From contig JACPUT010000018.1 in NCBI GenBank assembly GCA_016192145.1, positions 248,001 to 312,000 of the forward strand: a stretch of 64,000 nucleotides of DNA, read 5' to 3'. The first letter of the stretch is position 1. Each line of letters opens with the position of its first letter. Below the pieces are notes generated by a model, which was given only the letters and a program-made list of their open reading frames with translations, did no database searches and was not told the DNA's origin. Shown here one piece after another: positions 1-64,000 of the stretch. The translations under genes and the position numbers were made by a program. The stretch comes from Acidobacteriota bacterium. GTDB lineage: Bacteria > Acidobacteriota > Holophagae > Holophagales > Holophagaceae.

Positions 1-1387
1 TGAGGTGGTGGTTGAAGAACTTCAGCTCCAGCTCCTGCTGGTACCAGGCGGAAGTCTTGGAACCGAACACGGCGTTGCCGATGCGGCTGCCATCCCCGCT
101 GGCCCACTGGCCGTGGGTCCAAGGGCCCATGACGAGCATCTGGTCCGTGGCGGGGCTCTGGGCGGCCAGGGCGCGGTAGGTGGCCAGCGGTCCGAAGAGA
201 TCCTCGGCGTCGAACCAACCGCCGACGGTCATCACGGCGGGTTTCACGCCCTTGAGGTGGGGCCGCAGGTCGCGGGCCTGCCAGTAGGCATCGAAGGTGG
301 TGTGCTTGACGTAGTCCGTCCAGATGGGCTCGTTGCCCTTGAGCACCTTGTCGAAGTTCGCCAGGGACCCCTGCTCCAGGTACCAGCGATAGCCATCCGT
401 GACGTGGAGACCCAGGGGCTTGGGGCTCTCGGAGCTGGGCTTCTCGCGATTGCTCTGGAAGAAGGTGAAGAAGGAGAAGGTGGCGGCCAGCTGGAAGGCG
501 CCGTTGTGGTAGGTGTCGTCGCCCTGCCAGAGGTCGATCATGGGGGCCTGGGGGCTCACGGCCACCAGCGCCGGATGGCCGCTGAGCATGCCTTGGATGG
601 TGTAGTGGCCGGGATAGCTGATGCCCCACTGGCCCACCTTGCCGTTGTGGGCGGGGACGTTGGCGAGCAGCCAGTCGATGGTGTCGAAAGTGTCGGTGCC
701 CTCGTCGATGTCCTTGCCCACCTTCTTCGGATTCACGGGGCGCATGTCCACGAACTCGCCTTCACTCATCCAGCGGCCGCGCACGTCCTGGTAGACGACG
801 ATGTAATCCTCGTTCAGGAAGAGCGGAGAGGGACCGAGGCGGCGGGAGAATTTGTCGGCCCCGTACGGAGCCACGCTGTAGGGCGTGCGCTGGATGAGGA
901 TGGGATGGGGCTTGCTCTTGTCCTTGGGCTCGTAGATCGACGTGAAGAGCTTCACGCCATCGCGCATGGGGATCATCACTTCCCGCTTCGTGTAGCGTTC
1001 CTGCACGGGGTTGGGAGAAGTGGTGATGGGCTTGTCCCGCTCCAAAACGATCGGAAGGGTCAAGCCGTTCTGGGAGGAGGTGCCGGTGAAGGTGCTCCCA
1101 TTGTCGGAGAGCTCGCCCTCGAAGGAGAGATTTCCGGGGATGCCCGGTACGCCGAAGCTCAAGGCCTTGCCCTGGAACTTGATATTGCCGAGGGGCAGAT
1201 CCTGGATGCCCTGATCAGGCACTGAGAAGGTGCCTATCCAGGCACCGGGTCCACCTTGGATGTCGACACGGATCCCCAGGAGCTGCCCGTTGGGGAGCTT
1301 AACCATGCCCCCCCACTTCCCGAGGGGGGTAGGAGCGGCTTGCTGGGCCACCAAGGCGATGCAGATGAAGGGAAGGGCTCGGATCAT
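1..1387 (-). CDS. CocE/NonD family hydrolase (X-Pro dipeptidyl-peptidase type), 3' end cut by window edge
   Basis: The gene reads leftward from an ATG at 1387 and stays open to the window edge, so its C-terminus is missing. An N-terminal hydrophobic stretch (MIRALPFICIALVAQ) looks like a Sec signal peptide, so the enzyme is probably exported. After roughly 110 residues comes a typical alpha/beta-hydrolase of the CocE/NonD family: KREVMIPMRDGVKLFTSIY, then VVYQDVRGRWMSEGEF, then the nucleophile elbow GQWGISYPGH (G-x-S-x-P). Further on are GGWFDAED and MGPWTHGQW, which normally carry the catalytic Asp and follow it. The family cleaves acyl-ester or amide bonds, including X-Pro dipeptides; the substrate here cannot be predicted. 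It is divergent from queE. Confidence 0.85.
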   Translation of the reverse strand, partial: MIRALPFICIALVAQQAAPTPLGKWGGMVKLPNGQLLGIRVDIQGGPGAWIGTFSVPDQGIQDLPLGNIKFQGKALSFGVPGIPGNLSFEGELSDNGSTFTGTSSQNGLTLPIVLERDKPITTSPNPVQERYTKREVMIPMRDGVKLFTSIYEPKDKSKPHPILIQRTPYSVAPYGADKFSRRLGPSPLFLNEDYIVVYQDVRGRWMSEGEFVDMRPVNPKKVGKDIDEGTDTFDTIDWLLANVPAHNGKVGQWGISYPGHYTIQGMLSGHPALVAVSPQAPMIDLWQGDDTYHNGAFQLAATFSFFTFFQSNREKPSSESPKPLGLHVTDGYRWYLEQGSLANFDKVLKGNEPIWTDYVKHTTFDAYWQARDLRPHLKGVKPAVMTVGGWFDAEDLFGPLATYRALAAQSPATDQMLVMGPWTHGQWASGDGSRIGNAVFGSKTSAWYQQELELKFFNHHL

Positions 1388-1489
1388 GGGGGCCTCGGGG
1401 GAATCAATCGTCCCAGCGCCTCGAGGCAAATGCGGGCAGGCCAGGGGCGGGACGTTAGAATCCATACGGGAACCGAACTGCAGGGGTTT

Positions 1490-2158
1490 ATGCGTTTCAA
1501 AGTGAACGAAGTCTTCCACAGCATCCAGGGCGAAGGCCTCCGGGCCGGGCGCCCCTGCCTGTTCATCCGCCTGACCGGGTGCCCCCTGCGGTGCACTTAC
1601 TGCGATACCGAGTACGCGTTCTACGAAGGGACCTTCCGGGAATTGGAGGATTTGCTGGATGAGGTGAGGCGGCGCCTGGGCCCTCCGGCCCACGGCCCCA
1701 ACGCGCCCTTCGTGGAGCTCACGGGTGGCGAGCCCCTGGCCAATCCCCAGGCGCCAGCCCTGCTGAAAGCCCTGTTGGAGCTCGGGTACGAGGTGGCCTT
1801 GGAGACGGCCGGGAGTCACGATCTGGCCCCGGTGCCCCGTGACGTGGTGAAGATCGTGGACCGGAAGACGCCGGGCAGCGGCGAGGTGGGCCGCTGGCTG
1901 GAATCCAACCTCGACCACATGGTGCCGGGGCAGGATGAGCTGAAATTCGTCCTCGCGGATGAGGCCGACTATGCCTGGGCCCGGGCCTGGTGCGAGGAGC
2001 GGCGGGTATGGGACCGCTTCGTCGTGCTCTTCAGCCCCGTGTGGGGCAAGCTCGACGCCGCGTGGCTCGCGGAGGCCATCGTGGCCGACAAGCTCCCCGT
2101 GCGCTTCCAGGTGCAGTTGCACAAGATCGTATGGGGTTCGGAAACCAAGGGCGTCTGA
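1490..2158 (+). CDS. queE: 7-carboxy-7-deazaguanine synthase (QueE)
   Basis: This 222-aa radical-SAM enzyme makes 7-carboxy-7-deazaguanine from 6-carboxytetrahydropterin in queuosine/preQ0 synthesis. The N-terminus shows FHSIQGEG, then FIRLTGCPLRCTYCDTEYAF with the CxxxCxxC 4Fe-4S motif. ELTGGEPL is the SAM-binding GGE motif, and QLHKIVWG matches the conserved family C-terminus. The ATG at 1490 follows AGGGG; the open frame runs further upstream, but the extra sequence does not resemble the family. A -10-like TTAGAAT lies about 25-30 bp upstream. No other queuosine genes are adjacent. Confidence 0.93.
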   Translation: MRFKVNEVFHSIQGEGLRAGRPCLFIRLTGCPLRCTYCDTEYAFYEGTFRELEDLLDEVRRRLGPPAHGPNAPFVELTGGEPLANPQAPALLKALLELGYEVALETAGSHDLAPVPRDVVKIVDRKTPGSGEVGRWLESNLDHMVPGQDELKFVLADEADYAWARAWCEERRVWDRFVVLFSPVWGKLDAAWLAEAIVADKLPVRFQVQLHKIVWGSETKGV

Positions 2159-2165
2159 CCTCCGC

Positions 2166-3011
2166 TCAGCGCGTTCCACTCCTGGCTTTCCATTCCGAAA
2201 GCGCCTGTTCCACGGGCCCCATGAGAGCCCGGCCGGCCTTGGCCCGCTGGCCCACCCGCAGGGCTTCCTGAAGGGTGGCCATGGCCTGGTCGGGTTGGCC
2301 CAATTCATCGAGGATGCGGGCCTTCACGAGCAGGTTCCGGGGGTTCTTCTGGATGCGGATGGAGGCTTCGATCCATTCCCGGGCCTGGGCCATCTGCCGC
2401 TCCCGCTCGAGGCAGTATTCGGCGGCGTCGCAGAGCAGCTTCCAGTCATGGCCGTTGCCAGCCAGGGCGCGCTTCATGCGACCCTGCACGATGTCATCCA
2501 CATCCACTTCCACGAGGAAACTCACCCGCAGCTTTTCCCAGTAGAGGTCCACGTAGGCGCCATCGGCGCTGGCGGGGTAGATCTCGAAGGTGAGCCACTC
2601 GGTCTGGGGAGCGGCCTTGGGCTTCACGTCGAAGCGGAGCACATCGAGGCGGGGGTCATATTCCCAGGCGCCCTGCTGCTTCGCACGGCGATTCAAGATG
2701 AAGGTCCACCGCTCGGGGCCCGGAAGGGCGAAGAGGGCGTAGGTACCCTTGGGGACGGGGTGGCCTTCCACCTTCACGGCGTCACCGAAGGTGATGGTGG
2801 TGGCCTCGTTGGCCCCCAGGCGCCAGACCTGCCCGAAGGGGACGAGGGTGCCCCAGATGACCCGCCCTCGCACGGCGGGCCGGTTGTAGGCCACCGAAAC
2901 CTCGGTGGGCCCCACCCACTGGGACACGGTGGCGTGAGGGCTTTTCGGCGGGAAGAGTCCGCCCTGGGCGACCAGGGCGGGGGTGGCGAGGAGCGGGAGC
3001 AGGACCCTCAT
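2166..3011 (-). CDS. DUF2911 domain protein, exported (second of a tandem pair)
   Basis: A 281-aa protein with an N-terminal signal peptide (MRVLLPLLATPALVAQ). The DUF2911 core runs from about residue 25 to 170: SPHATVSQWVG, SVAYNRPAVRGRVIWG, LVPFGQVWRLGANEATTITF, GTYALFALPG and WTFILNR. The C-terminal part is helical and TPR-like (ASIRIQKNPRNLLVKARILD). The function of DUF2911 is unknown; members are usually exported. The start codon overlaps the stop of the upstream paralogue by 4 bp (ATGA), so the two are probably translationally coupled. Confidence 0.85.
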   Translation of the reverse strand: MRVLLPLLATPALVAQGGLFPPKSPHATVSQWVGPTEVSVAYNRPAVRGRVIWGTLVPFGQVWRLGANEATTITFGDAVKVEGHPVPKGTYALFALPGPERWTFILNRRAKQQGAWEYDPRLDVLRFDVKPKAAPQTEWLTFEIYPASADGAYVDLYWEKLRVSFLVEVDVDDIVQGRMKRALAGNGHDWKLLCDAAEYCLERERQMAQAREWIEASIRIQKNPRNLLVKARILDELGQPDQAMATLQEALRVGQRAKAGRALMGPVEQALSEWKARSGTR

Positions 3012-3871
3012 TTCGCCTTCAGGGACGCCTTCCAGGCGGCGAGATCCTTCTCGACGTTCTCGGTATATTCCTTGGGGGCCTTGCCCCGGCTCAGGTCCGC
3101 CGCCTTCTGCAGGAAGGGAATCCCTTCCGCGGTGCGGCCCGCCCAGTGGAGGACGCGGGCGCGATTCTCGAGGTTCCAGAAACTCTCACCGATCTTCACG
3201 CTCTTCTCGCTCCAGGCCAGGGCCTTGTCCTGGTGGATCTTCACCTGGAGGCAGTACTGGGCCGCCTGGTACCAGGGGGTCCAATCGGTGTCGGGAGCCT
3301 TGGCGAGGGTATCCTCCAAGTGCTTCCAGTAGATGGTCTTGCCCTCGAATTCCACGGGGAAGGAGACCTTCAGCTTCTCCCAGCTCAGCTCCACGCGAGC
3401 GTGGTCGAGGTCCTGCACGTTCACTCGGTAATCCATGTACTCCTGATGGGCGGCGCCTTCGGGTTGCACCTCGAACCGGAGCACGTCCTCTTCGGGCTTG
3501 TAGTCATAGGAGCCCCAGATCTGGGCCTGCTTGCTGAGGATCCATGTCCATGCCTTCTCGGTGGGGATGGCGAAGAGGGCATAGGTTCCAGCGGCGACTT
3601 CCTTGCCCGCCACTTTGCAGGGGTGGGTGAAGGCGATGGTGGTAGCGGCGTTGGCGCCCGTGCGCCAGACCTTGCCGTAGGGCACCAGATCGCCCCAGAT
3701 CTTCCGTCCCTTCACGGCCGGCCGGGCGTAGCTGAGCTTGATCTGGCTCAGGCCCATGTCCTGGCTCAACGTGGCGGCGGGGCTCACGCGCAAGGGGGTG
3801 AGGCGCACGGGCTGGGGCTTGTCCTGAGCGACGAGGGTCAGTGCGAGGAGTGCGGGCAACACGTGGCGCAT
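3008..3871 (-). CDS. DUF2911 domain protein, exported (first of a tandem pair)
   Basis: A 287-aa paralogue of the downstream gene, with the same order of parts: signal peptide (MRHVLPALLALTLVAQ), DUF2911 core (SPAATLSQDMG, LSYARPAVKGRKIWGDLVP, GKVWRTGANAATTIAF, GTYALFAIPTEKAWTWIL) and a helical TPR-like tail. The pair looks like an old tandem duplication: motifs are conserved but much of the sequence has diverged. The open frame extends upstream over the neighbouring gene. The ATG at 3871 is chosen because it gives a clean signal peptide and because GGAG lies just upstream on this strand. Function unknown. Confidence 0.85.
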   Translation of the reverse strand: MRHVLPALLALTLVAQDKPQPVRLTPLRVSPAATLSQDMGLSQIKLSYARPAVKGRKIWGDLVPYGKVWRTGANAATTIAFTHPCKVAGKEVAAGTYALFAIPTEKAWTWILSKQAQIWGSYDYKPEEDVLRFEVQPEGAAHQEYMDYRVNVQDLDHARVELSWEKLKVSFPVEFEGKTIYWKHLEDTLAKAPDTDWTPWYQAAQYCLQVKIHQDKALAWSEKSVKIGESFWNLENRARVLHWAGRTAEGIPFLQKAADLSRGKAPKEYTENVEKDLAAWKASLKAK

Positions 3872-3900
3872 GGCGGCTCCGGGGAATGTGGAGGGACAGG

Positions 3901-5790
3901 TTAGCGCGGTGGCGGGCCGATGAAACGCCAGGGATTCCGGATGAAGGCCTTGCGGATGTCCACCCATAGGGCCCGGCGCTCCATGGGGCCCATGCCCCGG
4001 GCGCGGGTGGCGGTGCGTAGCGCGAGGGCGAATGAGACCCCGAAGTTCAGGAGGCCGATGAGCGGGATGGCGGAGAGGCTCCAGAGCGCCTCGTGACCGG
4101 GGGTTACCCCCGCCTGGAGGAGGCTGGCCAGGTCCATGGCCCATGCGGCGGATTGCAGGGTGATGTGCCGCACGCCGACGCCGACTCCCGCGAACTTCGA
4201 CAGGAGCACGGGGACGAAACCCAGGAGGAAGCCGAGGACGGCATTGCCGAAGAGGGCATCGAAGTGCCGGCCGAGGAAGTCGCCCAGGGCCCGGGCGCGC
4301 TTGATTCCCAAGGTGCGGCGCAGGCGGGGGCTGAGGGCCACGGCTTCGGGCAGCTGCCGGAAGGCGCTCCAGTTCGCGGCCCACCCGGCGGCCAAGCTGC
4401 TGGCCCAAAGGAAAACGCCCGTGAGCGCCGCGAAGGGCAGGGTCCAGGAGACCAGGGGATGCATCTCCTGAAGCCCGTGATGGGCGGTCTCCAGGGAGAG
4501 GAGGGGATGCCCCGTGAGGTGGCCCCAGCCCCAGGCGAAAGCGAAGGACAAGGGGATGGTGGCCAGCACGTTGCCAAGGGCGGCCACGGTCTGGGTGCGG
4601 GCGATGGCGGCGACCAGATCCACCTCCGCCGCCATTCCCCCCTTGGCCTCCAGCGTGCGGGCGAGCGCCGAGGCCGTGAGGGCGGGCTGCTTGGAAGCCA
4701 GGGCCAGGCCCAGCAAGTGCATCACACCGAAGGAAATCGCATAGTTGGCGGTGTGCGCCAAACCCAGGACCAAGGGCGCCAAGGGCAGCCACATCACGGA
4801 GTACTTGACGGCCGCCGTGCCCACCGTGAGCAGGCCGCCGCCGGCCGCGGCCCAGGCCATGTGCTGCCAGCCCCGGCGATCCGAGGCGATGTAGTGTTCC
4901 CCTCGCGCCCCCGTGTGCTCCACCACCTTGCGGGCGAGGCGCTTGAGGGAGGATCGGCCCAGGGCCCGGAGGCTCCCCTGGGACGCTGCGCCCAGGATCA
5001 GTTCGGCCGCGAGGGGTTGACCCAGAGGCTCTCCGCGATGGAGGGCCAGGAGGGTTTCCAGCCGATCCAGCTGCGCATGGAGGGAGTCCAGGCGGAAGAC
5101 CAGTTCGGTGCTCACCCCCCGCCGCTCGAGATAGGCGTGGGCCCGGAGTTCCTCGGTCCGGCAGGCGGCCAGGATCTGGCGGAAGTGATCGAGGGAACCC
5201 ACCTCCGCCGGCTGGGCCGCGTGCTGCCGCACGGCGTGGGGGAGCTCGAAGAAGGCGCTATCCCGATCATTCGCCCCCGGGATCAGATCCAGCAGTTCCC
5301 GGGAGAGGCCCAGGGCCGCGGCGCGGTGGGCGAGCAGGCGGGCAGCGTGGACCAGGGCTTCCGGGGTGGGCCTGAGCAGCTCAGGTAGCTGGCCGAGGCC
5401 GGCCGGATCCAGTGCCAACAACCACTCGGCGTCGGCCTCGGTCAACTCCAGGCGGTTGAGCAGGCTGTAGAGATCCCCCTCTGAATCCAGGCGGGGGATG
5501 AGGCTGTCGAGGAAGCGCTGAAGGCCCTCCGCGAGAAAACTGGGCTGATCGGGGAGCCCCGTTTCCGCGAGAAGGCGGATGGCCGAGGCGTGGGACCAGG
5601 CCTCCTGGAGCGCGGCCGCGAAACCGGGATTCGCCTCGAGGAACCGGGCAAGCTGCTGGATCCGGGCGGTGCGGCCCGGGCCCGGGGGAAGCTCCAGGAC
5701 CCTTCTCAGGGTCCCCTCGAGGGCCGTGGGCCCTTCGAGAGCGCTGAGATCCACGAAGCAATCCATCCCCTCAGAGTGCCACGCCGCCAT
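3901..5790 (-). CDS. Gcr-family membrane protein (annotated in databases as 'site-specific recombinase')
   Basis: A 629-aa protein. The soluble N-terminal half (about residues 1-300) is helical. The C-terminal half has several hydrophobic segments, including WLPLAPLVLGLAHTANYAISF, NVLATIPLSFAFAWGWGHL, FAALTGVFLWASSLAAGW, GNAVLGFLLGFVPVLLSKF and IPLIGLLNFGVSFALALR. Order and motifs (YTANYAISFG-like, QTVAALGNV, HLTGHPLL) match the family named after gonococcal Gcr. That name comes from an old phenotype; no tyrosine or serine recombinase motif is visible, so a recombinase role is doubtful and an inner-membrane protein is more likely. An internal ATG at 5766 is an equally possible start. Confidence 0.75.
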   Translation of the reverse strand: MAAWHSEGMDCFVDLSALEGPTALEGTLRRVLELPPGPGRTARIQQLARFLEANPGFAAALQEAWSHASAIRLLAETGLPDQPSFLAEGLQRFLDSLIPRLDSEGDLYSLLNRLELTEADAEWLLALDPAGLGQLPELLRPTPEALVHAARLLAHRAAALGLSRELLDLIPGANDRDSAFFELPHAVRQHAAQPAEVGSLDHFRQILAACRTEELRAHAYLERRGVSTELVFRLDSLHAQLDRLETLLALHRGEPLGQPLAAELILGAASQGSLRALGRSSLKRLARKVVEHTGARGEHYIASDRRGWQHMAWAAAGGGLLTVGTAAVKYSVMWLPLAPLVLGLAHTANYAISFGVMHLLGLALASKQPALTASALARTLEAKGGMAAEVDLVAAIARTQTVAALGNVLATIPLSFAFAWGWGHLTGHPLLSLETAHHGLQEMHPLVSWTLPFAALTGVFLWASSLAAGWAANWSAFRQLPEAVALSPRLRRTLGIKRARALGDFLGRHFDALFGNAVLGFLLGFVPVLLSKFAGVGVGVRHITLQSAAWAMDLASLLQAGVTPGHEALWSLSAIPLIGLLNFGVSFALALRTATRARGMGPMERRALWVDIRKAFIRNPWRFIGPPPR

Positions 5791-5868
5791 TGGGGGGTCT
5801 CATGCCGGGATCGGGACCCCGGCCAAGGGTCGTAACCACCCCCCGGGGCGCAGGTCCGGGCGGCCCGC

Positions 5869-6813
5869 TCAGTAGCCCCGGGCTCGATCCACGATGTCGA
5901 GGATGGGTTGGCCTTTCGCGAAGCGGGTCAGGTTCCCGCGGATGTCGGGGATGAGGTGGGCCGGCGTGCTGGGGCCGCTGTGGTGGGGGGTCACCGTGAC
6001 TTTCGGGTGGGCCCAGAGCCAGTGATCCGGAGGCAGGGGCTCCTCGGGGAAGACATCCAGGACGGCGCGCCCCAGGCGGCCTTTGTCGAGGGCGGCCTTC
6101 AGCGCGTCCAGATCCACCAGCTCCCCTCGGCCCACGTTGATCAGGGTGAGGTGCGGGTGTCCTTGGGTGAGGAAGGCCCCGTCCACCATGTTGCGGGAGC
6201 CCGTGGTGAGGGGGGCGCAGAGCACCAGCAGGCGGGCCTTGGGTAGCAGGGCGGGGGCGTCGGAGGAGGGGAGTACGGGGAAGCCATCCTCCGTGCGGGC
6301 CCGGGTCGCGAGCCCCGTCACCTCCATACCCAGCTCCCGGAGCGCCCGGGCGATCACGCGGCCGATGCGCCCGAACCCCAGGACGAGGGCGGATTGCCCC
6401 GTCAGGTCCTCGGGGATCAGGCCGGGCTTCCAGGTGGCCGTGGATTGCGCTTCGCCGCAGGCCTCAATGCGCTGGGCCTCATGGAGCAGGTGGCCGCAGA
6501 CATAGCGCGCCATCCATAGGCCGAAGGAACCATCGGCGCGGGTGATGGGAATCTGGGCGGGCAGCTCCGGGTGGCTCACGAGGTGATCCACGCCGGCTCC
6601 GCTGTTCTGGACCCAAGCCAGCTTGGGCATTCGGCCCACGAGCCCCGCCGGAAGTTTCCAGCAGAAGAGCCCTTCGGCCTCGGCGAGCCAAGCTGCATCA
6701 GCCTGATCCAGATCCCGGGGATGCCAGCCCCGGATGTCCAGCCGGGGTTCCGCGGCGGCGAGGGTGGGCACCCAATCCATGTGGCGGTGGTGAATGACGG
6801 CGAGCTTCCTCAT
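5869..6813 (-). CDS. NAD(P)-dependent D-2-hydroxyacid dehydrogenase (GhrA-like)
   Basis: A 314-aa enzyme of the D-isomer 2-hydroxyacid dehydrogenase superfamily, reducing glyoxylate, hydroxypyruvate or similar 2-oxoacids. The nucleotide-binding motif is LVLGFGRIGRVIARALRELG (GxGxxG). Catalytic landmarks follow: VLCAPLTTGSRNMVD, LINVGRGELVD (Arg), DVFPEEPLPPDHWLW (Glu) and VTPHHSGPS (His). The start overlaps the stop of the GntR regulator gene by 4 bp, placing it third in a lipA-GntR-dehydrogenase operon. The regulator probably controls this gene. The substrate is not predictable. Confidence 0.87.
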   Translation of the reverse strand: MRKLAVIHHRHMDWVPTLAAAEPRLDIRGWHPRDLDQADAAWLAEAEGLFCWKLPAGLVGRMPKLAWVQNSGAGVDHLVSHPELPAQIPITRADGSFGLWMARYVCGHLLHEAQRIEACGEAQSTATWKPGLIPEDLTGQSALVLGFGRIGRVIARALRELGMEVTGLATRARTEDGFPVLPSSDAPALLPKARLLVLCAPLTTGSRNMVDGAFLTQGHPHLTLINVGRGELVDLDALKAALDKGRLGRAVLDVFPEEPLPPDHWLWAHPKVTVTPHHSGPSTPAHLIPDIRGNLTRFAKGQPILDIVDRARGY

Positions 6814-7472
6814 GCCTCGGATCCTCGAGCCCGGAGCCAGATGCAGCAGGCCTCCGTGGTGGCCCTCAGGCGGGTCTCCAGCAGATGGTGGGCCTTCTCC
6901 AGGTCCCGGTCCCGGCAGGCCCTGAGGTATTCCAGGAGGGTGGGCAGCCCGTCGGGCAAGGTGCCGAGCACTTGCTTGTAGATGGGGTAATAGCGCTGGG
7001 CCCGGCTCACCACGTCCCGGAGCAGATGCAGGAGGTGGGGGCGTTCGGCGGGGGCGTAGAGGCAATCCAGCAAGGTGAGGTGGGCGTCATGGACGTCGTG
7101 GGGATCCGTGGCGGCGACCATGCGATCCCGCTGGAGGATGGCTTGGTCCACCAATTCGGGCGGGAGGTTCGGCATGGCGGAACGGAGGGCCAGGGCCTCT
7201 AGGACCAGGCGGGTTTCGGTGAGGTCCACCAGCTCTTCGGGGGTCATCCTCCGCACCACGGCGCCGTGGTAGGGCTCGAGGGTGACGAACCCTTCGGATT
7301 CCAGCTGGCGCAGGGCTTCGCGGAGCGGGATCGGGCTGAGTCCCAGCTGTTTGGCAAGGGCGACCTGATGGAGGCGCTCGCCCTCTTGAAGGCGTCCCTG
7401 CAGGATGGCGGTCTTCAGCTCCTGGGCGGCCTGCTCGGGCAGGGGGCGCAGGTGCTTTCGCGGGCGGGACAT
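6810..7472 (-). CDS. GntR-family transcriptional regulator (FCD/FadR subfamily)
   Basis: A 220-aa regulator. Residues 15-75 form the winged helix-turn-helix: LKTAILQGRLQEGERLHQVA, then QLGLSPIPLREALRQLESEG, then a wing ending HGAVVRRMTPEE. The rest is an all-helical FCD ligand-binding domain (TETRLVLEALALRSAM, DAHLTLLDCLY, HLLHLLRDVVSRAQRYY, LETRLRATTEAC), with Asp/His positions typical of metal-dependent carboxylate sensors. Its ATG overlaps the lipA stop by one base (TGATG), and its own stop overlaps the dehydrogenase start. A hydroxy- or oxo-acid effector is a reasonable inference. Confidence 0.9.
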   Translation of the reverse strand: MSRPRKHLRPLPEQAAQELKTAILQGRLQEGERLHQVALAKQLGLSPIPLREALRQLESEGFVTLEPYHGAVVRRMTPEELVDLTETRLVLEALALRSAMPNLPPELVDQAILQRDRMVAATDPHDVHDAHLTLLDCLYAPAERPHLLHLLRDVVSRAQRYYPIYKQVLGTLPDGLPTLLEYLRACRDRDLEKAHHLLETRLRATTEACCIWLRARGSEA

Positions 7473-8365
7473 CAGGCCTCCACCGGCGCGAAGCTTTCCT
7501 TGGCATGGTAGGAGCTGCGCACGAGGGGGCCGCTCTCCACCCGGCGGAAGCCCATTTCCAATCCCTTGCGCCGGTACATGTCGAATTCGGCGGGTTCCAC
7601 GAACCGCTGCAGCGGAAGGTGCACGTTCGTGGGCGGCAGGTACTGGCCCAGGGTGGCGATGTCCACGGAGGCCTTGCGCCAGTCGGCCATCAGCTCCAGC
7701 ACCTGCTCCGGCGTTTCGCCGAGGCCCACCATGATGCCGCTCTTGGTGCGCATGGCGGGGGCGTGGGCATCCCGGAAGGCGGCGGCGCGGCCGAGCACCT
7801 CCATGCTCTGGTGGTACTCGGCGTCGGGCCGCACGCGCTTGTACAGGTGGGGCACGGTCTCGACATTGTGGTTGAGCACTTCGGGGCGGGCCTCGAGCAC
7901 GGTATCCAGGGCGCTTTCATTGCCGCGGAAATCGGGGATGAGCACCTCGATGCCGCATCCGGCGTTGAGGCTGCGGATCCACCGGATGGTCTGGGCGAAG
8001 TGGGCGGCGCCGCCATCCGGGAGGTCATCCCGGTTCACGGAGGTGACCACGGCGAACTTCAGCTTGAGCGAGGCCACGGCCTCGGCCACGCGCTGGGGTT
8101 CCCCCGGATCCAGTTCCCCGGGCTTGCCCTTGCCCACGGAGCAGAAGCCGCAGTGGCGGGTGCAGATCTCGCCCATGAGCATGAAGGTGGCCGTACGGTG
8201 CACGCCCCAGCACTCGTTCAGGTTGGGGCAGCGGGCCTCCTCGCAGACCGTCACCAGCTTTTTATCCCGCATCAGGGACTGGACCTCGTCCACGACCTCG
8301 GGAGCCGGGATCTTGATCTTGAGCCACTCGGGGCGGGGGCCGGGGAGGACGGGGGGACGGGCCAA
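7472..8365 (-). CDS. lipA: lipoyl synthase (LipA)
   Basis: A 297-aa radical-SAM enzyme that inserts two sulfurs into protein-bound octanoyl chains. Both 4Fe-4S clusters are visible: the auxiliary CEEARCPNLNEC (Cx4Cx5C), and the radical-SAM ICTRHCGFCSVGKG (Cx3Cx2C). Other signatures are VVTSVNRDDLPDGGA, HNVETVPHLYKRVRP, KSGIMVGLGET, TLGQYLPPT and the C-terminal GPLVRSSYHA with the cluster-ligand Ser. Length is normal for the family. It is the first gene of the operon. lipB is not nearby. The gene is divergent from scpA. Confidence 0.97.
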   Translation of the reverse strand: MARPPVLPGPRPEWLKIKIPAPEVVDEVQSLMRDKKLVTVCEEARCPNLNECWGVHRTATFMLMGEICTRHCGFCSVGKGKPGELDPGEPQRVAEAVASLKLKFAVVTSVNRDDLPDGGAAHFAQTIRWIRSLNAGCGIEVLIPDFRGNESALDTVLEARPEVLNHNVETVPHLYKRVRPDAEYHQSMEVLGRAAAFRDAHAPAMRTKSGIMVGLGETPEQVLELMADWRKASVDIATLGQYLPPTNVHLPLQRFVEPAEFDMYRRKGLEMGFRRVESGPLVRSSYHAKESFAPVEA

Positions 8366-8430
8366 AATGGATCCTTACAGCGTTTGCGCCAAAGGGTCAT
8401 TGTACCGCCGGAAGCCGGTAGAATCAGGGC

Positions 8431-9258
8431 ATGGATACCCTCGAGCCCCAGGATGCCCCCGTGGCTGACATGAACGTGGAAGCCGCCCCTGAAATCCCCC
8501 CGACGGCCGCCCCCGAGCACCGCTTCGAGACCCCCAAGGGCTTCGAGAGCAAGTTCCGGAAAATGGACCTGCACCTGAGCGCCTTCGATGGGCCCCTGGA
8601 TCTGCTGCTCCACCTCATCCGCGAGGCCAAGCTCGACATCCTCGACCTGCCCATGGCGGAGGTCACCCGGCAGTACATGGAATACCTCCACCTCATGGAG
8701 GAGCTGAACCTGGAGATCGCCGCGGAGTTCGTGGCCATGGCCGCGCACCTGCTCCAGATCAAGAGCCGCCTCATGCTGCCCCGACCCCCGGCGGACGAAG
8801 GGATCGAGGACCCCCGCGAGGAGCTGATCCAGAAGCTGCTGGACTACCAGTCCGTGAAGGAGGCCGCCTCGAAGCTCGCCGCCTGCGAACAGGAACAGGC
8901 CAAGGTGGCCTACGTCCGGGGCCTCGATATCAAGGAACACGCCCGGGTGGAGGAGGAGCCGATCCGCGCCACCCTCTTCGATCTGCTGGGTGCCTATCGC
9001 GATGCCCTGAAGCGGCTGCTGCCGCCGCCTCCCGTGGAGGTCCGCACGCAGCCCAAGACCATCGAGCAGCGCATCGACGAGCTGATGGCCACCCTGAGGG
9101 ATCAGGACTGGCACCCCTTCGACGCGCTTTTGGCCCGGGTGGTCAACCGGGATGACGTGGTGCTGACCTTTCTCGCGCTGCTGGAGTTGGTGCGCCTCGG
9201 CAAGATCAACCTTTCCCAGGTGGGCGTCTTCGGCGAGATCCGGGTGAAGGCCGCCTGA
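8431..9258 (+). CDS. scpA: segregation and condensation protein A (ScpA)
   Basis: A 275-aa kleisin subunit of the SMC-ScpAB condensin. It has the conserved N-terminal HLSAFDGPLDLLLHLIREAK, then KLDILDLPMAEVTRQYMEYL, AAEFVAMAAHLLQIKSRLML and a C-terminal winged helix (VVLTFLALLELVRLGKINLS). It carries about 45 extra N-terminal residues rich in Pro and Glu before the core. scpB does not follow, which breaks the common scpA-scpB pairing. The stop codon overlaps the start of the next gene by one base. Confidence 0.95.
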   Translation: MDTLEPQDAPVADMNVEAAPEIPPTAAPEHRFETPKGFESKFRKMDLHLSAFDGPLDLLLHLIREAKLDILDLPMAEVTRQYMEYLHLMEELNLEIAAEFVAMAAHLLQIKSRLMLPRPPADEGIEDPREELIQKLLDYQSVKEAASKLAACEQEQAKVAYVRGLDIKEHARVEEEPIRATLFDLLGAYRDALKRLLPPPPVEVRTQPKTIEQRIDELMATLRDQDWHPFDALLARVVNRDDVVLTFLALLELVRLGKINLSQVGVFGEIRVKAA

Positions 9259-9731
9259 TGCAGGCCTCCGGTGCCTCGGACCCCTCCCTGCGCCAGGCCG
9301 TGACCCGGGCCCGGATCCTGGGCCTCATCCTGTGCCTCGCCTGGCCGCTGATCCTCATGGCCATGATCGGGGGCGGCGCCGTGCGGGCCGGCACCCTGCA
9401 ACCCGTGGGAGCCCTCCGGACCACGGCCTTTGTGCTGATGGGCCTCAGCTTCCTGGCCGGCGGCGCCGTGACCTGGCGGACGAACCGCGTATTGGGAGGA
9501 TTCCGCCAGATGGCCGAGGCAGAGCGACCCAAAGTGGCTTTTCGGGAGATCTTGCTCTATTCCGCGCTCTTCGAGCTTTCCTGCCTCTACGGGCTCATCT
9601 ACTGGATGCTCGTGGGGCGGAATGCTTTCCACCACGTACTGACGCTCATGGCGATCACGCCCATCATGTTTTTCCTCTTCGTGCCCGGACTCAACGATTG
9701 GGTCCAGGCCTCCGAAGGAATCGGGGAATGA
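9258..9731 (+). CDS. small four-helix membrane protein, function unknown
   Basis: A 157-aa protein with four hydrophobic segments at about residues 20-42 (GLILCLAWPLILMAMIGGG), 55-72 (TTAFVLMGLSFLAGGAV), 95-115 (LLYSALFELSCLYGLIYWML) and 125-145 (VLTLMAITPIMFFLFVPGL). I recognise no family. Its ATG overlaps the scpA stop (TGATG), so it should be co-translated with ScpA. Whether it has anything to do with chromosome segregation is unknown. Confidence 0.75.
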   Translation: MQASGASDPSLRQAVTRARILGLILCLAWPLILMAMIGGGAVRAGTLQPVGALRTTAFVLMGLSFLAGGAVTWRTNRVLGGFRQMAEAERPKVAFREILLYSALFELSCLYGLIYWMLVGRNAFHHVLTLMAITPIMFFLFVPGLNDWVQASEGIGE

Positions 9732-9793
9732 CCTCAGGAATGACCCTTTCCACGGACTACCCCCAGGCTTAGCCTTGGGACACCCGAGGTTCC

Positions 9794-10297
9794 ATGCCGG
9801 ACTCCCCGACGCCCATCGACCCCAACCTGGATCCCCTGGCCACCGTCTCGCTCAAGGCCGGGATGCCCCAGGATCCGTATGGGACCGTCCGCATCACCAA
9901 CGCCAGCAATTCCCTGGCGGGGCTCGACCTGCCCGGCGCTTCCCCCGTGGCGCGGAGATCCTGGCTCCCCTGGGTGATCGGCGGATTGGCCGCCGCCGCG
10001 GTGACGGCCGGCGTCTGGATCTGGAGTACCCGGAGCACGGGGCCCACCCAGGAAGTTGTGACGCTCCCCAGTCCACCTGCCGCGATGGAGACCCTCACCC
10101 CCGAAGTACGGGCCCTGGTGAAGGAGGCGGACGGCGGCAATGTCCACGCCATGCGCACCCTTGCCCTCTGGTACTACTACGGCTTGAACGTCTCCAAGGA
10201 CCGGGAGAAGGGCCTTGAGTGGTACCGCAAGGCCGCCGCCGCCGGCAGCTCCGCGGCCCGCCAGGAACTGGCGCAGATCGAGTCCGGGCAGCGGTAG
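9794..10297 (+). CDS. membrane-anchored protein with Sel1-like repeats
   Basis: A 167-aa protein: a cytoplasmic N-terminus of about 55 residues, one transmembrane helix (WLPWVIGGLAAAAVTAGVWIW), then an extracytoplasmic tail with Sel1/TPR-like repeats (VKEADGGNVHAMRTLALWYY, EKGLEWYRKAAAAGSSAARQ). Sel1 repeats mediate protein-protein contacts. SD CGAGG sits 5 bp before the ATG. It is probably co-transcribed with scpA and the preceding membrane protein. Convergent with uvrC, only 2 bp apart. Confidence 0.78.
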   Translation: MPDSPTPIDPNLDPLATVSLKAGMPQDPYGTVRITNASNSLAGLDLPGASPVARRSWLPWVIGGLAAAAVTAGVWIWSTRSTGPTQEVVTLPSPPAAMETLTPEVRALVKEADGGNVHAMRTLALWYYYGLNVSKDREKGLEWYRKAAAAGSSAARQELAQIESGQR

Positions 10298-10299
10298 GC

Positions 10300-12126
10300 C
10301 TATTCGGTGGGGGCGGGGGCCTGCCCCTGCTGCCACGCCAGCACCTTCAGTGCCGCGGCCTTGCCCACCACTTGCACCAGCGCCGCCTCCGTGGCGATGC
10401 GCACCTTCAGGGCGGAGCCGAAGGCTTGGAGCAACTTCTTGGCCGTGGCCTCGCCCACGCCGGGGATGGCGGTGAGTTCCGTCTGCAAGGTGCGGGCGGC
10501 GCGAAGTTTCCGGTGGTAGGTGATGGCGAAGCGGTGGGCCTCGTCGCGGATGCGCTGGAGGAGCTGCAGCACGGGGCTGCTCTTGGGGATGCGCAGCGGC
10601 TCGGAGGAGTTGGGGCGGAACACCAGCTCCTCCTTTTTGGCGAGGCTCGCCCGCTCCAGGTTCTCCAAGCCCAGTTCGCGGAGGGCGTCCTCCGCCGCGT
10701 GGAGCTGGCCGAGGCCACCATCGATGAGCACGAGGTCCGGGAAATCGCCACCCTCTTCCTGGATGCGCTTGTAGCGCCGGAACACGGCCTCCCGCATGTT
10801 GAAGAAGTCGTCGTTCTGCTGCACGGACATCTTGAAACGGCGGTAGCCCTGCTTGTCGGGCACGCCCTCCTTGAAGCTCACCATGGAAGCCACCACCTCG
10901 CGGCCCTGGCCGTGGCTGATGTCGAAGCACTCGATGCGGCGGGGCAGCCGCACGAGACCCAGGAAGGCCTGCAGTCCTTCCAGCACGGCCTCGTTGAGGC
11001 GCTGGGGCTCGAACTTGCGCTCCAGGGCGAGGCGGGCGTTCTCCTGCGCCATGGCGAGCAGATCAAATTTCTGCCCCTGCTTGGGAATGAGGAGCGTGGG
11101 CTTGGCGCCCCGCATGCCGCCCATCCACTCCCGCAGCAGCTCGGGATCCTCGGGGTCGGCTTCCAAGATGATGCGGCCGGGCACGGCCTCCTTCCCGTAG
11201 ACGCGCTGTAGCACTTGGCTGAGGAAGGGGCCGTCCACGGTTTCGACTTCCTCGAAGAGGTATTCGTTGCGGCCCATGATCTTGCCTTCGCGCATCACGA
11301 GGCGGTGCACGCAGGCGCGGCCATCCAGCACGGCGGCGCCATAGACATCGGTGTCCTCCTGATCCGCGCTGGCGGCCTTCTGTTTGCTGAACCACTGATC
11401 CAGCTGCTGCAGGGCGTCCCGGTGCTGGGCCGCCTGCTCGAAGGCGGCGGCTTCGGCGGCCTTCCACATGGCGGCTTCGAGGCGGGCTTTCAGTTCATCC
11501 CGCTTGCCTTCGAGGAAGAGCCGCGCCTCCTTGGTCTGCTCGGCGTAGGCTTCCTGGCTCACGGCCCCGATGCAGGGCGCGGTGCAGAGGTGGAGCTGAT
11601 GCTTGAGGCAGGCCCGGGCCCGCTTGCCATCGATCTCGATATCGCAGTCCCGGAGCTGGAAGAAACGCTGCACCAGCTCCGCCGTGCGGTAGGCCGTGGA
11701 GGCGGGGAAGAAGGGGCCGAAGTACCAGGCCTTGTCCTTCCGCACCTTGCGGGTGACGAACACCTTGGGGAAGGGCTCCCGGGTGAGCTTCACGTAGGGG
11801 TAGGTCTTGTCGTCCCGCAGGAGGATGTTGTACGGCGGCAGGTGGGCGTTGATGAGGTTGTTCTCGAGGACGAGGGCCTCCAGCTCCGTCTCGCAGACGA
11901 TGAGTTCCACGTCCCAGATGCGGGCCACGAGGCGGCGGGTCTTGGCATCGTGGTGCTTGTTCTGGAAGTAGGACTTCACCCGGTTGCGGAGCACCTTCGC
12001 CTTGCCCACGTAGAGGAGGTTCTCCTCCTTATCCCGATAGAGGTAAACCCCGGGGCGGGTGGGCAAATCTCCCAGCTTGCGCTGGAGGAAGGGCGACTTG
12101 TCGGCGTTGGTGCGGGGAGTGGACAC
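10300..12126 (-). CDS. uvrC: excinuclease ABC subunit C (UvrC)
   Basis: A 608-aa protein that makes both incisions in nucleotide-excision repair. Domains in order: GIY-YIG nuclease (PGVYLYRDKEENLLYVGKAK, residues about 20-95); Cys-containing linker (CLKHQLHLCTAPCIG); UVR motif; UvrC RNase-H-like nuclease (ECFDISHGQGREVVASMVSF, VLIDGGLGQLHAA); C-terminal double HhH (AIPGVGEATAKKLLQAFGS). The open frame continues upstream to 12246, but the GTG at 12126 fits family length best. No clear SD precedes it, while GATAAATA, a good -10 box, lies about 10 bp upstream, so the mRNA may be leaderless. Confidence 0.95.
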   Translation of the reverse strand: MSTPRTNADKSPFLQRKLGDLPTRPGVYLYRDKEENLLYVGKAKVLRNRVKSYFQNKHHDAKTRRLVARIWDVELIVCETELEALVLENNLINAHLPPYNILLRDDKTYPYVKLTREPFPKVFVTRKVRKDKAWYFGPFFPASTAYRTAELVQRFFQLRDCDIEIDGKRARACLKHQLHLCTAPCIGAVSQEAYAEQTKEARLFLEGKRDELKARLEAAMWKAAEAAAFEQAAQHRDALQQLDQWFSKQKAASADQEDTDVYGAAVLDGRACVHRLVMREGKIMGRNEYLFEEVETVDGPFLSQVLQRVYGKEAVPGRIILEADPEDPELLREWMGGMRGAKPTLLIPKQGQKFDLLAMAQENARLALERKFEPQRLNEAVLEGLQAFLGLVRLPRRIECFDISHGQGREVVASMVSFKEGVPDKQGYRRFKMSVQQNDDFFNMREAVFRRYKRIQEEGGDFPDLVLIDGGLGQLHAAEDALRELGLENLERASLAKKEELVFRPNSSEPLRIPKSSPVLQLLQRIRDEAHRFAITYHRKLRAARTLQTELTAIPGVGEATAKKLLQAFGSALKVRIATEAALVQVVGKAAALKVLAWQQGQAPAPTE

Positions 12127-12218
12127 GAGGCTCGTATTTATCGGTTCGAGATGCCCGTCCGAGGAGGTGGGGGCGGACCTCCATTCTGGAGGGAAGCGGG
12201 CCTCTCCGGGAGGTTTCC

Positions 12219-12767
12219 CTGTCCGAATACCAGGCCTTCTCTCCAACCGTCGAGGTGTGGGGCGCGAGCATCCTCGGATGCATCACCGGGTTGGCGAAGG
12301 CCGGCCTGCCCCGGGAGGAGGCGCTGCGGCTCCTGGCCGAGGGTGGAGTCCCGGAGATCCTTCCCGAGGGCTGGTACCCCCAGCAGCCCTACCTCGACAT
12401 GTTCAAGGCCCTCGAAGTCCGCCATGGGCAGGATGCCCTGCGGGCGATGGCGCGGCAGGTGCCGGACACATCGAAATTCCCGCCGGGCATCAAGACGCTG
12501 GAACAAGCGCTCCAAAGCCTGGACATCGCCTACCAGTTGAACCACCGGGGCGGGCGCATCGGCCACTACGCCTGCGTGCCGCTGGGGCCCCAGGCCCTGG
12601 AACTCGTGTGCGAAACCCCCTACGGCTGCACCTTCGATCTGGGAATCCTGGATGCGCTGATCCTGGGCTTCCGCCCTCCTGGCAGCACACCCGTGGCCAT
12701 CCATGAAGTCGGGACCTCCTGCCGCCGCCGGGGAGGGCAGAGCTGCACCTACCAGATCACCTGGTAG
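12219..12767 (+). CDS. V4R/DUF2378-like small-molecule-binding domain protein, probable CTG start
   Basis: A protein of about 182 aa. Its C-terminus has CETPYGCTFDLGILDALILG and HEVGTSCRRRGGQSCTYQITW, a Cys-rich ending typical of V4R or DUF2378 (TIGR02265) domains. The first ATG/GTG in frame (GTG at 12255) has no ribosome-binding site. A CTG at 12219 in the same frame sits 5 bp after a perfect GGGAGG and adds LSEYQAFSPTVE, in keeping with the domain start. The family assignment is by motif only. V4R domains bind hydrophobic small molecules, and DUF2378 proteins are mostly known from Myxococcota. Divergent from uvrC. Confidence 0.6.
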   Translation: MSEYQAFSPTVEVWGASILGCITGLAKAGLPREEALRLLAEGGVPEILPEGWYPQQPYLDMFKALEVRHGQDALRAMARQVPDTSKFPPGIKTLEQALQSLDIAYQLNHRGGRIGHYACVPLGPQALELVCETPYGCTFDLGILDALILGFRPPGSTPVAIHEVGTSCRRRGGQSCTYQITW

Positions 12768-12768
12768 C

Positions 12769-13836
12769 TCAAGGGCGGGCAGGCCGGCGCCAGATGAAGC
12801 CGTCCAGCAGGTAGTGCACGGCCTGGGGCAGGGCCAGCAGGGGAACGAGCCACATCTGGGCCGTGGCGCCCAGGGTCCAGCCCTCCCCGAAGAGCGCGGG
12901 GTGATCGTGCCAGATCCCCAAATCCCAAAGCCATTCTTCACCGAAGGCGATACCCAGCAGGAGGACCGCGAAGAGGGCAGGCCCCGCCTTGACCAGCGCG
13001 GCCGCGGGCCCCGTGGCCGCGCCTTCCCGGGCACTGCGCTGCCATACCAGCACGGCGTAGGGGATGCCGTGGGGCAGCACGTTGAACGCCGTGAAGGCCC
13101 AGTCGCTCTGGAAGATCACGATGCCCAGGTGCCAGCTCAGGGCGGTGGTGAGGATGACGAGGGACTTCCCGGCGCGGAAGGTTCGCTCCCGCACGGCCAG
13201 CCACAGTTGCCGAAGCCCATAAGCCAGGAGCAAGCCCGCATAGAGGGGGAAGAGCAGATCCACGCACCAAACCGGGAGGCGCCCGGCGAAATCCCCGGCC
13301 ATGAACCAGCTGAACGGTCGCGGCAGGTGCGCGTGCCACCAGGCCAGGGGCCAGAGGGTGGCCGCGTAGATCGCGGCGGAATCCAGCCGGCGGTCCCAAT
13401 CCGAGCTTCGGGCCTCCTCCCGCTGATAGAGGGCCACCCAGCCGGCCTGTTGGCGGATGAAGTGGAAGACGGCGAGGTAGGCCAGCACGCGCCAGAAGGG
13501 TAGGGCGCCGAAGCGGTGGACTCCCACCCCCAGCAGGTAGGCGCCCACGGGTACCAGGAGGTAGCGCCAGGGGTGGGCCCTCACCTCCCGGGGATCGAGG
13601 TAGGTCCGCAGCCAGGTGGCGTGGACGTGGGCCACGTCCACCCCCACCACGAGCACCAGCCAAACCCCCAGGGGCATGGGGTCCCCCAGGCGCCCCGTGG
13701 CCGCCCCCATCGCCACGAAAAGCATTGCCAACAGGAAGCTTCCGCCGAAGGCCAGGAGGTCCATTCGGGCCGAGAACAGCCAGGGCTGGTGGGTCATGGA
13801 GCCATGGTGGAACAAATCACGGACTACCGCATCCAT
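12769..13836 (-). CDS. polytopic membrane protein, function unknown
   Basis: A 355-aa protein with about eight hydrophobic segments, for example LAFGGSFLLAMLFVAMGAAT, PLGVWLVLVVGVDVAHVHAT, YLLVPVGAYLLGVGVHRFGA, VDLLFPLYAGLLLAYGLRQL and AALVKAGPALFAVLLLGIAF. Several membrane-embedded His residues (VDVAHVHATWLR, VFHFIRQQAGW, LSWHLGIVIF, NVLPHGIPY) could bind metal or heme, but I recognise no characterised family. An internal ATG at 13797 is an alternative start. Its stop lies one base past the stop of the convergent V4R-like gene. Confidence 0.7.
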   Translation of the reverse strand: MDAVVRDLFHHGSMTHQPWLFSARMDLLAFGGSFLLAMLFVAMGAATGRLGDPMPLGVWLVLVVGVDVAHVHATWLRTYLDPREVRAHPWRYLLVPVGAYLLGVGVHRFGALPFWRVLAYLAVFHFIRQQAGWVALYQREEARSSDWDRRLDSAAIYAATLWPLAWWHAHLPRPFSWFMAGDFAGRLPVWCVDLLFPLYAGLLLAYGLRQLWLAVRERTFRAGKSLVILTTALSWHLGIVIFQSDWAFTAFNVLPHGIPYAVLVWQRSAREGAATGPAAALVKAGPALFAVLLLGIAFGEEWLWDLGIWHDHPALFGEGWTLGATAQMWLVPLLALPQAVHYLLDGFIWRRPARP

Positions 13837-13870
13837 TCTGAGTCGGCCCTTGAGCCGCTAGGAGATCCAC

Positions 13871-14044
13871 ATGAAGAAGCTGACCGCGTTCGCCGCCGCC
13901 CTGCTGATGGGTTCCGCCGCCATGATGGCCGCCATGGACGCCCCCGCCAAGGGCGAGAAGGCCAAGTCCGAGTGCAAGGAAAAGGAGTGCTGCAAGGACA
14001 AGGCGGCCTGCAAGGACGCCAAGCAGGTTGACAAGAAGGCCTAA
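13871..14044 (+). CDS. small exported Cys-rich peptide
   Basis: A 57-aa protein with a strong SD (AGGAGATCCAC before the ATG), a Sec signal peptide (MKKLTAFAAALLMGSAAMMA) and a Lys-rich mature part with four cysteines (CKEKECCKDKAACKD). The cysteine spacing (C-x4-CC-x5-C) suggests metal binding or redox chemistry, but no family is recognised. It lies directly upstream of an ECF sigma factor gene, a common position for a target or stress-related periplasmic protein. Confidence 0.72.
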   Translation: MKKLTAFAAALLMGSAAMMAAMDAPAKGEKAKSECKEKECCKDKAACKDAKQVDKKA

Positions 14045-14136
14045 GGGAAACCGCGATGACCAGCCGGGCGGGCGCCTTGGAAATGCCTCTGGGAGGGCCC
14101 GCCCTGGCCATGGTTGAATCAGAGTTCCGGAGGCCC

Positions 14137-14652
14137 ATGACCCTCACCTGCGAAGCCCTGGTGGAGGGGCACCTCGATGCCCTGCATGGCTTCGCCCTGG
14201 CCTGGACCCGGCAACGGGACGTGGCCGAGGATGCGGTGCAACGCGCCTTCCTGAAGGCCTTCGAGCGCCTTCACCAGCTGAGGGATCCCGGTGCCGTCCG
14301 GGGTTGGCTGCTCACGATCCTGCGCAACGAGATCACCGCGGAGTTCCGCTCCCGGGCCCGCATCGTGGCCCTGGAGGGCGGCGAGTGGGATGAACTGCCG
14401 GGGGAGGAGCCCGAAGAACCGGGCCTGGATCCCGCCCTCCTGGAAGGGTTGCCCGGGGCCCTGGCGCAGCTTCCCGAGAACGCCCGGGAGATCCTGCTCC
14501 TCCGCTACCAGCAGGAACTCAGCTACGACGACATCATGCAGGTGCTCGACCTTCCCCTGGGGACGGTCCAGAGCCGCCTGCACCGGGCCAAGCTGGCCCT
14601 GAAGACCCTTCTGGAACCCCAGTTCCAGTCGCTGAAGGGAGGCGTCGCATGA
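14137..14652 (+). CDS. ECF-type RNA polymerase sigma factor
   Basis: About 171 aa from the ATG at 14137; the frame also offers ATGs at 14056, 14083 and 14110. Sigma-70 region 2 is LDALHGFALAWTRQRDVAED followed by AVQRAFLKAFERL and RGWLLTILRNEITAEFRSRAR. Region 4 is LPENAREILLLRYQQELSYD followed by DIMQVLDLPLGTVQSRLHRA. GGAGG precedes the chosen start closely (3 bp). The stop overlaps the next gene, a membrane protein, by 4 bp, the classic sigma/anti-sigma arrangement. Confidence 0.9.
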   Translation: MTLTCEALVEGHLDALHGFALAWTRQRDVAEDAVQRAFLKAFERLHQLRDPGAVRGWLLTILRNEITAEFRSRARIVALEGGEWDELPGEEPEEPGLDPALLEGLPGALAQLPENAREILLLRYQQELSYDDIMQVLDLPLGTVQSRLHRAKLALKTLLEPQFQSLKGGVA

Positions 14653-15239
14653 CCGCACCCCGAAAGCTCGACGATGCCCTCCGCGAGGCCCTCCGCGGTG
14701 AGGCGGCCCCGGCCGACCTCCGCAAGCGATTGCTCACGGAAGCCCGCAAGCGGGATGAGGGCCGCGGGTTCTCCTTCCGGCCGCTCCTCGTGGCCGCGGC
14801 CATGCTCGTGACGGTGACCACGGGCGTTTTCGTGGGCCGTGCCCTGCAGTCGGGACCGCCGGTGGCCGCGGCCGCGCTGCCAGGGCTTCTACAGGCCACC
14901 TCCCGGAATTTCCGCAGCGTCCAGGGGCTCGATTTCGCCGGGCGGGATTGCGCCGACAAGGCCTGCGGCATGTGGGCCCTCTCCAAGGTCGGGTTCACCG
15001 CGCCAGTGCCCTCCTGCGTGAGCGAGGGGGGGATGGCGGGGGGGCGTTCCTGCGCCGTGGAGGGCCGCAAGGTGGCTCACTACGCTTTCCATGATGGGCG
15101 CGCGCTCTATGTGTTCTCGGGGCCCCTCGAAGGTTGTGGAACCACCCCGGGCGCGGCCCAACCCGTGGAGGGCCACCTCCTGGCCCGGGCTTGGAACGAG
15201 GGCGGGCGCGGCTACGTGCTTCTGGAACCCGAGCGGTAA
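14649..15239 (+). CDS. probable anti-sigma factor, single-pass membrane protein
   Basis: A 196-aa protein with a short cytoplasmic N-terminus (DDALREALRGEAAPADLRKR), one transmembrane helix at about residues 45-63 (PLLVAAAMLVTVTTGVFVG) and a periplasmic domain with five Cys (CADKAC, PSCVSE, RSCAVE, EGCGTT). It lacks the HxxxCxxC zinc anti-sigma motif, so the call rests on ATGA overlap with the sigma gene and on topology. The periplasmic cysteines may form disulfides and, with the upstream Cys-rich peptide, hint at redox or metal sensing. It overlaps the convergent oxidoreductase gene by 28 bp. Confidence 0.7.
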   Translation: MTAPRKLDDALREALRGEAAPADLRKRLLTEARKRDEGRGFSFRPLLVAAAMLVTVTTGVFVGRALQSGPPVAAAALPGLLQATSRNFRSVQGLDFAGRDCADKACGMWALSKVGFTAPVPSCVSEGGMAGGRSCAVEGRKVAHYAFHDGRALYVFSGPLEGCGTTPGAAQPVEGHLLARAWNEGGRGYVLLEPER

Positions 15240-16804
15240 AGGGCATTAACTTCCCGTGCAGCCCGCAGGCCGTGGTCAAAGGCCTCCTCGAAGAGGGCGA
15301 GGCCGCTGAGCTCCGTGTGAGCGAAGTGGATGGGGCCGAAGGGCTGGCGGGCCCGGACGAGGGCCTCGCTCCAGCAGAAGCCCGGCCGGGGGCGCACCAT
15401 GGCGTGGCCCCAGCGGGCCACATCGACGCGGGCCACGAGCTCGCGGATTTCGGGATGGGCCCGTTCCAGATCGGCCAAGGCCATCTCGGCACAGGCCGGG
15501 GCATCCATGGCCAACAGCCTTGCCCGCTCGGCCTTCTCCTCGCCCGTGAAGGGGTGGTACCAGGTCCACACGGTGGGGCCCGCATCCAGGCCCCGCTGGT
15601 GGGTGGCCACCACATAGCCCAGGGAGGGCGAATCCCTGATCACGTTGTCCCAGGCCATGGGGAAACCCACCTCCCGGGGCCGTTTGCGGAGCGTGAGGTT
15701 CACCACGAGCCAGGGGCTCCGATGGAAGGCCTCCAGGGACGAGCCCCGATCCGCTTTCAGGCCTTCGACCACGGCTCCTGCCAGGTGCAGGGGGCCCGCG
15801 AAGATGGCGCGCCGGGCCCTGAACCCGAGCATGCGCCCCGTGGCCACTTCCAGCACGCGGGCTTCCACCCCGGTGGAAGTGGTCCTCAGGGAAGCCACCG
15901 CGTGCCCCGTGCGCAGCCGGTGGCCAGCCTGACGGGCGAGGTGCTCCACCAGGAACCCGTTCCCGTTGGGCCAGGTGAGGATGGGCCGGCTGCGGTCATG
16001 GGGCCCCTGCTGCCGGGCGGCGAAGTAGAAGAGGCCCGCCCAGGCCGAGGTTTCATCCAGCCGCAACCCGTAGTCATCCCGGCAGGCGTAGTCGAGCATC
16101 CAGCGCAGCCGGGGGCTCGTGAGGCCGTGGCCGTTGCACCAATCCGCCAAGGTGACCCCATCCAGGGCCCGCACTTCGGGGGCATCGCTCCCGCGGGAGC
16201 GGGGCAGGCCGAAGGCGGGTCGGCCCTTCCCATCCCTCCAGGCGGCGAGGCGGTCGACCTCGGCCTGGAAGCGCTTGAGCTGCCTCAGATCCTCACCATT
16301 GGCACCCGCGTGGAAATAGAGACCTTCCCACCACTGCCCACCGGCGAAGATGCGCTCTTCCGGTTCCCGCACGAGCATGTGCTCGGCATAGCGGGGTTCG
16401 CCGTCGGGGCCGAAGGATTCGATGGCGCCGGTCTCCCCGAGGAGTTCCACCAGGTCGGCGTGCTCCCGGGGCGGGGCGGGCAGATAGTGGGCCCCGAGGG
16501 GGTGGGGGCTGATGCCGTTGCGGCTGCCCCGGGCGGTTCCGCCAGCGGCCGGCTCGAGTTCCAGGATGAGGTGCTCCCGGAGGCCCAGCCGATCCAGCTG
16601 CCAGGCGGCGGAGAGCCCCGCGATGCCGCCGCCGACGATCAGGATGGGAACGTCCTCCCAGCGATCGGGCTCCGGGAGGCCGCCCTGGCGGAGCCGGTGG
16701 CCGGTGGCCATGTCGGGGGCGATGAGGGAGGCCTCGAAGCCCGGACGCCGCCGGCAGGCGACCGATGCGGCTGCGGACAGTGCGAGGAAGGTACGGCGCT
16801 TCAT
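15212..16804 (-). CDS. FAD-dependent oxidoreductase with twin-Arg-like/lipoprotein leader
   Basis: A 530-aa protein. The N-terminus MKRRTFLALSAAASVACRRR resembles a leader ending in a lipobox-like SVAC. The Rossmann FAD motif follows: ILIVGGGIAGLSAAWQLDRL (GxGxxG), then the downstream LILELEPAAGGTARG (Glu for ribose plus the GG motif). Overall order (amine-oxidase/protoporphyrinogen-oxidase type, with WPNGNGFLVEHLARQ near the middle) points to an NAD(P)/FAD-binding amine oxidase-like enzyme. The substrate is unknown. No SD is visible, and a long hairpin begins only 6 bp upstream of the ATG. Confidence 0.8.
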   Translation of the reverse strand: MKRRTFLALSAAASVACRRRPGFEASLIAPDMATGHRLRQGGLPEPDRWEDVPILIVGGGIAGLSAAWQLDRLGLREHLILELEPAAGGTARGSRNGISPHPLGAHYLPAPPREHADLVELLGETGAIESFGPDGEPRYAEHMLVREPEERIFAGGQWWEGLYFHAGANGEDLRQLKRFQAEVDRLAAWRDGKGRPAFGLPRSRGSDAPEVRALDGVTLADWCNGHGLTSPRLRWMLDYACRDDYGLRLDETSAWAGLFYFAARQQGPHDRSRPILTWPNGNGFLVEHLARQAGHRLRTGHAVASLRTTSTGVEARVLEVATGRMLGFRARRAIFAGPLHLAGAVVEGLKADRGSSLEAFHRSPWLVVNLTLRKRPREVGFPMAWDNVIRDSPSLGYVVATHQRGLDAGPTVWTWYHPFTGEEKAERARLLAMDAPACAEMALADLERAHPEIRELVARVDVARWGHAMVRPRPGFCWSEALVRARQPFGPIHFAHTELSGLALFEEAFDHGLRAAREVNALYRSGSRST

Positions 16805-16809
16805 GCGGC

Positions 16810-16930
16810 CATCACCGTTCATCACTGTTCATCACTGGTTTTCTTTTCTGGCCGCTCTGATGTCGGGCGAAGCGAATAGAGCCCGCCAAATAAAAAAATG
16901 GCCAGTGATGAACAGTGATGAACGGTGATG
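16810..16930. repeat. long hairpin with 29-bp perfect inverted-repeat arms built from a tandem word
   Basis: The left arm 16810-16838 and right arm 16902-16930 are exact reverse complements over 29 bp. Each arm holds two to three tandem copies of a ten-base word (GTTCATCACT on + in the left arm). The spacer continues as an imperfect stem with A/T runs. It lies between the spermidine-synthase-like gene and the oxidoreductase gene, both on the minus strand, and could act as a terminator or RNA-stability element. Confidence 0.9.
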
Positions 16931-16975
16931 AAAGCCCGCAAGGGTGGGGATTCAGTGGATACAGGGCGGCCCGGC

Positions 16976-18529
16976 TCATGACCACCGCTTCCACTCCCGC
17001 GTGTACGCCTGCACCAGCACTTGGTTGTCCAGGCGGTTGACCTCGGCGGGCACCCGGCTCATGTCGGCGGGGAACGCGAACATGGCCATCATGGCCTCGT
17101 CGGTGAGGTGGCGAAGGCCGGGCAGCGTATGGGCGGGCACCTCGAAATCGCCGGGGCTGGCCAACATGTAGCCCCACACGCCGAAGGAGGGCACGGCCAG
17201 GTGGTAGGGGCGCACCTTGAAACCGCTGGCTTCCAGGGTGGTGGCCACGCACCAGTAGCTCTGGCGGGCCATGAGGGGGCTCGTGCTCTGGACGGCGATG
17301 ATCCCGTCGGCCTTCAGGCGCCCCTTGAGCAGCTTGTAGAAGCGAGTCGTGTAGAGCTTCCCCAGGGCGAAGCTGTTGGGATCCGGGAAATCCACCAGGG
17401 CCACGTCGAAGGGCTCGCTCTGCTCCTCGGTGAGCCACACGAAGGCATCGGCGTTGACGACCTTCACCCGGGGATCATCCAGGGCCCCGCCGTTGAGCTG
17501 GCGGAGGAGGGGCTGATGGCGGGCCATGGAGGTCATCTCGGGATCCAGGTCCACCAGCACCACTTCCCTGACCTCCGGATGCTTGAGCACCTCCCTCACC
17601 GCGAGGCCATCCCCCCCGCCGCAGACGAGCACGCGCCGGGCCCGGGGCCGGGCCGCAAGGGCGGGGTGCACGAGGGCCTCGTGGTACCGGTACTCATCCG
17701 CCGAGGAGAATTGCAGATTCCCGTTGAGGAAGAGCTGGAAACTGCCGCGGCCGCGCGTGAGCACGATGCGCTGGTAGGGACTCTCCTTGGCGTAAACGAT
17801 CTCGTCGGCGAAGACCTCCTCCTCCACGGCCAGGGTGAACCGCTTGGCCTCGAAGACACCGAAGAGGAGCAGGGCGCAGACCATCACGCCTTTCAGCCGG
17901 AGCCAGAAGGTCTCGCCGATCTGGGTGCGGAGCAGCCAGGTCCCCCACAGGCCCACGATGCCGTTCAGCAACCCGAAGAGGAGGGAGGTCCGCACGAGCC
18001 CCAGCTTGGGCATGAGCAGCAGCGGGAAGAGGAGGCTGGCGAAGAGGGCCCCGATGTAATCCAGCGTGAGGACGTGCGCCACGAGGTCCTTGAAGCGCAC
18101 CTGGTCCTTCAGGATCCGCATGAGGATGGGGATCTCCAGGCCCACCAAGGTGCCCACGGCGATCACCTCCCCGTAGAGCAGGGGGCGGAAGGTGTGGGTC
18201 CGCGCGAAGGCCAGGAAGAGGATCGGCGCGGAGGTACCGCCCACCAGGGCCACGGCCAGCTCGATCTCCACGAAGCGCCGCGCCAGGTTGCGATGCACGT
18301 ATTTGCTGAGCCAGCTGCCCAGCCCCATGGCCGAGAGGTACACGCCGATGACGGTGCTGAACTGCAGCACGCTATCGCCCAGCAGGTAGCTGCTCAGGGT
18401 GCCCGCCACGAGCTCGTAGATGAGCCCGCATGCGGCGATGAGCAGCACGCTCAGGAAGAGCGGAGTGGCTTTGAGGTTGGAAGCTGGAGGCTGGAGGCCG
18501 GAGGGTGCGCCCCCTGGATCATCAGCCAT
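16976..18529 (-). CDS. membrane-embedded spermidine-synthase-like aminopropyltransferase
   Basis: A 517-aa protein with about seven N-terminal hydrophobic segments (FLSVLLIAACGLIYELVAGT, VIGVYLSAMGLGSWL, FVEIELAVALVGGTSAPILF and others) and a C-terminal spermidine-synthase fold: RRVLVCGGGDGLAVREVL (SAM-binding loop), VVLVDLDPEMTSMAR, and the catalytic-loop region DVALVDFPDPNSF. The ATG at 18529 overlaps the DUF350 stop by 8 bp. The family transfers aminopropyl groups from decarboxylated SAM, but membrane-fused members are mostly uncharacterised. Residues 6-20 (SGLQPPASNLKAT) are encoded by a GCTGGAGG-word repeat resembling intergenic repeats. Confidence 0.85.
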   Translation of the reverse strand: MADDPGGAPSGLQPPASNLKATPLFLSVLLIAACGLIYELVAGTLSSYLLGDSVLQFSTVIGVYLSAMGLGSWLSKYVHRNLARRFVEIELAVALVGGTSAPILFLAFARTHTFRPLLYGEVIAVGTLVGLEIPILMRILKDQVRFKDLVAHVLTLDYIGALFASLLFPLLLMPKLGLVRTSLLFGLLNGIVGLWGTWLLRTQIGETFWLRLKGVMVCALLLFGVFEAKRFTLAVEEEVFADEIVYAKESPYQRIVLTRGRGSFQLFLNGNLQFSSADEYRYHEALVHPALAARPRARRVLVCGGGDGLAVREVLKHPEVREVVLVDLDPEMTSMARHQPLLRQLNGGALDDPRVKVVNADAFVWLTEEQSEPFDVALVDFPDPNSFALGKLYTTRFYKLLKGRLKADGIIAVQSTSPLMARQSYWCVATTLEASGFKVRPYHLAVPSFGVWGYMLASPGDFEVPAHTLPGLRHLTDEAMMAMFAFPADMSRVPAEVNRLDNQVLVQAYTREWKRWS

Positions 18530-18740
18530 GAATGGCCGCGGCAAGGATGATGGCGATGCTGAGGAATACCGCCCCGATGAGGATGGCGAGGCTGATGTTG
18601 TGGTCTTCCTCGATCTCCTTCCGGATGGAGAAGGGGGTGAGCTTCTCGATCAGCAGCCACATGAGCCCGAAGAGCAGGACTCCCAGGCCGGCGAAGACCA
18701 CCGCCGACTTGACGTGGGCGATCAGATCATAATTGTTCAT
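18522..18740 (-). CDS. half-length DUF350 membrane protein
   Basis: A 72-aa protein with two transmembrane helices (VVFAGLGVLLFGLMWLLIEK and LAILIGAVFLSIAIILAAAI) separated by a charged loop (RKEIEEDHN). It matches one unit of DUF350, whose usual members have about 130 aa and four helices, so it probably dimerises. The ATG at 18740 has AGGAGG 7 bp upstream. The start overlaps the stop of the preceding 59-aa gene by one base, and the stop lies inside the downstream gene's start. DUF350 genes often neighbour DUF4178 and spermidine-synthase-like genes; their function is unknown. Confidence 0.85.
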   Translation of the reverse strand: MNNYDLIAHVKSAVVFAGLGVLLFGLMWLLIEKLTPFSIRKEIEEDHNISLAILIGAVFLSIAIILAAAIHG

Positions 18741-18919
18741 CACTTGCCTCCTCTGAAGCCGTTGTTATGAAGGAAGGTCCGCCAGGCTCCGGGCGTCTGG
18801 CGCACGTTGGGGGGCAGCTCCATGCGTCGACGGGGGCCGAAGTATTCCCTTCCGAAGAAGGCATTGGAACCGGCCAGGCCGAAGCCGCCGAGCAGGAAGA
18901 GGGCGTAGAGGGCGCGCAT
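18740..18919 (-). CDS. 59-aa small membrane/exported protein in the DUF4178 operon
   Basis: A 59-aa protein with an N-terminal hydrophobic helix (MRALYALFLLGGFGLAGSNA) and a basic tail (FGREYFGPRRRMELPPN, ending FLHNNGFRGGK). Its ATG overlaps the stop of the DUF4178 gene by one base (TGATG), and its TGA overlaps the DUF350 ATG by one base. Such exact coupling on both sides supports real translation despite the small size. No family recognised. Confidence 0.8.
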   Translation of the reverse strand: MRALYALFLLGGFGLAGSNAFFGREYFGPRRRMELPPNVRQTPGAWRTFLHNNGFRGGK

Positions 18920-20949
18920 CAGTCATCCGATCCGGAAGAATCCGAGGAGGAGGTGCCGTACATGCTTTCCTGCCATCGGCGGCCCTCGAAGGCCATCACC
19001 TTGAAGAGGAGGATCGCGGGGCCCAGGAGGATGGCGAGCAGGGCGAGCCCGATGTAGGGCAGATGCATGACCCCGCTGCGCAGTTCCATGCGGATGGTGC
19101 GCACGGGGGGCGTCGGTCCATCCCACTGTGGGGCGAGCCGCAGCATGTAGCGGCCTTCGGGGAGGGCGGAGAGGTAGACGGTCTCCTTCTGCTTGCCCTC
19201 ACTCCAGCTCTCTCCGTCGTCCACGCCGTGGTAGTAGCTGGAAGCGACTTCGAAGGCCTCCACGAGGCCCGTCTGCTCGTTGATGAGGGCTCCTTCGATG
19301 CCGATCCACTGGTTGTTCACCGGGGAGGCCAGCGTGAAGGCCAGATTCTTCCGGCCTTCCTTGATGTCCAGCGGGCCCACGACGAGGACCGGTTCCTGGC
19401 CCTCGGGGGAAGGGGCGGCGGGAAGGGAGGGCGCGCGGGATGCGCGGCCGGTCCCGGGAGCTGGAGGCATCCCCGGTCGCTTGAGCTGCGGGAAGGCCTC
19501 CTCCAGATTCAGTTCCTGGCCCCACACGAGGGCGTTCTTGTGGGTGAGGCTCTGCACCATCAGCAGGCCCAGCAGGCCCGCAAGGGCCACGGCCATCCAG
19601 GTGCCGATCTCCCGCAGCCGCCCCTTGTGGGGATTGGGCTGGAAGGAGCCCACGCCCCGGGGCGAGGGCAGCGGGTCCTTCAATCCGAAGGCCGCCTGGA
19701 TTTCAGAGGGCTCGAGGTAGGTGCTGAGGGTCCAGTTCGCCTCGGAGCCACCGCCCTTGTGCTTCTGCACTTCCAGGCTGAGGCTCGTGGGCGCCGACAC
19801 CCACTCGGCGATGTCGGCCTGCTCGCCCAATTCCACCTTCCATGGGAACTCGCCCCAGACGCCCCGCACCGCGGCGGTGACATCCTGGAAGCGGCGGTAG
19901 GAGCCATCCTTCCAGGTGAAGCTGCGGGATTGGGCACTCCCCGCGGTCGGCGCATCGCCGATGCCGATGGCTTCGGCGAGACTCCAGTGGCCTTCGCTCT
20001 CCACGAGCCAGAGGTGGCCGTGGGCCTTGGTGAGCAGCAGGTACTCGCCCCAGGGATAGTCCACGCCATCCACGGAACAGGAGCGCACCATGTGCCCCGC
20101 GCAGACCACCTTTCGGCCCCGCAGGGTGCCCTCCTGGCCCAGGGGGATCCGCATGTTGGGATGGGGTTGCTTGAGGCTGTGGAGGAAGGTGAGCTTGCCG
20201 CCCGCGCAGTCGAGCAGGGCGTTGCAGCTGGGGCAGGCCACGCGGGCGGTTTCATCGGGAGCCCGGAGCTTGAGCGGGCCCGCGCAGTTGGGGCAGTTGA
20301 GGGCCAGATCGCGGCGGGTGGCAGCGGGGGGGGGCGCATCCACTCCGTGGAGGTGGAGGTCCGCGAAGGGGACATCCCGGCCCAGGTAGAGCAGGGGGGG
20401 CTGCTCCGAGTAGTCGAGGGTGGCGAAGGCGCCGTTGGGCCCGCCCAGATCCGCGAAGCGGAAGGATTCCTGGAGGGATACCCGCCAGGGGATCTCCCCC
20501 TCGGCCCCGGCCACGCGGGCTTCACTGGCTTCCTGGATGGCGAAGCGTCCCTGTTCTCCCAGATCCACCTGCTGCCCGGGCTGCAGGGCCTCGTAGGCGG
20601 GCACGGGCGCCTTGGTGGCCGTGGGGAAGGTGAGCAGGAAGCGGCCCTGGGCTTCGGCGAGCCAGCCCCAGCGGCCATCTTCGAGGGCGAGGTACCACTC
20701 GTCCCACACGCCGCCGAGGGGATGGGCCATCTGGATGCGCCCGGCCACGCTGAAAGCCCGCCCCGCGAAGCGGCCCGTGGCGCCGACGGCGAGGGGAGAG
20801 CCTGTTTCGAGCAGGGCCGCGACCTTCCCGATCAATTGGGGGTCGCGATCCGTGCGGGCGCACAGGGAACCGCAGGCCTTGCAGACGGAGACCATCGTGC
20901 CCGGCCGGAAGGCGAGGGGGGAGGCGCAGGAGGGGCAGTTGGAGGCCAT
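18919..20949 (-). CDS. DUF4178 protein with two zinc ribbons and C-terminal membrane helices
   Basis: A 676-aa protein. The first zinc ribbon (CPSCASPL, then CKACGSLC) is at about residues 4-30. The first DUF4178 unit, at about 55-200, includes WDEWYLALEDGRWGWLAEAQ. A second ribbon (CPNCAGPL, then CPSCNALLDC) is near 230-262. The second DUF4178 unit includes YPWGEYLLLTKAHGHLWLVE. One transmembrane helix (TWMAVALAGLLGLLMVQSL) and another near the C-terminus (YIGLALLAILLGPAILLFKV) flank an extracytoplasmic domain. The DUF4178 role is unknown. It heads a four-gene overlapping operon with the 59-aa peptide, DUF350 and the spermidine-synthase-like gene. The open frame runs upstream, but the ATG at 20949 starts exactly at the first ribbon. 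Confidence 0.87.
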   Translation of the reverse strand: MASNCPSCASPLAFRPGTMVSVCKACGSLCARTDRDPQLIGKVAALLETGSPLAVGATGRFAGRAFSVAGRIQMAHPLGGVWDEWYLALEDGRWGWLAEAQGRFLLTFPTATKAPVPAYEALQPGQQVDLGEQGRFAIQEASEARVAGAEGEIPWRVSLQESFRFADLGGPNGAFATLDYSEQPPLLYLGRDVPFADLHLHGVDAPPPAATRRDLALNCPNCAGPLKLRAPDETARVACPSCNALLDCAGGKLTFLHSLKQPHPNMRIPLGQEGTLRGRKVVCAGHMVRSCSVDGVDYPWGEYLLLTKAHGHLWLVESEGHWSLAEAIGIGDAPTAGSAQSRSFTWKDGSYRRFQDVTAAVRGVWGEFPWKVELGEQADIAEWVSAPTSLSLEVQKHKGGGSEANWTLSTYLEPSEIQAAFGLKDPLPSPRGVGSFQPNPHKGRLREIGTWMAVALAGLLGLLMVQSLTHKNALVWGQELNLEEAFPQLKRPGMPPAPGTGRASRAPSLPAAPSPEGQEPVLVVGPLDIKEGRKNLAFTLASPVNNQWIGIEGALINEQTGLVEAFEVASSYYHGVDDGESWSEGKQKETVYLSALPEGRYMLRLAPQWDGPTPPVRTIRMELRSGVMHLPYIGLALLAILLGPAILLFKVMAFEGRRWQESMYGTSSSDSSGSDD

Positions 20950-20960
20950 GGTTGGGGCGA

Positions 20961-22100
20961 TTATGACCCAAGGAGGGGCAGGGCCCGAGCCAATCCTTCC
21001 CGCCAGGTTCCGGGCGGCGTGAGGAGGCTCAGCACGAGGTAGCCTCGGCTGGGGAGGTCGAAGAAGTGACCCGGGTGCACGGCCACGCCCGCGTCCAGCA
21101 GGCGGAGAGCGATGGCTTCGTCCTCCTCGATGGCCGGAAGGCGGAGGAGGACGGACCAGCCCCCCTCCACGGGGAGGCGGGAGAGGTGTGGATGGTCCTT
21201 CAGTCGCCGATCCAATTCCGTGAGGTTGGCCTTGAGGCGGTCCAGGGCCTGGGCCTGGAGGGCGGGGGCCAACGCGAGCAGGGCGGGCAGCGCCAGGGCG
21301 GCGGGGGCGCTGACGCTGAGGTACTGGTCGGCGATGAGTTCGAGCGCTTCCCGGCGGGCCGCGAGGTTGGGCCCGAGCAGGAGGGTCCAGCCCACTTTGA
21401 GCTGGGGCAGGAGGGCCACCTTGGAGAGGCCGGAGAGGACGTAGGTTTCGCAAGGAGGACTCCCGCCCGCCAGCGCGGTGGGCAGGGCCTCGGGTCCCGG
21501 TTCCAGGAGGTAATCGGAGAAGACCTCGTCGAGGATCAGGGCCAGGTTCCGGCGGGCGCAGATGTCGCAGAGGGCGGCCCATTCGGATCCTTCCAGGCAG
21601 GCCCCGGTGGGGTTGTTGGGGCTCACGACGATGACGGCGCGGGTTCGGGCCGTCACGGCGGCTTCCAGGGCGCCGAGGTCCAGGTGCCAGCGGTCGGTGA
21701 GGAAGGAGGGGACGGGGCGGGCCTTCAGGCCCTCCAGGGCGGCCAGGTGATCGAAGAGGGGGTAGCTGGGGCTCGGCACGAGCAGCTCATCCCCGGGCTC
21801 CGTGAGCAGCTTGAAGAGCCAGCCGTAGGCTTCGCTGGTGGAGGCGCTGAGGATCACGGCTTCGGGCTCGACGCCATGGAGCGCGCCCACGGCCTCCCGG
21901 GCGCTGCGCGGGCCCGCGGCCTCGGGCAGGTAGGTGATCACGGCGGGGTGGGCGAGGGCCTCGAGGATGGCGGCGGTGGGATAGTCGAATCCCGCCCGGG
22001 TGGGGTTGCTGAGGGTGAGATCCAGGATCGTCGCGCCTTCGGCGCTCAGGGCCGCCCGTCGATGGGCCAGGGCGTTGGGTTGGCCGTTCTGGAGGCGCAT
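20961..22100 (-). CDS. pyridoxal-phosphate aminotransferase, class I/II
   Basis: A 379-aa fold-type I PLP enzyme. Landmarks: LDLTLSNPTRAGFDYP near the N-terminus, SASTSEAYGWLFKLL (cofactor loop), VVSPNNPTGACL (PNNPTG), ALILDEVFSDYLLEP (Asp and Tyr), and SGLSKVALLPQLKVGW with the Schiff-base Lys. In the last motif, Lys replaces the usual Arg after the lysine loop (LPQLKVGW), a point of difference from aspartate aminotransferases. The amino-acid substrate cannot be assigned. Divergent from elbB across a strongly structured 164-bp spacer. Confidence 0.85.
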   Translation of the reverse strand: MRLQNGQPNALAHRRAALSAEGATILDLTLSNPTRAGFDYPTAAILEALAHPAVITYLPEAAGPRSAREAVGALHGVEPEAVILSASTSEAYGWLFKLLTEPGDELLVPSPSYPLFDHLAALEGLKARPVPSFLTDRWHLDLGALEAAVTARTRAVIVVSPNNPTGACLEGSEWAALCDICARRNLALILDEVFSDYLLEPGPEALPTALAGGSPPCETYVLSGLSKVALLPQLKVGWTLLLGPNLAARREALELIADQYLSVSAPAALALPALLALAPALQAQALDRLKANLTELDRRLKDHPHLSRLPVEGGWSVLLRLPAIEEDEAIALRLLDAGVAVHPGHFFDLPSRGYLVLSLLTPPGTWREGLARALPLLGS

Positions 22101-22111
22101 TCTTCAACTAT

Positions 22112-22203
22112 CGCACCCTGCGCCGCAGGGTGCGCCCCCTCGCTTCGCTCTGGGAGGTGGAGCCTCCCAACGCCCGCATCGGGGGGCCGGGGGCGTGGGG
22201 GCA
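22112..22203. repeat. branched stem-loop element between divergent genes
   Basis: Three hairpins can be drawn: 22112-22121 with 22125-22134 (10 bp, loop GCC), 22151-22157 with 22163-22169 (7 bp), and 22171-22175 with 22191-22195. An outer helix (22134-22139 with 22197-22202) encloses the last two and competes with the first hairpin only at base 22134. The extreme G+C content and nested pairing look like a dispersed structured repeat. It fills most of the space between the aminotransferase and elbB genes. Confidence 0.6.
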
Positions 22204-22264
22204 CCCCCTGACAAGCGCAGGCCATGGACCCATCATGGGGATCCAACTTCCCAAGGAGGTTCCC

Positions 22265-22960
22265 ATGGCCACCCATCCTCGCGTCGCCGTCTTGCTTGCC
22301 GGGTGCGGACACCTGGATGGCTCCGAGATCCGCGAGGCCGTGTTGGCCCTGCTGGCGCTGGATCAGCATGGCGTATCCACGCAATGCATCGCCCCTAATG
22401 CCGACCAGCATCACGTGGTGGATCACCTCACCGGCCAGGAACTGGTTGGGCAGCGGCGGAACATGATGGCCGAGGCGGCCCGCATCGCCCGGGGCGAAGT
22501 GCTGGACCTGGCCAAGGCCCGGGTGGGAGATTTCGATGCCCTGGTGATTCCCGGCGGGTTCGGCGTGGCGAAGAACCTCTGCGATTTCGCATTCAAGGGA
22601 GCGAAGGCGGAGGTCAGGCCGGATGTGGCCGCCTTCCTGAAGGCCTTCCTCGACGCAGGCAAGCCCGTGGGGGCCATCTGCATCGCTCCCGCGCTCCTCG
22701 CCCTCGCCCTGGCCGGGCAGGGGCGGAAGGGGACGATGACCATCGGGAACGATGCCGGCGCCGCGAACGCCATCGAAACCCTCGGCAGCCGCCATGAACG
22801 CCATGACACCCCGCGTGAGATCGCCGTGGATGAGTCCCTGAACCTCGTGACCACGCCGGCTTACATGTTCGGCGAGGCCCGGGTCTCCGACATCTTCACG
22901 GGCATCGATCGGGCCATGGCGGAGGTGGTGCGCCGGGTGAGGGTCCCTGCAGGGACTTGA
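22265..22960 (+). CDS. elbB: isoprenoid biosynthesis glyoxalase ElbB (DJ-1/PfpI superfamily)
   Basis: A 231-aa protein. RVAVLLAGCGHLDGSEIREA at the N-terminus, QHHVVDHLTGQE, ALVIPGGFGVAKNLCDFAFK, the nucleophile-elbow region VGAICIAPALLAL and a C-terminal TTPAYMFGEARVSDIFTGID match ElbB. ElbB is a class I glutamine-amidotransferase-like protein with weak glyoxalase activity, linked genetically to isoprenoid production. SD AAGGAGG lies 5 bp upstream of the ATG. Convergent with the hybrid kinase gene, 5 bp apart. Confidence 0.93.
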   Translation: MATHPRVAVLLAGCGHLDGSEIREAVLALLALDQHGVSTQCIAPNADQHHVVDHLTGQELVGQRRNMMAEAARIARGEVLDLAKARVGDFDALVIPGGFGVAKNLCDFAFKGAKAEVRPDVAAFLKAFLDAGKPVGAICIAPALLALALAGQGRKGTMTIGNDAGAANAIETLGSRHERHDTPREIAVDESLNLVTTPAYMFGEARVSDIFTGIDRAMAEVVRRVRVPAGT

Positions 22961-22965
22961 GGCCC

Positions 22966-25900
22966 CTAAGTGCCGAGCGCCCTGGATAGCGCGGCCCTTA
23001 GATCCGACATCCGGTAGGGCTTGGGAAGGAAGGTCCCCGGGCCCCCCAGATCCAGCTTGTCGGCCTGCTCCGAATACCCGCTGGAGAGGATCACGGGCAT
23101 CCGGGGCCAGCGCTGGCGGATGTGTCCGAGGGTTTCGTGGCCATCCATGCGGGGCATGGTGAGGTCGAGCAGGATGAGGTCGCAGGCGCCATCCAGATCC
23201 TGAAGGCGGTCCAGAGCCTCCCGCCCATCCTGGGCCTCCTCCACCACGAACCCGAGGTGCTGGAGCAGGGAGCCGGCGCTGCACCGCACGGAAGCTTCGT
23301 CGTCCACGATGAGAACGCGGCCACGGTAGGTGGCGGGAGTGGCGAGGGCGGGTGGAGGCGCCTGAGCGACGCGGTCCGCCGGGAGCGGGCTGAGCCACAC
23401 GCAGAACGTCGTGCCTTCTCCGAGGGCGGTCTCGATGGATAAGCCCGCCTTGTGCCCGTTCAAGATGCCCATGAGGGCGGATAGCCCGAGCCCCCGGCCC
23501 GTGGTCTTCGTGGTGAAAAAGGGATCGAAGATCCGGGCTTTCACCTCGGGGGACATCCCGGATCCGGAATCCTGAACCTCGATGCAGAGGTACTCGCCAT
23601 CGGGCAGCTGATTGCCCACGGCGAAACGAGTCCGCTGCGCGGAATCCAGGCGGCGCCGCTCGGTGCGGATCCGGATGGAGCCATTCTGATCGCCGATGGA
23701 TTCGGCGGCATTGGTGACGAGGTTCATCACCACCTGCTGAAGCTGGACGGGGTCCCCCTGCACCCGTTGGGGGAGGGGATCCAGATCCAGGTTGAGCTGG
23801 ACGCGTTTGGGGATGCCGACGGAGAGCAAGTGGGTCATCTCCCGCACCATGTGGTTCACGTCGACCTGCTCCTGCCGGAAGCGCCCCTTGCCGCTGTAGG
23901 CGAGCATCTGTCTCGCCAGGTCCGCGGCGCGCTGGATCACCGCCTCCATGTCGGAGAGGTAGGTCGAGGAGGAACTGCCTTCCGGGAGGTGGAGCTGGGC
24001 CAGCCCCAGATTCCCCAGCAGGGAGGTCAGGAGGTTGTTGAAATCGTGGGCGATACCTCCCGCGAGCAGCCCCAGGCTCTCCAGTTTTTGGCTCTGGCGC
24101 AGGGCTTCCTGTTCCCGGGCCCGGTCGGTGATATCCGTCAGGGCCACGAGGATGGCCCGCTCGCCAAGGTAGTCGGGCATTCCCGCGGAGAGCAGCACTT
24201 GCCGCCGCTCGCCGTGGACGACCATCTCCAGGTCGAAGTCCTCCACGTGGTTCTGTCGGCTGAGGGCGCCCAGGAGCCGCTCCCGATCCTCGGGATGGGC
24301 GAAGAAATCCACGGTCCGGCGATGCTCCACTTCCTGCGGTGTGAGGCGGAACATGCGGTACGCGGCTTCGTTGGCCCGGAGGATCGTGCCGTCCGAAGGG
24401 CGGCTGAGGACCATGGCCGCGGGGTTCAGATCGAAGAGCGCCCTGAAGGAACGCTCGCTCCGGGCTTGCCGCTCCTGGGCTTCCTTCTGCTCGGTGATGT
24501 CCTGGAGCACGCCCTTGAGCGCGACCACGGTCTCTCCCGCCATCAGGGCCCGGATGGTGCTGTGGAAGACCCGGATGGTGCCATCGGGAAGGCGGGTGGT
24601 GACGTTGGATTCCTGCTCGCCGCCAACTCGGATCAGGTGGTCCAGGAGGCTCTGGAATCCTTGGGTTCCATCTGGATCGAAAAACCGGGCCCCTTCCTCC
24701 GGGCTCATGGGGCCGAGCTCCCGCGGGCGCCCGAGGAGGCGATAGAGGGTATCGGACCATCGGACCACGCCGGAGGAGAGGTCGAGCGTCCAGCTCCCGA
24801 TCCGGCCCAGGGCCTGGGCTTCATCCAGATCCTGGGCGGCCTGGCGGAGTCGTTCCTCGAATTCCTTCTGGTCGGTGATGTCCTGCGCAACCCCGTAGAG
24901 GCCGATCACCTTGCCATCCGAGACGACGGGATGGATCTGCCCCCTGTGCCAACGGACTTTCCCTTCGCGGGTGAGGGCCCGCAAATCGAAGCCCGTGTTG
25001 GGCGTCCCGGCCATGGCCCGCTGAATCCGGCTGACATGGGCTTCCCGGTCCTCGGAGTGGAGGCCTGCGACGTAGGATTCAAAGGAAGGCGGGCCGAGGG
25101 CGGGATCCCGATCGAAGATTTCGAAGATGGTGTCGGACCAAGTGATCTGCTGGCTGGCGAAGTCGAAACTCCAATGACCCAGCTTGCCCAGGCGGTGGGC
25201 CTCCTTGAGTTTGGCTTCGCTGAGCCGGAGGGCCTCCTGGGTCTGGTGCCTCACGCGCATGTCCCGGGTGATCACCGAGAACACGGTCCGGTTGCCGAGC
25301 TTCAGGGCCGCGGCGGCGACTTCCACGGGGATGATGGAGCCATCCTTGCCCCGGTATTGCCGCTCCCCCAGGGCGTGGGAGCCCTTGGCGATGGTGGCCT
25401 GGATATTGGCTTGGATGCTCGCGGGATCGTTGGCGATGATGTCGTAGATGGAGCGTTTGGCCAGCTCGCCGGGTGGGTACCCGAGGAGGGTGTGCATGGC
25501 GTTGTTGGCTTCGAGGATTTCCCCTGAATCCGCATCGAAGTAGTAAATGCCATCCCCGGATTGCTGCACCAGCGCGCGGTGGCGAAGCTCCTCCGCCCGG
25601 AGGAGCTCGTCCCGGTGGGTGATCCGGATGGCCAGAGAGGCGATGTCCGTGAAGCGGTGGAGCAGCGCCAAGTCCGCCGGGGCGAAGGGCCCGGGCTCGG
25701 GATGGTAGATGGCGAAGGCACCCAGGGGGCGGCCCGTGGGATCCAGGATCGGAACCGAGGCGCAGGCCTTCAATCCGAAGGTCAGCGCCGCGGCCCGATA
25801 GTCCTCCCAGAGGGGATCCTGCGCGATGTCCTCCACCACCACGGCCCGGCGCCGGTGGATGGCCGTGCCGCAGGAACCGGCCTTGGGGCCGATGGGCGAC

Positions 25901-26148
25901 CCATCGATCAGGGCGATATACCCGTGCGGTAGGTTCGGTCCCGCGCCGTGCCGGATGCGTTTCGACTCCTCGTCGAGCAGGAGGACGGAGCAATGGCCCT
26001 CCTCCAGCAATTCCTCCAACGTGAGGCAGAGATCCTCGAGGAAGCGGGCCAGCGGGGTGCCGCAAGCGAGCCGTTCGAGGGTATTGCGAAGGGCCTCCAC
26101 CTCGGCCTTGAGGCGGTGGTCGGAGTTGAAGCCCATGGGGGGTCGCAT
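22966..26148 (-). CDS. hybrid sensor histidine kinase: GAF, four PAS, HisKA, HATPase, receiver
   Basis: A 1060-aa soluble signalling protein with no clear membrane segment. The GAF domain is at about residues 20-175 (GSCGTAIHRRRAVVVEDIAQ). Four PAS/PAC units lie from about 185 to 690 (IYYFDADSGEILEANNAMHT, ITWSDTIFEIFDRDP, VRWSDTLYRLLGRP, MVLSRPSDGTILRANEAAYR). The HisKA phospho-acceptor is GGIAHDFNNLLTSLLGNLGL. ATPase motifs are LQQVVMNLVTNAAESI (N box) and DSGSGMSPEVKARIFDPFFT with GRGLGLSAL. A C-terminal receiver has RVLIVDDEASVR and LLDLTMPRMDGHE (phospho-Asp). It senses cytoplasmic signals and may relay phosphate to its own receiver. It starts 3 bp after an unknown gene. An ATG 12 bp downstream is an alternative start. 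Confidence 0.93.
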   Translation of the reverse strand: MRPPMGFNSDHRLKAEVEALRNTLERLACGTPLARFLEDLCLTLEELLEEGHCSVLLLDEESKRIRHGAGPNLPHGYIALIDGSPIGPKAGSCGTAIHRRRAVVVEDIAQDPLWEDYRAAALTFGLKACASVPILDPTGRPLGAFAIYHPEPGPFAPADLALLHRFTDIASLAIRITHRDELLRAEELRHRALVQQSGDGIYYFDADSGEILEANNAMHTLLGYPPGELAKRSIYDIIANDPASIQANIQATIAKGSHALGERQYRGKDGSIIPVEVAAAALKLGNRTVFSVITRDMRVRHQTQEALRLSEAKLKEAHRLGKLGHWSFDFASQQITWSDTIFEIFDRDPALGPPSFESYVAGLHSEDREAHVSRIQRAMAGTPNTGFDLRALTREGKVRWHRGQIHPVVSDGKVIGLYGVAQDITDQKEFEERLRQAAQDLDEAQALGRIGSWTLDLSSGVVRWSDTLYRLLGRPRELGPMSPEEGARFFDPDGTQGFQSLLDHLIRVGGEQESNVTTRLPDGTIRVFHSTIRALMAGETVVALKGVLQDITEQKEAQERQARSERSFRALFDLNPAAMVLSRPSDGTILRANEAAYRMFRLTPQEVEHRRTVDFFAHPEDRERLLGALSRQNHVEDFDLEMVVHGERRQVLLSAGMPDYLGERAILVALTDITDRAREQEALRQSQKLESLGLLAGGIAHDFNNLLTSLLGNLGLAQLHLPEGSSSSTYLSDMEAVIQRAADLARQMLAYSGKGRFRQEQVDVNHMVREMTHLLSVGIPKRVQLNLDLDPLPQRVQGDPVQLQQVVMNLVTNAAESIGDQNGSIRIRTERRRLDSAQRTRFAVGNQLPDGEYLCIEVQDSGSGMSPEVKARIFDPFFTTKTTGRGLGLSALMGILNGHKAGLSIETALGEGTTFCVWLSPLPADRVAQAPPPALATPATYRGRVLIVDDEASVRCSAGSLLQHLGFVVEEAQDGREALDRLQDLDGACDLILLDLTMPRMDGHETLGHIRQRWPRMPVILSSGYSEQADKLDLGGPGTFLPKPYRMSDLRAALSRALGT

Positions 26149-26151
26149 TCT

Positions 26152-26850
26152 TCAATACTCCTCGGGCGCGGACGGCACGGCCCAAGTCCTGCACGCCCGG
26201 CGGAGGGGAGGATGCACCAGTCGGCTGGCGGCCAGCAGGCGGGCTTCCGGCGCCAGCGCCTTGATCCAGGGGGCCCCGTGGCCCAACACCAGATCCTCCT
26301 GGCCTGCCACCAATGCGAGATCCAGCGCGATCAGCGCTTGGATCGACACCGGCTCGGCATCCAGCCATGGGGAGGCGGCCAGGGCCTCGAAATGGACGGC
26401 GTGAATCGGGGGCTGGATGAGGGCGACCAGCTGATCCATGGAGAGCCTTGGATGACAGAGGAAGGCCGCGAGCACCCCTTCATCCCGGACCCGCCAGACC
26501 AGGTGCCAGATCTGGCGAGGCGCCAGGGGGGCCAGGCTTTTGCGCTCGCCCATGGTCAGCCCTTGCCAGAGGTTCTGGAGCTTTTCCACGGCTAGGGCCC
26601 GGGCCTGGGGATGGGCGGCGGGATCCTGAGCGATGGCCGCCAGGGCCCGCCAGGGGAGCCGGCCCATGAGGGAGGCCCGCAGGTGGGCGGATGCCCTGGG
26701 GTGCTGGGCGATCCAGCGCAGGAGCAGAGGCCGCTTCCGCAGCTCGGGAATGGCCGCGGCCTCCTCCAGCCAGCCGCGGGGCGGATCCGCTTTCCTGAGG
26801 AGGCGGAGAAAGTGCGGCCAGGAAGCCGCTGGGGGAAGGGCCCATTCCAT
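26152..26850 (-). CDS. helical-repeat protein of unknown function
   Basis: A 232-aa protein, rich in Ala, Leu and Arg, with repeated short helices (RKRPLLLRWIAQHPRASAHL, ALAAIAQDPAAHPQARALAV, EGVLAAFLCHPRLSMDQLVA) in the style of HEAT or leucine-rich-variant repeats. No known family is recognised with confidence. It lies 3 bp upstream of the hybrid histidine kinase on the same strand, so the two are probably co-expressed and the protein may be a partner or regulator of that kinase. Divergent from the DUF2520 gene. Confidence 0.65.
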   Translation of the reverse strand: MEWALPPAASWPHFLRLLRKADPPRGWLEEAAAIPELRKRPLLLRWIAQHPRASAHLRASLMGRLPWRALAAIAQDPAAHPQARALAVEKLQNLWQGLTMGERKSLAPLAPRQIWHLVWRVRDEGVLAAFLCHPRLSMDQLVALIQPPIHAVHFEALAASPWLDAEPVSIQALIALDLALVAGQEDLVLGHGAPWIKALAPEARLLAASRLVHPPLRRACRTWAVPSAPEEY

Positions 26851-26900
26851 ACCGACACTTTAGCGATAGAGGGCGTGGCTGATGGCCTCATGCTGGAGGC

Positions 26901-27530
26901 GTGAGCCACACCTTCTCGATCCTCGGTCGCGGCAGAGCCGGACGCGCACTCGCTGCGGCATGGGGGGAGCAAGTGGCCCTACTGCCTCATGATGCGAGGC
27001 CGGAGGGGTTCGTGGTGCTGGCCGTGCCCGATCGGGCCATTCCCGATCTGGCCCTGGCCTTCCCGGGCCGATGCGCGCATTTGAGCGGAAGCCTCCACCT
27101 GCCGGAGGTTCCCGGATTGCACCCCCTCACGAGCTTCAATGGCGAGGTGGAGAACTGGGAGGGAACGCCGCTGGCCCTGGATGGCCAGCCTCCGGTTTGG
27201 CTCACGGCGGCGTTCATGGAACTGGGCTTCCTGCCCTTCCCGCTGGATCCCCGACTCAAAGCGCTCTACCACGCCTGCGCGGTGCTGACTTCCGGCCACG
27301 CGGCCACCCTCTGGCTGGGGGCCCAGGCCCTGTTGGCCGCGCGGGGGGTAACCCTGCCGGGCCGGGGCTTCCTCCCGTTGGCCGAGGCCACCTTGCGCAA
27401 CGTGGAATCCCGGGGCGAGGCCGGGCGCACGGGCCCCTTCGTCCGCGGGGATGGGGAGACCATCTTTTCCGACGCCGCGGCGCTTCCCCCGGAATGGCGG
27501 GAGATCTTCCTCAAACTGGGGGCCCTGTGA
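26901..27530 (+). CDS. Rossmann-fold DUF2520 protein
   Basis: A 209-aa protein starting at GTG. The N-terminal Rossmann motif is FSILGRGRAGRALAAAWGEQ (GxGxxG), followed by FVVLAVPDRAIPDLA and SGSLHLPEVPGLHPLTSF, typical of the Rossmann-like/DUF2520 family. The C-terminal helical DUF2520 domain has YHACAVLTSGHAATLWLGAQ. Members resemble ketopantoate reductases or 6-phosphogluconate dehydrogenases, but no reaction is assigned. GGAGG is only one base from the GTG, an unusually short spacing. The stop overlaps the miaE start (GTGA). Confidence 0.85.
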   Translation: MSHTFSILGRGRAGRALAAAWGEQVALLPHDARPEGFVVLAVPDRAIPDLALAFPGRCAHLSGSLHLPEVPGLHPLTSFNGEVENWEGTPLALDGQPPVWLTAAFMELGFLPFPLDPRLKALYHACAVLTSGHAATLWLGAQALLAARGVTLPGRGFLPLAEATLRNVESRGEAGRTGPFVRGDGETIFSDAAALPPEWREIFLKLGAL

Positions 27531-28129
27531 GCTTCAAGCCGCCCCTGCCGCTGAGGGCCTGGACGCCCCCCGAGTGGGCCGACGCCGCGCTCAAGGATCC
27601 GGAGGGTCTGCTCTCGGATCACGCCCACAACGAGAAGAAAGCCACCCTCACGGCGCTCTCCCTCGTCCACGCGTTCTCCGATGACAACCGCCCGGCGATC
27701 CTCCTGAGCCGCCTGGCGGAAGAGGAGGCCCAGCACTTCCGCCGGGTGCTGGAAGCCCTGGAAGCCTTTGGGTGGAAGCTGCGCCCCGACCGGGGCAATC
27801 GCCATGCCCAGGCTCTGCTGGCGGCCAAGGACAGGGATCGGGGCGCGGATCCGCTGCTGGACCGCCTCCTCATCGGCAGCCTCATCGAAGCCCGCAGCTG
27901 CGAGCGCCTGTGGCTCATCGAGCAGGCCGCCCAGGGCCATGCGGAGTTAGCCAACCCCCAGTGGTTGGCATTTTTGCTGGAGCTGGAGCGATGTGAGGCC
28001 GGCCATGCCTTGACCTACCTCCGCCTGGCCCAGGAACGCTTTCCAGATGCCGACTCGCGCATGGATTGGTGGCTGGATCGGGAGGCCGAGGTGGTCGCGG
28101 GCCTGGCCTGGAGATCAGCCGTCCACTAG
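27527..28129 (+). CDS. miaE: tRNA-(ms2io6A)-hydroxylase-like diiron protein (MiaE)
   Basis: A 200-aa ferritin-like protein from the GTG at 27527, which overlaps the DUF2520 stop by 4 bp. The carboxylate/His ligands of a diiron site appear as DHAHNEKKAT, LAEEEAQHFRRVLEALEAFG (ExxH), GSLIEARSCERLWLI and ELERCEAGHALTYLRLA (ExxH). MiaE hydroxylates the isopentenyl side chain of ms2i6A37 in tRNA. The partners miaA and miaB are outside this window. The reading frame extends upstream, but those residues are not MiaE-like. Confidence 0.88.
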   Translation: MSFKPPLPLRAWTPPEWADAALKDPEGLLSDHAHNEKKATLTALSLVHAFSDDNRPAILLSRLAEEEAQHFRRVLEALEAFGWKLRPDRGNRHAQALLAAKDRDRGADPLLDRLLIGSLIEARSCERLWLIEQAAQGHAELANPQWLAFLLELERCEAGHALTYLRLAQERFPDADSRMDWWLDREAEVVAGLAWRSAVH

Positions 28130-28196
28130 GTAGAACGGGAATCATCCCCATTCCCTGTAACATGGGTGTTACGCCACCCCCCTGCGAGTTCAAAGA

Positions 28197-28898
28197 ATGG
28201 CCAGCTACAGCCCCCACAATCCCCATGAGATGACCCCCGTATTCAGCCCGGAGGCCCTGTGGGTCCACGACGGCCTGGGTTTCCGCGAGGCGCTGGATCG
28301 CCTGGCCAAGGGGGGCGACCTCAAGGCGACGCTGCTGTTGGTGGCCTTGACGCACTTCGCTTCCCGGGGCTACGACGGAGTTCAGGTGCGGGAGGTGGCG
28401 GAGGAGGCCGGGGTTTCCAAGCCCACCCTCTACTATCACTTCGGCAGTAAGGAGGGCCTTTTCCGCCAGCTCTGCCTCGTGGCCCACTCCGTGCTCGAGC
28501 ACCGCATGGAAGCCGTGGTGGCCCAGGTCCTCGCAGAGGAGTTGAAGGGCGCTGAAAGCATCGAATCGGCGGCCTTCCGCATCGCCCGGGGCTATGTGGA
28601 TCTCTTGATGGAGACCCCTGAATTCACGGGCTTCGTCCTGCGGTCCATCGCGGTGCCCAGCCCCGATAGCGGGTTCCGGGACCTCATGCCCCTCGTGGAG
28701 CGCACCATCGCCCCCGTGGGCCGGTTCATCCACCAGGCCTACGGCATCGGTTTCGAGCAGGCCCGCAAGGAGATGATGATCTTCACGGGCATCTTCGGAG
28801 CCCTGATGGAGGAGCGCATCCGCCACCCCGAATATGGCATCGACGACGCCGAGCTCCGCTGGGCCGTGCGCCGGTGGCTGCGGGGCCTCCAGGGCTGA
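28197..28898 (+). CDS. TetR/AcrR-family transcriptional regulator
   Basis: A 233-aa regulator. The helix-turn-helix is at about residues 42-90: TLLLVALTHFASRGYDGVQV, then REVAEEAGVSKPTLYYHFGS and KEGLFRQL. The C-terminal ligand domain is helical and divergent (TGFVLRSIAVPSPDSGF). About 40 extra residues precede the DNA-binding domain, and no good SD is seen before the ATG at 28197, so a later start cannot be excluded. The M61 peptidase gene begins shortly downstream and may be a target. Confidence 0.88.
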   Translation: MASYSPHNPHEMTPVFSPEALWVHDGLGFREALDRLAKGGDLKATLLLVALTHFASRGYDGVQVREVAEEAGVSKPTLYYHFGSKEGLFRQLCLVAHSVLEHRMEAVVAQVLAEELKGAESIESAAFRIARGYVDLLMETPEFTGFVLRSIAVPSPDSGFRDLMPLVERTIAPVGRFIHQAYGIGFEQARKEMMIFTGIFGALMEERIRHPEYGIDDAELRWAVRRWLRGLQG

Positions 28899-28929
28899 AT
28901 CCGACCGTGGGTCAAAAGGAGCCGTGGGC

Positions 28930-30825
28930 TTGCGCAAGACGCTCAGCATCGTTCTAGCATCGCTTCTGGGAGGGCTCGCCATGGCTCAGACCAACAAGGC
29001 CGCCGCCATCGAAGCCGTCATCCGGCCCCTCGACCTCGCCCAGCATCAGCTGGAAGTGGAACTGCGCCTGCCGCCGCAGGCCACGGCCAAGGCCGGAGCC
29101 ATCGAGCTGCCCGCCTGGACGCCCGGTTCCTACCTGATCCGGGATTACGCCCGGCTCGTGGATCGGGTCCGGATCGTGCGCGGCACTCTCGAAGAAACCA
29201 TCCACGAGAAGCTGGACAAGCAGCGATGGCCCCTGCCGGCCTCCAAGGATGGGTTGGTGCTGCGCTACCGGGTGTACGGCAACGAACTCACGGTGCGAAC
29301 GAACCACATCGATCCCACCCATGCCCAGGTGATCCCCGCGGCCACGTTCATGGTGCCGGAAGGCCAGAAGGGGAGGCCCTGGGAGGTCCGCTTCGAGGGC
29401 TTCCCCAAGGGCTGGTCCGTGGCCACGGGGCTGAATTCTAAGCAGGGCGCGTTCCGGGCGTTGGATTTCGACGAGCTCGTGGATAGCCCCTTCGAGGTGG
29501 GCCCGTTCCGCCTCCATGCCTTCGAGCTGGAGGGCGCGCGGTTCGAACTGGCGCTCAGCGGCTCCCACAATGGGGACGAGGCCCGGATGGTGGCTGGCGC
29601 CAAGGCCATCGTGGCCGAAGCGGGCAAGCTCTTCGGCGGGTTCCCCTTCGAGCGCTACGTCTTCTTCATCACTTTCACCCCCAAGGGTGGTGGCGGCCTG
29701 GAGCACAAGACGAGCACCAGCCTGCTCAGCGACTCCTTCCGGTTCGAGAAGGCGGAGGGCTACTACGGCCTCTTCAACCTCATGGCCCACGAGTTCTTCC
29801 ACGTCTGGAACGTGAAGGGTATGCACGATCCCGTGCTGGGCCCCTTCAACTACGACCAGGAGAACTACACGCGGCTCCTCTGGTTCCACGAGGGGTTCAC
29901 CAGCTACATGGAACACGCCCTCGTGCTGCGCGCCGGCGTGGTGCCCTGGAGCCATGTCTCCAAGTCCCTGGCCACCGAGTGGACGAACCAGATCCAGCGC
30001 GCGGGCTGGTCGGAGCAGTCCCTGGAGGAGAGCAGCTTCGATACCTGGATCCGCCAGTACAAGCCGCATGAGTTCACCCCCAACAGCACCGTGGGCTACT
30101 ACGACAAGGGCGAGGTGGTGGGTTGGCTGATGGATGCCTCCCTCCGCGCCGCCACGGGCGGAGCCAAGGGGCTGGAGCACCTGTTCGCCCACCTCTGGAA
30201 GACCCGCGGCACCCAAGGCATCACGGATGCCGACGTGCAGCAGGCCTTCAAGCTGATCTCAGGGCAGGATCCCAAGCCCTTCTGGGATGCCTACGTCCGT
30301 GGCCGGGCTCCCCTGGATGGCGGCGTGGTGGAGCGGGCCTTCGGCCTTAAGCTCGAACTCAAGGCCCCCTGGGAACTGCTCCCGGCGGAGGAACTGAAGG
30401 ATGCCGATGCCGTGGCGCGCGCCAAGGCCTTCACGGGGCTTCTGTTCGCCCCGGCCACCCCGGGTGCCCCGGAGCCCCCCACCGTCTGGAACGTGCTCCC
30501 GGGCACTCCCGCTGCCGAGGCGGGGATCAGCTTCGGGCACGAGATCCTGGCCGTGAACGGCTGGCGCACCACGACCGCCACCGATGTGCGCAAGCGCCTG
30601 GCGGATTCCGGTGTCGGCGGCAAGGCCGAAGTGACCTACGTGGACCGCGGTCGGGTGCATGTGGTGAAGGTGAAGGTGGTGGAGGACCCCCGCCGCAACC
30701 TCCGCATCGTTCCCAGCCCTCTGGCCACGGAGGCCCAAAAGGCCGCCTTCCAGGCCTGGACGGGGCAGGCCCTCCCGGCACCCCCACCGGTCATCCCGAA
30801 ACCCGCAGAATCGAAGTCCAAGTGA
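28930..30825 (+). CDS. M61 glycyl aminopeptidase-like metallopeptidase with PDZ domain, exported
   Basis: About 631 aa. An N-terminal beta domain (ELPAWTPGSYLIRDYARLVD) precedes the thermolysin-like catalytic domain with zinc site MAHEFFHVWN (HExxH) and downstream Glu ligand in LLWFHEGFTSYMEH. A C-terminal PDZ domain (TPAAEAGISFGHEILAVNGW) follows. The start is uncertain: TTG at 28930 gives a perfect signal peptide (RKTLSIVLASLLGGLAMAQ) with GGAG 8 bp upstream; GTG at 28924 is also in frame. An ATG at 28981 would remove the signal peptide. M61 enzymes remove N-terminal Gly or Ala. The stop overlaps the glycosyltransferase start (GTGA). Confidence 0.92.
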   Translation: MRKTLSIVLASLLGGLAMAQTNKAAAIEAVIRPLDLAQHQLEVELRLPPQATAKAGAIELPAWTPGSYLIRDYARLVDRVRIVRGTLEETIHEKLDKQRWPLPASKDGLVLRYRVYGNELTVRTNHIDPTHAQVIPAATFMVPEGQKGRPWEVRFEGFPKGWSVATGLNSKQGAFRALDFDELVDSPFEVGPFRLHAFELEGARFELALSGSHNGDEARMVAGAKAIVAEAGKLFGGFPFERYVFFITFTPKGGGGLEHKTSTSLLSDSFRFEKAEGYYGLFNLMAHEFFHVWNVKGMHDPVLGPFNYDQENYTRLLWFHEGFTSYMEHALVLRAGVVPWSHVSKSLATEWTNQIQRAGWSEQSLEESSFDTWIRQYKPHEFTPNSTVGYYDKGEVVGWLMDASLRAATGGAKGLEHLFAHLWKTRGTQGITDADVQQAFKLISGQDPKPFWDAYVRGRAPLDGGVVERAFGLKLELKAPWELLPAEELKDADAVARAKAFTGLLFAPATPGAPEPPTVWNVLPGTPAAEAGISFGHEILAVNGWRTTTATDVRKRLADSGVGGKAEVTYVDRGRVHVVKVKVVEDPRRNLRIVPSPLATEAQKAAFQAWTGQALPAPPPVIPKPAESKSK

Positions 30826-31493
30826 AAATCATCGCCATCATCGCCGCCCATGACGAGGCCAGGCACATCGGAGAGGTGGTCCGCGGCCTGAGGGCCTATG
30901 GCTTCCACCGCATCCTCGTGGTGGATGATGCTTCCGCCGATGGAACGGGCGATATCGCCCGGGCCGAGGGGGCCGAAGTCCTGCGGCTCGAGGCCGGGCA
31001 GGGGGGCGGCAAGGGCCAGGTGCTGCGGGCGGGGATCCGCCACGTTCAGTCGGATGAGTTCGAGTGGTACCTCTTCATCGATGGGGATGGCCAGCACGAC
31101 CCCGTGGATTTCCAGAAATTCCTGGATCACCTCTCCGAGCACCCCGAAGGCGACTTCCTCATCGGGAGCCGCTTCCAGGATCGCCACCGCATCCCCCCCA
31201 AGCGCTGGCGCACCAACGCCCTGGGCAGCTGGACCCTGGGGCGCATCGCGGGCGTGAAATGGGAAGACAGCCAAAGCGGGTTCCGGATGATCCGGAAGCG
31301 GATCGTGGATCGCCTTGACCTCCGTTCCGAAGGCTTCGCCATCGAGATGGAGATGGCCATGAAGGCGGCGGATTGGAAGCTGAACTGGGCCCACATCCCC
31401 ATCCGGGCCATCTACCATCCGGGCCCCCACAAGAGCCACTTCCGAGGCGTCATGGATACCTGGCTGATCGCTTGGTTCTCGTTGCAGTGCTGA
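30822..31493 (+). CDS. family 2 glycosyltransferase (dolichol-phosphate mannosyltransferase-like)
   Basis: A 223-aa GT-A-fold enzyme beginning at a GTG that overlaps the M61 stop. Motifs are IAAHDEARHIGEVVRGL, ILVVDDASADGTGDIARAEG (DD for nucleotide sugar), WYLFIDGDGQHDPVDFQKFL (metal-binding DGD) and WEDSQSGFRMIRKRIVDRL (acceptor-side QSGFR). Such short GT2 proteins transfer a sugar to a polyprenyl phosphate or a cell-envelope acceptor at the cytoplasmic face. The acceptor is unknown. No C-terminal membrane domain is present. Confidence 0.9.
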   Translation: MKIIAIIAAHDEARHIGEVVRGLRAYGFHRILVVDDASADGTGDIARAEGAEVLRLEAGQGGGKGQVLRAGIRHVQSDEFEWYLFIDGDGQHDPVDFQKFLDHLSEHPEGDFLIGSRFQDRHRIPPKRWRTNALGSWTLGRIAGVKWEDSQSGFRMIRKRIVDRLDLRSEGFAIEMEMAMKAADWKLNWAHIPIRAIYHPGPHKSHFRGVMDTWLIAWFSLQC

Positions 31494-31530
31494 ATCGGCG
31501 GGCTTGGGTCCCGGGAGTATCCTCTTGAAG

Positions 31531-31594
31531 ATGAATCCTCTCGACTGGGATCTTGGGAACGTTCCACCGGGGGTGGCGTGGGGCGGCGTCGATG
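31531..31594 (+). repeat. upstream copy of the first 64 bp of rnhB
   Basis: These 64 bp match 31719-31782 at 59 positions. Both copies start at ATG and encode the same 21 residues; all five differences are at third codon positions. The copy stops inside the catalytic motif (after VD of VDEAGRG) and the frame continues with unrelated sequence to a stop at 31722, giving a 63-aa open frame. No strong SD precedes this copy. Confidence 0.9.
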
Positions 31595-31640
31595 GGGGGC
31601 CCCGTTCCCTGAAGCCAAGCGAAGCGCAGGCTGAAGGGGA

Positions 31641-31661
31641 GCACGGCCCGGGGGGCCGTGC
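31641..31661. other. perfect 9-bp hairpin between the two rnhB 5' copies
   Basis: 31641-31649 pairs exactly with 31653-31661 around a GGG loop. It sits in the 124-bp sequence that separates the two copies of the rnhB start and has no resemblance to rnhB. No T-run follows, so it does not look like a standard terminator. Confidence 0.7.
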
Positions 31662-31688
31662 GATCGCGGGCGGCCAAAAGCTTCATCC

Positions 31689-31718
31689 CGCCGCCCCTGC
31701 CCGAATCGGAGGGCGGCG
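31689..31718 (+). promoter_or_regulatory. stem-loop covering the rnhB ribosome-binding site
   Basis: 31689-31696 is complementary to 31711-31718 over 8 bp, all G-C pairs. The rnhB SD (GGAGG at 31709-31713) lies partly in the 3' arm, and the rnhB ATG follows at 31719 directly. If formed in the mRNA, the stem would limit ribosome access to rnhB. The fold is seen in sequence; the control role is an inference. Confidence 0.5.
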
Positions 31719-32531
31719 ATGAATCCTCTCGACTGGGATCTTGGAAACGTTCCGCCGGGCGTAGCCTGGGGCGGCGTCGATGAAGCCGGGCGGGGCGCCT
31801 GGGCGGGCCCTGTGGTGGCGGCCTGCGCCGTCCTGGACCCCGCGGCGGTGAAGCAGTGGGGGCATATCCTCCGGGAGGCCCGGGATAGCAAGCAGCTGAG
31901 CCCCCAGCGCCGGGCCATCCTCTCGACGGAGCTGAAGGGCACCCTCGCGGCCTGGGCCGTGGCCGAGTCGGACGTGTTGACCATCGATCGCGAGAACATC
32001 CTGGAGGCCACCCTCGGCGCCATGCGGAAAGCCGTCCAGGAGGTGACCGTCCGCCCGCGCCTGCTCTTCGTCGATGGGGACAAGGCGCCCAGGACGGGGC
32101 TGCCCGAGCGGCTGATCGTGGAAGGAGATGCCACCAGCTGCGCCGTGGCCGCGGCGAGCATCCTCGCCAAGGCCCATCGGGATGCGCTCATGGTGGAGCT
32201 CGATGACGTGGTGCCCGGCTACGGATTCAAGCAGCACAAGGGCTATGGCACCAAGGACCACCAGGAACGGCTGCAGGAGCTGGGCGCCTCCTGCGTGCAC
32301 CGGCTCAGCTACGCCCCGGTGGCCGCGGCCCAGAAGCCGGACGAGGCCATTCGCGCCATCCTCATCGAGACTCTGGGTGGATGCCACTCCGTGAAGGACC
32401 TCCACACCTGGGTCGAGACGGATTTGCGCCCCAACTACGGGCGGCTGAAGCTGGTCTGGGTGGAGACGCTCCGGCGGCGCTATGCGGATCGCCTCGCCCA
32501 GCTGGCCTATCAGGAGGGCCTGGGTGATTGA
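31719..32531 (+). CDS. rnhB: ribonuclease HII
   Basis: A 270-aa enzyme that removes ribonucleotides and RNA from RNA-DNA hybrids. Catalytic carboxylates are in GGVDEAGRGAWAGP (DEAGRG), LLFVDGDK and ASILAKAHRDALM. YGFKQHKGYGTKDHQE matches the substrate-binding lysine/tyrosine region. It is longer than the usual ~200 aa because of a C-terminal extension after about residue 205 (LGGCHSVKDLHTWVETDLRP). The first 64 bp are repeated upstream at 31531, and a stem-loop overlaps the SD. The stop overlaps the mutT-like start by 8 bp. Confidence 0.95.
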   Translation: MNPLDWDLGNVPPGVAWGGVDEAGRGAWAGPVVAACAVLDPAAVKQWGHILREARDSKQLSPQRRAILSTELKGTLAAWAVAESDVLTIDRENILEATLGAMRKAVQEVTVRPRLLFVDGDKAPRTGLPERLIVEGDATSCAVAAASILAKAHRDALMVELDDVVPGYGFKQHKGYGTKDHQERLQELGASCVHRLSYAPVAAAQKPDEAIRAILIETLGGCHSVKDLHTWVETDLRPNYGRLKLVWVETLRRRYADRLAQLAYQEGLGD

Positions 32532-32907
32532 GGTCGCCCTCGGTCTGATCGAGCGGGAGGGGCGCTGGTTCCTGCAACGGCGTGATCCGGCGGCGAAGGT
32601 GCTTCCGGGTCTATGGGAGTTCCCCGGCGGGAAGGTCGAACCCGGCGAGGGCCCGGCGGAGGCCTGCCGGCGGGAGTTGGTGGAGGAGCTGGGTCTCACG
32701 GAATTGGAGCTCTCGACCCTGGATCCGATCACCCATGATTACGGGAACCGGATCGTCGTCCTGCATCCCTTCCAAATCTCGACGCGCCAGGAACCCTGGA
32801 CCCGCCTCGCCTGGGGTTGGTTCACCCTTCGAGAGATCCGGCGCCTCCCGATTCCGGAAGCCAATGGTCCCCTGGTCGCCCGCTTGGCCGCCCGCAAGGC
32901 GGATTGA
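32524..32907 (+). CDS. MutT-type Nudix hydrolase
   Basis: A 127-aa (deoxy)nucleoside triphosphate pyrophosphohydrolase of the MutT type, which would clean 8-oxo-dGTP from the pool. The Nudix box is GGKVEPGEGPAEACRRELVE followed by ELG (GX5EX7REUXEEXGU). VALGLIEREGRWFLQRRDPA and LPGLWEFPGGK are typical of MutT. It starts at GTG inside the end of rnhB (8-bp overlap) and is therefore coupled with it; both have DNA-quality roles. Confidence 0.9.
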   Translation: MIEVALGLIEREGRWFLQRRDPAAKVLPGLWEFPGGKVEPGEGPAEACRRELVEELGLTELELSTLDPITHDYGNRIVVLHPFQISTRQEPWTRLAWGWFTLREIRRLPIPEANGPLVARLAARKAD

Positions 32908-32968
32908 ACCATTCAACGTGGACCAGACCCAGTTGGAAGGCGTGAACCTGTAGGTCTGCCAGCGCACC

Positions 32969-32979
32969 TGATAACCTAG
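32969..32979 (+). promoter_or_regulatory. TGATAACCTAG promoter-like box before tolB
   Basis: The 11-base string TGATAACCTAG ends 20 bp before the tolB ATG. The identical string lies 19 bp before the pal ATG. The shared sequence at matching distance suggests an extended -10 promoter element. No matching -35 box was identified with confidence. Confidence 0.5.
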
Positions 32980-32999
32980 GAACCCATTCCGGAGTCAGC

Positions 33000-34298
33000 A
33001 TGATGAAGGGCCTTGCCGCGCGAATCCTCCTGCTCTGCTCGACCCTCGGGCTCTGGGCCCAGCAACCCTCCGAGGTGGTGATCAGCGCGACGAGTGGCGC
33101 CAAGGTCGTGGTGGGGATGGCGCCGGTGGCTTCCACCGGGCTCGAGGACACCCTCGTCGCCCAGGAATTCACGGCGGTTCTCCAGAAGGATCTGGATGAG
33201 AGCGGGGTCTTCGGAATGCTGCGGGAACGCACCCCGGCCACGGCGGATGCCAAGGCCTGGAGCGCCGCTGGCGCGGATTGGCTGCTGATCGCCAAGGCCA
33301 CGCGGGCGGGGGGCGGGGGCTTTTCCCTCGCCTTGCAGGTGCTCGATGCCCGCGCCGAAAAGGGCGTGTTCACCAAGAACTACAGCGCCCCCGCCGAGAC
33401 CTTCCGCACGCCGGGCCCCATGCTCCGGCGCACGGCGCACCTGGTGGCCGACGACCTCGTGAAGACCCTCACGGGCGAACGCGGGGTGGCTTCCACCCGA
33501 ATGGTCTTCATCCGGCAGGTGTCTCCGGGAGTCAAGGAGCTCTTCCAGGTGGATCGGGATGGGGCCAACCTCATCCAGCTGACCTCCTTCGGAAGTCTCA
33601 CCTTGGCCCCCACCGTGGCTTCGGATGGCCGCCTCGCGTTCGTGACCTACAAAGGGGGCACCCCTGAGATCTGGGGCCAACGGAAGGTCAACGGTCCCTT
33701 CGAGCGGCTCTACCCCAACTCGAAACAGGAGGGCCTCTGTTTCAGCCCCAGCTGGAGCCCGGATGGCAAGCGCCTCGCTTTCGTCCTGGGGGATCGTCGC
33801 GGGAATGCAGATGTGATGGTGCTCGACTTGGGCTCCGGCCGGGCCCGCCGCCTCACGGATGGGGCTGGCATCAACACCTCCCCTTGCTGGAATCCCAGCG
33901 GCACCCAGATCGCCTTCACGTCGGATCGGGAAGGCGGGCCCCAGATCTACTTGATGCAGGATGACGGTTCCAACCTCCGGCCCCTCACGAAGGAGGGCGC
34001 CTACAACGAGAGCCCCGCCTGGAGCCCGGGTGGCGGCAAGATCGCGTACGTCAGCCGCTTCGAAGGGAAATTCGACCTCTTCGTCTATAATCTGGGCGAG
34101 GGGAAGGCCTATCAGATCACCACGGGGGTCTCCACTTCGGAATCACCCTCCTGGAGCCCTGATGAGCGGCGCTTGATCTTCACCAGCAACCGTTTCGGCA
34201 GCATGCAGCTCTTCACCACGGATCTCTCCGGCAAGTCCATCCAGCGCCTCTCGGAGCTGGGCAATTGCCAGAGCCCCAAGTGGACCCGGTCACGTTAA
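33000..34298 (+). CDS. tolB: Tol-Pal system protein TolB
   Basis: A 432-aa periplasmic protein with a signal peptide (MMKGLAARILLLCSTLGLWA). The N-terminal TolB_N domain (about 25-150) includes LVAQEFTAVLQKDLDESGVF. A six-bladed beta-propeller of PD40 repeats follows (SPSWSPDGKRLAFVLGDRRG, TSPCWNPSGTQIAFTSDREG, ESPAWSPGGGKIAYVSRFEG, ESPSWSPDERRLIFTSNRFG). TolB binds Pal and helps keep the outer membrane attached during division. tolQ, tolR and tolA are not in this window; pal and cpoB follow directly. Confidence 0.95.
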   Translation: MMKGLAARILLLCSTLGLWAQQPSEVVISATSGAKVVVGMAPVASTGLEDTLVAQEFTAVLQKDLDESGVFGMLRERTPATADAKAWSAAGADWLLIAKATRAGGGGFSLALQVLDARAEKGVFTKNYSAPAETFRTPGPMLRRTAHLVADDLVKTLTGERGVASTRMVFIRQVSPGVKELFQVDRDGANLIQLTSFGSLTLAPTVASDGRLAFVTYKGGTPEIWGQRKVNGPFERLYPNSKQEGLCFSPSWSPDGKRLAFVLGDRRGNADVMVLDLGSGRARRLTDGAGINTSPCWNPSGTQIAFTSDREGGPQIYLMQDDGSNLRPLTKEGAYNESPAWSPGGGKIAYVSRFEGKFDLFVYNLGEGKAYQITTGVSTSESPSWSPDERRLIFTSNRFGSMQLFTTDLSGKSIQRLSELGNCQSPKWTRSR

Positions 34299-34332
34299 CC
34301 ATCCATTCCTGGCCCCAAGGCCGCTTTTTCCC

Positions 34333-34343
34333 TGATAACCTAG
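34333..34343 (+). promoter_or_regulatory. TGATAACCTAG promoter-like box before pal
   Basis: Identical to the string before tolB, and at nearly the same distance (19 bp) from the start codon. It suggests pal has its own promoter of the same class as tolB. Confidence 0.5.
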
Positions 34344-34362
34344 CCATTCGGAGGCTGAGATC

Positions 34363-34971
34363 ATGAAGACCACCAAGATCCTTTCCCTTGCCGCGGTTCT
34401 GACGCTGGGCGCCGGCCTGGCTTGCAAGAAGCCCGAGCCCGCTCCCAAGGTAGACACCGCCGCCGAGGATGCCGCCAAGAAGGCCGCCGCTGAGAAGGCC
34501 GCCGCCGAGGAAGCCGCCCGCCTCGCCGCCGAGAAGGCCGCCGCCGAGAAGGCCGCCGCGGAGAAGGCCGCCGCCGAGAAGGCCGCCGCCGAGAAGGCCG
34601 CCGCCGAGAAGGCCGCCGCGTTCAAGGCCGCCGCCGAGAAGGTGCTCGTCAACATCCACTACGATTTCGACAAGTCCGACATCAAGGCCGCGGATCGCGC
34701 CACCCTACAGGGCATCGCGGATTTCATGAAGGCCAACGCCAACGTGAAGATCTCCATCGAAGGCCACTGCGACGAGCGCGGCACCAACGAGTACAACCTC
34801 GCGCTGGGCAACCGCCGTGCCGCCGCGGCCCTGGCCTACCTGAAGACCCTGGGGGTGGACGAGGCCCGCTTCGAGACCATCTCCTACGGCAAGGAAAAGC
34901 CCCTCTGCACCGAGGGCAACGAGAAGTGCTGGAGCGAGAATCGCCGGGCCGAGTTCAAGCTCAAGGGCTGA
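34363..34971 (+). CDS. pal: peptidoglycan-associated lipoprotein Pal
   Basis: A 202-aa outer-membrane lipoprotein. The leader ends in a lipobox (LTLGAGLACKK, Cys near residue 22). An Ala/Lys/Glu-rich linker with six near-identical EKAAA units follows (about residues 40-90). The OmpA-like domain covers the last 110 residues: HYDFDKSDIKAADRATLQGI, ISIEGHCDERGTNEYNLALG and RRAEFKL, with the Asp and Arg residues that bind diaminopimelate in peptidoglycan. SD GGAGG precedes the ATG by 9-10 bp. A strong terminator follows. Confidence 0.96.
   Translation: MKTTKILSLAAVLTLGAGLACKKPEPAPKVDTAAEDAAKKAAAEKAAAEEAARLAAEKAAAEKAAAEKAAAEKAAAEKAAAEKAAAFKAAAEKVLVNIHYDFDKSDIKAADRATLQGIADFMKANANVKISIEGHCDERGTNEYNLALGNRRAAAALAYLKTLGVDEARFETISYGKEKPLCTEGNEKCWSENRRAEFKLKG
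34531..34620 (+). repeat. six tandem copies of a 15-bp unit in pal
   Basis: The unit GAGAAGGCCGCCGCC (one G variant at the end) occurs six times in a row, coding the EKAAA linker repeats of Pal. Such a perfect in-frame array is prone to slipped-strand copy-number change in steps of five residues. Confidence 0.9.
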
Positions 34972-34985
34972 TTCGATTCTCCATG

Positions 34986-35019
34986 AATGAAAACGGGGGC
35001 GTCCGCCCCCGTTTTCATT
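34986..35019 (+). terminator. rho-independent terminator after pal
   Basis: A 15-bp stem (AATGAAAACGGGGGC with its complement) around a GTCC loop, with a T-rich 3' side. It lies 15 bp after the pal stop. Being symmetrical with A/T ends it could stop transcription on both strands. Confidence 0.85.
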
Positions 35020-35064
35020 TGTGGAGCGAGGTTCGTTAGGATTGAAGGAATCTCCGAGGTCCCC

Positions 35065-35787
35065 ATGCGCTTGATTCGTACCCTTGCCGTTCCCGCGACC
35101 GCGGCTTTGCTGGCCATCGGATGCTCTTCCCAGGACCAGCTCAAGAAGGTGGAGCAGGAGGTCGGCGATCTTAAAGTGGAGATCTTCCGCCTCAGGCAGC
35201 AGGCGGAAGAAACCGCCAAGAAGGCCGAGGCCGAACAAAAGGCGGCGGCCGAGGCCCGGGCCCAGGATCGCCGCTTCCAGGCGGACTCCCAGGAGAGCCT
35301 GCGCCAGGTGCAGGAAACGGTGCGGGTGATGAACAACCGCCTGAACAGCCCGGGCCGTGCCAATGCAGGCGTGCCCGCGGCCGGCGCCCCGGTGGCCGTG
35401 GCGCCGGCCTCGGATGAGGATAAGGCCTTCCAGTCGGCCACGCTCGACTACAACAAGGGGAGCTACGGCCTCGCCGCGGAAGGGTTCCAGCTCTTCCTGA
35501 AGAACTCGCCCACCTCGGCCCGTCGCCCCGAAGCCATCTACTTCCTCGGGCTCTCCCACTACAACCAGCGGGCCTACGACAAGGGGCAGGCGGCCTTCGA
35601 GCAGGTGCTCCGGGAGCACGCGGGCTCCGCGCAGTTCCTCCCGGCCAAGCTCAAGCGCGCCCAGTGCCTTTTGAAGCAGGGGCTGAAGCCCGCGGCGGCC
35701 AAGGCCTTCAAGGAGCTGGTGGAGGGGTTCCAAGGCACGCCGGAGGCCCGCACGGCCCAGCAGGAACTGGCCGACCTCGGCCTATAG
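35065..35787 (+). CDS. cpoB: Tol-Pal associated TPR protein CpoB (YbgF)
   Basis: A 240-aa protein with a lipoprotein-type leader (LLAIGCSSQDQ). An N-terminal coiled coil (about residues 25-90; KKVEQEVGDLKVEIFRLRQQ, EETAKKAEAEQKAAAEARAQ) drives trimerisation in the family. C-terminal TPR repeats are DYNKGSYGLAAEGFQLFLKN, YFLGLSHYNQRAYDKGQAAF and RAQCLLKQGLKPAAAKAF. CpoB links PBP1b activity to the Tol system. E. coli CpoB is soluble, so the lipobox is a difference. The ATG at 35065 follows CGAGG. The last 6 bp overlap the convergent mutY. Confidence 0.9.
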   Translation: MRLIRTLAVPATAALLAIGCSSQDQLKKVEQEVGDLKVEIFRLRQQAEETAKKAEAEQKAAAEARAQDRRFQADSQESLRQVQETVRVMNNRLNSPGRANAGVPAAGAPVAVAPASDEDKAFQSATLDYNKGSYGLAAEGFQLFLKNSPTSARRPEAIYFLGLSHYNQRAYDKGQAAFEQVLREHAGSAQFLPAKLKRAQCLLKQGLKPAAAKAFKELVEGFQGTPEARTAQQELADLGL

Positions 35788-36852
35788 CAGACCCGGAGGC
35801 AGGCTGAGGGGCCGTTCACCCGGCCCCTTGAGGAGCTCCCGCAGGCGGGCATCCCGCTTGCCCATGGGCAGCTGCTGCAGGCGGGCTGCGGGGATCCAGA
35901 CCTGATCGCCCGCAGGGGCGGGGCGCTCCATCGGTTGGAGGTGCAGGGGGCTCACGCGTTCCCTCCGGTGGGTATAGACCTGGGTCCATCCAGGAAAGGC
36001 GCGGGCTTCCATGCCGAAGGGCAGGGTGCCCTCGGCGGCGCCCTCCGTCAGGGGTTGGATTGGCCAACGCCAGAGGCCCGCCAGCAGGCCCTTGCCGCCG
36101 GGAGGATGGACGAGGAACTCGCCACGATGTTCGATGGCCAGCAGCCAGAACTCGGATTCCTTGGGAGCGGTTCGTTTGGCGGGAGGTGGGATTTCGGATT
36201 GGAGGCCGGCGGCTTTGGCTTGGCAGCCTTGCTCCAGGGGGCAAGAGCCACAGCGCGGCTGGGGGGAGCAGATGGTGGCACCCAGTTCCATCACCGCTTG
36301 AGTGATGCGGGAGGGGCCGTGAGCGGCCAAGGCGGGTGAAAGCCAGGCCCTCAGCCCCGGGGCATGGAGCTTGGGGTCGCCCTCAATGCGGAGGAGGCGG
36401 GCGAGCACGCGGAAGGCGTTCCCATCCAAGGCCGCCACGGGCCACTGGAAGGCGATGGAACCCACCGCGGCGGCGGTGTAGGGTCCGAGGCCCGGAAGGG
36501 CCAGGAGGCCTTCCAGATCCCCGGGCCAGCCCCGCTCATGCACTGCCTGGGCAGCGGACCGCAGGAGGCGCGCGCGGCGGTAATAGCCCAGGCCTTCCCA
36601 GGCCTTGTGGATGTCGTCACCCTCAGCCTCGGACAGGGCGTGGGCATCCGGAAAGCGCCGCATCCACCGCTCGAAGTACGGGATCACCGTGGCCACCTGC
36701 GTCTGCTGCAGCATGGCTTCGCTCACGAGCACGGTGTAGGGATCCGGATGCGGGGCATCCAGATCTTCCGCGCGCCAGGGCAGGCCGCGCCGGTTCGTGT
36801 CGAACCAGGGCGCGAGCGGCGCCAGCAGTGCTTGGGAATCGGGACGCGACAT
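35782..36852 (-). CDS. mutY: adenine DNA glycosylase MutY
   Basis: A 356-aa enzyme that removes A mispaired with 8-oxo-G. The N-terminal glycosylase has GLPWRAEDLDAPHPDPYTVL, SEAMLQQTQVATVIPYFERW (catalytic Glu), the HhH loop LPGLGPYTAAAVGSIAF, LDGNAFRVLARLLRIEGDP (catalytic Asp region) and the 4Fe-4S ligands CSPQPRCGSCPLEQGC (Cx6Cx2Cx5C). The C-terminal Nudix-like domain (EFWLLAIEHRGEFLVHPPGG) recognises 8-oxo-G. Together with mutT upstream it covers much of the 8-oxo-G defence. Confidence 0.95.
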   Translation of the reverse strand: MSRPDSQALLAPLAPWFDTNRRGLPWRAEDLDAPHPDPYTVLVSEAMLQQTQVATVIPYFERWMRRFPDAHALSEAEGDDIHKAWEGLGYYRRARLLRSAAQAVHERGWPGDLEGLLALPGLGPYTAAAVGSIAFQWPVAALDGNAFRVLARLLRIEGDPKLHAPGLRAWLSPALAAHGPSRITQAVMELGATICSPQPRCGSCPLEQGCQAKAAGLQSEIPPPAKRTAPKESEFWLLAIEHRGEFLVHPPGGKGLLAGLWRWPIQPLTEGAAEGTLPFGMEARAFPGWTQVYTHRRERVSPLHLQPMERPAPAGDQVWIPAARLQQLPMGKRDARLRELLKGPGERPLSLPPGLL

Positions 36853-36866
36853 CTACCTAGTACAAC

Positions 36867-36892
36867 AAAAAAGAGCGCCTTGCGGCGCTCTT
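36867..36892 (-). terminator. rho-independent terminator after tRNA-Leu
   Basis: On the minus strand the stem GAGCGCC / GGCGCTC with a GCAA tetraloop is followed by six T. It lies just downstream of tRNA-Leu and upstream of mutY, so it ends the secG-tRNA transcript. Confidence 0.9.
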
Positions 36893-36899
36893 CAGTATT

Positions 36900-36985
36900 T
36901 GGTGCCCGCGAGCAGACTCGAACTGCTACGACTTGTGGTCACCACCCCCTCAAGATGGCGTGTCTACCAATTTCACCACGCGGGC
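36900..36985 (-). tRNA. tRNA-Leu (anticodon GAG)
   Basis: An 86-base class II tRNA with encoded CCA. The acceptor stem GCCCGCG pairs with CGCGGGC. The D-loop has AATTGGTAGAC. The anticodon stem-loop CCATC-TTGAGGG-GGTGG gives anticodon GAG, reading CUC/CUU. A long variable arm follows (TGACCACAAGTCG region), and the T arm contains GTTCGAGTC. It lies directly downstream of secG, an arrangement common in many bacteria. Confidence 0.96.
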
Positions 36986-37004
36986 AACGCGGAAGAATCA
37001 TTGT

Positions 37005-37023
37005 GCCGTGCTTGCGGCACGGC
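37005..37023 (-). other. hairpin between secG and tRNA-Leu
   Basis: GCCGTGC (37005-37011) pairs with GCACGGC (37017-37023) around five bases. No T-run follows, so it is probably not a terminator. It may mark a processing site that frees the tRNA from the secG transcript. Confidence 0.5.
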
Positions 37024-37031
37024 GTCAACGC

Positions 37032-37319
37032 TCACTTTTGCGTGACAGGGGCCGTGGGGCTGATGAACTTGTCCACGACGGAGCGATCACCGCGCACGAT
37101 CATCACTTCGATGAGGATGCAGGCGAAGAGGAACAGGCCCGCCAGCCAGTAGGTGGCTTTGGCGAGGAAAGGCGTGGCGCCCTGGGCGCCGAATGCGCTG
37201 TTCGCGCCGCCGCCGCCGAAGGAGGCGCCGAGGCCGCCGCCCTTGCTTCCGGGCTGGAGCAGGATGGCGCCGATGAGCAGGATGCTCACGATCACGAAGA
37301 GGGTATAGAGCAGGGTCAT
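37032..37319 (-). CDS. secG: preprotein translocase subunit SecG
   Basis: A 95-aa accessory subunit of the SecYEG channel. It has the usual two helices, YTLFVIVSILLIGAILLQPG and TYWLAGLFLFACILIEVMIV, with the conserved loop QPGSKGGGLGASFGGGGAN between them. It precedes tRNA-Leu on the same strand. In many genomes tpiA comes directly before secG; here tpiA lies 2 kb upstream with two genes inserted. Confidence 0.95.
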   Translation of the reverse strand: MTLLYTLFVIVSILLIGAILLQPGSKGGGLGASFGGGGANSAFGAQGATPFLAKATYWLAGLFLFACILIEVMIVRGDRSVVDKFISPTAPVTQK

Positions 37320-37354
37320 GAGGGCTCCGAACGGACTAGCTTATATCGGATGGC

Positions 37355-38398
37355 CTAGAACGCCAATCCAACGCCCACCGGTCGCCCCGAGATGACCCGG
37401 TGGATCGCCCGGCACTGTTCCACCATCTGGAAGAAATCCGAGGGCAGCAGCGCCTGGGGGCCATCGCTCAGGGCTTTTTCCGGATGGCAGTGGGTCTCCA
37501 CCAGCAGCCCGTCGGCACCGGCAGCGACCCCGGCCCGGGCGCAAGGGATCACGAGATCCCGGCGACCCGTGGCGTGGCTGGGATCCACCACCACGGGCAG
37601 GTGGGTGAGGGCCTTGGCCGCGGGCACCACGGAGACATCCAGGGTATTGCGGGCGTGATCGGACCAAGTGCGGATGCCCCGCTCGCAGAGGATCACGCTG
37701 CGATTTCCCTCGGAGAGCACGTACTCCGCTGCATAAAGCCACTCCTCCAGCGTCGCGGCGGGGCCTCGTTTGAGGAGGACGGGCTTGCCGCAGCGGCCCG
37801 CGAGCTTCAGGAGGGCGAAGTTCTGCATATTGCGGGCCCCGATCTGGACGAGATCGGCGGTCTCGGCCACGGCGTCGAAGGTCTCCGCCTCGGTGGCCTC
37901 GGTGACGATGCCCAGATCGAACTCGCGACGGGCTTCCTCCAGCAATCGCAGGCCATCCCTACCCAGCCCCTGGAAGCTGTAGGGGCTCGTGCGGGGCTTG
38001 AAGGCCCCGGCCCGGAGCAGTTTCAAGCCTGCCTCGGCCACATACCTAGCCGTGGCGAAAAGCTGCTCGCGGGTCTCCACACCGCAAGGGCCCGCCACCA
38101 TGGCCAGTTCGCCGCCGCCAAACCGCACGCCCCGCACCTCCACGATGGTGGGCGTGAGGCTGCCTTCGGCACTGGCCAATTTGAAGGGGCTGGTGATGGG
38201 AACGACCCTCCGGACCCCGGGGAGGCCTTCCAGGCGATCGGGTTTGAGGGCCTTGGAGGCGTGCGGCGCCAGGATGCTGGTGGCCTCCGCGGATTCCTGG
38301 ATCTGGGGCCGTACACCCGCAGCTTCCAGCAGTGCCACCACTTCCGCGATCAGGTCAGGCCCGGCCGCGGGTTCCATGAGAATCAGCATCAGCGACAC
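37355..38398 (-). CDS. aroF: 3-deoxy-7-phosphoheptulonate synthase (DAHP synthase, type I-beta)
   Basis: A 347-aa enzyme that condenses phosphoenolpyruvate and erythrose-4-phosphate, the first step of aromatic amino-acid synthesis. The N-terminal ferredoxin-like regulatory domain spans about residues 1-75. The TIM barrel shows MVAGPCGVETREQLF (metal-binding Cys), LLRAGAFKPRTSPYSFQGLG, VTEATEAETFDAVAETADLV, IGARNMQNFALLKLAG, PVLLKRGPAATLEEW, VILCERGIRT and LPVVVDPSHATGRRDLV. The N-terminal domain is typical of Thermotoga-type enzymes with feedback control by Tyr or Phe. Confidence 0.95.
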   Translation of the reverse strand: MSLMLILMEPAAGPDLIAEVVALLEAAGVRPQIQESAEATSILAPHASKALKPDRLEGLPGVRRVVPITSPFKLASAEGSLTPTIVEVRGVRFGGGELAMVAGPCGVETREQLFATARYVAEAGLKLLRAGAFKPRTSPYSFQGLGRDGLRLLEEARREFDLGIVTEATEAETFDAVAETADLVQIGARNMQNFALLKLAGRCGKPVLLKRGPAATLEEWLYAAEYVLSEGNRSVILCERGIRTWSDHARNTLDVSVVPAAKALTHLPVVVDPSHATGRRDLVIPCARAGVAAGADGLLVETHCHPEKALSDGPQALLPSDFFQMVEQCRAIHRVISGRPVGVGLAF

Positions 38399-38487
38399 TC
38401 CCTGAATTTATTCTAGGCGCCAGGAACCGGGTGAGGGATCTGGACACGGAAATTGCATGGACCGATGCTGATTCCACGGAGTTTCCC

Positions 38488-39288
38488 ATGCGACCTGCCC
38501 TGATCCTGGTCCTTCCCGCCCTCGTTGCCAGCATGGCCTGCCGGCGCCCGGAGGTGGACGCCTTCCGGCAGTCCCCCCACCCGGTCGTCGTGAAGTTCAA
38601 CGTGCCCGAGGAAGTGCCCGATCGGGAGGCCGTGGCCAAGGAGTACGCGGCCGTGCTTCGCCAGCGCCTGGCTACCCGTCTCGTGGTGGTGCCCGAAGGA
38701 GTAGAACCTCCCAATGATGCCGCGCAGCTTACCGTCGTCATTGCCTCCATGCAGCCAGGCTCCTCCGAGCCGACGCCCGGGCAGGTGGGGGTTGCCACGG
38801 GAATCACGGTCGGCGTCATCAGCGGGGCCATGGGCAGCCGGCATCCGGTCTGGAATGGATTCTGGTGGGGCATGTTCGCAGGCCACCACGCGGCCCATGC
38901 CAAGCGCTACGAGGATCGTCTGGGCTTCCGCCCCATTCGCATGGAAGCCAGGGTATTCCTGACGCAGCCCGGACTGAGGTCCCCCGTGGTGGAGATAGAC
39001 CTGGATTCACGGGAAATCGTGGAGGCCATGGATCCCATCCGGCGTTCCGATGAGGATGATCCGGCCGTCATCCGCGAAGCCGAAGCCCGAGGGCTCGCCC
39101 GGGTCGTGATCCGGGCCCTCGACGATCAGCTGGAGCTGAAGCCTCGCGAAGCCCGCTGGTTCGGAGACGCCCGCCCGAACGATCGAGACGAGGAGCGGCC
39201 GGCCGCGAAGCCTGAACCCAAGCCCGAACCTGAGCCCAAAGCGGAAGGTGAGCGGAAGCCCGAGACCGAGGAGCCCAAGTTCCTCTGA
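38488..39288 (+). CDS. lipoprotein of unknown function with Pro/Glu/Lys-rich tail
   Basis: A 266-aa protein. The ATG at 38488 has CGGAG 6 bp upstream and opens a lipoprotein leader (LPALVASMACRRP). A glycine-rich hydrophobic stretch (VGVATGITVGVISGAMGS) resembles a glycine-zipper. The last 40 residues are KPEPKPEPEPKAEGE-like, suited to spanning the periplasm. Residues in between (PVVVKFNVPEEVPDREAVAK) recall DUF4410-like lipoproteins, but the match is weak. It is convergent with tpiA, the two stop codons touching. Confidence 0.72.
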   Translation: MRPALILVLPALVASMACRRPEVDAFRQSPHPVVVKFNVPEEVPDREAVAKEYAAVLRQRLATRLVVVPEGVEPPNDAAQLTVVIASMQPGSSEPTPGQVGVATGITVGVISGAMGSRHPVWNGFWWGMFAGHHAAHAKRYEDRLGFRPIRMEARVFLTQPGLRSPVVEIDLDSREIVEAMDPIRRSDEDDPAVIREAEARGLARVVIRALDDQLELKPREARWFGDARPNDRDEERPAAKPEPKPEPEPKAEGERKPETEEPKFL

Positions 39289-40026
39289 TCAGCCCTGAGC
39301 GGTCTGGACGAGGGAGAGGAACTTCCCCGGGTCCAGGCTGGCGCCGCCCACCAACCCACCGGCCACCTCGGGGATCGCGAGGATCTCGTCGAAGGTTTCG
39401 GGCGTGACGCTACCGCCGTAGAGGATGGGGGTCATCTCCCCGGCCTCACCCATGAGCACCCGGAGCTCCTCCCGGATGAACTGGTGGGCTTCCCGGATCT
39501 GATTCGCGTCGGCCCGGCGCCCGGTGCCGATGGCCCACACGGGCTCATAGGCGATCCAGAGGGGACCCGCGCCGGCTTCTGCGAGAATGCCCAGCTGGCG
39601 CTTCAGCACGGCGAAGGTTTGTTCCGTATCCCGTTCGTGAAGGGTCTCTCCCACGCAGAGGAGGGGGAGAAGCCCGTGGCTCCGAGCAGCGGCGAGCTTC
39701 CTGGTCAGGGCTTCGTCGGTTTCACCGAAGAGGGTGCGGCGCTCGCTGTGGCCGAGGATGACGCCGGTGCAGCCCGCATCGCGCAGCATGGCCATGCTCA
39801 CCTCGCCGGTGTAGGCGCCCTTCTCCTCGAAGTGGGCGTTCTGGGCGAAGACCCGCACGCCCTTGCTGCGCACTTCCTGCGAGGTGCGGGCGAGCCATGG
39901 GAAGGGGGGGGCGATGGCGGTCTGCACGCCCTCCGCGGGCGTGTAGCCCCCCATGAAGGCCTCGCAGAAGGACGCGGCCTCCTGCCAGAGCATGTTCATT
40001 TTCCAGTTGGCGACGACGCAGCGCAT
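39289..40026 (-). CDS. tpiA: triose-phosphate isomerase
   Basis: A 245-aa glycolytic TIM barrel interconverting DHAP and GAP. Active-site residues are visible: VANWKMNM (Lys), ILGHSERRTLFGE (His), IAYEPVWAIGTGRRA (Glu), and the phosphate-binding LYGGSVTPE with GLVGGASLDP. Length is normal. A short AraC-type regulator gene ends 10 bp upstream on the same strand. pgk lies nearby at 41433 on the same strand. Confidence 0.97.
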   Translation of the reverse strand: MRCVVANWKMNMLWQEAASFCEAFMGGYTPAEGVQTAIAPPFPWLARTSQEVRSKGVRVFAQNAHFEEKGAYTGEVSMAMLRDAGCTGVILGHSERRTLFGETDEALTRKLAAARSHGLLPLLCVGETLHERDTEQTFAVLKRQLGILAEAGAGPLWIAYEPVWAIGTGRRADANQIREAHQFIREELRVLMGEAGEMTPILYGGSVTPETFDEILAIPEVAGGLVGGASLDPGKFLSLVQTAQG

Positions 40027-40035
40027 TCCAGCAGG

Positions 40036-40842
40036 CTAGCAGCTGTCGCCTTCCCGGGCGTAGGCGGCGGGCGGGCGGCCCAGCAGGGCCTTGAAATCGT
40101 GGATGAAGTGGGCCTGGTCGTAGTAGCCGAGGCCCAGGGCGAGCGCCGCCAGATCCTGGGTCTCGCCCGCATCGAGGCGGACCAGGGCCTCGTGGAGCCG
40201 GTAGCGCTTGATCACCCACTTGGGGCTCACGCCCACGTACTCGCTGAACAAACGCTGGAGGGCCCGGAGCCCGAGCCCTGCGGCCTTCGCCAGGGCCTCC
40301 ACCCGCTGGAGCCCGGGCTCCACGAGGATTTTCCTCACGAGCTCCCGGGCCAGGTGGGCCTGGGGATCGGGCATTGGCAATCGTTTGAGGAGGAATGCCT
40401 CCGCGCAGGCGACGCACGCGGCCTCGTCATCGCCCAGGCCGAGCACTTCGGCTTCCAGGGCGGCTCCTTCGGACCCGAAGGCTTCCTCCAGCGGCAGCAC
40501 CCGGTCAGCCAGCTCGGAGATGGGGCCGCGCCAGAACGGGCGGAATCCGCCGGGGTGGAACTTGACCCCCAGGGCGCGGCCGCGGCCCTCCAAGGTGCGG
40601 ACGAAGCGGCGGGTGGTGGGGCCGGCCAGGCCCGAGCGCCCCGCCTCGATCACCAGGTGCACCGTGGGATGGGGAAGGGTCTCCCGCGTCACTGGGGATG
40701 CGAGATTCCAGGCCACGGGCCAGAAGTGCTGGACGGAACCGGCCAGCCGGGGATCCGGCAGGTAGCGCCCCACCGGGGATCCGCGCCGGATGGCCTCCGC
40801 ATGGAGAACCCCTCGGGGCGTCCATTCGATGGGTTGGGCCAT
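40036..40842 (-). CDS. AraC-family transcriptional regulator
   Basis: A 268-aa regulator. The N-terminal half (PDPRLAGSVQHFWPVAWNLA, GVKFHPGGFRPFWRGPISEL) matches the DUF6597-type sensor domain. The C-terminal AraC domain has two helix-turn-helix units: VEALAKAAGLGLRALQRLFS and DLAALALGLGYYDQAHFIHD with FKALLGRPPAAYAR. The ligand is unknown. Divergent from the DUF3224 gene, which it may control; tpiA lies 10 bp downstream. Confidence 0.9.
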   Translation of the reverse strand: MAQPIEWTPRGVLHAEAIRRGSPVGRYLPDPRLAGSVQHFWPVAWNLASPVTRETLPHPTVHLVIEAGRSGLAGPTTRRFVRTLEGRGRALGVKFHPGGFRPFWRGPISELADRVLPLEEAFGSEGAALEAEVLGLGDDEAACVACAEAFLLKRLPMPDPQAHLARELVRKILVEPGLQRVEALAKAAGLGLRALQRLFSEYVGVSPKWVIKRYRLHEALVRLDAGETQDLAALALGLGYYDQAHFIHDFKALLGRPPAAYAREGDSC

Positions 40843-40925
40843 GCCGAGTGCCTCCGGTTTCGTCGCGTTTCTACAATACGGGCAACTCGGGGTCGACCAT
40901 CCTGGGGATCCGTTCAGGAGTTTCC

Positions 40926-41432
40926 ATGATCCCCATCCTCCTCACCCTGGCCGTGGCACAGGCCCCGCACACGGCCAACCCCTCATCTCCCCTGCTTTCG
41001 AAGGAGACCACCCTGACCGCTCGCGCCACCGGGACCTTCGACGTGAAGGTGAAGCCCCTCACTGCGGACAACGCCGACTGGGGGGCCTTCGGCCGCCTCT
41101 CCATCGACAAGACCTTCCACGGGCAGCTGGAGGGTACGAGCCGCGGCCAGATGCTGGCGGAAGGGGATGGCAGAGGCGAATCCGGCGGCTACGTGGCCCT
41201 GGAGCGGGTGACGGGCACCCTCGGAGGCCGCAGGGGCACCTTCGTGCTGATGCACACGGGCACCCTGGTGGCCCGCCATCCGGAGATGGTGATTACCGTG
41301 GTTCCCGGCTCCGGAACGGGCGAGCTGAGCGGCCTCGCCGGACGATTCCAGATCCTCATCGAGGGTGGAAAGCACGGCTACGCATTTGAATATTCCCTTC
41401 CTGCGGGGCGGGACGCAGAGAAGGGCGACTGA
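40926..41432 (+). CDS. DUF3224 family protein, probably exported
   Basis: A 168-aa protein with a short hydrophobic leader ([17 protein letters not shown]). The DUF3224 body has [73 protein letters not shown] and [20 protein letters not shown], an allene-oxide-cyclase-like beta barrel. No function is established. The ATG at 40926 follows AGGAG at 5 bp. Its stop abuts the stop of convergent pgk. Confidence 0.88.
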
Positions 41433-42629
41433 TCAACGCTGCAGCGCCGCCACCCCTGGCAATTCCAGGCCGGAGAGGAATTCCAGGGAGGCACCGCCGC
41501 CGGTGCTGACGTGGCTCATCTGGGCGGCCACGCCGGCCTGGTTCACGGCGGCCACGCTATCGCCGCCGCCCACGAGGACATAGGCGCCCCCCTTCACGGC
41601 GGCGGCCAGCTCCTCGGCCACGCTGAGGGTGCCGCTGGCGAAGGCGGACATCTCGAACACGCCCATGGGGCCGTTCCAGAGCAAGGTCTTGGCCCCGCGG
41701 ATTTCGGCTGAGTAGAGGGCCACGCTCTCGGGGCCGATGTCGAGACCCATCTTGTCGGCGGGCACCGCGACATCGTCGGTGATGGCGGCCTCGGCGTCGG
41801 CCTTGAACTCCGCGGCGACGACATGGTCCACGGGGAGCATGAGCTTGGTGCCCTTGGCCTGGGCCTGCAGGAGCAGGTCCTTGGCGAGGTCGAGCTTGTC
41901 CTCCTCGCAGAGGCTCTTGCCGATCTCGATGCCCTGGGCCTTGAGGAACGTGAAGCTCATGCCGCCGCCGATGAGGATGGCTTGGGCCCTGCCGAGGAAG
42001 TTCTGGATGAGCTCGATCTTGTCGCTCACCTTGGCGCCGCCGAAGATCACGACCAGGGGCTGCTCCGGGTGATGCATGATGCGGCCCAGGGCGGTGAGTT
42101 CCTTCTCCATGAGGAAGCCCGCGGCCACCTTGTCCTTGGGGAAATGGGCCACCATGCCGGACACGGAGGCGTGGGCGCGGTGGGCGGCGCCGAAGGCGTC
42201 GTTCACGTAGGCCTGGGCCAGCTTGGCGAGGGCCTCGGCGAACTCGGGCTTGTTCTTGGTCTCGCCCTTATCGAAGCGGAGGTTCTCCAGCAGCAGGATC
42301 TGGCCGGCCTTCAGGGTGGCGGCCTCGGCCTCCACGGCCCCACCGATCACGCCGGAGGCGAGGCGTACATCGAAGCCCTCGGCCTTCAGCCACTCGGCCA
42401 CGGGCCGGGCGCTGTAGGCCTCCTCGAAGCCCTCCCCCTTGGGGCGGCCCAGGTGCGAGGCCATGACGACGGAGGCGCCCTTCTCCAGGAGCGCGCGCAG
42501 CGTGGGGAGGGTCTCCTTGATGCGGGTGGCGTCGGTGATCCGCCCTTCCTTCAACGGCACGTTCAGATCCGCCCGGAGGAAGACCCGGAGGCCCTTGACG
42601 TCGAGATCGCGCACCGAAGTGAAACCCAT
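41433..42629 (-). CDS. pgk: phosphoglycerate kinase
   Basis: A 398-aa glycolytic kinase. N-terminal domain: [52 protein letters not shown]. Nucleotide domain: [59 protein letters not shown] and the C-terminal [17 protein letters not shown] with [13 protein letters not shown]. The ATG at 42629 is preceded by GGAGG at 4 bp; the open frame extends 27 bp further without family similarity. Confidence 0.97.
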
Positions 42630-42668
42630 GGGAGCCTCCAAAGAACAACCCCTCATTCTGACGGATCG

Positions 42669-43391
42669 TCAGGCCATGTGGAAGATTCCGATCCAGCGGG
42701 GGCTCTCCGCGCTGAAAGGGCGACCTGCGTAATCACCCAGGACGGCGCGTAACCGCAGACCAGCCCTGGCGCCCATGGCCGTGATCTCCTCGGGCTCGTA
42801 GAGGCGCACGCTCTCCATGGCCTTGCGGCTCTCGCCCGTGCCCGCCCGGATGAGTTCCATCTCCTTGATCACCCGGTTGCCCTCGATGCGCCGGCGGCTC
42901 ACCACCTGGATTCCGGCCCGGCTGGTCACATCCTCGGGCACGAGGGTGGCCCGCACCTGGGCCGCGTGGAGGTAGTCCATGAGGAGCACGCCCCCGGGGC
43001 GCAGGAGGGCGGCCAGTTCCACCAGCAACTGTTGATTGCGGGCCTCATCGAAGTAGCCGAAGGGGGTGAACCAGAGGGCGATGCCCGAGAAGGTGCCGGG
43101 TCGGAAGGGCAGGCTCCGCATGTCCCCCCGCAGCAAATGACCTGGCGAGCCCTCGGCGGCCTGGGCCAGGAGGGCCTCGGAGAGGTCCAGGCCCAGGGCC
43201 TGGGCATTCGTTTCCCGGAGTACGGCCAGGTGGCGGCCGGCCCCGCAAGCCAGATCCATCACGGGCCCCGAGGCCAGCTCCGGCGCGACCCGCAGGGCCG
43301 TGGTCACGGCTTCCCGGGCCTCCGTCTCATCCCGGTGGGCGTAGAGGAGGGCGTAATCCTCGTCAAACCAGCGCTCAAACCATTCGGCCAT
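42669..43391 (-). CDS. class I SAM-dependent methyltransferase
   Basis: A 240-aa protein with motif I VMDLACGAGRHLAVLRETNA, then ALGLDLSEALLAQAAE, LLRGDMRSLPFRPGTFSGIA and LLRPGGVLLMDYLHAAQV. This is the Methyltransf_11/25 type; no substrate is predictable. The ATG at 43391 is chosen because MAEWFERWFDEDYALLYAHR is a typical family start; the frame runs upstream without similarity. Divergent from rbfA. Confidence 0.87.
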   Translation of the reverse strand: MAEWFERWFDEDYALLYAHRDETEAREAVTTALRVAPELASGPVMDLACGAGRHLAVLRETNAQALGLDLSEALLAQAAEGSPGHLLRGDMRSLPFRPGTFSGIALWFTPFGYFDEARNQQLLVELAALLRPGGVLLMDYLHAAQVRATLVPEDVTSRAGIQVVSRRRIEGNRVIKEMELIRAGTGESRKAMESVRLYEPEEITAMGARAGLRLRAVLGDYAGRPFSAESPRWIGIFHMA

Positions 43392-43484
43392 GACTCGATG
43401 ATGGCACGGGGGTGGGGCCGGAACCCGCGTGTGCGCTGGTAATTGCGCAAGGTGAAGGGGCCTTGGCGGGGTACACTGGAAGGG

Positions 43485-43904
43485 ATGAATCGCCCGGAAC
43501 GCCTCGAAGACCAGCTCCATTTCATGCTCAGCACGCTGATCCAGCGCGACCTCCGGGATCCGGATCTGGGCTTCCTCACGCTCACCGCCGTGCGCCTCAC
43601 GCCCGACCGTAGCCTGGCCAAGGTCTACTTCACGGCCATGGGCACCGAGGGCCGCTCCGACGAGCAGCAGACGGCCCTGGCCCGCAAGGCCCTGGGCCGG
43701 GCCGCCGGATTCCTGCGCAGCGCCATCGCCCCGCGCCTACACATGAAGCGCATCCCCGAGCTCACCTTCTTCCCGGACACCACGCTGGAGCAGGGCAACA
43801 AGATGGACGCCATCTTCCACGAGATCCAGAAGGAGCGCGAAGCGCATCCCCGGGTGGAAGAGGAGACCCCGGCGACGGGCGAAGCCCCCGAGACCCAGGA
43901 CTGA
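43485..43904 (+). CDS. rbfA: ribosome-binding factor A
   Basis: A 139-aa KH-fold protein that helps mature the 30S subunit and 16S rRNA 5' end. Signatures: RLEDQLHFMLSTLIQRDLRD, PDLGFLTLTAVRLTPDRSLA, KVYFTAMG, and LHMKRIPELTFFPDTTLEQG. GGAAGGG precedes the ATG. It overlaps truB by one base, the common rbfA-truB pair; infB, usually upstream, is absent here. Confidence 0.94.
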   Translation: MNRPERLEDQLHFMLSTLIQRDLRDPDLGFLTLTAVRLTPDRSLAKVYFTAMGTEGRSDEQQTALARKALGRAAGFLRSAIAPRLHMKRIPELTFFPDTTLEQGNKMDAIFHEIQKEREAHPRVEEETPATGEAPETQD

Positions 43905-44821
43905 TGGACGAGATCCAGGCGGAGCCCCTCCAGCCGGGCATCCTCCTCGCCCACAAGCCCGTGGGGGGCACCTCCTTCCAGATGGTGCGCCACCGCATGT
44001 GGGAGTCCCGCCAGGCGGGGCAGAAGAAGTTCCCCGTGGGCCATGGCGGCACGCTGGATCCCTTCGCCGAAGGACTGCTCCTGCTCTTGCAAGGCCAGGC
44101 CACGCGGCTCATGGACCTCATGCACCCGCTGCCGAAGACCTACGAGGCCCTCGTCACCTGGGGCGTGGAGACGGATACCTGCGATCCGCAGGGAAAGGCC
44201 GTGACCGAAGGGGACGCCTCCGGCCTCACCCCCGAGGGTTTGGACATTGCCTTGGCGGCATTCCTGGGATGGCAGGATCAGGTTCCGCCGGCCACCAGCG
44301 CCAAGCGCATCGATGGCGAGCGCGCCTATGCGAAGGCCCATCGGGGCGAGGAAGTGGTGCTGCCCCCCAGCCGCGTCTACCTCCACACGGCCGAGTGGCT
44401 GGAACACGATCTGCCCCGCAGCTCCCGCCTCCGCATCACCTGCCGGGGCGGCTACTACGTGCGCAGCCTCGCCCGTGATCTGGGCCGCGCCCTGGGCTGC
44501 GGGGCGCACCTCACTTCCTTGCTCCGGACGGCCATCGGCCCATGGCGGGATCCCGGGCTGGACCGCAACATCCTGATCCAGGGCGAGGATCTGATCCCCT
44601 GGTGCCCCACCCGGCATTTGGACGATCTCGAGCTGGACCACCTCCTCCACGGGCGCCGCATCGGCATCGGCGCCATCGAGCCGGGGACCTGGGCGTTGCC
44701 CGAGGGCTTCCCCGATCCAGAGGCACCCATCCGGGGGATCCATGGGGGCCGGGTGGTCGCCTTGCTGCGCGTTGAAGATGGAAGCATCCGGACCCTTGCC
44801 AACCTGCGCGGCGGTCTCTGA
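43904..44821 (+). CDS. truB: tRNA pseudouridine-55 synthase TruB
   Basis: A 305-aa enzyme making pseudouridine 55 in the T loop of tRNA. Motifs: LLAHKPVGGTSFQMVRHRMW, VGHGGTLDPFAEGLLLLLQG with the catalytic Asp, KTYEALVTWGVETDTCDPQG, PPATSAKRIDGERAYAKAHR and RITCRGGYYVRSLARDLGRA. The TSF in place of the common TS(S/N) after the GG and an insertion QAGQKKF before GHGGTLDP are minor variations. Start overlaps the rbfA stop. Confidence 0.95.
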   Translation: MDEIQAEPLQPGILLAHKPVGGTSFQMVRHRMWESRQAGQKKFPVGHGGTLDPFAEGLLLLLQGQATRLMDLMHPLPKTYEALVTWGVETDTCDPQGKAVTEGDASGLTPEGLDIALAAFLGWQDQVPPATSAKRIDGERAYAKAHRGEEVVLPPSRVYLHTAEWLEHDLPRSSRLRITCRGGYYVRSLARDLGRALGCGAHLTSLLRTAIGPWRDPGLDRNILIQGEDLIPWCPTRHLDDLELDHLLHGRRIGIGAIEPGTWALPEGFPDPEAPIRGIHGGRVVALLRVEDGSIRTLANLRGGL

Positions 44822-44880
44822 GGGAAGGGCGGTGGTACCCTTTCGGGCCAACCCCGCTGTGCGTCCCTCCTGGAGGCCCC

Positions 44881-46905
44881 GTGCGCATCCTGACGCTGCT
44901 GCTCGCCCCGGTCCTCCTCCTGGGGCAGGCCCCGGAAGGAAAGCCGGTCCTGGCCCCGGTCGATGTCTTCGCGATGCAGTGGGCGGATCATCCAGTGCTC
45001 TCGCCGGATGGGCGACAGATCGTCTACGAGCGGACCTTCTTCGATCCCATGAAGGATGTAAGGCGCTCCAACCTCTGGGTGATCGATGTCGCCTCCAGCG
45101 CCCAGCGCCCCCTCACCACGGGATCGGGGCGGGATTCCCTGGCCGCCTGGTCTCCTGATGGCGGCCGGTTGGCCTACGTGGGTTCCGAAGGCGGCCGCCC
45201 TCAGATCTTCGTGCGCTGGATGGCCACGGGGGAGACGGCCCGCATCACCCAGCTCAGCACGGGCGCGGGCAACCTCGTCTGGTCGCCGGATGGGAAGTGG
45301 ATCGCCTTCACGGCCTTCGTGAGGTCCGAAGGGAAACCGCTCGCCACGAAGATGCCCACGCCACCGGAAGGCGCGCAGTGGGCGGCGCCGGCCAAGGTCA
45401 TCGACAAGCTGCTCTACCGCGCGGATGGCGCGGGCTATCTGGATCCCGGCTATGTCCATGTGTTCGTCGTGCCGGGCGAAGGCGGGGCCGTCCGCCGCGT
45501 CACCCAGGGCGATCACAACTTCGGCGGCCAGCCCAGCTGGACGCGGGATGGCCGCAGTCTGATCCTCTCCGCCAACCTCAGTCCGGATTGGGAACACCAG
45601 CCCATGCAGAGCGATCTCTATCGGATCGACGTGCAGACGGGCGAGGCCACGCGCCTCACCACGCGCACCGGGCCCGATGAAGGGGCGGTGGTGAGTCCGG
45701 ATGGGAAGCGGGTCGCCTATCTGGGCTTCGAAGATCGCAAGCTGGGCTACCAGAATTGGGAGATCTTCGTGCTGGACCTAGCAACCGGCAAGAGCCGCGC
45801 CCTCAGCGCCGCCCTGGATCGCAGCGTGAATTCCCTCCAGTGGGATGGGGACACGGGCCTCTTCCTCACCTACGACGATCGAGGTGAAACCCGGTTAGCC
45901 TGGGTGCCCGCCGAGGGGGGAGCCTTGGATTTGCTGGCCGGCGACCTCGGGGGCACGAGCATGGGCCGGCCCTATACGGGCAGCGCCATGTCCGCCGCGG
46001 GGGGCAAGGTGGCCTACACCCGGGGCACGCCCCACCGGCCCGCGGATGTCGCCCTGGTGGGTCGGGATAAGAAGGTCCGCGTGCTCACGGATCTGGGAAC
46101 CGGGCTGCTGGATCAGCGGAACCTCGGCCGAGTGGAACCCCTGACCTGGGCCTCGGGCCATGACCGGCGGGAGGTCCAGGGATGGCTGGTCCATCCCCCG
46201 GATTTCAATCCCGCGAAAAGGTATCCCCTCCTCCTCGAAATCCATGGGGGCCCCTTTGCCGCCTACGGCCCCCACTTCGCGCCCGAGACGCAGCTCTACG
46301 CCGCCCAGGGCTACCTGGTGCTCTATGCCAACCCCCGGGGCAGCACCAGTTACGGGCATGACTTCGCCAACCTCATCCATCACAACTACCCCAACCAGGA
46401 CTACGACGACCTCCTGAGCGGTGTGGATGCCGTCATCGCCAAGGGCGGCGTGGACAAGGCCAACCTCTTCGTCACCGGTGGCAGCGGCGGGGGGGTGCTC
46501 ACGTCCTGGATCGTGGGGCACACGAACCGCTTCCGGGCGGCGGTGGTGGCCAAGCCCGTCATCAACTGGACGAGCTTCGTGCTGACCTCGGACGGCGATC
46601 CCTACTTCACCCAGTACTGGTTCCCGGGCATGCCCTGGGAGCACCCGGAGCAGTACGCCAAGCGCTCCCCCATCACCTACGTGGGCAACGTCGTCACGCC
46701 CACCATGCTCCTCGTGGGCGAGGCCGACTACCGCACCCCCATCTCCGAAGCCGAGCAGTTCTACATGGCCCTGAAGTTGAGGAAGATCGACACCATGCTG
46801 GTGCGCCTGCCGGGGGCCTCCCACGACATCAACGAGCGCCCCAGCCAGATGCTGGCGCAGGTGCTGCACACCATCGCCTGGTTTGAGCGGTATCGGGCCA
46901 AGTAG
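44881..46905 (+). CDS. S9-family prolyl oligopeptidase-like serine peptidase, exported
   Basis: A 674-aa protein starting at GTG after GGAGG. Signal peptide MRILTLLLAPVLLLGQA. An N-terminal beta-propeller of PD40 blades spans about residues 25-400 (DHPVLSPDGRQIVYERTFFD, GNLVWSPDGKWIAFTAFVRS). The C-terminal alpha/beta hydrolase has LLLEIHGGPFAAYGPHF (oxyanion region), FVTGGSGGGVLTSWIVGHTN (nucleophile in GGSGGG), LLVGEADYRTPISEAEQF (Asp) and LPGASHDINERPSQ (His). It resembles dipeptidyl- or acylaminoacyl-peptidases that digest peptides in the periplasm. Confidence 0.93.
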   Translation: MRILTLLLAPVLLLGQAPEGKPVLAPVDVFAMQWADHPVLSPDGRQIVYERTFFDPMKDVRRSNLWVIDVASSAQRPLTTGSGRDSLAAWSPDGGRLAYVGSEGGRPQIFVRWMATGETARITQLSTGAGNLVWSPDGKWIAFTAFVRSEGKPLATKMPTPPEGAQWAAPAKVIDKLLYRADGAGYLDPGYVHVFVVPGEGGAVRRVTQGDHNFGGQPSWTRDGRSLILSANLSPDWEHQPMQSDLYRIDVQTGEATRLTTRTGPDEGAVVSPDGKRVAYLGFEDRKLGYQNWEIFVLDLATGKSRALSAALDRSVNSLQWDGDTGLFLTYDDRGETRLAWVPAEGGALDLLAGDLGGTSMGRPYTGSAMSAAGGKVAYTRGTPHRPADVALVGRDKKVRVLTDLGTGLLDQRNLGRVEPLTWASGHDRREVQGWLVHPPDFNPAKRYPLLLEIHGGPFAAYGPHFAPETQLYAAQGYLVLYANPRGSTSYGHDFANLIHHNYPNQDYDDLLSGVDAVIAKGGVDKANLFVTGGSGGGVLTSWIVGHTNRFRAAVVAKPVINWTSFVLTSDGDPYFTQYWFPGMPWEHPEQYAKRSPITYVGNVVTPTMLLVGEADYRTPISEAEQFYMALKLRKIDTMLVRLPGASHDINERPSQMLAQVLHTIAWFERYRAK

Positions 46906-46916
46906 GGGAAGAGGCC

Positions 46917-47789
46917 CTACCGATCGCCCCAATGCAGCTTCTGCTGCAGGAGCCCGAAGAAGTCGTATCCGCGGTTCTGGAGCAGCGTCACCTGCACTTC
47001 CGCCCGGCGGAGGCGCACGCGATCGCCGGGTTTCACGGGATGCCCCACCTGGCCATCCAAGGTCAGGTGGGCGTCTTCCGCGGAGCCCACGGTGATCTCG
47101 ATGGGCCGGTCGCCAGGCACGACGCTGGGCCGGTGGGTGAGGCTGTGGGGGCAGATGGGGGCGATGACGAAGGCATCGAGGCTCGGGTGCAGGATGGGGC
47201 CGCCGGCGCTGAGGGCGTAGGCGGTGGAGCCAGTGGGGGTGGCCACGATGAGGCCATCGGCCTTGAGCGGGCCAGCGTCTTCATCCCCCACCCTCAGCGA
47301 CAGATCCATGATGCGGGCCAGGGCGCCCTTGGCGAGCACGGCGTCGTTGAGCACGTCCTGGCGCAAGAGGCAGTGGCCGTCCCGCCAGAGCTCGGCCGTC
47401 AGCAACTCCCGCCGGTCCTCCACCAGTTGTCCGGTCAGGTAGGCCTCCACCATGGATCCGGCTTCCGGGGCGGGGTGGGCGGTGAGGAAGCCCAGGGAAC
47501 CCAGATTGACCCCCAGCAGGGGCACGCCCCGCCGGCCCAGCTTCCGGGCCCCGGCCAGGAGGGTGCCATCCCCGCCCAACACCAGGCAGAGGGTCGGCAG
47601 ATCTTCCAGGTGGGCCAGGTCCTCATGGAAGTGCAGTTCGGCCCCCAGGGCCGATTCCTGCCAGGTGAGGGCCAGGCCGGGCTCGGCGTGGATCGACCAA
47701 CCCCGCTCCAGGAAGGGGGGGATGGCGCTCCGAAGGGTCTCCCGCAGCAGGGGGGACTTGGCCTTGGTCACGAGGGCAAGGGCTGGCAT
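46917..47789 (-). CDS. nadK: NAD kinase
   Basis: A 290-aa enzyme that phosphorylates NAD to NADP. Motifs: LVLGGDGTLLAGARKLGRRG (GGDGT), LLGVNLGSLGFLTAHP, LNDAVLAKGALARIMDLSLR, IVATPTGSTAYALSAGGPIL (the TGSTAY substrate loop) and APICPHSLTHRPSVVP. Length is normal. Divergent from the class A PBP gene across a 143-bp spacer containing an imperfect inverted repeat. Confidence 0.95.
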   Translation of the reverse strand: MPALALVTKAKSPLLRETLRSAIPPFLERGWSIHAEPGLALTWQESALGAELHFHEDLAHLEDLPTLCLVLGGDGTLLAGARKLGRRGVPLLGVNLGSLGFLTAHPAPEAGSMVEAYLTGQLVEDRRELLTAELWRDGHCLLRQDVLNDAVLAKGALARIMDLSLRVGDEDAGPLKADGLIVATPTGSTAYALSAGGPILHPSLDAFVIAPICPHSLTHRPSVVPGDRPIEITVGSAEDAHLTLDGQVGHPVKPGDRVRLRRAEVQVTLLQNRGYDFFGLLQQKLHWGDR

Positions 47790-47830
47790 TCGGGAAGGCT
47801 ATCAGGGATTGAGAAGGGCGCGGCCATTCT

Positions 47831-47918
47831 GGCCTTTGGGCTATGGACTCTGGCTAACTTCGACCCGACCTTTCCGACCACCTGGGTCGAACTCGGCAAG
47901 AGCCCAGAGCCGAAAGCC
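47831..47918. repeat. imperfect inverted repeat in the nadK/PBP divergent spacer
   Basis: 47831-47866 and 47884-47918 are roughly complementary, with a perfect inner 8-bp stem (TTCGACCC, 47859-47866, with 47884-47891). Outer arms use GGCT/CTCTGG words. Strings such as GGGCTATGG and GCCCAGAGCC recur in the 58871-58970 hairpin. It probably overlaps the promoters of one or both divergent genes. Confidence 0.7.
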
Positions 47919-47932
47919 GATAGCCTAGTTCC

Positions 47933-50407
47933 ATGGCCAAGACTGGAACCTCGAAACGCCCCTGGCTGCGCTGGCTCGGGTGGACCCTCCTCGGCGGGAG
48001 CCTCCTCGGTTCCATGATCTTCGCCATCACCTGGTCGGTGATGAGCCGGGATGCCGACAGCTACCTCACGATCTTCGCCCTGCGGGTGCCCAAGACCATC
48101 ACCAAGGTGCTGGATCAGGACGGCAACATCATCGGCGTCTTCGCCGAGGAGCACCGGGTGGTGATCCCTTACGGGGACATCCCCAAGGCCTTCGTGAACG
48201 CCCTGGTGGCCACGGAGGACACGGAATTCTGGAGCCATGGCGGCGTGACGGCCCGAGGTTTCATGCGGGCCGGCTGGGCCTTCGTGTCCAGCTTGGGGCG
48301 CCGCAAGGAGGGGGCCTCCACCCTCACCATGCAGCTGGTGCGCACGGTCACCAACAAGCGCCAGCGGCAGATCAGCCGTAAGCTCAAGGAGATCATCGTC
48401 GCCCGCAAGCTGGAGAAGGCCTACTCGAAGAAGCAGATCCTCGAAATGTACGCCAACGAGGTGTACTTCGGCGGCGGCCGGTACGGCATCGAGGCCGCGG
48501 CCCAATTCTACTTTGGCAAGAGCGCGCCCCAGCTGAATGTCGAGGAGTGCGCCCTCCTGGCGGGCCTCGTCCAGAATCCCAACTGGTACAACCCCTACAA
48601 CCCCGATCCTCGGGCCCGGGCGGCGGCCAAGGCGCGCCGCAATCACGTCCTCGTGCGCATGGCCAAGGAGGGGTTCCTCAAGGCCAAGGAGGCCGAGCTC
48701 ATGCTGGAAAAGCCCATCCGCCTGGCCCGGGAGAACGCCCGGGAAGCGGATGTGGCGCCCTACGCCGTGGAGGAGGTGCGCAAGTACCTCTATGAGAAGT
48801 ACGGCCGCGAAGCCGTGCTCAACGGCGGCCTGGAGGTGAGCACCACCATCGATTCCACTTGGCAGGAGGCCGCCAACGACGCCGTCCGCCAGGGACTCAA
48901 GGCCGTGGATCGCCGCCGGGGCTTCCGCAAGGACAACGTGCAGTTCGTCGACAATGTCGACGAGGCCAAGCTGCCCGGCTGGAACCGCTACTTCGAGGCG
49001 GGGGATATGGTGCGCGGCGTGATCCTCGGGTGGTCCGGGGGCAAGGCCAAGGTGCGCATCGGCAAGACGGAACTGCTGGTGCCCGAATCCGCCTTCGCCT
49101 GGGCGGGCAAAGAAGCCCTCAAAGTGCTCGTGAAGGGAGCGGCCCCTTGGTTTTCAGTGAAGAAGGCGGAAGACGGCGCGCCCAAGGAAGTGGAACTGGA
49201 CCAGGAGCCCTCCGTGGAAGGGGCCCTGCTGGCGCTGGATTCCAAGACGGGTGAGGTGCGGGCCATGGTGGGCGGCTGGGATTACAACCGCTCCAAGTAC
49301 AACCGGGCCTGGCAGGCCGAGCGCCAGGTGGGCTCCACCATGAAGGCCTTCGTCTACGGCGCGGCCTTCGACCGCGGCATGACCCCCGCCACCCTGGTGG
49401 AGGACATCCCCACGCGCTTCCTGGATCCCTCCGACTACGCGGTGATCACCAAAGAGGACGGCGTGAAGGACTACAAACCCCTCAGACGGGATGTGAAACC
49501 CTACGAGCCCAAGAACTACGAGCGTGATTTCTGGGGCCCCATCACGGTTTGGGAGGCCCTGCGCGACAGCCGCAACGTGCCCGCCGTGCGAACCCTGGAT
49601 GACGCGGGCGCCGCCAACGTCATCGATTTCGCCCGCAGGGCGGGCGTCACGGGGAGGATCCCCCCCTATCCGAGCATGGCCCTGGGCTCCGCCGACCTCT
49701 ACCTCAAGGACATGGTCCGCGCCTACGCCACCATCTCGAACCAGGGCCTCCAGTGCCCGCCTCCCTTCCTCATCCGGAAGATCGTGGACCGCAACGGGAA
49801 GGTGCTGGAAAAGCACGAGGGCGCGGCCACGGAACAGGTGCTGGACAAGCTCACCAGTTTCCAGCTGATCCAATGCCTGCAAGGCGTCGCGCAGAACGGC
49901 ACCGGCGCCCGCAGCAACGAACTGGGGTGGCCTCTGGCCGGCAAGACGGGCACGACGGATGACCACACCGACGCCTGGTTCGTGGGGTTCTCCACGAAGC
50001 TGACCTGTGGGGTTTGGGTGGGCCTCGACGAGAAGAAGACCATCTTCCGGGGGGCCGATGGCGCCAAGGTGGCCCTGCCCATCTGGGTGGACTTCATGAA
50101 GACGGCCCTCCCCACCACCGGCGACAGGGAAGAGTTCCCAGCCCCCGAGGGCATGGATTGGGCTGACGTGGACAACACCACCGGCCTCCAGGCCACCAGC
50201 GCCACCACCGAGCGCGTCCTCAAACTCGCCTTCAAACCCGGCACCGCCCCCAAGAGCGGCAGTGATGCTGAAAGCATCCAGAAGGTGAAAGACGCCCGGG
50301 CCAAAGCCGCGGCCCAACCCCTGGAGGTCCGCCTCTTCGGCGGCGTGAAGGTGGTGGAAGAACCCAAGCATCCGGACCTGAACGCCACGGATCCGAATGC
50401 GAATTGA
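47933..50407 (+). CDS. class A penicillin-binding protein (PBP1A-type)
   Basis: An 824-aa bifunctional peptidoglycan synthase. Transmembrane anchor: LGWTLLGGSLLGSMIFAITW. The glycosyltransferase-51 domain, about residues 70-260, has ALVATEDTEFWSHGGV (catalytic Glu) and EGASTLTMQLVRTV, KLKEIIVARKLEKAYSKKQI. The transpeptidase domain has QVGSTMKAFVYGAAF (SxxK), DSRNVPAVRTLDD (SxN), and LAGKTGTTDDHTDAWFVGFS (KTG). An insertion between the two domains (about 330-400) fits the PBP1A OB-fold. The C-terminal tail of about 90 residues after the catalytic core is disordered in character. Confidence 0.95.
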   Translation: MAKTGTSKRPWLRWLGWTLLGGSLLGSMIFAITWSVMSRDADSYLTIFALRVPKTITKVLDQDGNIIGVFAEEHRVVIPYGDIPKAFVNALVATEDTEFWSHGGVTARGFMRAGWAFVSSLGRRKEGASTLTMQLVRTVTNKRQRQISRKLKEIIVARKLEKAYSKKQILEMYANEVYFGGGRYGIEAAAQFYFGKSAPQLNVEECALLAGLVQNPNWYNPYNPDPRARAAAKARRNHVLVRMAKEGFLKAKEAELMLEKPIRLARENAREADVAPYAVEEVRKYLYEKYGREAVLNGGLEVSTTIDSTWQEAANDAVRQGLKAVDRRRGFRKDNVQFVDNVDEAKLPGWNRYFEAGDMVRGVILGWSGGKAKVRIGKTELLVPESAFAWAGKEALKVLVKGAAPWFSVKKAEDGAPKEVELDQEPSVEGALLALDSKTGEVRAMVGGWDYNRSKYNRAWQAERQVGSTMKAFVYGAAFDRGMTPATLVEDIPTRFLDPSDYAVITKEDGVKDYKPLRRDVKPYEPKNYERDFWGPITVWEALRDSRNVPAVRTLDDAGAANVIDFARRAGVTGRIPPYPSMALGSADLYLKDMVRAYATISNQGLQCPPPFLIRKIVDRNGKVLEKHEGAATEQVLDKLTSFQLIQCLQGVAQNGTGARSNELGWPLAGKTGTTDDHTDAWFVGFSTKLTCGVWVGLDEKKTIFRGADGAKVALPIWVDFMKTALPTTGDREEFPAPEGMDWADVDNTTGLQATSATTERVLKLAFKPGTAPKSGSDAESIQKVKDARAKAAAQPLEVRLFGGVKVVEEPKHPDLNATDPNAN

Positions 50408-50469
50408 GGGCGATGACACCTTGGCAGTCCCCCATCCTCGGTTCCGCCATCTCTCGGCCAGGTGAGCTC

Positions 50470-51357
50470 ATGAAGGCATTCCTATCCAAGTGGGTCACCC
50501 GATTTCCCATCCTGGCTTTCCTCCTGCTCACTTTCCTCATCACCTGGGGCTGCGTTCTTTACATCGCCGCCGGTGAGGCGGGCGTGTTGGGGCACAAACC
50601 GTCCATCCTCTGGCTCGCCCTGGTGGGGCAGTTCGGCCCCTTGTGGGCTGCGCTCCTGCTCATCGCGCTCCAATCCGGCCGGGATGGGCTCAGGCGATTG
50701 CTTCGCAGCGCGATTAATTTCCGGCTGGACCGGGGAGTCTGGGTCGTCATCCTCCTCTTCGCTCCAGCGGGATTGCTGTTCGCCTTCGGGGGATTCGCCC
50801 TGTTCAATGGGGGCCACCTGGACTTCCATCAGATCGCTTGGCCCAAGGTCGTCGGCGGTGTCCTGGTCGGGACGGTGATCGGCCTCCTTTTCGGTGGCGT
50901 GTCGGAAGAGATCGGCTGGCGGGGCTACCTGCTTCCCCGGCTCCAGGGGCGCATGCATCCTGTGTTCTCTGGAATCATCGTCGGCGTTGTCTGGGCCCTC
51001 TGGCACCTCGACCCGGAAATCGTGGCCACGGGAATCCAGAAGGGATGGCACCCCTTTTGGGTCGAGTGGTCCAAGTACCAAGCCAATTACCTGCTCGAGA
51101 CCATTCCATTCTCGATTTTCATGACGGCGGTCTTCAATCGAACTCGGGGAAGCTTGTTCGCGATGATGCTGGTTCATTCCATCTCCAACGCTTTCGTGGC
51201 GGAGGTATGGTCCAACTGGAGGCCCATCCCGTCCTCCCTGAGGGCCTGGGACACGGTCGTGGCCTATTGCATCGCGTTCGCCTGCATCTGGGCCTGGCGG
51301 AAATGGGAGGTTCAATCGGCACCTCCGGAAACGGTTGTTCCTGCGGCGAAGGCCTAA
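50470..51357 (+). CDS. CPBP-family intramembrane metalloprotease (Abi-type)
   Basis: A 295-aa protein with about eight hydrophobic segments. Family motifs: VSEEIGWRGYLLPRLQGR (EExxxR), VVWALWHLDPEIV (HxxxD-like) and LVHSISNAF (HxxxN). CPBP proteases process prenylated or membrane proteins and include bacteriocin-immunity proteins. The ATG at 50470 follows AGGTGAG; an in-frame upstream GTG/ATG would add non-hydrophobic sequence. A strong terminator follows. Confidence 0.9.
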   Translation: MKAFLSKWVTRFPILAFLLLTFLITWGCVLYIAAGEAGVLGHKPSILWLALVGQFGPLWAALLLIALQSGRDGLRRLLRSAINFRLDRGVWVVILLFAPAGLLFAFGGFALFNGGHLDFHQIAWPKVVGGVLVGTVIGLLFGGVSEEIGWRGYLLPRLQGRMHPVFSGIIVGVVWALWHLDPEIVATGIQKGWHPFWVEWSKYQANYLLETIPFSIFMTAVFNRTRGSLFAMMLVHSISNAFVAEVWSNWRPIPSSLRAWDTVVAYCIAFACIWAWRKWEVQSAPPETVVPAAKA

Positions 51358-51398
51358 TCGACCGTTCCCAATGGGCCTGGATTTCCTCGCTCAAAGAG

Positions 51399-51435
51399 AA
51401 GCGCCGACCCACGGCAGGGGTCGGCGCTTTTCTTT
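51399..51435 (+). terminator. rho-independent terminator after the CPBP protease gene
   Basis: A 12-bp stem (AAGCGCCGACCC, 51399-51410, with 51418-51429) around seven bases, followed by T-rich TTTCTTT. It lies between convergent genes and may also stop the helicase transcript from the other side. Confidence 0.88.
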
Positions 51436-51453
51436 GAGGTGCGGAACCAGTGA

Positions 51454-53124
51454 CTACTTATCCCGCTTCTTGGGCGCGAAGGGCTTGCCTGAGGCCCGGG
51501 GGCTGGGCTTGGGGCCGGACTTGAAACCGGGCTTGGCGGGGCGGGGGGGCAATTCCCCGGCGGCCTTCTTGGCCTGCCACTCTTCGTCGGGGATCCAGGG
51601 GCGGCGGGGGCCTTCCTGGCGGTCCGAGGGGCGGCCACCTTCGCTGGCGCGCTTGGCCCTCCACTCCTCCTCAGGCACCCAGGGACGGCGGGGGCGATCG
51701 TCGCCACCCTCGGCGGCGCGCTTGGCGCGAAACTCCTCTTCGGGGATCCAGGGGCGGTTGGGGCGATCCTCAGAACCATAGGGGCGCTTGGCGCCACCGG
51801 AGGCGTAGGGCTTGCGGGCGGCGGTGCTGTTCACGGGAGGCACGGTGTAGCCCTCGGGCTCATCCTCGCGGAGGAGGGCGAGCAGTCCGGCCACGAGTTC
51901 AATGGCATCGGTGTCGGCCAGCAAGCGCTTGGCTTCCTTGCGGTGGGCATCGTCGGCGGCCTTGGCCACTCGCTCGCGCAGGTGGGTCTCCTTGGCGGCG
52001 CGCAGCTCCTCGGGGCCGGGCACGGTGCGCCAGGTCAGCTCGAGGCCGCCGCGGCGGGCCCAGGCGCTGAGGATGCGGGACTCCTTCAAGTTCACGAGGG
52101 CGAGGCTGGTGCCCTTGGCGCCGGCGCGGCCGGTGCGGCCGCTGCGGTGGATGTAGCTCTCCATCTGCGTGGGGATGGCGAGGTGCACCACGAGGGGGAG
52201 GCCGGAGATGTCGATGCCGCGGGCGGCCACGTCGGTGGCCACCATGTAGCGGAGACGGCCCTTCTTGAACTGCTCCAGGATGCGGGCGCGGGTGGCCTGG
52301 GCCAGATCGCCGTGCAGGAAGCCCGCGGGCAGACCGGAGGCGGTGAGCTCTTCGGCCACTTCCTCCGTCTGGGCCTTGGTCTTGGTGAAGATCAGGGCGG
52401 AGCTGGGCTCGTCGTGGAGCAGCAGGTTCACCAGGGCCTTCACGTGGAAATTGTCGGCCACGATCACGGGGGTGTGGGCGATGTCCTGGTGGGCGGCGGC
52501 CTCGCCAACCTCGTTCAGCTGGAGCTTCACGGGGTTCTTCAGGAAACGCTGGGCCAGCTTGGCGATGGGGGCGGGCAGGGTGGCGCTGAAGAGGTAGGTC
52601 TGGGGGTTCTTGGGAACCTTGGCGAGCACCGTCTCCACGTCTTCCAGGAAGCCCATGTTCAGCATCTCGTCGCACTCGTCGAGCACGACCATGCGCACCT
52701 TGGAGAGGTCCAGGCTGCCGCGATCCAGGTGATCCATCACGCGGCCGGGGGTGCCGACGACGATCTGGGCCCCGCGGGAGAGCGCGGTGAGCTGGGGGCC
52801 GTAGGCCATGCCGCCCACGAGGAGGGCCAGGTCCAGGCGCTGCATGGAGCGCAGCTCCGTGGCGACCTGCTGGGCCAGCTCTCGGGTGGGGGCCAGGATG
52901 ATGGCCTGGGGGTGGGCCCCGGGCTCCAGGCGATGCAGGAGGGGCAGGCCGAAGGCCAGGGTCTTGCCCGAACCGGTGCGGCTCTGCACGAGGAGGTCGC
53001 GGCCCTCACGCCCGGGGGCGAAGGTGGCGGCCTGGACGGGCGTGGGGCTGATGAAGCCGCGGCCTTCAAGGGCCGTCAGCAGATGAGCGTCGAGACCGAG
53101 CTCGGCGAAGGTAGGGGTGTTCAC
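51454..53124 (-). CDS. DEAD-box-family ATP-dependent RNA helicase with DECD box and repeat tail
   Basis: A 556-aa helicase. Q motif: FAELGLDAHLLTALEGRGF with SPTPVQAATF. Motif I SRTGSGKT, Ia PTRELAQQV, Ib TPGRVMDHL, motif II VLDECDEML (DECD rather than DEAD), III SAT, V ATDVAARGIDI and VI HRSGRTGRAG. After about residue 430 comes a basic, low-complexity tail with three copies of a unit like RPWIPEEEFRAKRAAEGG, then a Lys/Pro-rich end. GTG at 53124 with GGGAG 5 bp upstream is the start; the open frame upstream lacks an SD. Likely roles are ribosome assembly or mRNA remodelling. Confidence 0.93.
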   Translation of the reverse strand: MNTPTFAELGLDAHLLTALEGRGFISPTPVQAATFAPGREGRDLLVQSRTGSGKTLAFGLPLLHRLEPGAHPQAIILAPTRELAQQVATELRSMQRLDLALLVGGMAYGPQLTALSRGAQIVVGTPGRVMDHLDRGSLDLSKVRMVVLDECDEMLNMGFLEDVETVLAKVPKNPQTYLFSATLPAPIAKLAQRFLKNPVKLQLNEVGEAAAHQDIAHTPVIVADNFHVKALVNLLLHDEPSSALIFTKTKAQTEEVAEELTASGLPAGFLHGDLAQATRARILEQFKKGRLRYMVATDVAARGIDISGLPLVVHLAIPTQMESYIHRSGRTGRAGAKGTSLALVNLKESRILSAWARRGGLELTWRTVPGPEELRAAKETHLRERVAKAADDAHRKEAKRLLADTDAIELVAGLLALLREDEPEGYTVPPVNSTAARKPYASGGAKRPYGSEDRPNRPWIPEEEFRAKRAAEGGDDRPRRPWVPEEEWRAKRASEGGRPSDRQEGPRRPWIPDEEWQAKKAAGELPPRPAKPGFKSGPKPSPRASGKPFAPKKRDK

Positions 53125-53248
53125 GTTGTCTCCCGGGGCGTGTCCCGCTAACGAAGCCACATGCTTCCCGGGGTGAGCCCAAACGATGAGTGTCCCATGG
53201 AGGCCTTGAAAAACATAGCGATTTTCCTGGTTTGGTACCCTCTATGCC

Positions 53249-53731
53249 ATGACGACTTTGTTACTCATCCGCCATGGCATCGCCGAGGACTGGGTTCCGG
53301 GCCATCCGGATTCCGAGCGCGCACTGACGAGCGAAGGCTGGGAGAAGACCCGGGCGGCCATGCGCGGGCTCGTGGCTCTGGGCCATGTGCCGAGCCGCGG
53401 CATCAGCAGCCCCTACCGCCGCGCCCTGGAGACGATGGCGTGCTTGAAGGAAGCTGCCGATACGGGTTTTCCCGTGGGCGTGTGGGATGGCTTCACGCCC
53501 GAGGGTGATCCTCGGGGGGCCGAAGGCTGGTTGCGGATCCTCATGAAGGGCGCGAGTGAGGATGAACGAATCGCCATCACCAGCCACCAGCCCTTCCTGG
53601 CGGAGCTCATCGCGCACCTCACGGGCCGGGACCTGGAGATCCGCAAGGCCAGCTGCACCGTCGTCGAATGGATGGGTAGCGGCTGGCGCTACAGGAACCA
53701 CTACACCCCTTCGCAACTGAGGGGCGAATGA
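53249..53731 (+). CDS. sixA: phosphohistidine phosphatase SixA-like
   Basis: A 160-aa histidine-phosphatase-superfamily protein. LLLIRHGIAEDW is the RHG motif, SEGWEKTRAAMRGL and ISSPYRRALETMACL follow, and ITSHQPFLAELIAHL holds the second catalytic His. Length and motif order match SixA, which removes phosphate from His of Hpt or PTS-Ntr proteins. The stop overlaps the next gene's start (ATGATG). Confidence 0.88.
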   Translation: MTTLLLIRHGIAEDWVPGHPDSERALTSEGWEKTRAAMRGLVALGHVPSRGISSPYRRALETMACLKEAADTGFPVGVWDGFTPEGDPRGAEGWLRILMKGASEDERIAITSHQPFLAELIAHLTGRDLEIRKASCTVVEWMGSGWRYRNHYTPSQLRGE

Positions 53732-54549
53732 TGCGGGCGGGCCGCCCCGAGCCGACCTTCGTCACGCTGCCCGATGGCGTGAAGCTCCACTACCGGGTGC
53801 AGGGGCCCGTGGACGCGCCCTGGATGGTGCTCCTCAACGGACTGCTCTCGGATACGACCATGTGGGCGGGCGTGCTGCCGGGGCTCACGCAGCGCTTCCG
53901 GGTGCTCACCTTCGATAGCCGGGGACAGGGGAAGAGCGATGCACCCGAAGTCGGGCCCTATTCCACCGCGCAGCTGGCCGAGGATGCCTGGGAGCTGTTC
54001 CGCGCCTTGGAGGTCGAGCGCCCCTGGCTCGTGGGCCTGAGCAACGGCTCGGCCATGAGCCTCGAACTGATGGCTTCGCACCCCGGGGCCTTCGCGGGGG
54101 GCATCCTCACCTCCAGCGTGAGCCACATCGACTTCGCCATGGCGCTCAAGGCCGAGCACTGGGCCCGCTGCCTGGAGATCGGCGGCCCGTTGCTGCAGTT
54201 CGACGCGGTGGCGCCCTACCTGTGGGGGGATCGCTTCCTGGAGGCCCGCCATGGGGTGCTCCGCGCCTACCATCAGGCGGTGACGGGGCAGGCCACCCAC
54301 CACCATGGGGCCCTGCATCAGATCCGGGGCATGGTCACCTGGGACATCCGGGACCGCCTGGGTGCGGTGAGAGAGCCTTTGCTGTTGATGGTGGGAGCCG
54401 AAGACCTCCTGACCCCCCCCTGGAAGTGTCTGGAAACAGCTCGATTGACTGTAAATTCCCGATTTGAGGTGATCCCGGGAATGGGTCATGCCTACCCAGT
54501 TGAAGACCCCAAAGGCTTTGTGGCCCGGGTGCAGGCCTTCATTACTTGA
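53728..54549 (+). CDS. alpha/beta-fold hydrolase
   Basis: A 273-aa protein. VKLHYRVQGPVDAPWMVLLN begins the fold, and VLTFDSRGQGKSDAPEVGPY is typical of the 3-oxoadipate enol-lactonase group. VGLSNGSAMSLELM is the nucleophile elbow (GxSxG). Catalytic Asp lies in LLLMVGAEDLLTPP and His in IPGMGHAYPVEDP. The substrate is unknown. Its start overlaps the sixA stop by 4 bp. Confidence 0.88.
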   Translation: MMRAGRPEPTFVTLPDGVKLHYRVQGPVDAPWMVLLNGLLSDTTMWAGVLPGLTQRFRVLTFDSRGQGKSDAPEVGPYSTAQLAEDAWELFRALEVERPWLVGLSNGSAMSLELMASHPGAFAGGILTSSVSHIDFAMALKAEHWARCLEIGGPLLQFDAVAPYLWGDRFLEARHGVLRAYHQAVTGQATHHHGALHQIRGMVTWDIRDRLGAVREPLLLMVGAEDLLTPPWKCLETARLTVNSRFEVIPGMGHAYPVEDPKGFVARVQAFIT

Positions 54550-54638
54550 GGCCTGGGAGGTCTTGGCCGATTAGGGAATCCAAATTACAATCCAAAGCAT
54601 CCCATTCAGTGCTTTGACTCACCCTCCTCGGGGTTCCC

Positions 54639-55928
54639 ATGGTTAGCAAGACCGCGGCTCCGGCCGCCCAAAGCCTCCAAGAGCTCAAGGAGCTCTCCAT
54701 CGGCCGGCTCGCGGAGATGGCCAAGGAGCTGGGCGTCGAGAACCCCCTGGGGATGCGCAAGCAGGAGCTGGTGTTCAACGTCCTCCAGAAGCAGGCGGAG
54801 GCGGATGGCGGGTTCTTCGCGGAAGGGGTGCTGGAGGTGCTGCCCGAGGGCTTCGGCTTCCTGCGCAGCCCGGATCAGAACTACGTGGCGGGCCCCGATG
54901 ACATCTACATCAGCCCCAGCCAGATCCGGAAGTTCAGCCTGCGCACGGGCGACACGCTCTCCGGCATGGTGCGGCCCCCGAAGGAAGGCGAGAAGTTCTT
55001 CGCCATGCTCCGCGTGGACGCCGTGAACTTCGATCCCCCGGGCGCCGCCAAGGATCGGGTGCACTTCGATGATCTGGTGCCCCTCTACCCCAAGCACCAC
55101 CTGAAGATGGAGCGGGACCCCGCGGAACTCAGCACCCGCGTGATGGACCTCATGACGCCCCTGGGCAAGGGCCAGCGCGCCCTCATCGTGGCGCCGCCCC
55201 GCACGGGCAAGACGGTGCTCCTGCAGAACATCGCCAACTCCATCACCGCGAACCATCCTGAAGTCTTTCTCATCGTGCTCCTCATCGACGAGCGCCCGGA
55301 GGAAGTGACGGACATGGAGCGCAACGTGAGGGGCGAGGTCATTTCCTCCACCTTCGATGAGGCCGCCACCCGTCACGTCCAAGTGGCCGAAATGGTCATC
55401 GAGAAGGCCAAGCGCCTCGTGGAGCACGGCAAGGACGTGGTGATCCTCCTGGACTCCATCACCCGCCTGGCCCGGGCCTACAACACCGTGGTGCCCGCCA
55501 GCGGCAAGGTGCTCAGCGGCGGCGTGGACAGCAACGCCCTGCAGCGGCCCAAGCGTTTCTTCGGCGCGGCGCGCAACATCGAGGAGGGTGGCAGCCTCAC
55601 CATCATCGCCACGGCCCTCATCGAAACGGGCAGCCGCATGGACGACGTGATCTTCGAGGAGTTCAAGGGCACCGGCAACAGCGAGATCGTGCTGGACCGC
55701 AAGCTCAGCGACAAGCGCATCTTCCCCGCCATGGACATCTTCAAGAGCGGCACCCGCAAAGAGGATCTGCTCATCGATCCGCCCAAGCTCGCCAAGGTGT
55801 GGGTGCTCCGCAAGATCCTCAGCGCCAGCGGACCCGCCGAGAGCATGGAGCTCCTCACGGAGCGCCTGGGCAAGGCCAAGAACAACGACGAGTTCCTGGC
55901 CAATCTGCAGGATGCAGGCCGGCGCTGA
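54639..55928 (+). CDS. rho: transcription termination factor Rho
   Basis: A 429-aa hexameric RNA translocase. N-terminal Rho_[24 protein letters not shown]-binding cold-shock domain: [20 protein letters not shown]. ATPase: [20 protein letters not shown] (Walker A), [35 protein letters not shown] (Walker B, Q loop) and [20 protein letters not shown] with ILDRKL-type R loop ([19 protein letters not shown]). Normal length without insertions. A histidine kinase gene follows after 11 bp. Confidence 0.97.
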
Positions 55929-55939
55929 CCACCGACCCC

Positions 55940-56818
55940 ATGTCCATCGAGGAGGTCCCCGAAATCCGTGAGGTCCGGACCCGGATCGTCGAGCGGACCC
56001 TGGGCATGATTTCGGGGATTGGAGCCGCCGCGGGTATCGCGCTCGGCCTTCTCGCCCCGGCCTACCGGATCCGCCAGGTCGAGGCCCGGACTGAGGAACT
56101 GGCGCGCACGGTGACGGCCCTGGAAACCCAGGCCGAGGAACTCCGGGCCGCCCGGGAGGCCCAGTCCCGCTTCCTCGCCCTCGTGAGCCACGAATTGAGG
56201 ACCCCCCTCACCTCGGTGAGAGCCAGCTTGGGCCTGCTGGTTCACCGCCCGGATCTGCCTCCCGAGGCCCGCCCCTTGGCCGAGATCGCGGAGCGCAACT
56301 CCCTCCGCCTCCTCAACCTCACCAATGAGCTGTTGGATCTGGAGAAGGCTGACGCGGGGCAGTTCGAAGTCCGCCACGAGCCCCTCGACCTGCGGAACCC
56401 CATCCGGAACGCGTTCGATGGGATGCACAGCCTGGCCGAGGAACGGCGCATCCCCCTCACGATGGAGGTTCCAGAGGAGGCCGTGGCCATCCACGGGGAC
56501 GGTCCCCGCCTGGAGCAGGTCTGCCTGAACCTCCTCTCCAACGCCCTGAGGCATGCCAAGGGGCCGGGCGGCGTCTCCGTTCGCCTGGAGACCCGCCCCG
56601 AAGGCGTCTGGGTGGGTGTCTTCAATCCAGGCGATCCGATTCCGGACACCTTCCAGGATCGCATCTTCCACACCTTCCACCAGCTGGAGCCGGAAGCGGG
56701 TACCAGCGGCCTGGGCCTCAGCCTTAGCAAGGCCATCGTGGATGCCCACGGCGGCCGCATCGGCTTCGAGAGCGGGCCGGAGGGCACGACCTTCTTTTTT
56801 CTGCTGCCGCGGAGCTGA
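55940..56818 (+). CDS. membrane sensor histidine kinase
   Basis: A 292-aa kinase. One N-terminal hydrophobic helix (MISGIGAAAGIALGLLAPAY), then a coiled coil (about 45-80), then HisKA with phospho-acceptor ALVSHELRTPLTSVRASLGL. The ATPase has N box RLEQVCLNLLSNALRHAKGP, a degenerate G1 region (VGVFNPGDPIPDTFQDRIFH with no clear DxGxG), and G2 GLGLSLSKAIVDAHGG. There is no sensor domain and no adjacent response regulator. Starts 11 bp after rho. Confidence 0.87.
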   Translation: MSIEEVPEIREVRTRIVERTLGMISGIGAAAGIALGLLAPAYRIRQVEARTEELARTVTALETQAEELRAAREAQSRFLALVSHELRTPLTSVRASLGLLVHRPDLPPEARPLAEIAERNSLRLLNLTNELLDLEKADAGQFEVRHEPLDLRNPIRNAFDGMHSLAEERRIPLTMEVPEEAVAIHGDGPRLEQVCLNLLSNALRHAKGPGGVSVRLETRPEGVWVGVFNPGDPIPDTFQDRIFHTFHQLEPEAGTSGLGLSLSKAIVDAHGGRIGFESGPEGTTFFFLLPRS

Positions 56819-56819
56819 C

Positions 56820-57368
56820 ATGGCCTCCTGCTTCGGACACGCCGTCGCGGCGGCCGCCCTGGGGAGCCTGGTGCTGCGCCGGGAGGACGGTTGGAGGCCC
56901 TGGGCCGCGGGCGTGCTCCTGGCCAACGTGGCCGACCTGGATGTGCTGGGCTTCGCTTTGGACATCCCCTACGCCCATGCCTGGGGCCACCGGGGCGCCA
57001 CCCATAGCGCCGCGGTCGCGCTGGTCCTGGGCTGGGTGGCCCTTCGCCTGCTCAGGCCCCCGGAGGGGGCCCGGGCGCGGATCCTGATCTACGGCGTGCT
57101 CGCGGCCATCAGCCATCCCCTGCTGGACATGGCCACCTCGGGCGGGCTGGGGATCGCCCTGGCTTGGCCCTTCACCGAGTCGCGTTGGTTTTGGCCCGCG
57201 CGGCCGATCCGGGTCTCTCCCATCGGCGTGGGTCCCTTCTTCACGGCCCGGGGCCTGCGGGTGCTGGCCAGCGAGGCCGTGTGGATCGGGATTCCGTCCC
57301 TGGCGGTGGCGGGCCCGGCCTGGCTGGTCCGGTGGCGGTCGCGCCTAGGAGGTGCCCATGTGGCTTGA
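56820..57368 (+). CDS. YdjM/DUF457-type membrane-bound metal-dependent hydrolase
   Basis: A 182-aa membrane protein. FGHAVAAAALGSL holds the first His; LLANVADLDVLGF (Asp pair), HAWGHRGATHSAAVALVLG (GHRGxTHS) and HPLLDMATSGGLGIALAWPF are the family's signature metal-binding motifs. The E. coli homologue is LexA-regulated, but no SOS box was looked for successfully here. Starts 1 bp after the kinase stop. Its last 11 bp overlap the next gene. Confidence 0.88.
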   Translation: MASCFGHAVAAAALGSLVLRREDGWRPWAAGVLLANVADLDVLGFALDIPYAHAWGHRGATHSAAVALVLGWVALRLLRPPEGARARILIYGVLAAISHPLLDMATSGGLGIALAWPFTESRWFWPARPIRVSPIGVGPFFTARGLRVLASEAVWIGIPSLAVAGPAWLVRWRSRLGGAHVA

Positions 57369-57825
57369 ACCGGAGGCTTTTCAGGCCCTCATCGCCGGGG
57401 GGCCCCTGGTCTCCCTGGATCTGGTCGTCCGGGATGCCGGGGGGCGGGTGCTCGTGGGGCGGCGCCGCAACCGCCCGGCCCAGGGCTGGTGGTTCGTCCC
57501 TGGGGGCCGAGTGGGCAAGAATGAGCGCCTGGACGAGGCCTTCCGCCGCATCTGCGAGGCGGAGCTGGGGTTTGCCCATGAACGGAGGGACACCCGCTTC
57601 CTGGGCGTCTACGAACACTTCTACGACGACAACGCCCTGGGGGTGGCGGGGTTGGGAACCCACTACGTGGTGATGGGCCATGAGTGGATGGTCTCGGAGC
57701 TGCCACCCATACCCGAAGCCCAACACCACGAGGCCACCTGGATGACCGTGCCGGAGCTCCTGGCCCATCCCGAGGTGCATGAGAACACCAAGGCCTATTT
57801 CCGCCCGGTGCCCGAAGGCCTTTGA
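57358..57825 (+). CDS. Nudix hydrolase, GDP-mannose mannosyl hydrolase type
   Basis: A 155-aa protein. VSLDLVVRDAGGRVLVGRRR with NRPAQGWWFVPGGRVGKNER and LDEAFRRICEAELG match the Gmm subfamily, whose Nudix box is altered (RICEAELG in place of REUXEEXGU). Gmm hydrolyses GDP-mannose to GDP and mannose. AGGAGG lies 5 bp before the ATG at 57358. Confidence 0.85.
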   Translation: MWLEPEAFQALIAGGPLVSLDLVVRDAGGRVLVGRRRNRPAQGWWFVPGGRVGKNERLDEAFRRICEAELGFAHERRDTRFLGVYEHFYDDNALGVAGLGTHYVVMGHEWMVSELPPIPEAQHHEATWMTVPELLAHPEVHENTKAYFRPVPEGL

Positions 57826-57886
57826 AGTGGGTGGGGCCCGGGGCCTCCGGTATCCTGGAAGGCTTGGGCACGCTTCCAGGAGTTCC

Positions 57887-58870
57887 ATGGCCTTCCCCTT
57901 CGATCCCTTCCGCATCGGCCCCCACCAGATCTCCAATGGCCTGGTGATGGCGCCGCTGCATGAGATCACGGACCAGCCCTTCCGGAAGTTCATCCGGGAG
58001 ATCGGCGGGCCGGGGCTCGTGGTGTCGGAGATGATCAGCAGCGAGGCCCTCATCCGGCATGCCCGCAAGGCCGAGCAGATGATGGCCACCACGGGCGAGC
58101 ATCCCTTCGCCATGCAGCTGAACGGCGGCAATCCCCAGAGCCTGGCGGAGGGCGCGCGGCTCTGCGAGGCCGCCGGCGCGGACATGGTGGACCTCAACAT
58201 GGGCTGCCCCGCCTCCAATGTGACCAAGGGGGGTGCGGGCTCGGCCCTGCTGCGCGACCTTCGCCTCGCGGAATCCTGCGTGAGCGCCATGGTGAAGGCC
58301 GTGAACGTGCCCGTCACCGTGAAGATGCGCGCGGGCTGGGACGCCAGCCAGAAGGAGCGCGGCGAGTTCCTGGACTTCCTCAAGATGTTCGATGCGGTGG
58401 GGGTGAAAAGCCTCGCCATCCATCCCCGCACCCGGGCCCAGGGCTACGATGGCCACGCGGACTGGGCCATCATCGCCCGCGCCGTGGAGGCCGGCACCAG
58501 CTACCCCATCATCGGCAACGGCGACGTGGTGGAGCCCGTGGACGCCTTCCGCATGAAGGAGGAGACGGGCTGCGCCGCCGTGATGATCGGCCGGGGCGCC
58601 CTTTACAACCCCTTCATCTTCCGGCAGATCCTGGAGCCCGAATTGGCGGTCACCGCCACCATGCGCATCGACGCCACCCTGCGCTTCTTCGGGATCCTGC
58701 TGGAATTGTTGGAGCCCCGCGAAGCCCTGCACAAGATCAAGAAGATCGGCGGCTGGTTCACCAAGGGCATCCCCGGCGGCAACCACTTCCGCCAGAACCT
58801 CCACGCTTGCAACGACGCCCAGGTGCTCATCGACATCCTGGAGGATCTGCGGGCGCAGCAGGCGGCGTAG
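57887..58870 (+). CDS. tRNA-dihydrouridine synthase (Dus)
   Basis: A 327-aa flavoenzyme reducing uridine in tRNA D loops. GLVMAPLHEITDQPFRKFIR, GLVVSEMISSEAL, FAMQLNGGNPQSLAEGARLC, VDLNMGCPASNVTKGGAGSA (catalytic Cys), VTVKMRAGWD, LAIHPRTRAQGYDGHADW and PIIGNGDVVEPVDAFRM are all family signatures. It most resembles DusB. SD AGGAG lies 5 bp before the ATG. The stop codon is followed at once by a 100-bp hairpin element. Confidence 0.94.
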   Translation: MAFPFDPFRIGPHQISNGLVMAPLHEITDQPFRKFIREIGGPGLVVSEMISSEALIRHARKAEQMMATTGEHPFAMQLNGGNPQSLAEGARLCEAAGADMVDLNMGCPASNVTKGGAGSALLRDLRLAESCVSAMVKAVNVPVTVKMRAGWDASQKERGEFLDFLKMFDAVGVKSLAIHPRTRAQGYDGHADWAIIARAVEAGTSYPIIGNGDVVEPVDAFRMKEETGCAAVMIGRGALYNPFIFRQILEPELAVTATMRIDATLRFFGILLELLEPREALHKIKKIGGWFTKGIPGGNHFRQNLHACNDAQVLIDILEDLRAQQAA

Positions 58871-58970
58871 GGAGGCTCTGGGCTATGGTGGATTGCGACC
58901 CACCGGAACCCCAGGAATGGGTCGGCGGCAGCCAGAGCCTAAAGCCCAGAGCCCAGGGCCCAGAGCCTCC
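58871..58970. repeat. 100-bp hairpin exactly filling the gap between two convergent stop codons
   Basis: Outer arms 58871-58883 and 58958-58970 are exact complements (13 bp, GGAGGCTCTGGGC). A second stem pairs 58896-58902 with 58918-58924 (CGACCCA/TGGGTCG). The right side carries the word AGCCCAG or close variants several times. It starts one base after the dus stop and ends one base before the stop of the minus-strand gene, so it probably terminates both transcripts. Confidence 0.85.
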
Positions 58971-60158
58971 TCAGCCCAGGTCGAACAGCGTCTGCTGCAC
59001 CCCCGCTTTGGGATCCATGGGCTGCGGGAACTCCGCGGCCGGGGGCCAGGGATGGTCGGGATCGAAGGGGCCCGGGGGCACGAGGTCCGGCGGGATGAAT
59101 CGGATGGCCATCTCGGGGGATGCGGATTTGAGCAGGTGCGCGACGGCCCCCTCGCTGGGGATGGCGGGCACCCGCAGCCGTGCCGCGGAGGCATGATCCA
59201 GCAGGCCGGCGAAGGCGGCGGGCAGTGTGGCCCGGGTGGTGAGGGGCTGGGAGGTGCGGGGATCTCCGGCGAGCCCGGGGGTGAAGGCGGCGGGCGCGGG
59301 GGGCAGGGCCAGGGATGCGCGCCAGGGAAGACCCTCACGCATGGCCTGCTGGCCCAGGGCCGCACAGGGGGCCAGGTCTTCGCAGGTGCCGAGGTGGATG
59401 GGCGCCCGGAGCTGCTGGGCGAGACGATCCTTCAGCTCCGTGGCCATGGCGGCGGCTTTGTCAAAGTCGCCGGAAGCCCGTTGGTACTCCGCACCGCCGC
59501 AAAGGGCCAGGCGCCAGCCCACGCTGCGCCGCAGGAAGGGCAGCTCGGGCCAGGCCCCGGCATTGAGGCGCAGGGCCATGGCCTGCTCCAGGCGGCCCTG
59601 GAGGTCGCCCAGGGCGCGGCCCAGATCCCCGCTTTCCAACAGAGCGGAGAGGGCACCCAAGGGCACCACGGCCTCTCCCCAAATCCAGCCAACCCCGGCC
59701 TCCTCACCCCGGCCGGGTTTGAGGCTGGCGAGCCCCGGGAGGGACCACTGGGGAGCGGGCTCGGGCACCCAGCCCAGGAAACCCGAACGCCAGGCTTCGC
59801 CCAGGGCGTCCACGGGAGCCTCGGGTTGGTGTACCCAGGCCCGGAAGGCGCCGCCGGGGATGGATTCCGCCGCAGCGGGCTTCACGTGGAGGGTGAGGCC
59901 GGGGATGGCGGAGAGGGCCTCCCACCAGCCGCCGCGCTCTTCGGGGTGGAGGGCCTCCATCCAGGAGGGAACGTGATCCCAGATGAGGGCGAAGCCGCCG
60001 GGGCAGGGGGCTAGGGCCGCCATGAGGCGGTGCAGGGCGCGGCCCGGAGCGGCGTGCTTGGAGGCGAGGCCCTCTTCCAGGAAACGAGAGCCCACCCAGC
60101 CCGCCCAGGGGGCATCGGGCCCGTGGAGGACGGCGAAGCCCCGTCCTTCAATCATCAT
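58971..60158 (-). CDS. protein of unknown function, coupled to thiD
   Basis: A 395-aa protein, with no signal peptide or membrane segment. I recognise no family. Visible features: a hydrophobic, Trp-rich N-terminal third (FALIWDHVPSWMEALHPEER), a helical middle (LGRALGDLQGRLEQAMALRL) and a Pro-rich C-terminus ending QQTLFDLG. Its ATG overlaps the thiD stop by 4 bp (ATGA). Co-expression with thiD is likely; a role in thiamine metabolism is only a guess. Confidence 0.72.
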   Translation of the reverse strand: MMIEGRGFAVLHGPDAPWAGWVGSRFLEEGLASKHAAPGRALHRLMAALAPCPGGFALIWDHVPSWMEALHPEERGGWWEALSAIPGLTLHVKPAAAESIPGGAFRAWVHQPEAPVDALGEAWRSGFLGWVPEPAPQWSLPGLASLKPGRGEEAGVGWIWGEAVVPLGALSALLESGDLGRALGDLQGRLEQAMALRLNAGAWPELPFLRRSVGWRLALCGGAEYQRASGDFDKAAAMATELKDRLAQQLRAPIHLGTCEDLAPCAALGQQAMREGLPWRASLALPPAPAAFTPGLAGDPRTSQPLTTRATLPAAFAGLLDHASAARLRVPAIPSEGAVAHLLKSASPEMAIRFIPPDLVPPGPFDPDHPWPPAAEFPQPMDPKAGVQQTLFDLG

Positions 60159-60961
60159 GCTTCCACCGGGAGGAAGGCGGGGCGGCCTACAGCCCCGGGG
60201 GCCCAGGCGCGATCCCAGCGGGAACGGAGGAGGGCGGCCGCTTCCCTTGCGGCGGCGCGGTCTTCCAGGCCCTTCAGGCGCAGGCCCAGCCAGGCGGCGC
60301 TGAGGAAGCAGCCCGTGCCGCGGCGCTCACCGGGTAGTCGGGGGGAGCGCCCCAGCGATTCCGTACCCTCCGCCGTGATCCAGAAGTCCTCCACCTCGGC
60401 GCCGGGGGCGTGGCCGCCCTTAAGCCAAACGGCTCGGGCACCCAGGTCCAACAGGGGCTTGGAGAGGGCTTCCAGGGAGGCGGTGCGGATCTGATCCGGG
60501 GGCAGGCCCGCGATGGCCGCGGCCTCGCCCCGGTTGGGGCAGGCCACCCAGGTTCCGGAGCGGAGGACCACCTTGGCCATCGCCTGGAGCCCTTCGGGGT
60601 CATGGAGCCCCACGCCGGCGCTGGGGGCGAGGATGGGATCCCAGATGCGGACCTTGGGGGCCAGCTGGTTCACGGTGCCCACGAGGCGACGCAGCGTGGG
60701 GAGGTCCAGGGCGCAGAGGCCCAGCTTCACGCCCCAGGGCCCCGCCAGATGGGGGCCAAGGGCTTCCAGGCGGGCCTGGGGATCCATGGTGGGGGCGGTG
60801 ATCCCCATGCAGGCCATGCCATTTTGCAGGGTGTCGGCCAGGGGCACGCCCATGGGCAGGACCCCCAACCCGGCCAGGACCTGGGCATCCAGCAACAGGC
60901 CGGCTCCCCCCGAGGGGTCGAATCCGGCGAGGCTCACGGCGATGGGGGCAGGGGACGACAT
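60155..60961 (-). CDS. thiD: hydroxymethylpyrimidine/phosphomethylpyrimidine kinase (ThiD)
   Basis: A 268-aa ribokinase-fold enzyme in thiamine pyrimidine synthesis. AVSLAGFDPSGGAGLLLDAQ is the substrate-binding start, WGVKLGLCAL the pocket region, IWDPILAPSAGVGL follows, and ARAVWLKGGHAPGAEVEDFW precedes ERRGTGCFLSAAWLGLRLKG with the anion hole (GTGC). The ATG at 60961 has GGAGG 4 bp upstream. The PSAGVGL in place of the usual (V/M)xSxSG(D) is a moderate deviation. No TPP riboswitch is visible upstream. Confidence 0.85.
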   Translation of the reverse strand: MSSPAPIAVSLAGFDPSGGAGLLLDAQVLAGLGVLPMGVPLADTLQNGMACMGITAPTMDPQARLEALGPHLAGPWGVKLGLCALDLPTLRRLVGTVNQLAPKVRIWDPILAPSAGVGLHDPEGLQAMAKVVLRSGTWVACPNRGEAAAIAGLPPDQIRTASLEALSKPLLDLGARAVWLKGGHAPGAEVEDFWITAEGTESLGRSPRLPGERRGTGCFLSAAWLGLRLKGLEDRAAAREAAALLRSRWDRAWAPGAVGRPAFLPVEA

Positions 60962-61012
60962 GGCCCTCCAGAATGCCACGAGGAAGCCTGTTTACACCTG
61001 GGAACCGTGGGG

Positions 61013-61318
61013 TTAGACCCTCCGGGAAGGATCCACGATCTCGGTGATGCGCAGCCCCAGGTTGTCCTCCAGCACCGTGACCTCACCCCTCATCAGCACA
61101 CGGTTCTTGGAGAGCACGTCCATGGGCTCCCCGGCGCTCTTCTTGAGCTCCACGAGGCTGCCCGTCTCCAGGTCCAGGAGGTCCCGGATGCTCATGCGGG
61201 CCGAGCCCAGCTGGACTTCCAGGTGCATGGAGGTGTCGATGAAGGGCATGACGCCAGCGATCACCGCCTCGAAGGAAACGGCTTTGTCATCTGCTGTGCG
61301 GTCCAGGCGCTTGGCCAA
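61013..61318 (-). CDS. fliN: flagellar motor switch protein FliN
   Basis: A 101-aa SpoA-domain protein: FIDTSMHLEVQLGSARMSIR, DLLDLETGSLVELKKSAGEP, MDVLSKNRVLMRGEVTVLED and LGLRITEIVDPSRRV. FliN builds the C-ring that sets rotation direction and anchors the export ATPase. It follows fliL by about 70 bp with no fliM between them, unlike the usual fliL-fliM-fliN order. Confidence 0.93.
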   Translation of the reverse strand: MAKRLDRTADDKAVSFEAVIAGVMPFIDTSMHLEVQLGSARMSIRDLLDLETGSLVELKKSAGEPMDVLSKNRVLMRGEVTVLEDNLGLRITEIVDPSRRV

Positions 61319-61387
61319 GATTGCCCCCCTGGGATCAAAGCATCGACCCCTGGGACCGTAAAAGCAACAGGAGTGCCAGCCTTTGGA

Positions 61388-62068
61388 CTATTGCTGGATG
61401 GCCCAGTCGATGATGAGCACATCCTTCACCGGCTTCTTGGGCTTCTTGTGTTCCTTGTCTTCCTTCTCGCCGGGCTTGGGGGGATGGGGCTTGAACTTCT
61501 CGTTCAGCTTGTCCTTGATCTCCAGGCGCAGGGATTCTTTGGCCTCGCTATCGCTGGCCTCGTCCACGGTCTTGCCGGAGAGCATGTCCTGGATCATGGC
61601 GAGGATCTGGCTCTTTTCCGGGGAGGGCTTATCCCCGGCTGCCGTCTTGCCCAGTTCCGCATCGCGGAAGAGGATGTGCAGCTCCGCCCGCAAGAAGGCA
61701 TTCCGGCGTTGGGCGCCCTGCAGGTTCACGATTTTCTGGATCACCATCACCGGGGGGGCCTCGGCCCCGCCATGGCCGCCACCGCCCTTGGGCTGGTCTT
61801 CCTCCTCGTCTTCTTCCTCGCCTTTTTTGGCCTCGTGCCCATCCGCAGCGCCGCCGTGGTCGCCCTCGGCGGCTTCGCCATGCTCGCCGGCCTTCTTCTG
61901 GGCATCCTCATCCGCCTTCTTCTTGGCCTCGGCCGCCGCCTTCTTCTTGTCCAGCACGAGCACCTTCACGGCAAAACCCCCACCGCCGAGCAGCAGCAAC
62001 GCCGCCACCGCGATGATGATCAACTTCTTCTTCCCGCCCCCGCCGCCGCCTTCTTCCTGATCCGACAT
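61388..62068 (-). CDS. fliL: flagellar basal body-associated protein FliL
   Basis: A 226-aa protein. A Gly/Lys-rich N-terminus leads into one helix (KKLIIIAVAALLLLGGGGFA), followed by a charged low-complexity stretch (AAAEAKKKADEDAQKKAGE, then KKGEEEDEEED). The periplasmic FliL domain has VMVIQKIVNLQGAQRRNAFL, RAELHILFRDAELG and SLRLEIKDKLNEKF, ending with DVLIIDWAIQQ. FliL strengthens stator engagement at the motor. The ATG at 62068 is chosen because MSDQEEGG is family-like and GAGGT lies upstream. Confidence 0.88.
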   Translation of the reverse strand: MSDQEEGGGGGGKKKLIIIAVAALLLLGGGGFAVKVLVLDKKKAAAEAKKKADEDAQKKAGEHGEAAEGDHGGAADGHEAKKGEEEDEEEDQPKGGGGHGGAEAPPVMVIQKIVNLQGAQRRNAFLRAELHILFRDAELGKTAAGDKPSPEKSQILAMIQDMLSGKTVDEASDSEAKESLRLEIKDKLNEKFKPHPPKPGEKEDKEHKKPKKPVKDVLIIDWAIQQ

Positions 62069-62147
62069 TAGCCACCTCAAATGGATGGCTTCCTATCGGC
62101 CGGGGCGCCCGTCCATCTTGAGATCCGGCGCCCGGTATCATGGGCGG

Positions 62148-62951
62148 ATGCGGCATTCCTTCTACCTGCGCCTGGCTTACGATGGGACGAATTACCATGG
62201 CTGGCAGATCCAGACGTCACTGCCCACCGTCCAGGGGGAGCTGTGGCGGGCGTTGAGGGTCCTGGATGCGGAGGCTCCCATGCCCCAGGGCACGGGCCGC
62301 ACGGATTCCGGTGTCCACGCCGAGGCTCAGGGCACCGTGGCGAAGGTGGAACGGGAGTGGGACCCCTATCGCCTACTCGCAGCCCTCAACGCCCACCTAC
62401 CACCCGCCATCCGGGTGATGGAGGCCGTGCCGGTGCCCGAGGCCTTCTACCCCCGCCGCCACGCCGTGGCCAAGCGCTACCGGTATCGCCTGGGGATGGG
62501 CCCCACCGCGCACCCGCTGGAGCGCGCTATCCGGTGGCAGCTCTTCCGGAAGGAGCCCCTGGATCAGGAAGCCATGGCCGCCGCCGCCGCAGCGTGGATC
62601 GGAACCCACGACTACAGCGCCTTCCGCCATCAGGAGTGCGAAGCCGAGGACCCCGTGCGGACCATCCACGCCATCCGCCTCGAACCGCACCGCCTGGGCC
62701 TGGACCTGGTCTTCGAAGGCAGCGCCTTCCTCATGCACCAGGTGCGGATCATGAGCGGCAGCCTCGTGCAGGTGGGCAAGGGGAAGATCCTCGTGGCCGA
62801 TGCGCCCCGCATCCTGGCGAACCGGGATCGCACCCAAGCCGGTGAGACGGCCCCCGCCCACGGCCTCTGCATGGAAAAGGTCTGGTACGAGGCCCGCTGG
62901 GGCCTCAACGAGCCGAGCCCCTGGGGGGAGGGAAAGTTGGATCGCGAATAA
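62148..62951 (+). CDS. truA: tRNA pseudouridine(38-40) synthase TruA
   Basis: A 267-aa enzyme. YLRLAYDGTNYHGWQIQTSL, PQGTGRTDSGVHAEAQGTVA (catalytic Asp in GRTDSGVHA), YPRRHAVAKRYRYRL, HDYSAFRHQECEAEDPVRTI and FLMHQVRIMSGSLVQVGKGK cover the family motifs. The ATG at 62148 gives a normal start. The final residues (KLDRE) and the stop codon lie inside a long inverted repeat that begins at 62940, so the repeat has set the C-terminus. Confidence 0.95.
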   Translation: MRHSFYLRLAYDGTNYHGWQIQTSLPTVQGELWRALRVLDAEAPMPQGTGRTDSGVHAEAQGTVAKVEREWDPYRLLAALNAHLPPAIRVMEAVPVPEAFYPRRHAVAKRYRYRLGMGPTAHPLERAIRWQLFRKEPLDQEAMAAAAAAWIGTHDYSAFRHQECEAEDPVRTIHAIRLEPHRLGLDLVFEGSAFLMHQVRIMSGSLVQVGKGKILVADAPRILANRDRTQAGETAPAHGLCMEKVWYEARWGLNEPSPWGEGKLDRE

Positions 62952-63031
62952 CGCGAATGGGGCGAATAAGCGCGAATAAATAGGAGTGTTCCCTATTCGC
63001 GTCATTCGCCCCATTCGCGTTATTCGCGATC
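62940..63031. repeat. 92-bp hairpin with 28-bp perfect arms made of a GCGAATAA word
   Basis: 62940-62967 and 63004-63031 are exact reverse complements (28 bp). The stem continues inward with a one-base bulge to a loop AGTGTT. The left half contains four tandem copies of GCGAATAA or GCGAATGG variants at eight- to ten-base spacing. It lies between convergent truA and recR and includes the truA stop codon. Confidence 0.92.
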
Positions 63032-63036
63032 TGCTT

Positions 63037-63633
63037 TTAGACCGGCCGCCGGCCTTCCAGCGCTCGCCCGAGGGTGAGCTGGTCGGCGTATTCGATGTCG
63101 CTGCCGATGGGGAGGCCCAGGCCGATGCGGGTGGCTTTGATGCCCAGGGGTTCGAGCAGGCGGGCCAGCCAGCTGGCGGTGGCTTCGCCATCGAGGGTGG
63201 GATTGGTGGCGAGGATGACTTCGGTGATGCTGTGGTCTTCCAAGCGGTGGAGCAGTTCCCGGATCCGAAGCTGGTCTGGGCCCAGGCCCCGGAGCGGGGA
63301 AATGAGACCGCCCAGCACGTGGTACCGGCCCTTGAAGGAACTGGCCCGCTCGAAGCTGAGCACGTTGCTGGCTTCGGCCACCACCACGAGGACATGGGGA
63401 TCCCGGTTTGGGTCCTTGCAGATGGGGCAGAGGGGTTGGTCGGTGAAGGCCCCGCACTGACTGCAGAAACCCACCTTGTCCGCGGCGTCCTGGAGGAGGC
63501 GGGCCAGGTTGGCCATGGCCTCCGGCCCCTCCTTGAGGAGGTGCAGGGCCATGCGCTGGGCGCTCTTCTGGCCCACGCCCGGAAGGTGCTGGAGGCTCGC
63601 GACCACCGCCTCCAGGGGGGCGGGCAGCTTCAT
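63037..63633 (-). CDS. recR: recombination protein RecR
   Basis: A 198-aa protein of the RecFOR pathway. N-terminal HhH LQHLPGVGQKSAQRMALHLL, zinc finger CSQCGAFTDQPLCPICKD, Toprim LVVVAEASNVLSFERASSF and the Walker-B-like C-terminus (LGLPIGSDIEYADQLTLGRA). It normally follows ybaB directly. Here a 340-bp inverted-repeat element lies between them, and its left arm ends 5 bp upstream of the recR ATG. No usual SD is visible. Confidence 0.96.
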   Translation of the reverse strand: MKLPAPLEAVVASLQHLPGVGQKSAQRMALHLLKEGPEAMANLARLLQDAADKVGFCSQCGAFTDQPLCPICKDPNRDPHVLVVVAEASNVLSFERASSFKGRYHVLGGLISPLRGLGPDQLRIRELLHRLEDHSITEVILATNPTLDGEATASWLARLLEPLGIKATRIGLGLPIGSDIEYADQLTLGRALEGRRPV

Positions 63634-63637
63634 AGTG

Positions 63638-63977
63638 AAGGGCCTGTAAATGAGTCATCTTGCCTATTGCGAGGGGCGTCGGCGGAGCAATCCAAGGCGG
63701 CCGACCGTAGGTGTATCGGGAATACACGGAGGGAGGTCAACGCAGGTTTGCGACAGCCGCCGACCCTGGCCCGGTTCCCCGGTCCGCTCGGCTGTTCGGC
63801 CGAGCGGAAGAAGGCCCCGGTGGGGCCTTCGATACCGAGAGGGGTTGGCCCCTCTTCGCGCCCCCAGCTGTGTCGGGCCGCTTGCACGATGTCACCGCAT
63901 CGCGCTGCGCGGCTCTCCTTGCTGGATGGCGCGAATAGGGGCCAACAATAGGCAAGCTGACTCATTTACAGGCCCTT
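63638..63977. mobile_element. 340-bp MITE-like element or structured RNA with 32-bp terminal inverted repeats
   Basis: The ends 63638-63669 and 63946-63977 are inverted repeats with 31 of 32 matches. Inside are hairpins at 63711-63727 (6 bp), 63783-63808 (10 bp, loop TGTTCG), 63810-63830 (9 bp, loop GGT) and 63838-63855 (7 bp, loop TTGG). The right arm carries the last three codons and stop of ybaB. This accounts for the only stretch over 300 bp without a recognised gene. A 111-aa minus-strand frame (63630-63965) runs through it without family similarity. No transposase is present. Confidence 0.7.
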
Positions 63978-64000
63978 TAGGCCGGGGAGGTTCATGCCGG
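63966..64000 (-). CDS. YbaB/EbfC nucleoid-associated protein, C-terminal end only
   Basis: Reading in from the window edge on the minus strand gives GMNLPGLKGL and a stop. NLPGL is the usual C-terminus of YbaB/EbfC, and the next gene is recR, matching the common dnaX-ybaB-recR order. The last three codons and the stop lie inside the inverted-repeat element. Only ten residues are visible, so the call depends mainly on position. Confidence 0.6.
   Translation of the reverse strand, partial: GMNLPGLKGL

Follow-up and report, generated by a model that had tools for sequence, protein, structure and literature searches.

The hairpin that closes the truA gene of a Holophagaceae bacterium is likely a non-autonomous derivative of a dispersed element; it has lost or never had the GxxExxY gene that the full-length form carries, and the short words repeated in its arms would be read by the element's own nuclease. 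Here, we describe the anatomy of this hairpin, its dispersal, its gene-bearing twins, the linkage between arm words and protein, and the allelic states found at orthologous junctions. The hairpin lies in a stretch of 64,000 nt (hereafter, the window) within contig C18 of a 3.8-Mb genome of the family Holophagaceae, phylum Acidobacteriota (G000).

The hairpin between truA and recR

A repeat search confirmed the two perfect inverted arms of 28 nt reported in the first-pass annotation (62940-62967 and 63004-63031), which are 100% complementary and separated by a gap of 36 nt. The left arm, GATCGCGAATAACGCGAATGGGGCGAAT, lies on the + strand and contains the words CGCGAAT, CGCGAAT, and GCGAAT; the right arm, assigned to the - strand, is its exact reverse complement. 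The word originally proposed for the array, GCGAATAA, is indeed present three times, but the array is not strictly made of it: the actual core is CGCGAAT, with spacers of 1-4 nt. The inner part and loop (62968-63003, + strand) are devoid of genes and include the fourth word of either side, and base pairing extends into this 36-nt gap. The folding energy is -73.5 kcal/mol on the + strand (z -10.3) and -72.4 on the - strand (z -14.2). A known Rfam RNA was ruled out as the identity of the hairpin, since the best match over the truA-recR hairpin (mir-4847, 22.2 bits, cut-off 100) was below the gathering score. The window contains a second word hairpin at 16810-16930, also real according to the repeat search and of the same design, which is built on the word CATCACTGTT / AACAGTGATG and lies between co-directional genes. 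Ten third-order Markov copies of the window contained no word hairpins, versus the two of the window itself.

The truA gene (62085-62951, + strand), for which relatives were found, ends inside the left arm: its last three codons and its stop (62940-62951), GAT CGC GAA TAA (D-R-E-stop, with the TAA at 62949-62951), are arm sequence. The convergent gene on the - strand (63037-63633), which from its sequence we take to be recR, has its stop at 63037, 5 nt from the right arm. It had been proposed that the element invaded the end of truA and that the C-termini of relatives would be informative. The comparison bore this out: relatives have neither the KLDRE tail nor the word, and none of the Holophagaceae truA genes compared has a ...KLDRE end while lacking the repeat. 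Neither a ...KLDRE end nor a CGCGAAT word after truA was found at any of 34 Holophagaceae truA loci, and the same held for 20 further loci from partly overlapping genomes. Past the conserved W the truA tails are short and variable; the nearest ones in relatives read ...SPWGER[E/D/A]-stop (...SPWGERE, ...GERD, ...GERA), and G000 alone has ...SPWGEGKLDRE. This difference fits the element having landed at the truA 3' end. The exact insertion point can only be inferred, because none of the truA loci compared offered an unoccupied truA-recR site in a close relative. Other word hairpins lie right behind truA at 6/34 loci, three whose 7-nt words are TCTTCAG/CCTCAGT-like (L032, L033, and L039) and three with a ATCCCCTTC-like word (L036, L038, and L042).

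Directly at the recR start, the window also contains an element of ~340 bp with near-perfect terminal inverted repeats (63636-63978). It gave 26 BLAST match rows in the genome, with full or partial relatives at many places, and it thus represents a second repeat family, apparently unrelated to the word hairpins.

Dispersal and association with GxxExxY genes

The truA hairpin gave 31 match rows in G000, corresponding on reading to ~17 distinct places, and its copies fall into two sub-families with distinct outer ends (GGATCGCGAAT... and AACCGCGAAT...). Matches to the pattern CGCGAATRRCGCGAATRR numbered 53 in G000, 26 in G009, 18 in G018, and 11 in G004, with zero matches in many sibling species. 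Across the phylum it was present in 17/297 genomes; the reversed control pattern had a single match. The same hairpin also occurs in a distant family (L143). A looser detector, accepting any word, was applied to the window and 20 other stretches of G000, which together cover 464 kb or about 12% of the genome, and returned 29 hairpins, versus none in one Markov copy. Of these, 26 were judged real and three (L358:4612, L359:11949, and L360:7979) were dropped by eye as coding coincidences. By extrapolation, the whole genome would harbor roughly 200 word hairpins. The 26 hairpins use many different words, and the word of the 16810 hairpin has more copies in the sample (L360, L362, and L366). A longer gene-less type was observed in Geothrix (L279, L282, L283, L288, L289, L294, and L150), with CGCGAAT arms, a CGCCCTTCGGGCG-like arm insert, and an inner part that is frequently GC-rich.

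In one long copy on contig C7 of G000 (L009), the arms enclose a 129-aa ORF, which a profile search assigned to PF13366 (PDDEXK_3, 133 bits) and TIGR04256 (GxxExxY, 136 bits). The GxxExxY gene at C7:381857-382198 is enclosed by GGATCGCGAATGACGCGAATGGGGCGAAT arms and that at C1:19870-20205 by AACCGCGAATGACG arms. In total, G000 has five PF13366 genes, four of them with inverted word arms: GGATCGCGAAT... (L184), AACCGCGAAT... (L183), ACAGGATG... (L182), and GCGGAG... (L217). The fifth has no arms and adjoins a hairpin that is built on the 16810 word and encloses no gene; for this word, gene-bearing twins exist in Geothrix (L161 and L188). Because L009 and L184 are of the GGATC type and L183 is of the AACC type, both CGCGAAT sub-families have a gene-bearing twin in G000. 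The 36-nt gap of the window copy can hold no ORF, and we filed this copy as a derivative rather than a full member because no gene lies between its arms. Some genomes have the word and no GxxExxY gene (in G012, five matches to the pattern and zero genes); such copies must therefore be inert or dependent on another agent.

Annotations of GxxExxY proteins are common among bacteria, and to our knowledge no role is known for them. Over 91 of 92 aligned proteins (one with a stop was left out), four residues are nearly invariant, E22 (1.00), D62 (0.99), E72 (0.99), and K74 (0.98), which is the pattern to be expected of a functional PD-(D/E)XK site. A sequence search for solved structures related to GxxExxY found none, the best E value being 0.26. 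In the published text reached by our literature search, GxxExxY proteins are scarcely named (one mention in passing) and are not tied to word arms; searches on PDDEXK with inverted repeats, Geothrix repeats, Acidobacteria hairpins, and the exact word strings found nothing.

The association between arms and gene extends well beyond G000. We considered 68 Holophagaceae GxxExxY loci, comprising the 30 best loci of as many genomes (one per genome), the five of G000, 16 picked by hand, and 17 of genus g9. An arm score of at least 30 was obtained at 49/68 loci, one of which (L197) has arms that are not word-like; the split is 3/17 in g9 and 46/51 in the rest, and 14 of the 19 armless loci belong to g9. 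In other Acidobacteriota the same score was reached at 21/24 loci (four of 28 were dropped at contig edges), and the remaining three have word arms scoring 26-29. As controls, 0/27 truA loci and 2/311 predicted genes of the G000 sample reached 30. Furthermore, protein identity was correlated with arm similarity among 67 elements (Spearman 0.48), and none of 1,000 permutations was as high (top value 0.15); this test left out L197 and L215, a near-copy of L211. The arms and the gene therefore behave as a unit.

GxxExxY genes were very rare both on plasmids, with eight among 72,556 records, and on viral contigs, which gave two partial matches only. Clear word arms surround three of the eight plasmid genes, all from other phyla, in Bacteroides finegoldii after radA, in Sphingomonas parapaucimobilis between fabD and fabG, and in Bernardetia after an adenine deaminase gene. 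The plasmid genes of Fusobacteria bacterium ZRK30 and Prevotella nigrescens (L376 and L378) have flanking repeats that are apparently direct, not inverted.

Two genomes showed other kinds of multiplication. G070 has seven GxxExxY genes with near-equal scores, a 230-aa frame, and no word arms (L204, L208, L212, L216, L219, L221, and L224), which spread by other means. G065 has ~30 near-identical PF13366 fragments, of which 14, and six of a second type, were fetched (L259-L278). Many of these have lost most of the gene and kept both word arms. The fetched copies sit in a larger repeat, behind the end of what, from its sequence, we assume to be a transposase gene, and the repeat looks like an insertion sequence. 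Since they are carried inside this larger repeat, the fragments are hitch-hikers with internal deletions, and self-amplified miniature copies were ruled out.

A second class of arm-flanked genes emerged for PF05635 (23S_rRNA_IVP, a four-helix bundle). Inverted arms made of contiguous 7-nt words were present at 14/16 testable loci (L319-L344); 20 of the 30 fetched loci had been used, weaker or partial matches being left out, and four of the 20 were dropped at contig edges. The two PF05635 genes of G000 have GGCTGGA and GTCCTTA words, and both words are found again in the sample in hairpins that lack a gene. Tentatively, and with somewhat less than even confidence, we propose that word-repeat hairpins form one selfish-element superfamily. 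The arm word would serve as an address for the small protein that the element itself encodes (spaced 8-10 nt words for GxxExxY, contiguous 7-nt words for the four-helix bundle), the same junction slots would be re-entered with the word swapped, and gene-less copies could make up a large share of the intergenic hairpins of environmental bacteria.

Orthologous junctions and the role of the hairpin

Two orthologous junctions, both selected for the element that G004 carries there, were compared among seven genomes. Site A, a stop-to-ATG junction, precedes a serC-like gene that starts MTHRVINFYAGPAG. It holds a gene-bearing CGCGAAT element in G004 and G018, a gene-less one with the same arms in G009, hairpins of other words in G012 and G036 (CACCAAG) and in G050 (CCACGAAG-type), and it is empty in G006. 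Site B holds CGCGAAT in G004, G012, and G018 and other words in G050 and G036, and is empty in G006 and G009. Both Geothrix sites are co-directional junctions, and in the unoccupied allele the next start codon is found right at the stop or shortly past it. No target-site duplication was evident at either site; in their flank anchors, the alleles share 88-97% identity with G004. At another locus (L298), a complete GCCAAGGC-word hairpin is nested in the loop of a CGCGAAT hairpin. From these states and the dispersal, we infer that the elements move.

These observations are best explained by a model, which we consider likely, in which the full-length form consists of an arm of 6-7 nt words in tandem, a GxxExxY gene of the PD-(D/E)XK superfamily, and a second, inverted arm that is the reverse complement of the first. 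The GxxExxY protein, with its near-invariant D...ExK, would recognize the words and make a cut enabling copying or spread; the element is probably moved or maintained by this nuclease. Gene-less copies would arise by internal deletion, or be mobilized in trans, and retain the arms alone. The intergenic location of the copies probably reflects tolerance, and the window copy would have inserted at the truA 3' end, supplying its stop codon. Several observations count against this model: neither a transposition event nor a target-site duplication was seen, 19 of the 68 Holophagaceae GxxExxY loci lack arms, some genomes have the word and no GxxExxY gene, the G065 copies multiplied within another repeat, and clear arms surround only three of the eight plasmid genes.

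The same junctions could be read differently, with selection acting on the slot and not on the element: any word hairpin would separate or tune two genes, for example through RNase III cutting, and the words would be replaced over time. Indeed, the junction is filled, with differing words, in 6/7 species at site A and in 5/7 at site B, and a comparable stem, that of the Coxiella 23S intervening sequence, is described as excised by RNase III in the text available (PMC4990558). However, both sites were picked for the G004 element, both have empty alleles, the copy number ranges from 0 to 53 among relatives, and the larger sub-family lacks covariation between arms (see below). Thus, we regard selection on the slot as improbable.

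About equally doubtful is that the arms are paired sites for a chromosomal DNA-binding protein, such as an IHF/HU-like global regulator, as proposed in Geobacter metallireducens, for which the available text describes the same architecture in many copies (PMC2700814). What is conserved among copies agrees with binding: in 28 AACC copies the words are kept and the spacers vary (positions 12-17 are constant through copy choice, 22-27 are not so fixed). Nevertheless, paired binding sites leave unexplained the GxxExxY genes between the arms, the word tracking the protein, and the variation among siblings, in which a given slot may be vacant or filled by another word.

The first-pass annotation had suggested that the hairpin may serve as a bidirectional terminator. 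More broadly, a long transcript stem could end or protect both mRNAs as a 3'-end stabilizer. The highly stable fold on either strand, a TTTT run a short way past the right arm, and the flank composition of 29 CGCGAAT copies, in which positions 4-10 from the arms are rich in A before the left arm and in T after the right arm, are in favor of this role. This composition might also reflect a target preference or belong to the element itself. Against the role, the T run does not adjoin the stem, a T run straight after the stem was not present on both strands (+ strand TGCTTTTA, - strand CAACTTTCCC), and a terminator scan returned one terminator-like site versus 1.2 +/- 1.2 in shuffles. Copies also occur within apparent operons, for example beside the serC-like gene, and the two Geothrix slots are co-directional. 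Among the 26 word hairpins, 19 junctions are co-directional, three convergent, and three divergent, with one at a stretch end, versus 219, 53, and 49, respectively, among all junctions of the sample as predicted by a simple script; convergent junctions are thus not enriched (3/26 versus 53/321). As the context is neutral across junction types, the terminator is unlikely as a general role, and the suggestion did not hold up. This copy is nonetheless located between convergent genes, as had been noted.

Selection on an RNA stem should be visible as arms that vary together. In the AACC family (36 copies), the match between arms was 0.713 within copies versus 0.725 between copies, and in 28 AACC copies the match at the second spacer was not above expectation. 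In the GATC family (nine copies, including that of the window), the values were 0.833 and 0.747, a slightly better match within copies, with 173 of 5,000 permutations as high. The set includes a few rows with loosely paired ends (among them L281, L148, and L295) and some rows that are mutual orthologs. Compensatory pairing, sought as support for an RNA stem, was not found in the larger sub-family. On the whole, words that are kept, spacers that vary, and arms that do not covary in the larger sub-family speak for recognition of the word rather than for selection that keeps an RNA stem perfect.

If GxxExxY genes normally lie within word arms, then the protein, its substrate, and the orphan intergenic hairpins would be one testable system, which might include the Geobacter "regulator sites", and the GxxExxY family would gain a testable role from its arm-flanked context. 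For annotators, this calls for caution before naming such hairpins terminators. The truA case also indicates that an element is able to provide a gene's stop codon.

Comparison with known systems

Miniature inverted-repeat transposable elements (MITEs) lack autonomy, have inverted ends, and derive from a full-length relative that carries a gene. The element described here likewise combines gene-less inverted-arm copies with a full-length relative bearing a gene; it differs in that no obvious target duplication was seen at sites A and B, in its word-array ends, and in having no known transposase.

REPINs are short, multicopy, intergenic, non-autonomous hairpins, which apparently need a low-copy enzyme gene, the RAYT (TnpA-REP, PF01797), and have a GTAG or CGTC tetranucleotide tag beside the hairpin. 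The truA-type hairpins are also short, intergenic, multicopy, and apparently tied to a low-copy enzyme gene; however, their arms are made of tandem words, and the candidate enzyme is a PD-(D/E)XK protein located inside the full-length copies. Membership in the REPIN/RAYT system was ruled out, as G000 has no Y1 transposase: PF01797 had no matches in G000, G004, G006, G012, G018, and G050, and elsewhere gave one partial match of 29 bits in G009, five matches in G036, and nine in G113.

In the available text on Geobacter metallireducens, the proposed global regulator binding sites (classes 1-3) include four tandem octanucleotides, three TCTCCGTS[Y] repeats, or five heptanucleotides, paired on opposite strands at variable distance and in multiple copies, with binding by IHF/HU proposed (PMC2700814). 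Tandem words of 7-9 nt, opposite-strand pairing, and high copy number are shared with our hairpins; the words are different, and that text says nothing of an intervening gene.

The intervening sequence of the Coxiella 23S rRNA, which the consulted part of the report calls selfish, has a 28-bp terminal stem that RNase III excises and that encloses an ORF related to PF05635 (PMC4990558). Such 23S intervening sequences with an S23/PF05635 ORF resemble our elements in having a small ORF of unknown function within a stem, and PF05635 genes here lie between word arms. They differ in that the window element is intergenic (truA-recR), has no ORF, and belongs to the word class paired with GxxExxY, and in that the arms of the PF05635 elements consist of contiguous 7-nt words. 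As far as that source describes it, the Coxiella intervening sequence is the nearest described relative of the PF05635 class.

Follow-up and report, generated by a model that had tools for sequence, protein, structure and literature searches.

A probable IS5-superfamily-type MITE with paired hairpin arms, inserted between ybaB and recR and widespread in the Holophagaceae

Introduction

The genes ybaB and recR are held apart, in the 64,000-nucleotide stretch of DNA analyzed here (the window, part of contig C18 of the 3.8 Mb genome G000), by a 340 bp element with long terminal inverted repeats (TIRs) and a row of internal hairpins. A first-pass annotation, made from the letters alone, had offered either a non-autonomous mobile element (MITE) or a structured RNA acting on recR, and the locus raises the question of which of the two it holds and what keeps its hairpins paired. 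A MITE is usually defined through its ends, its interior being free to drift, and usually originates by internal deletion, while the target classes of the IS5 superfamily comprise TA (IS427-like) and TNA (IS1031-like). Our conclusion is that the element is very probably a non-autonomous MITE of IS5-superfamily type, from a family that has spread through the Holophagaceae. The class is known; what appears to be new is the combination of a conserved structured core, borrowed variable ends, landing on stop codons and nested hairpins, which we did not find together in the open-licence papers searched.

Results

The window copy (cp1) occupies positions 63638–63977 (no strand assigned). Its outer helix is formed by the left TIR (63638–63669, plus strand, AAGGGCCTGTAAATGAGTCATCTTGCCTATTG) and the right TIR (63946–63977, minus strand), 32 bp each and matching at 31 positions with a single T/G mismatch, and both the sequence and a BLAST of one against the other (97%) bear out the element as first annotated. 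Between the TIRs lie a left hairpin arm (63669–63769, plus strand; arm-model match G000:C18:311669-311769) with the conserved loop motifs CAAGG and (A/G)ACGC, an extra hairpin module of 66 bp (63773–63838, no strand assigned) and a right hairpin arm (63844–63947, minus strand; arm-model match G000:C18:311844-311947), which is the inverted homologue of the left one. The size of 340 bp holds for this copy and not for the family, since the 66 bp module is additional to a family length of about 270 bp. The whole element folds at −231 kcal/mol, compared with −166 ± 7 kcal/mol for 100 dinucleotide-shuffled versions, none of which folds as well (z −9.7). The start codon of recR (198 aa, 63037–63633, minus strand) adjoins the left TIR as described, at a distance of 4 bp. 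On the other side the stop codon of ybaB indeed falls inside the right TIR (TAA, 63966–63968, minus strand): the final codons AAG GGC CTG TAA are all within the element, which contributes the last three residues and the stop of a protein ending ...NLPGL-KGL*.

In the relatives examined (Holophagaceae, Geothrix), ybaB ends in NLPGLGL* or a similar sequence and is free of the element, with recR usually following within a few bp; the nearest named RecR proteins are those of Geothrix and Holophagaceae (80–83% identity). With the joined flanks as query, 67 genomes gave matches; in most of these the junction is uninterrupted or almost so, and in none was this element seen at that position, other insertions of about 60–155 bp being present in some genomes, where those inspected are unrelated palindromes or spacers. 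One copy inserted at the ybaB stop codon and has come to provide the gene's end. The triplets that flank it, TGA and TTA, each conform to TNA but differ from one another. Four other genomes (L388 in G010, L389 in G021, L390 in G035 and L391 in G020) carry a different palindromic repeat (TTCACCACGGAGACACGGAG...) between ybaB and recR, so that this junction appears to be a repeated landing site. A second long palindrome, unrelated (GATCGCGAATAACGCGAATGGGGCGAATAA...), lies at 62937–63033 of the window, in the gap that separates truA from the 3′ end of recR.

The element is multicopy in its own genome, where BLAST returns 15 copies, the single-arm model 17 arm pairs and two single arms (one of them belonging to cp2, the left arm of which carries an insert), and the combined estimate is about 18 full copies and one lone arm. 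Copies without extra modules measure 266–272 bp and share one layout: an outer helix, some 30 bp long and beginning GGGCCTG or a variant thereof, encloses a left and a right arm, each about 100 nt, with a tiny hairpin (GCCC-GAA-GGGT) between them. The left arm is homologous to the reverse complement of the right arm, with CAAGG, an apical GG and (A/G)ACGC in common, and the internal-loop bases AGG and ACG are almost invariant in 44 arms. Because of this homology the core covariance model R1, built from 13 own-genome copies, fits most copies on both strands. Among the arms listed in five genomes, 136 of 150 form inverted pairs, separated by 7–9 nt in 61 of 68 cases; several of the 14 unpaired arms belong to copies that hold nested modules or lie where a contig ends. 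That the arms are carried by an autonomous transposon was considered and rejected, nearly all arms in these genomes being close inverted pairs. The element itself is short and TIR-bounded and contains no transposase gene.

Smaller hairpins are nested within some copies. A 42 bp module occurs at two positions in four genomes (G025, G030, G034 and G035), other G025 copies hold modules of 78, 55 and 35 bp, and copies in G055 and G058 carry relatives of the window copy's 66 bp module at the corresponding central position. The 42 and 78 bp modules are inserted at CA^AGG of the arm loops (L367–L376, L200, L195, L336) and may themselves be mobile. At 1876 bp and with MITE ends, L370 (L370:361-2236, G025:C16) was considered as an autonomous element and rejected, as it is a copy whose left-arm region holds a nested IS110-family element with its transposase gene (DEDD_Tnp_IS110).

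Matches to R1 were found in 59 of 77 Holophagaceae genomes and in one of 16 other genomes of the class (match counts in this survey are capped and are not copy numbers, as both strands of one copy may count), and plasmid and phage collections gave no match; the family is shared by many Holophagaceae and hardly occurs outside them. Six copies in G025 are 97–99.5% alike and each sits at a different locus, which indicates recent spread in that genome. At the 3′ end of atpE the site is filled in G025, by one of these six copies, and contiguous in those other Geothrix-group genomes whose match spans it (best relative G027, 92% identity). Only a handful of sites among about 150 copies are common to different genomes, most insertions being species-specific; the pattern that would refute mobility, all relatives having the element at the orthologous site and nowhere else, is not the one observed. 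Flanking TNA triplets are identical on both sides with a variable middle base, TCA in L178 and L208, TGA in L131 and L217 and TTA in L129, L219, L189, L177, L205 and L206, the duplication being clear in at least eight copies, while a pooled test for target duplications gave only a modest signal because the subfamilies use different offsets. For the GGGTCTG and GGAGCGTG subfamilies the flanking sequence is TA, often within CTAG, and this TA may be a duplication or part of the TIR. Multicopy, site-polymorphic, TIR-bounded and flanked by TA or TNA duplications, the element is mobile DNA.

Roughly half of the insertions coincide exactly with a stop codon. The edge triplet is the in-frame stop codon of a gene (taken as an open frame 100 or more codons long and high in GC3) at 44 of 93 copies, always at an offset of −2 to −4, and 46 of the 136 sides with an edge stop triplet are gene stops (34%), whereas for stop triplets at other flank positions the share is 5.6%. 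In what we take, from reading the sequence, to be a khpA-like gene, the same stop codon carries two subfamilies in opposite orientation (G009 and G037). Target preference together with selection against gene breakage can explain this enrichment. The triplet duplicated at a stop codon restores the stop and so preserves the upstream gene, making such landings a low-cost means of spread through compact operons. One copy (L183, G010:C3) is inserted in an apparent terminator hairpin (GGGGGGCGCCGGG ... CCCGGTGCCCCCC).

The TIRs are of several types (GGAGCTGGAACGGAATAA and GGGCCTGTATGG among them), and five of these types recur at the ends of IS5-type insertion sequences that related genomes carry with the same TA or TNA duplications: L244 in G029 (1537 bp, GGAGCCTGTCCAAGTAA, TA), L250 in G035 (GGGTGTGTTTTCAAAGTC, TA), L230 in G064 (1203 bp, GAGGGTGTAGCCGAATAAT, TCA/TAA), L231 in G027 (869 bp, GAGTGCCTAACAA, TTA) and L234 in G065 (GAAGTGGTAACAAAACC). 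The open reading frames of L250 encode DUF4096 and DDE_Tnp_1, an IS4/5-type transposase according to Pfam, and two PF01609 loci, L248 and L238, have single matching ends. Transposases of this IS5-family type (DUF4096 plus DDE_Tnp_1) would mobilize the element in trans. Among the PF01609 loci, no insertion sequence had TIRs exactly like those of the own-genome copies; G000 has two PF01609 matches, and its scanned locus, L229, is without matching ends. DDE_Tnp_1 as the sole mover was rejected, PF01609 being absent from the copy-rich genomes G025, G009, G006 and G012, as was a Y1_Tnp/RAYT (HUH) mover, since Y1_Tnp occurs in 13 of 77 genomes and is missing from most carriers, many copy-rich ones among them. 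The arms were found in none of 30 insertion sequence loci, except for a nearby MITE copy in L251, so the element is not a simple internal-deletion derivative of its partners. Within a copy, the outer 12 bp of the two TIRs agree fully in 60 of 93 cases and with no more than one mismatch in 80, and L177 and L173 have cores 98% identical with TIRs only 42% identical between the copies, yet matched within each. Recombination between copies would be the simplest account of such an exchange of ends; an origin of TIRs from target DNA found no support at L173, the copy examined for it. Two related larger repeats (L119 in G031, L124 in G038) have ends of the GGAGCCTGTCCAAGTATTCGA type and share the inner modules but have other arms, suggesting further element types.

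The hairpins of the first-pass annotation are real: among the 13 own-genome copies, 43 of 60 core consensus pairs show compensatory two-sided changes, and intermediates are few. In a set of 27 representatives, 95.4% of the kept pairs are Watson–Crick, 1.5% G-T (G-U if read as RNA) and 1.2% A-C, compared with 6.3% G-U and no A-C in 39 tRNAs from the examined loci, a zero that arises partly by construction, as ARAGORN shows standard pairs only. An RNA made from one strand would tolerate G-U and not A-C; the two being equally rare, the pair statistics argue for a constraint on folded DNA over one on a single-stranded transcript, and their symmetry is also compatible with palindrome conversion or with RNA from each of the two strands. 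Average conservation does not differ between paired and unpaired columns, although unpaired loop positions are among the most conserved of all. Two orthologous insertions show one mirrored, one G-U and five broken changes (the pair L166/L213 alone accounting for one mirrored and four broken), a small sample suggesting that pairing may go unguarded after landing. No family of Rfam 15 reached its gathering score (best by E-value CC0196, 23.6 bits against 35), the element contains no promoter or intrinsic terminator match, and a kink-turn reading of the AAGGA/GAC loop, judged by eye, was rejected as not canonical.

Discussion

Multiple copies, sites filled in some genomes and empty in others, duplicated targets and IS5-type TIRs support the mobile half of the initial proposal, and what is left to weigh is why the pairing persists. 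Pairing persists from lineage to lineage without recourse to G-U and apparently decays after insertion; on these grounds the inverted arms may work during mobility as folded DNA, either single-stranded or cruciform. It is somewhat unlikely, we think, that mutation does the work instead, template switching or conversion between palindrome halves mirroring each change in the opposite strand of the stem. The two-sided changes with few intermediates would fit such a process, as would TIRs matched within copies and different between them, although recombination between copies could also produce the latter. Unrestricted conversion would erase asymmetric loops, and these persist in dozens of copies (GGGTG/TCGATA in the outer helix, AAGG/GACGC in the arms); conversion alone sits poorly with the conserved unpaired loops, and the changes in L166/L213 are mostly broken rather than mirrored. 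An extension of the folded-DNA reading, in which the two-arm core is an independent hitchhiker recognized in mobility as a folded single-stranded module, swapping its ends so as to be carried by several different IS5-type transposases and receiving the 42 and 78 bp modules in its CA^AGG loops, strikes us as improbable as it stands.

The RNA half of the initial proposal, a structured RNA, noncoding or cis-regulatory, that would serve the host (in the ybaB–recR gap, for instance), we consider very unlikely. The very strong fold, the compensatory changes and the near-invariant loop bases are what such an RNA would show, and many copies lie directly 3′ of genes, where they would be transcribed; G-U pairs are nonetheless scarce against the tRNA control and no commoner than A-C pairs, the model fits both strands, insertion sites vary among species, and the promoter, terminator and Rfam searches were negative. 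The case carries a warning that strong covariation by itself does not prove a functional RNA.

As an IS5-superfamily-type MITE, the element resembles its class in being short, free of coding need, multicopy and polymorphic, with insertion sequence-like TIRs and the same target duplications. It departs from the class in that the core is conserved while the TIRs vary and match several different insertion sequences, and further in its arms, which those insertion sequences lack, its concentration at stop codons and its nested hairpin modules. The conserved, structurally constrained part is thus the interior, across a bacterial family, with ends that change to fit different insertion sequences, and selection of hairpin structure for transposition becomes testable.

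Other palindromic repeats provide partial parallels. RUP, which shares its TIR with IS630-Spn1, Correia/NEMIS and ERIC have TIRs, terminal TA and long stem-loops (PMC2229807), but are about 100–200 bp long and mostly a single long stem, whereas here two inverted homologous arms are mounted on an outer helix in about 270 bp of G+C-rich sequence. The CIR elements of Caulobacter and Brucella also consist of two linker-joined hairpin arms, but expose a GANTC motif, a relation not seen here, and are described as only partly MITE-like (PMC2229807). REP/BIME palindromes, tagged GTAG or CGTC, share the inverted hairpin pairs 3′ of genes and differ in their length of 20–40 bp, their unpaired tetranucleotide tag and, for the GTAG class, their tie to Y1 transposases (PMC3733652), genes mostly absent here. 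That the family is a host-adapted palindrome of this kind, serving mRNA stability or supercoiling control at gene 3′ ends, is scarcely probable: its position at stop codons and its two inverted units recall BIMEs, but its insertions are mostly species-specific, most carriers lack Y1 (HUH) transposases and it has TIRs and a TNA duplication. Integron attC sites, on whose folded single strand a tyrosine integrase recombines, may offer a resemblance only, as structure-conserved hairpins with conserved unpaired bases.
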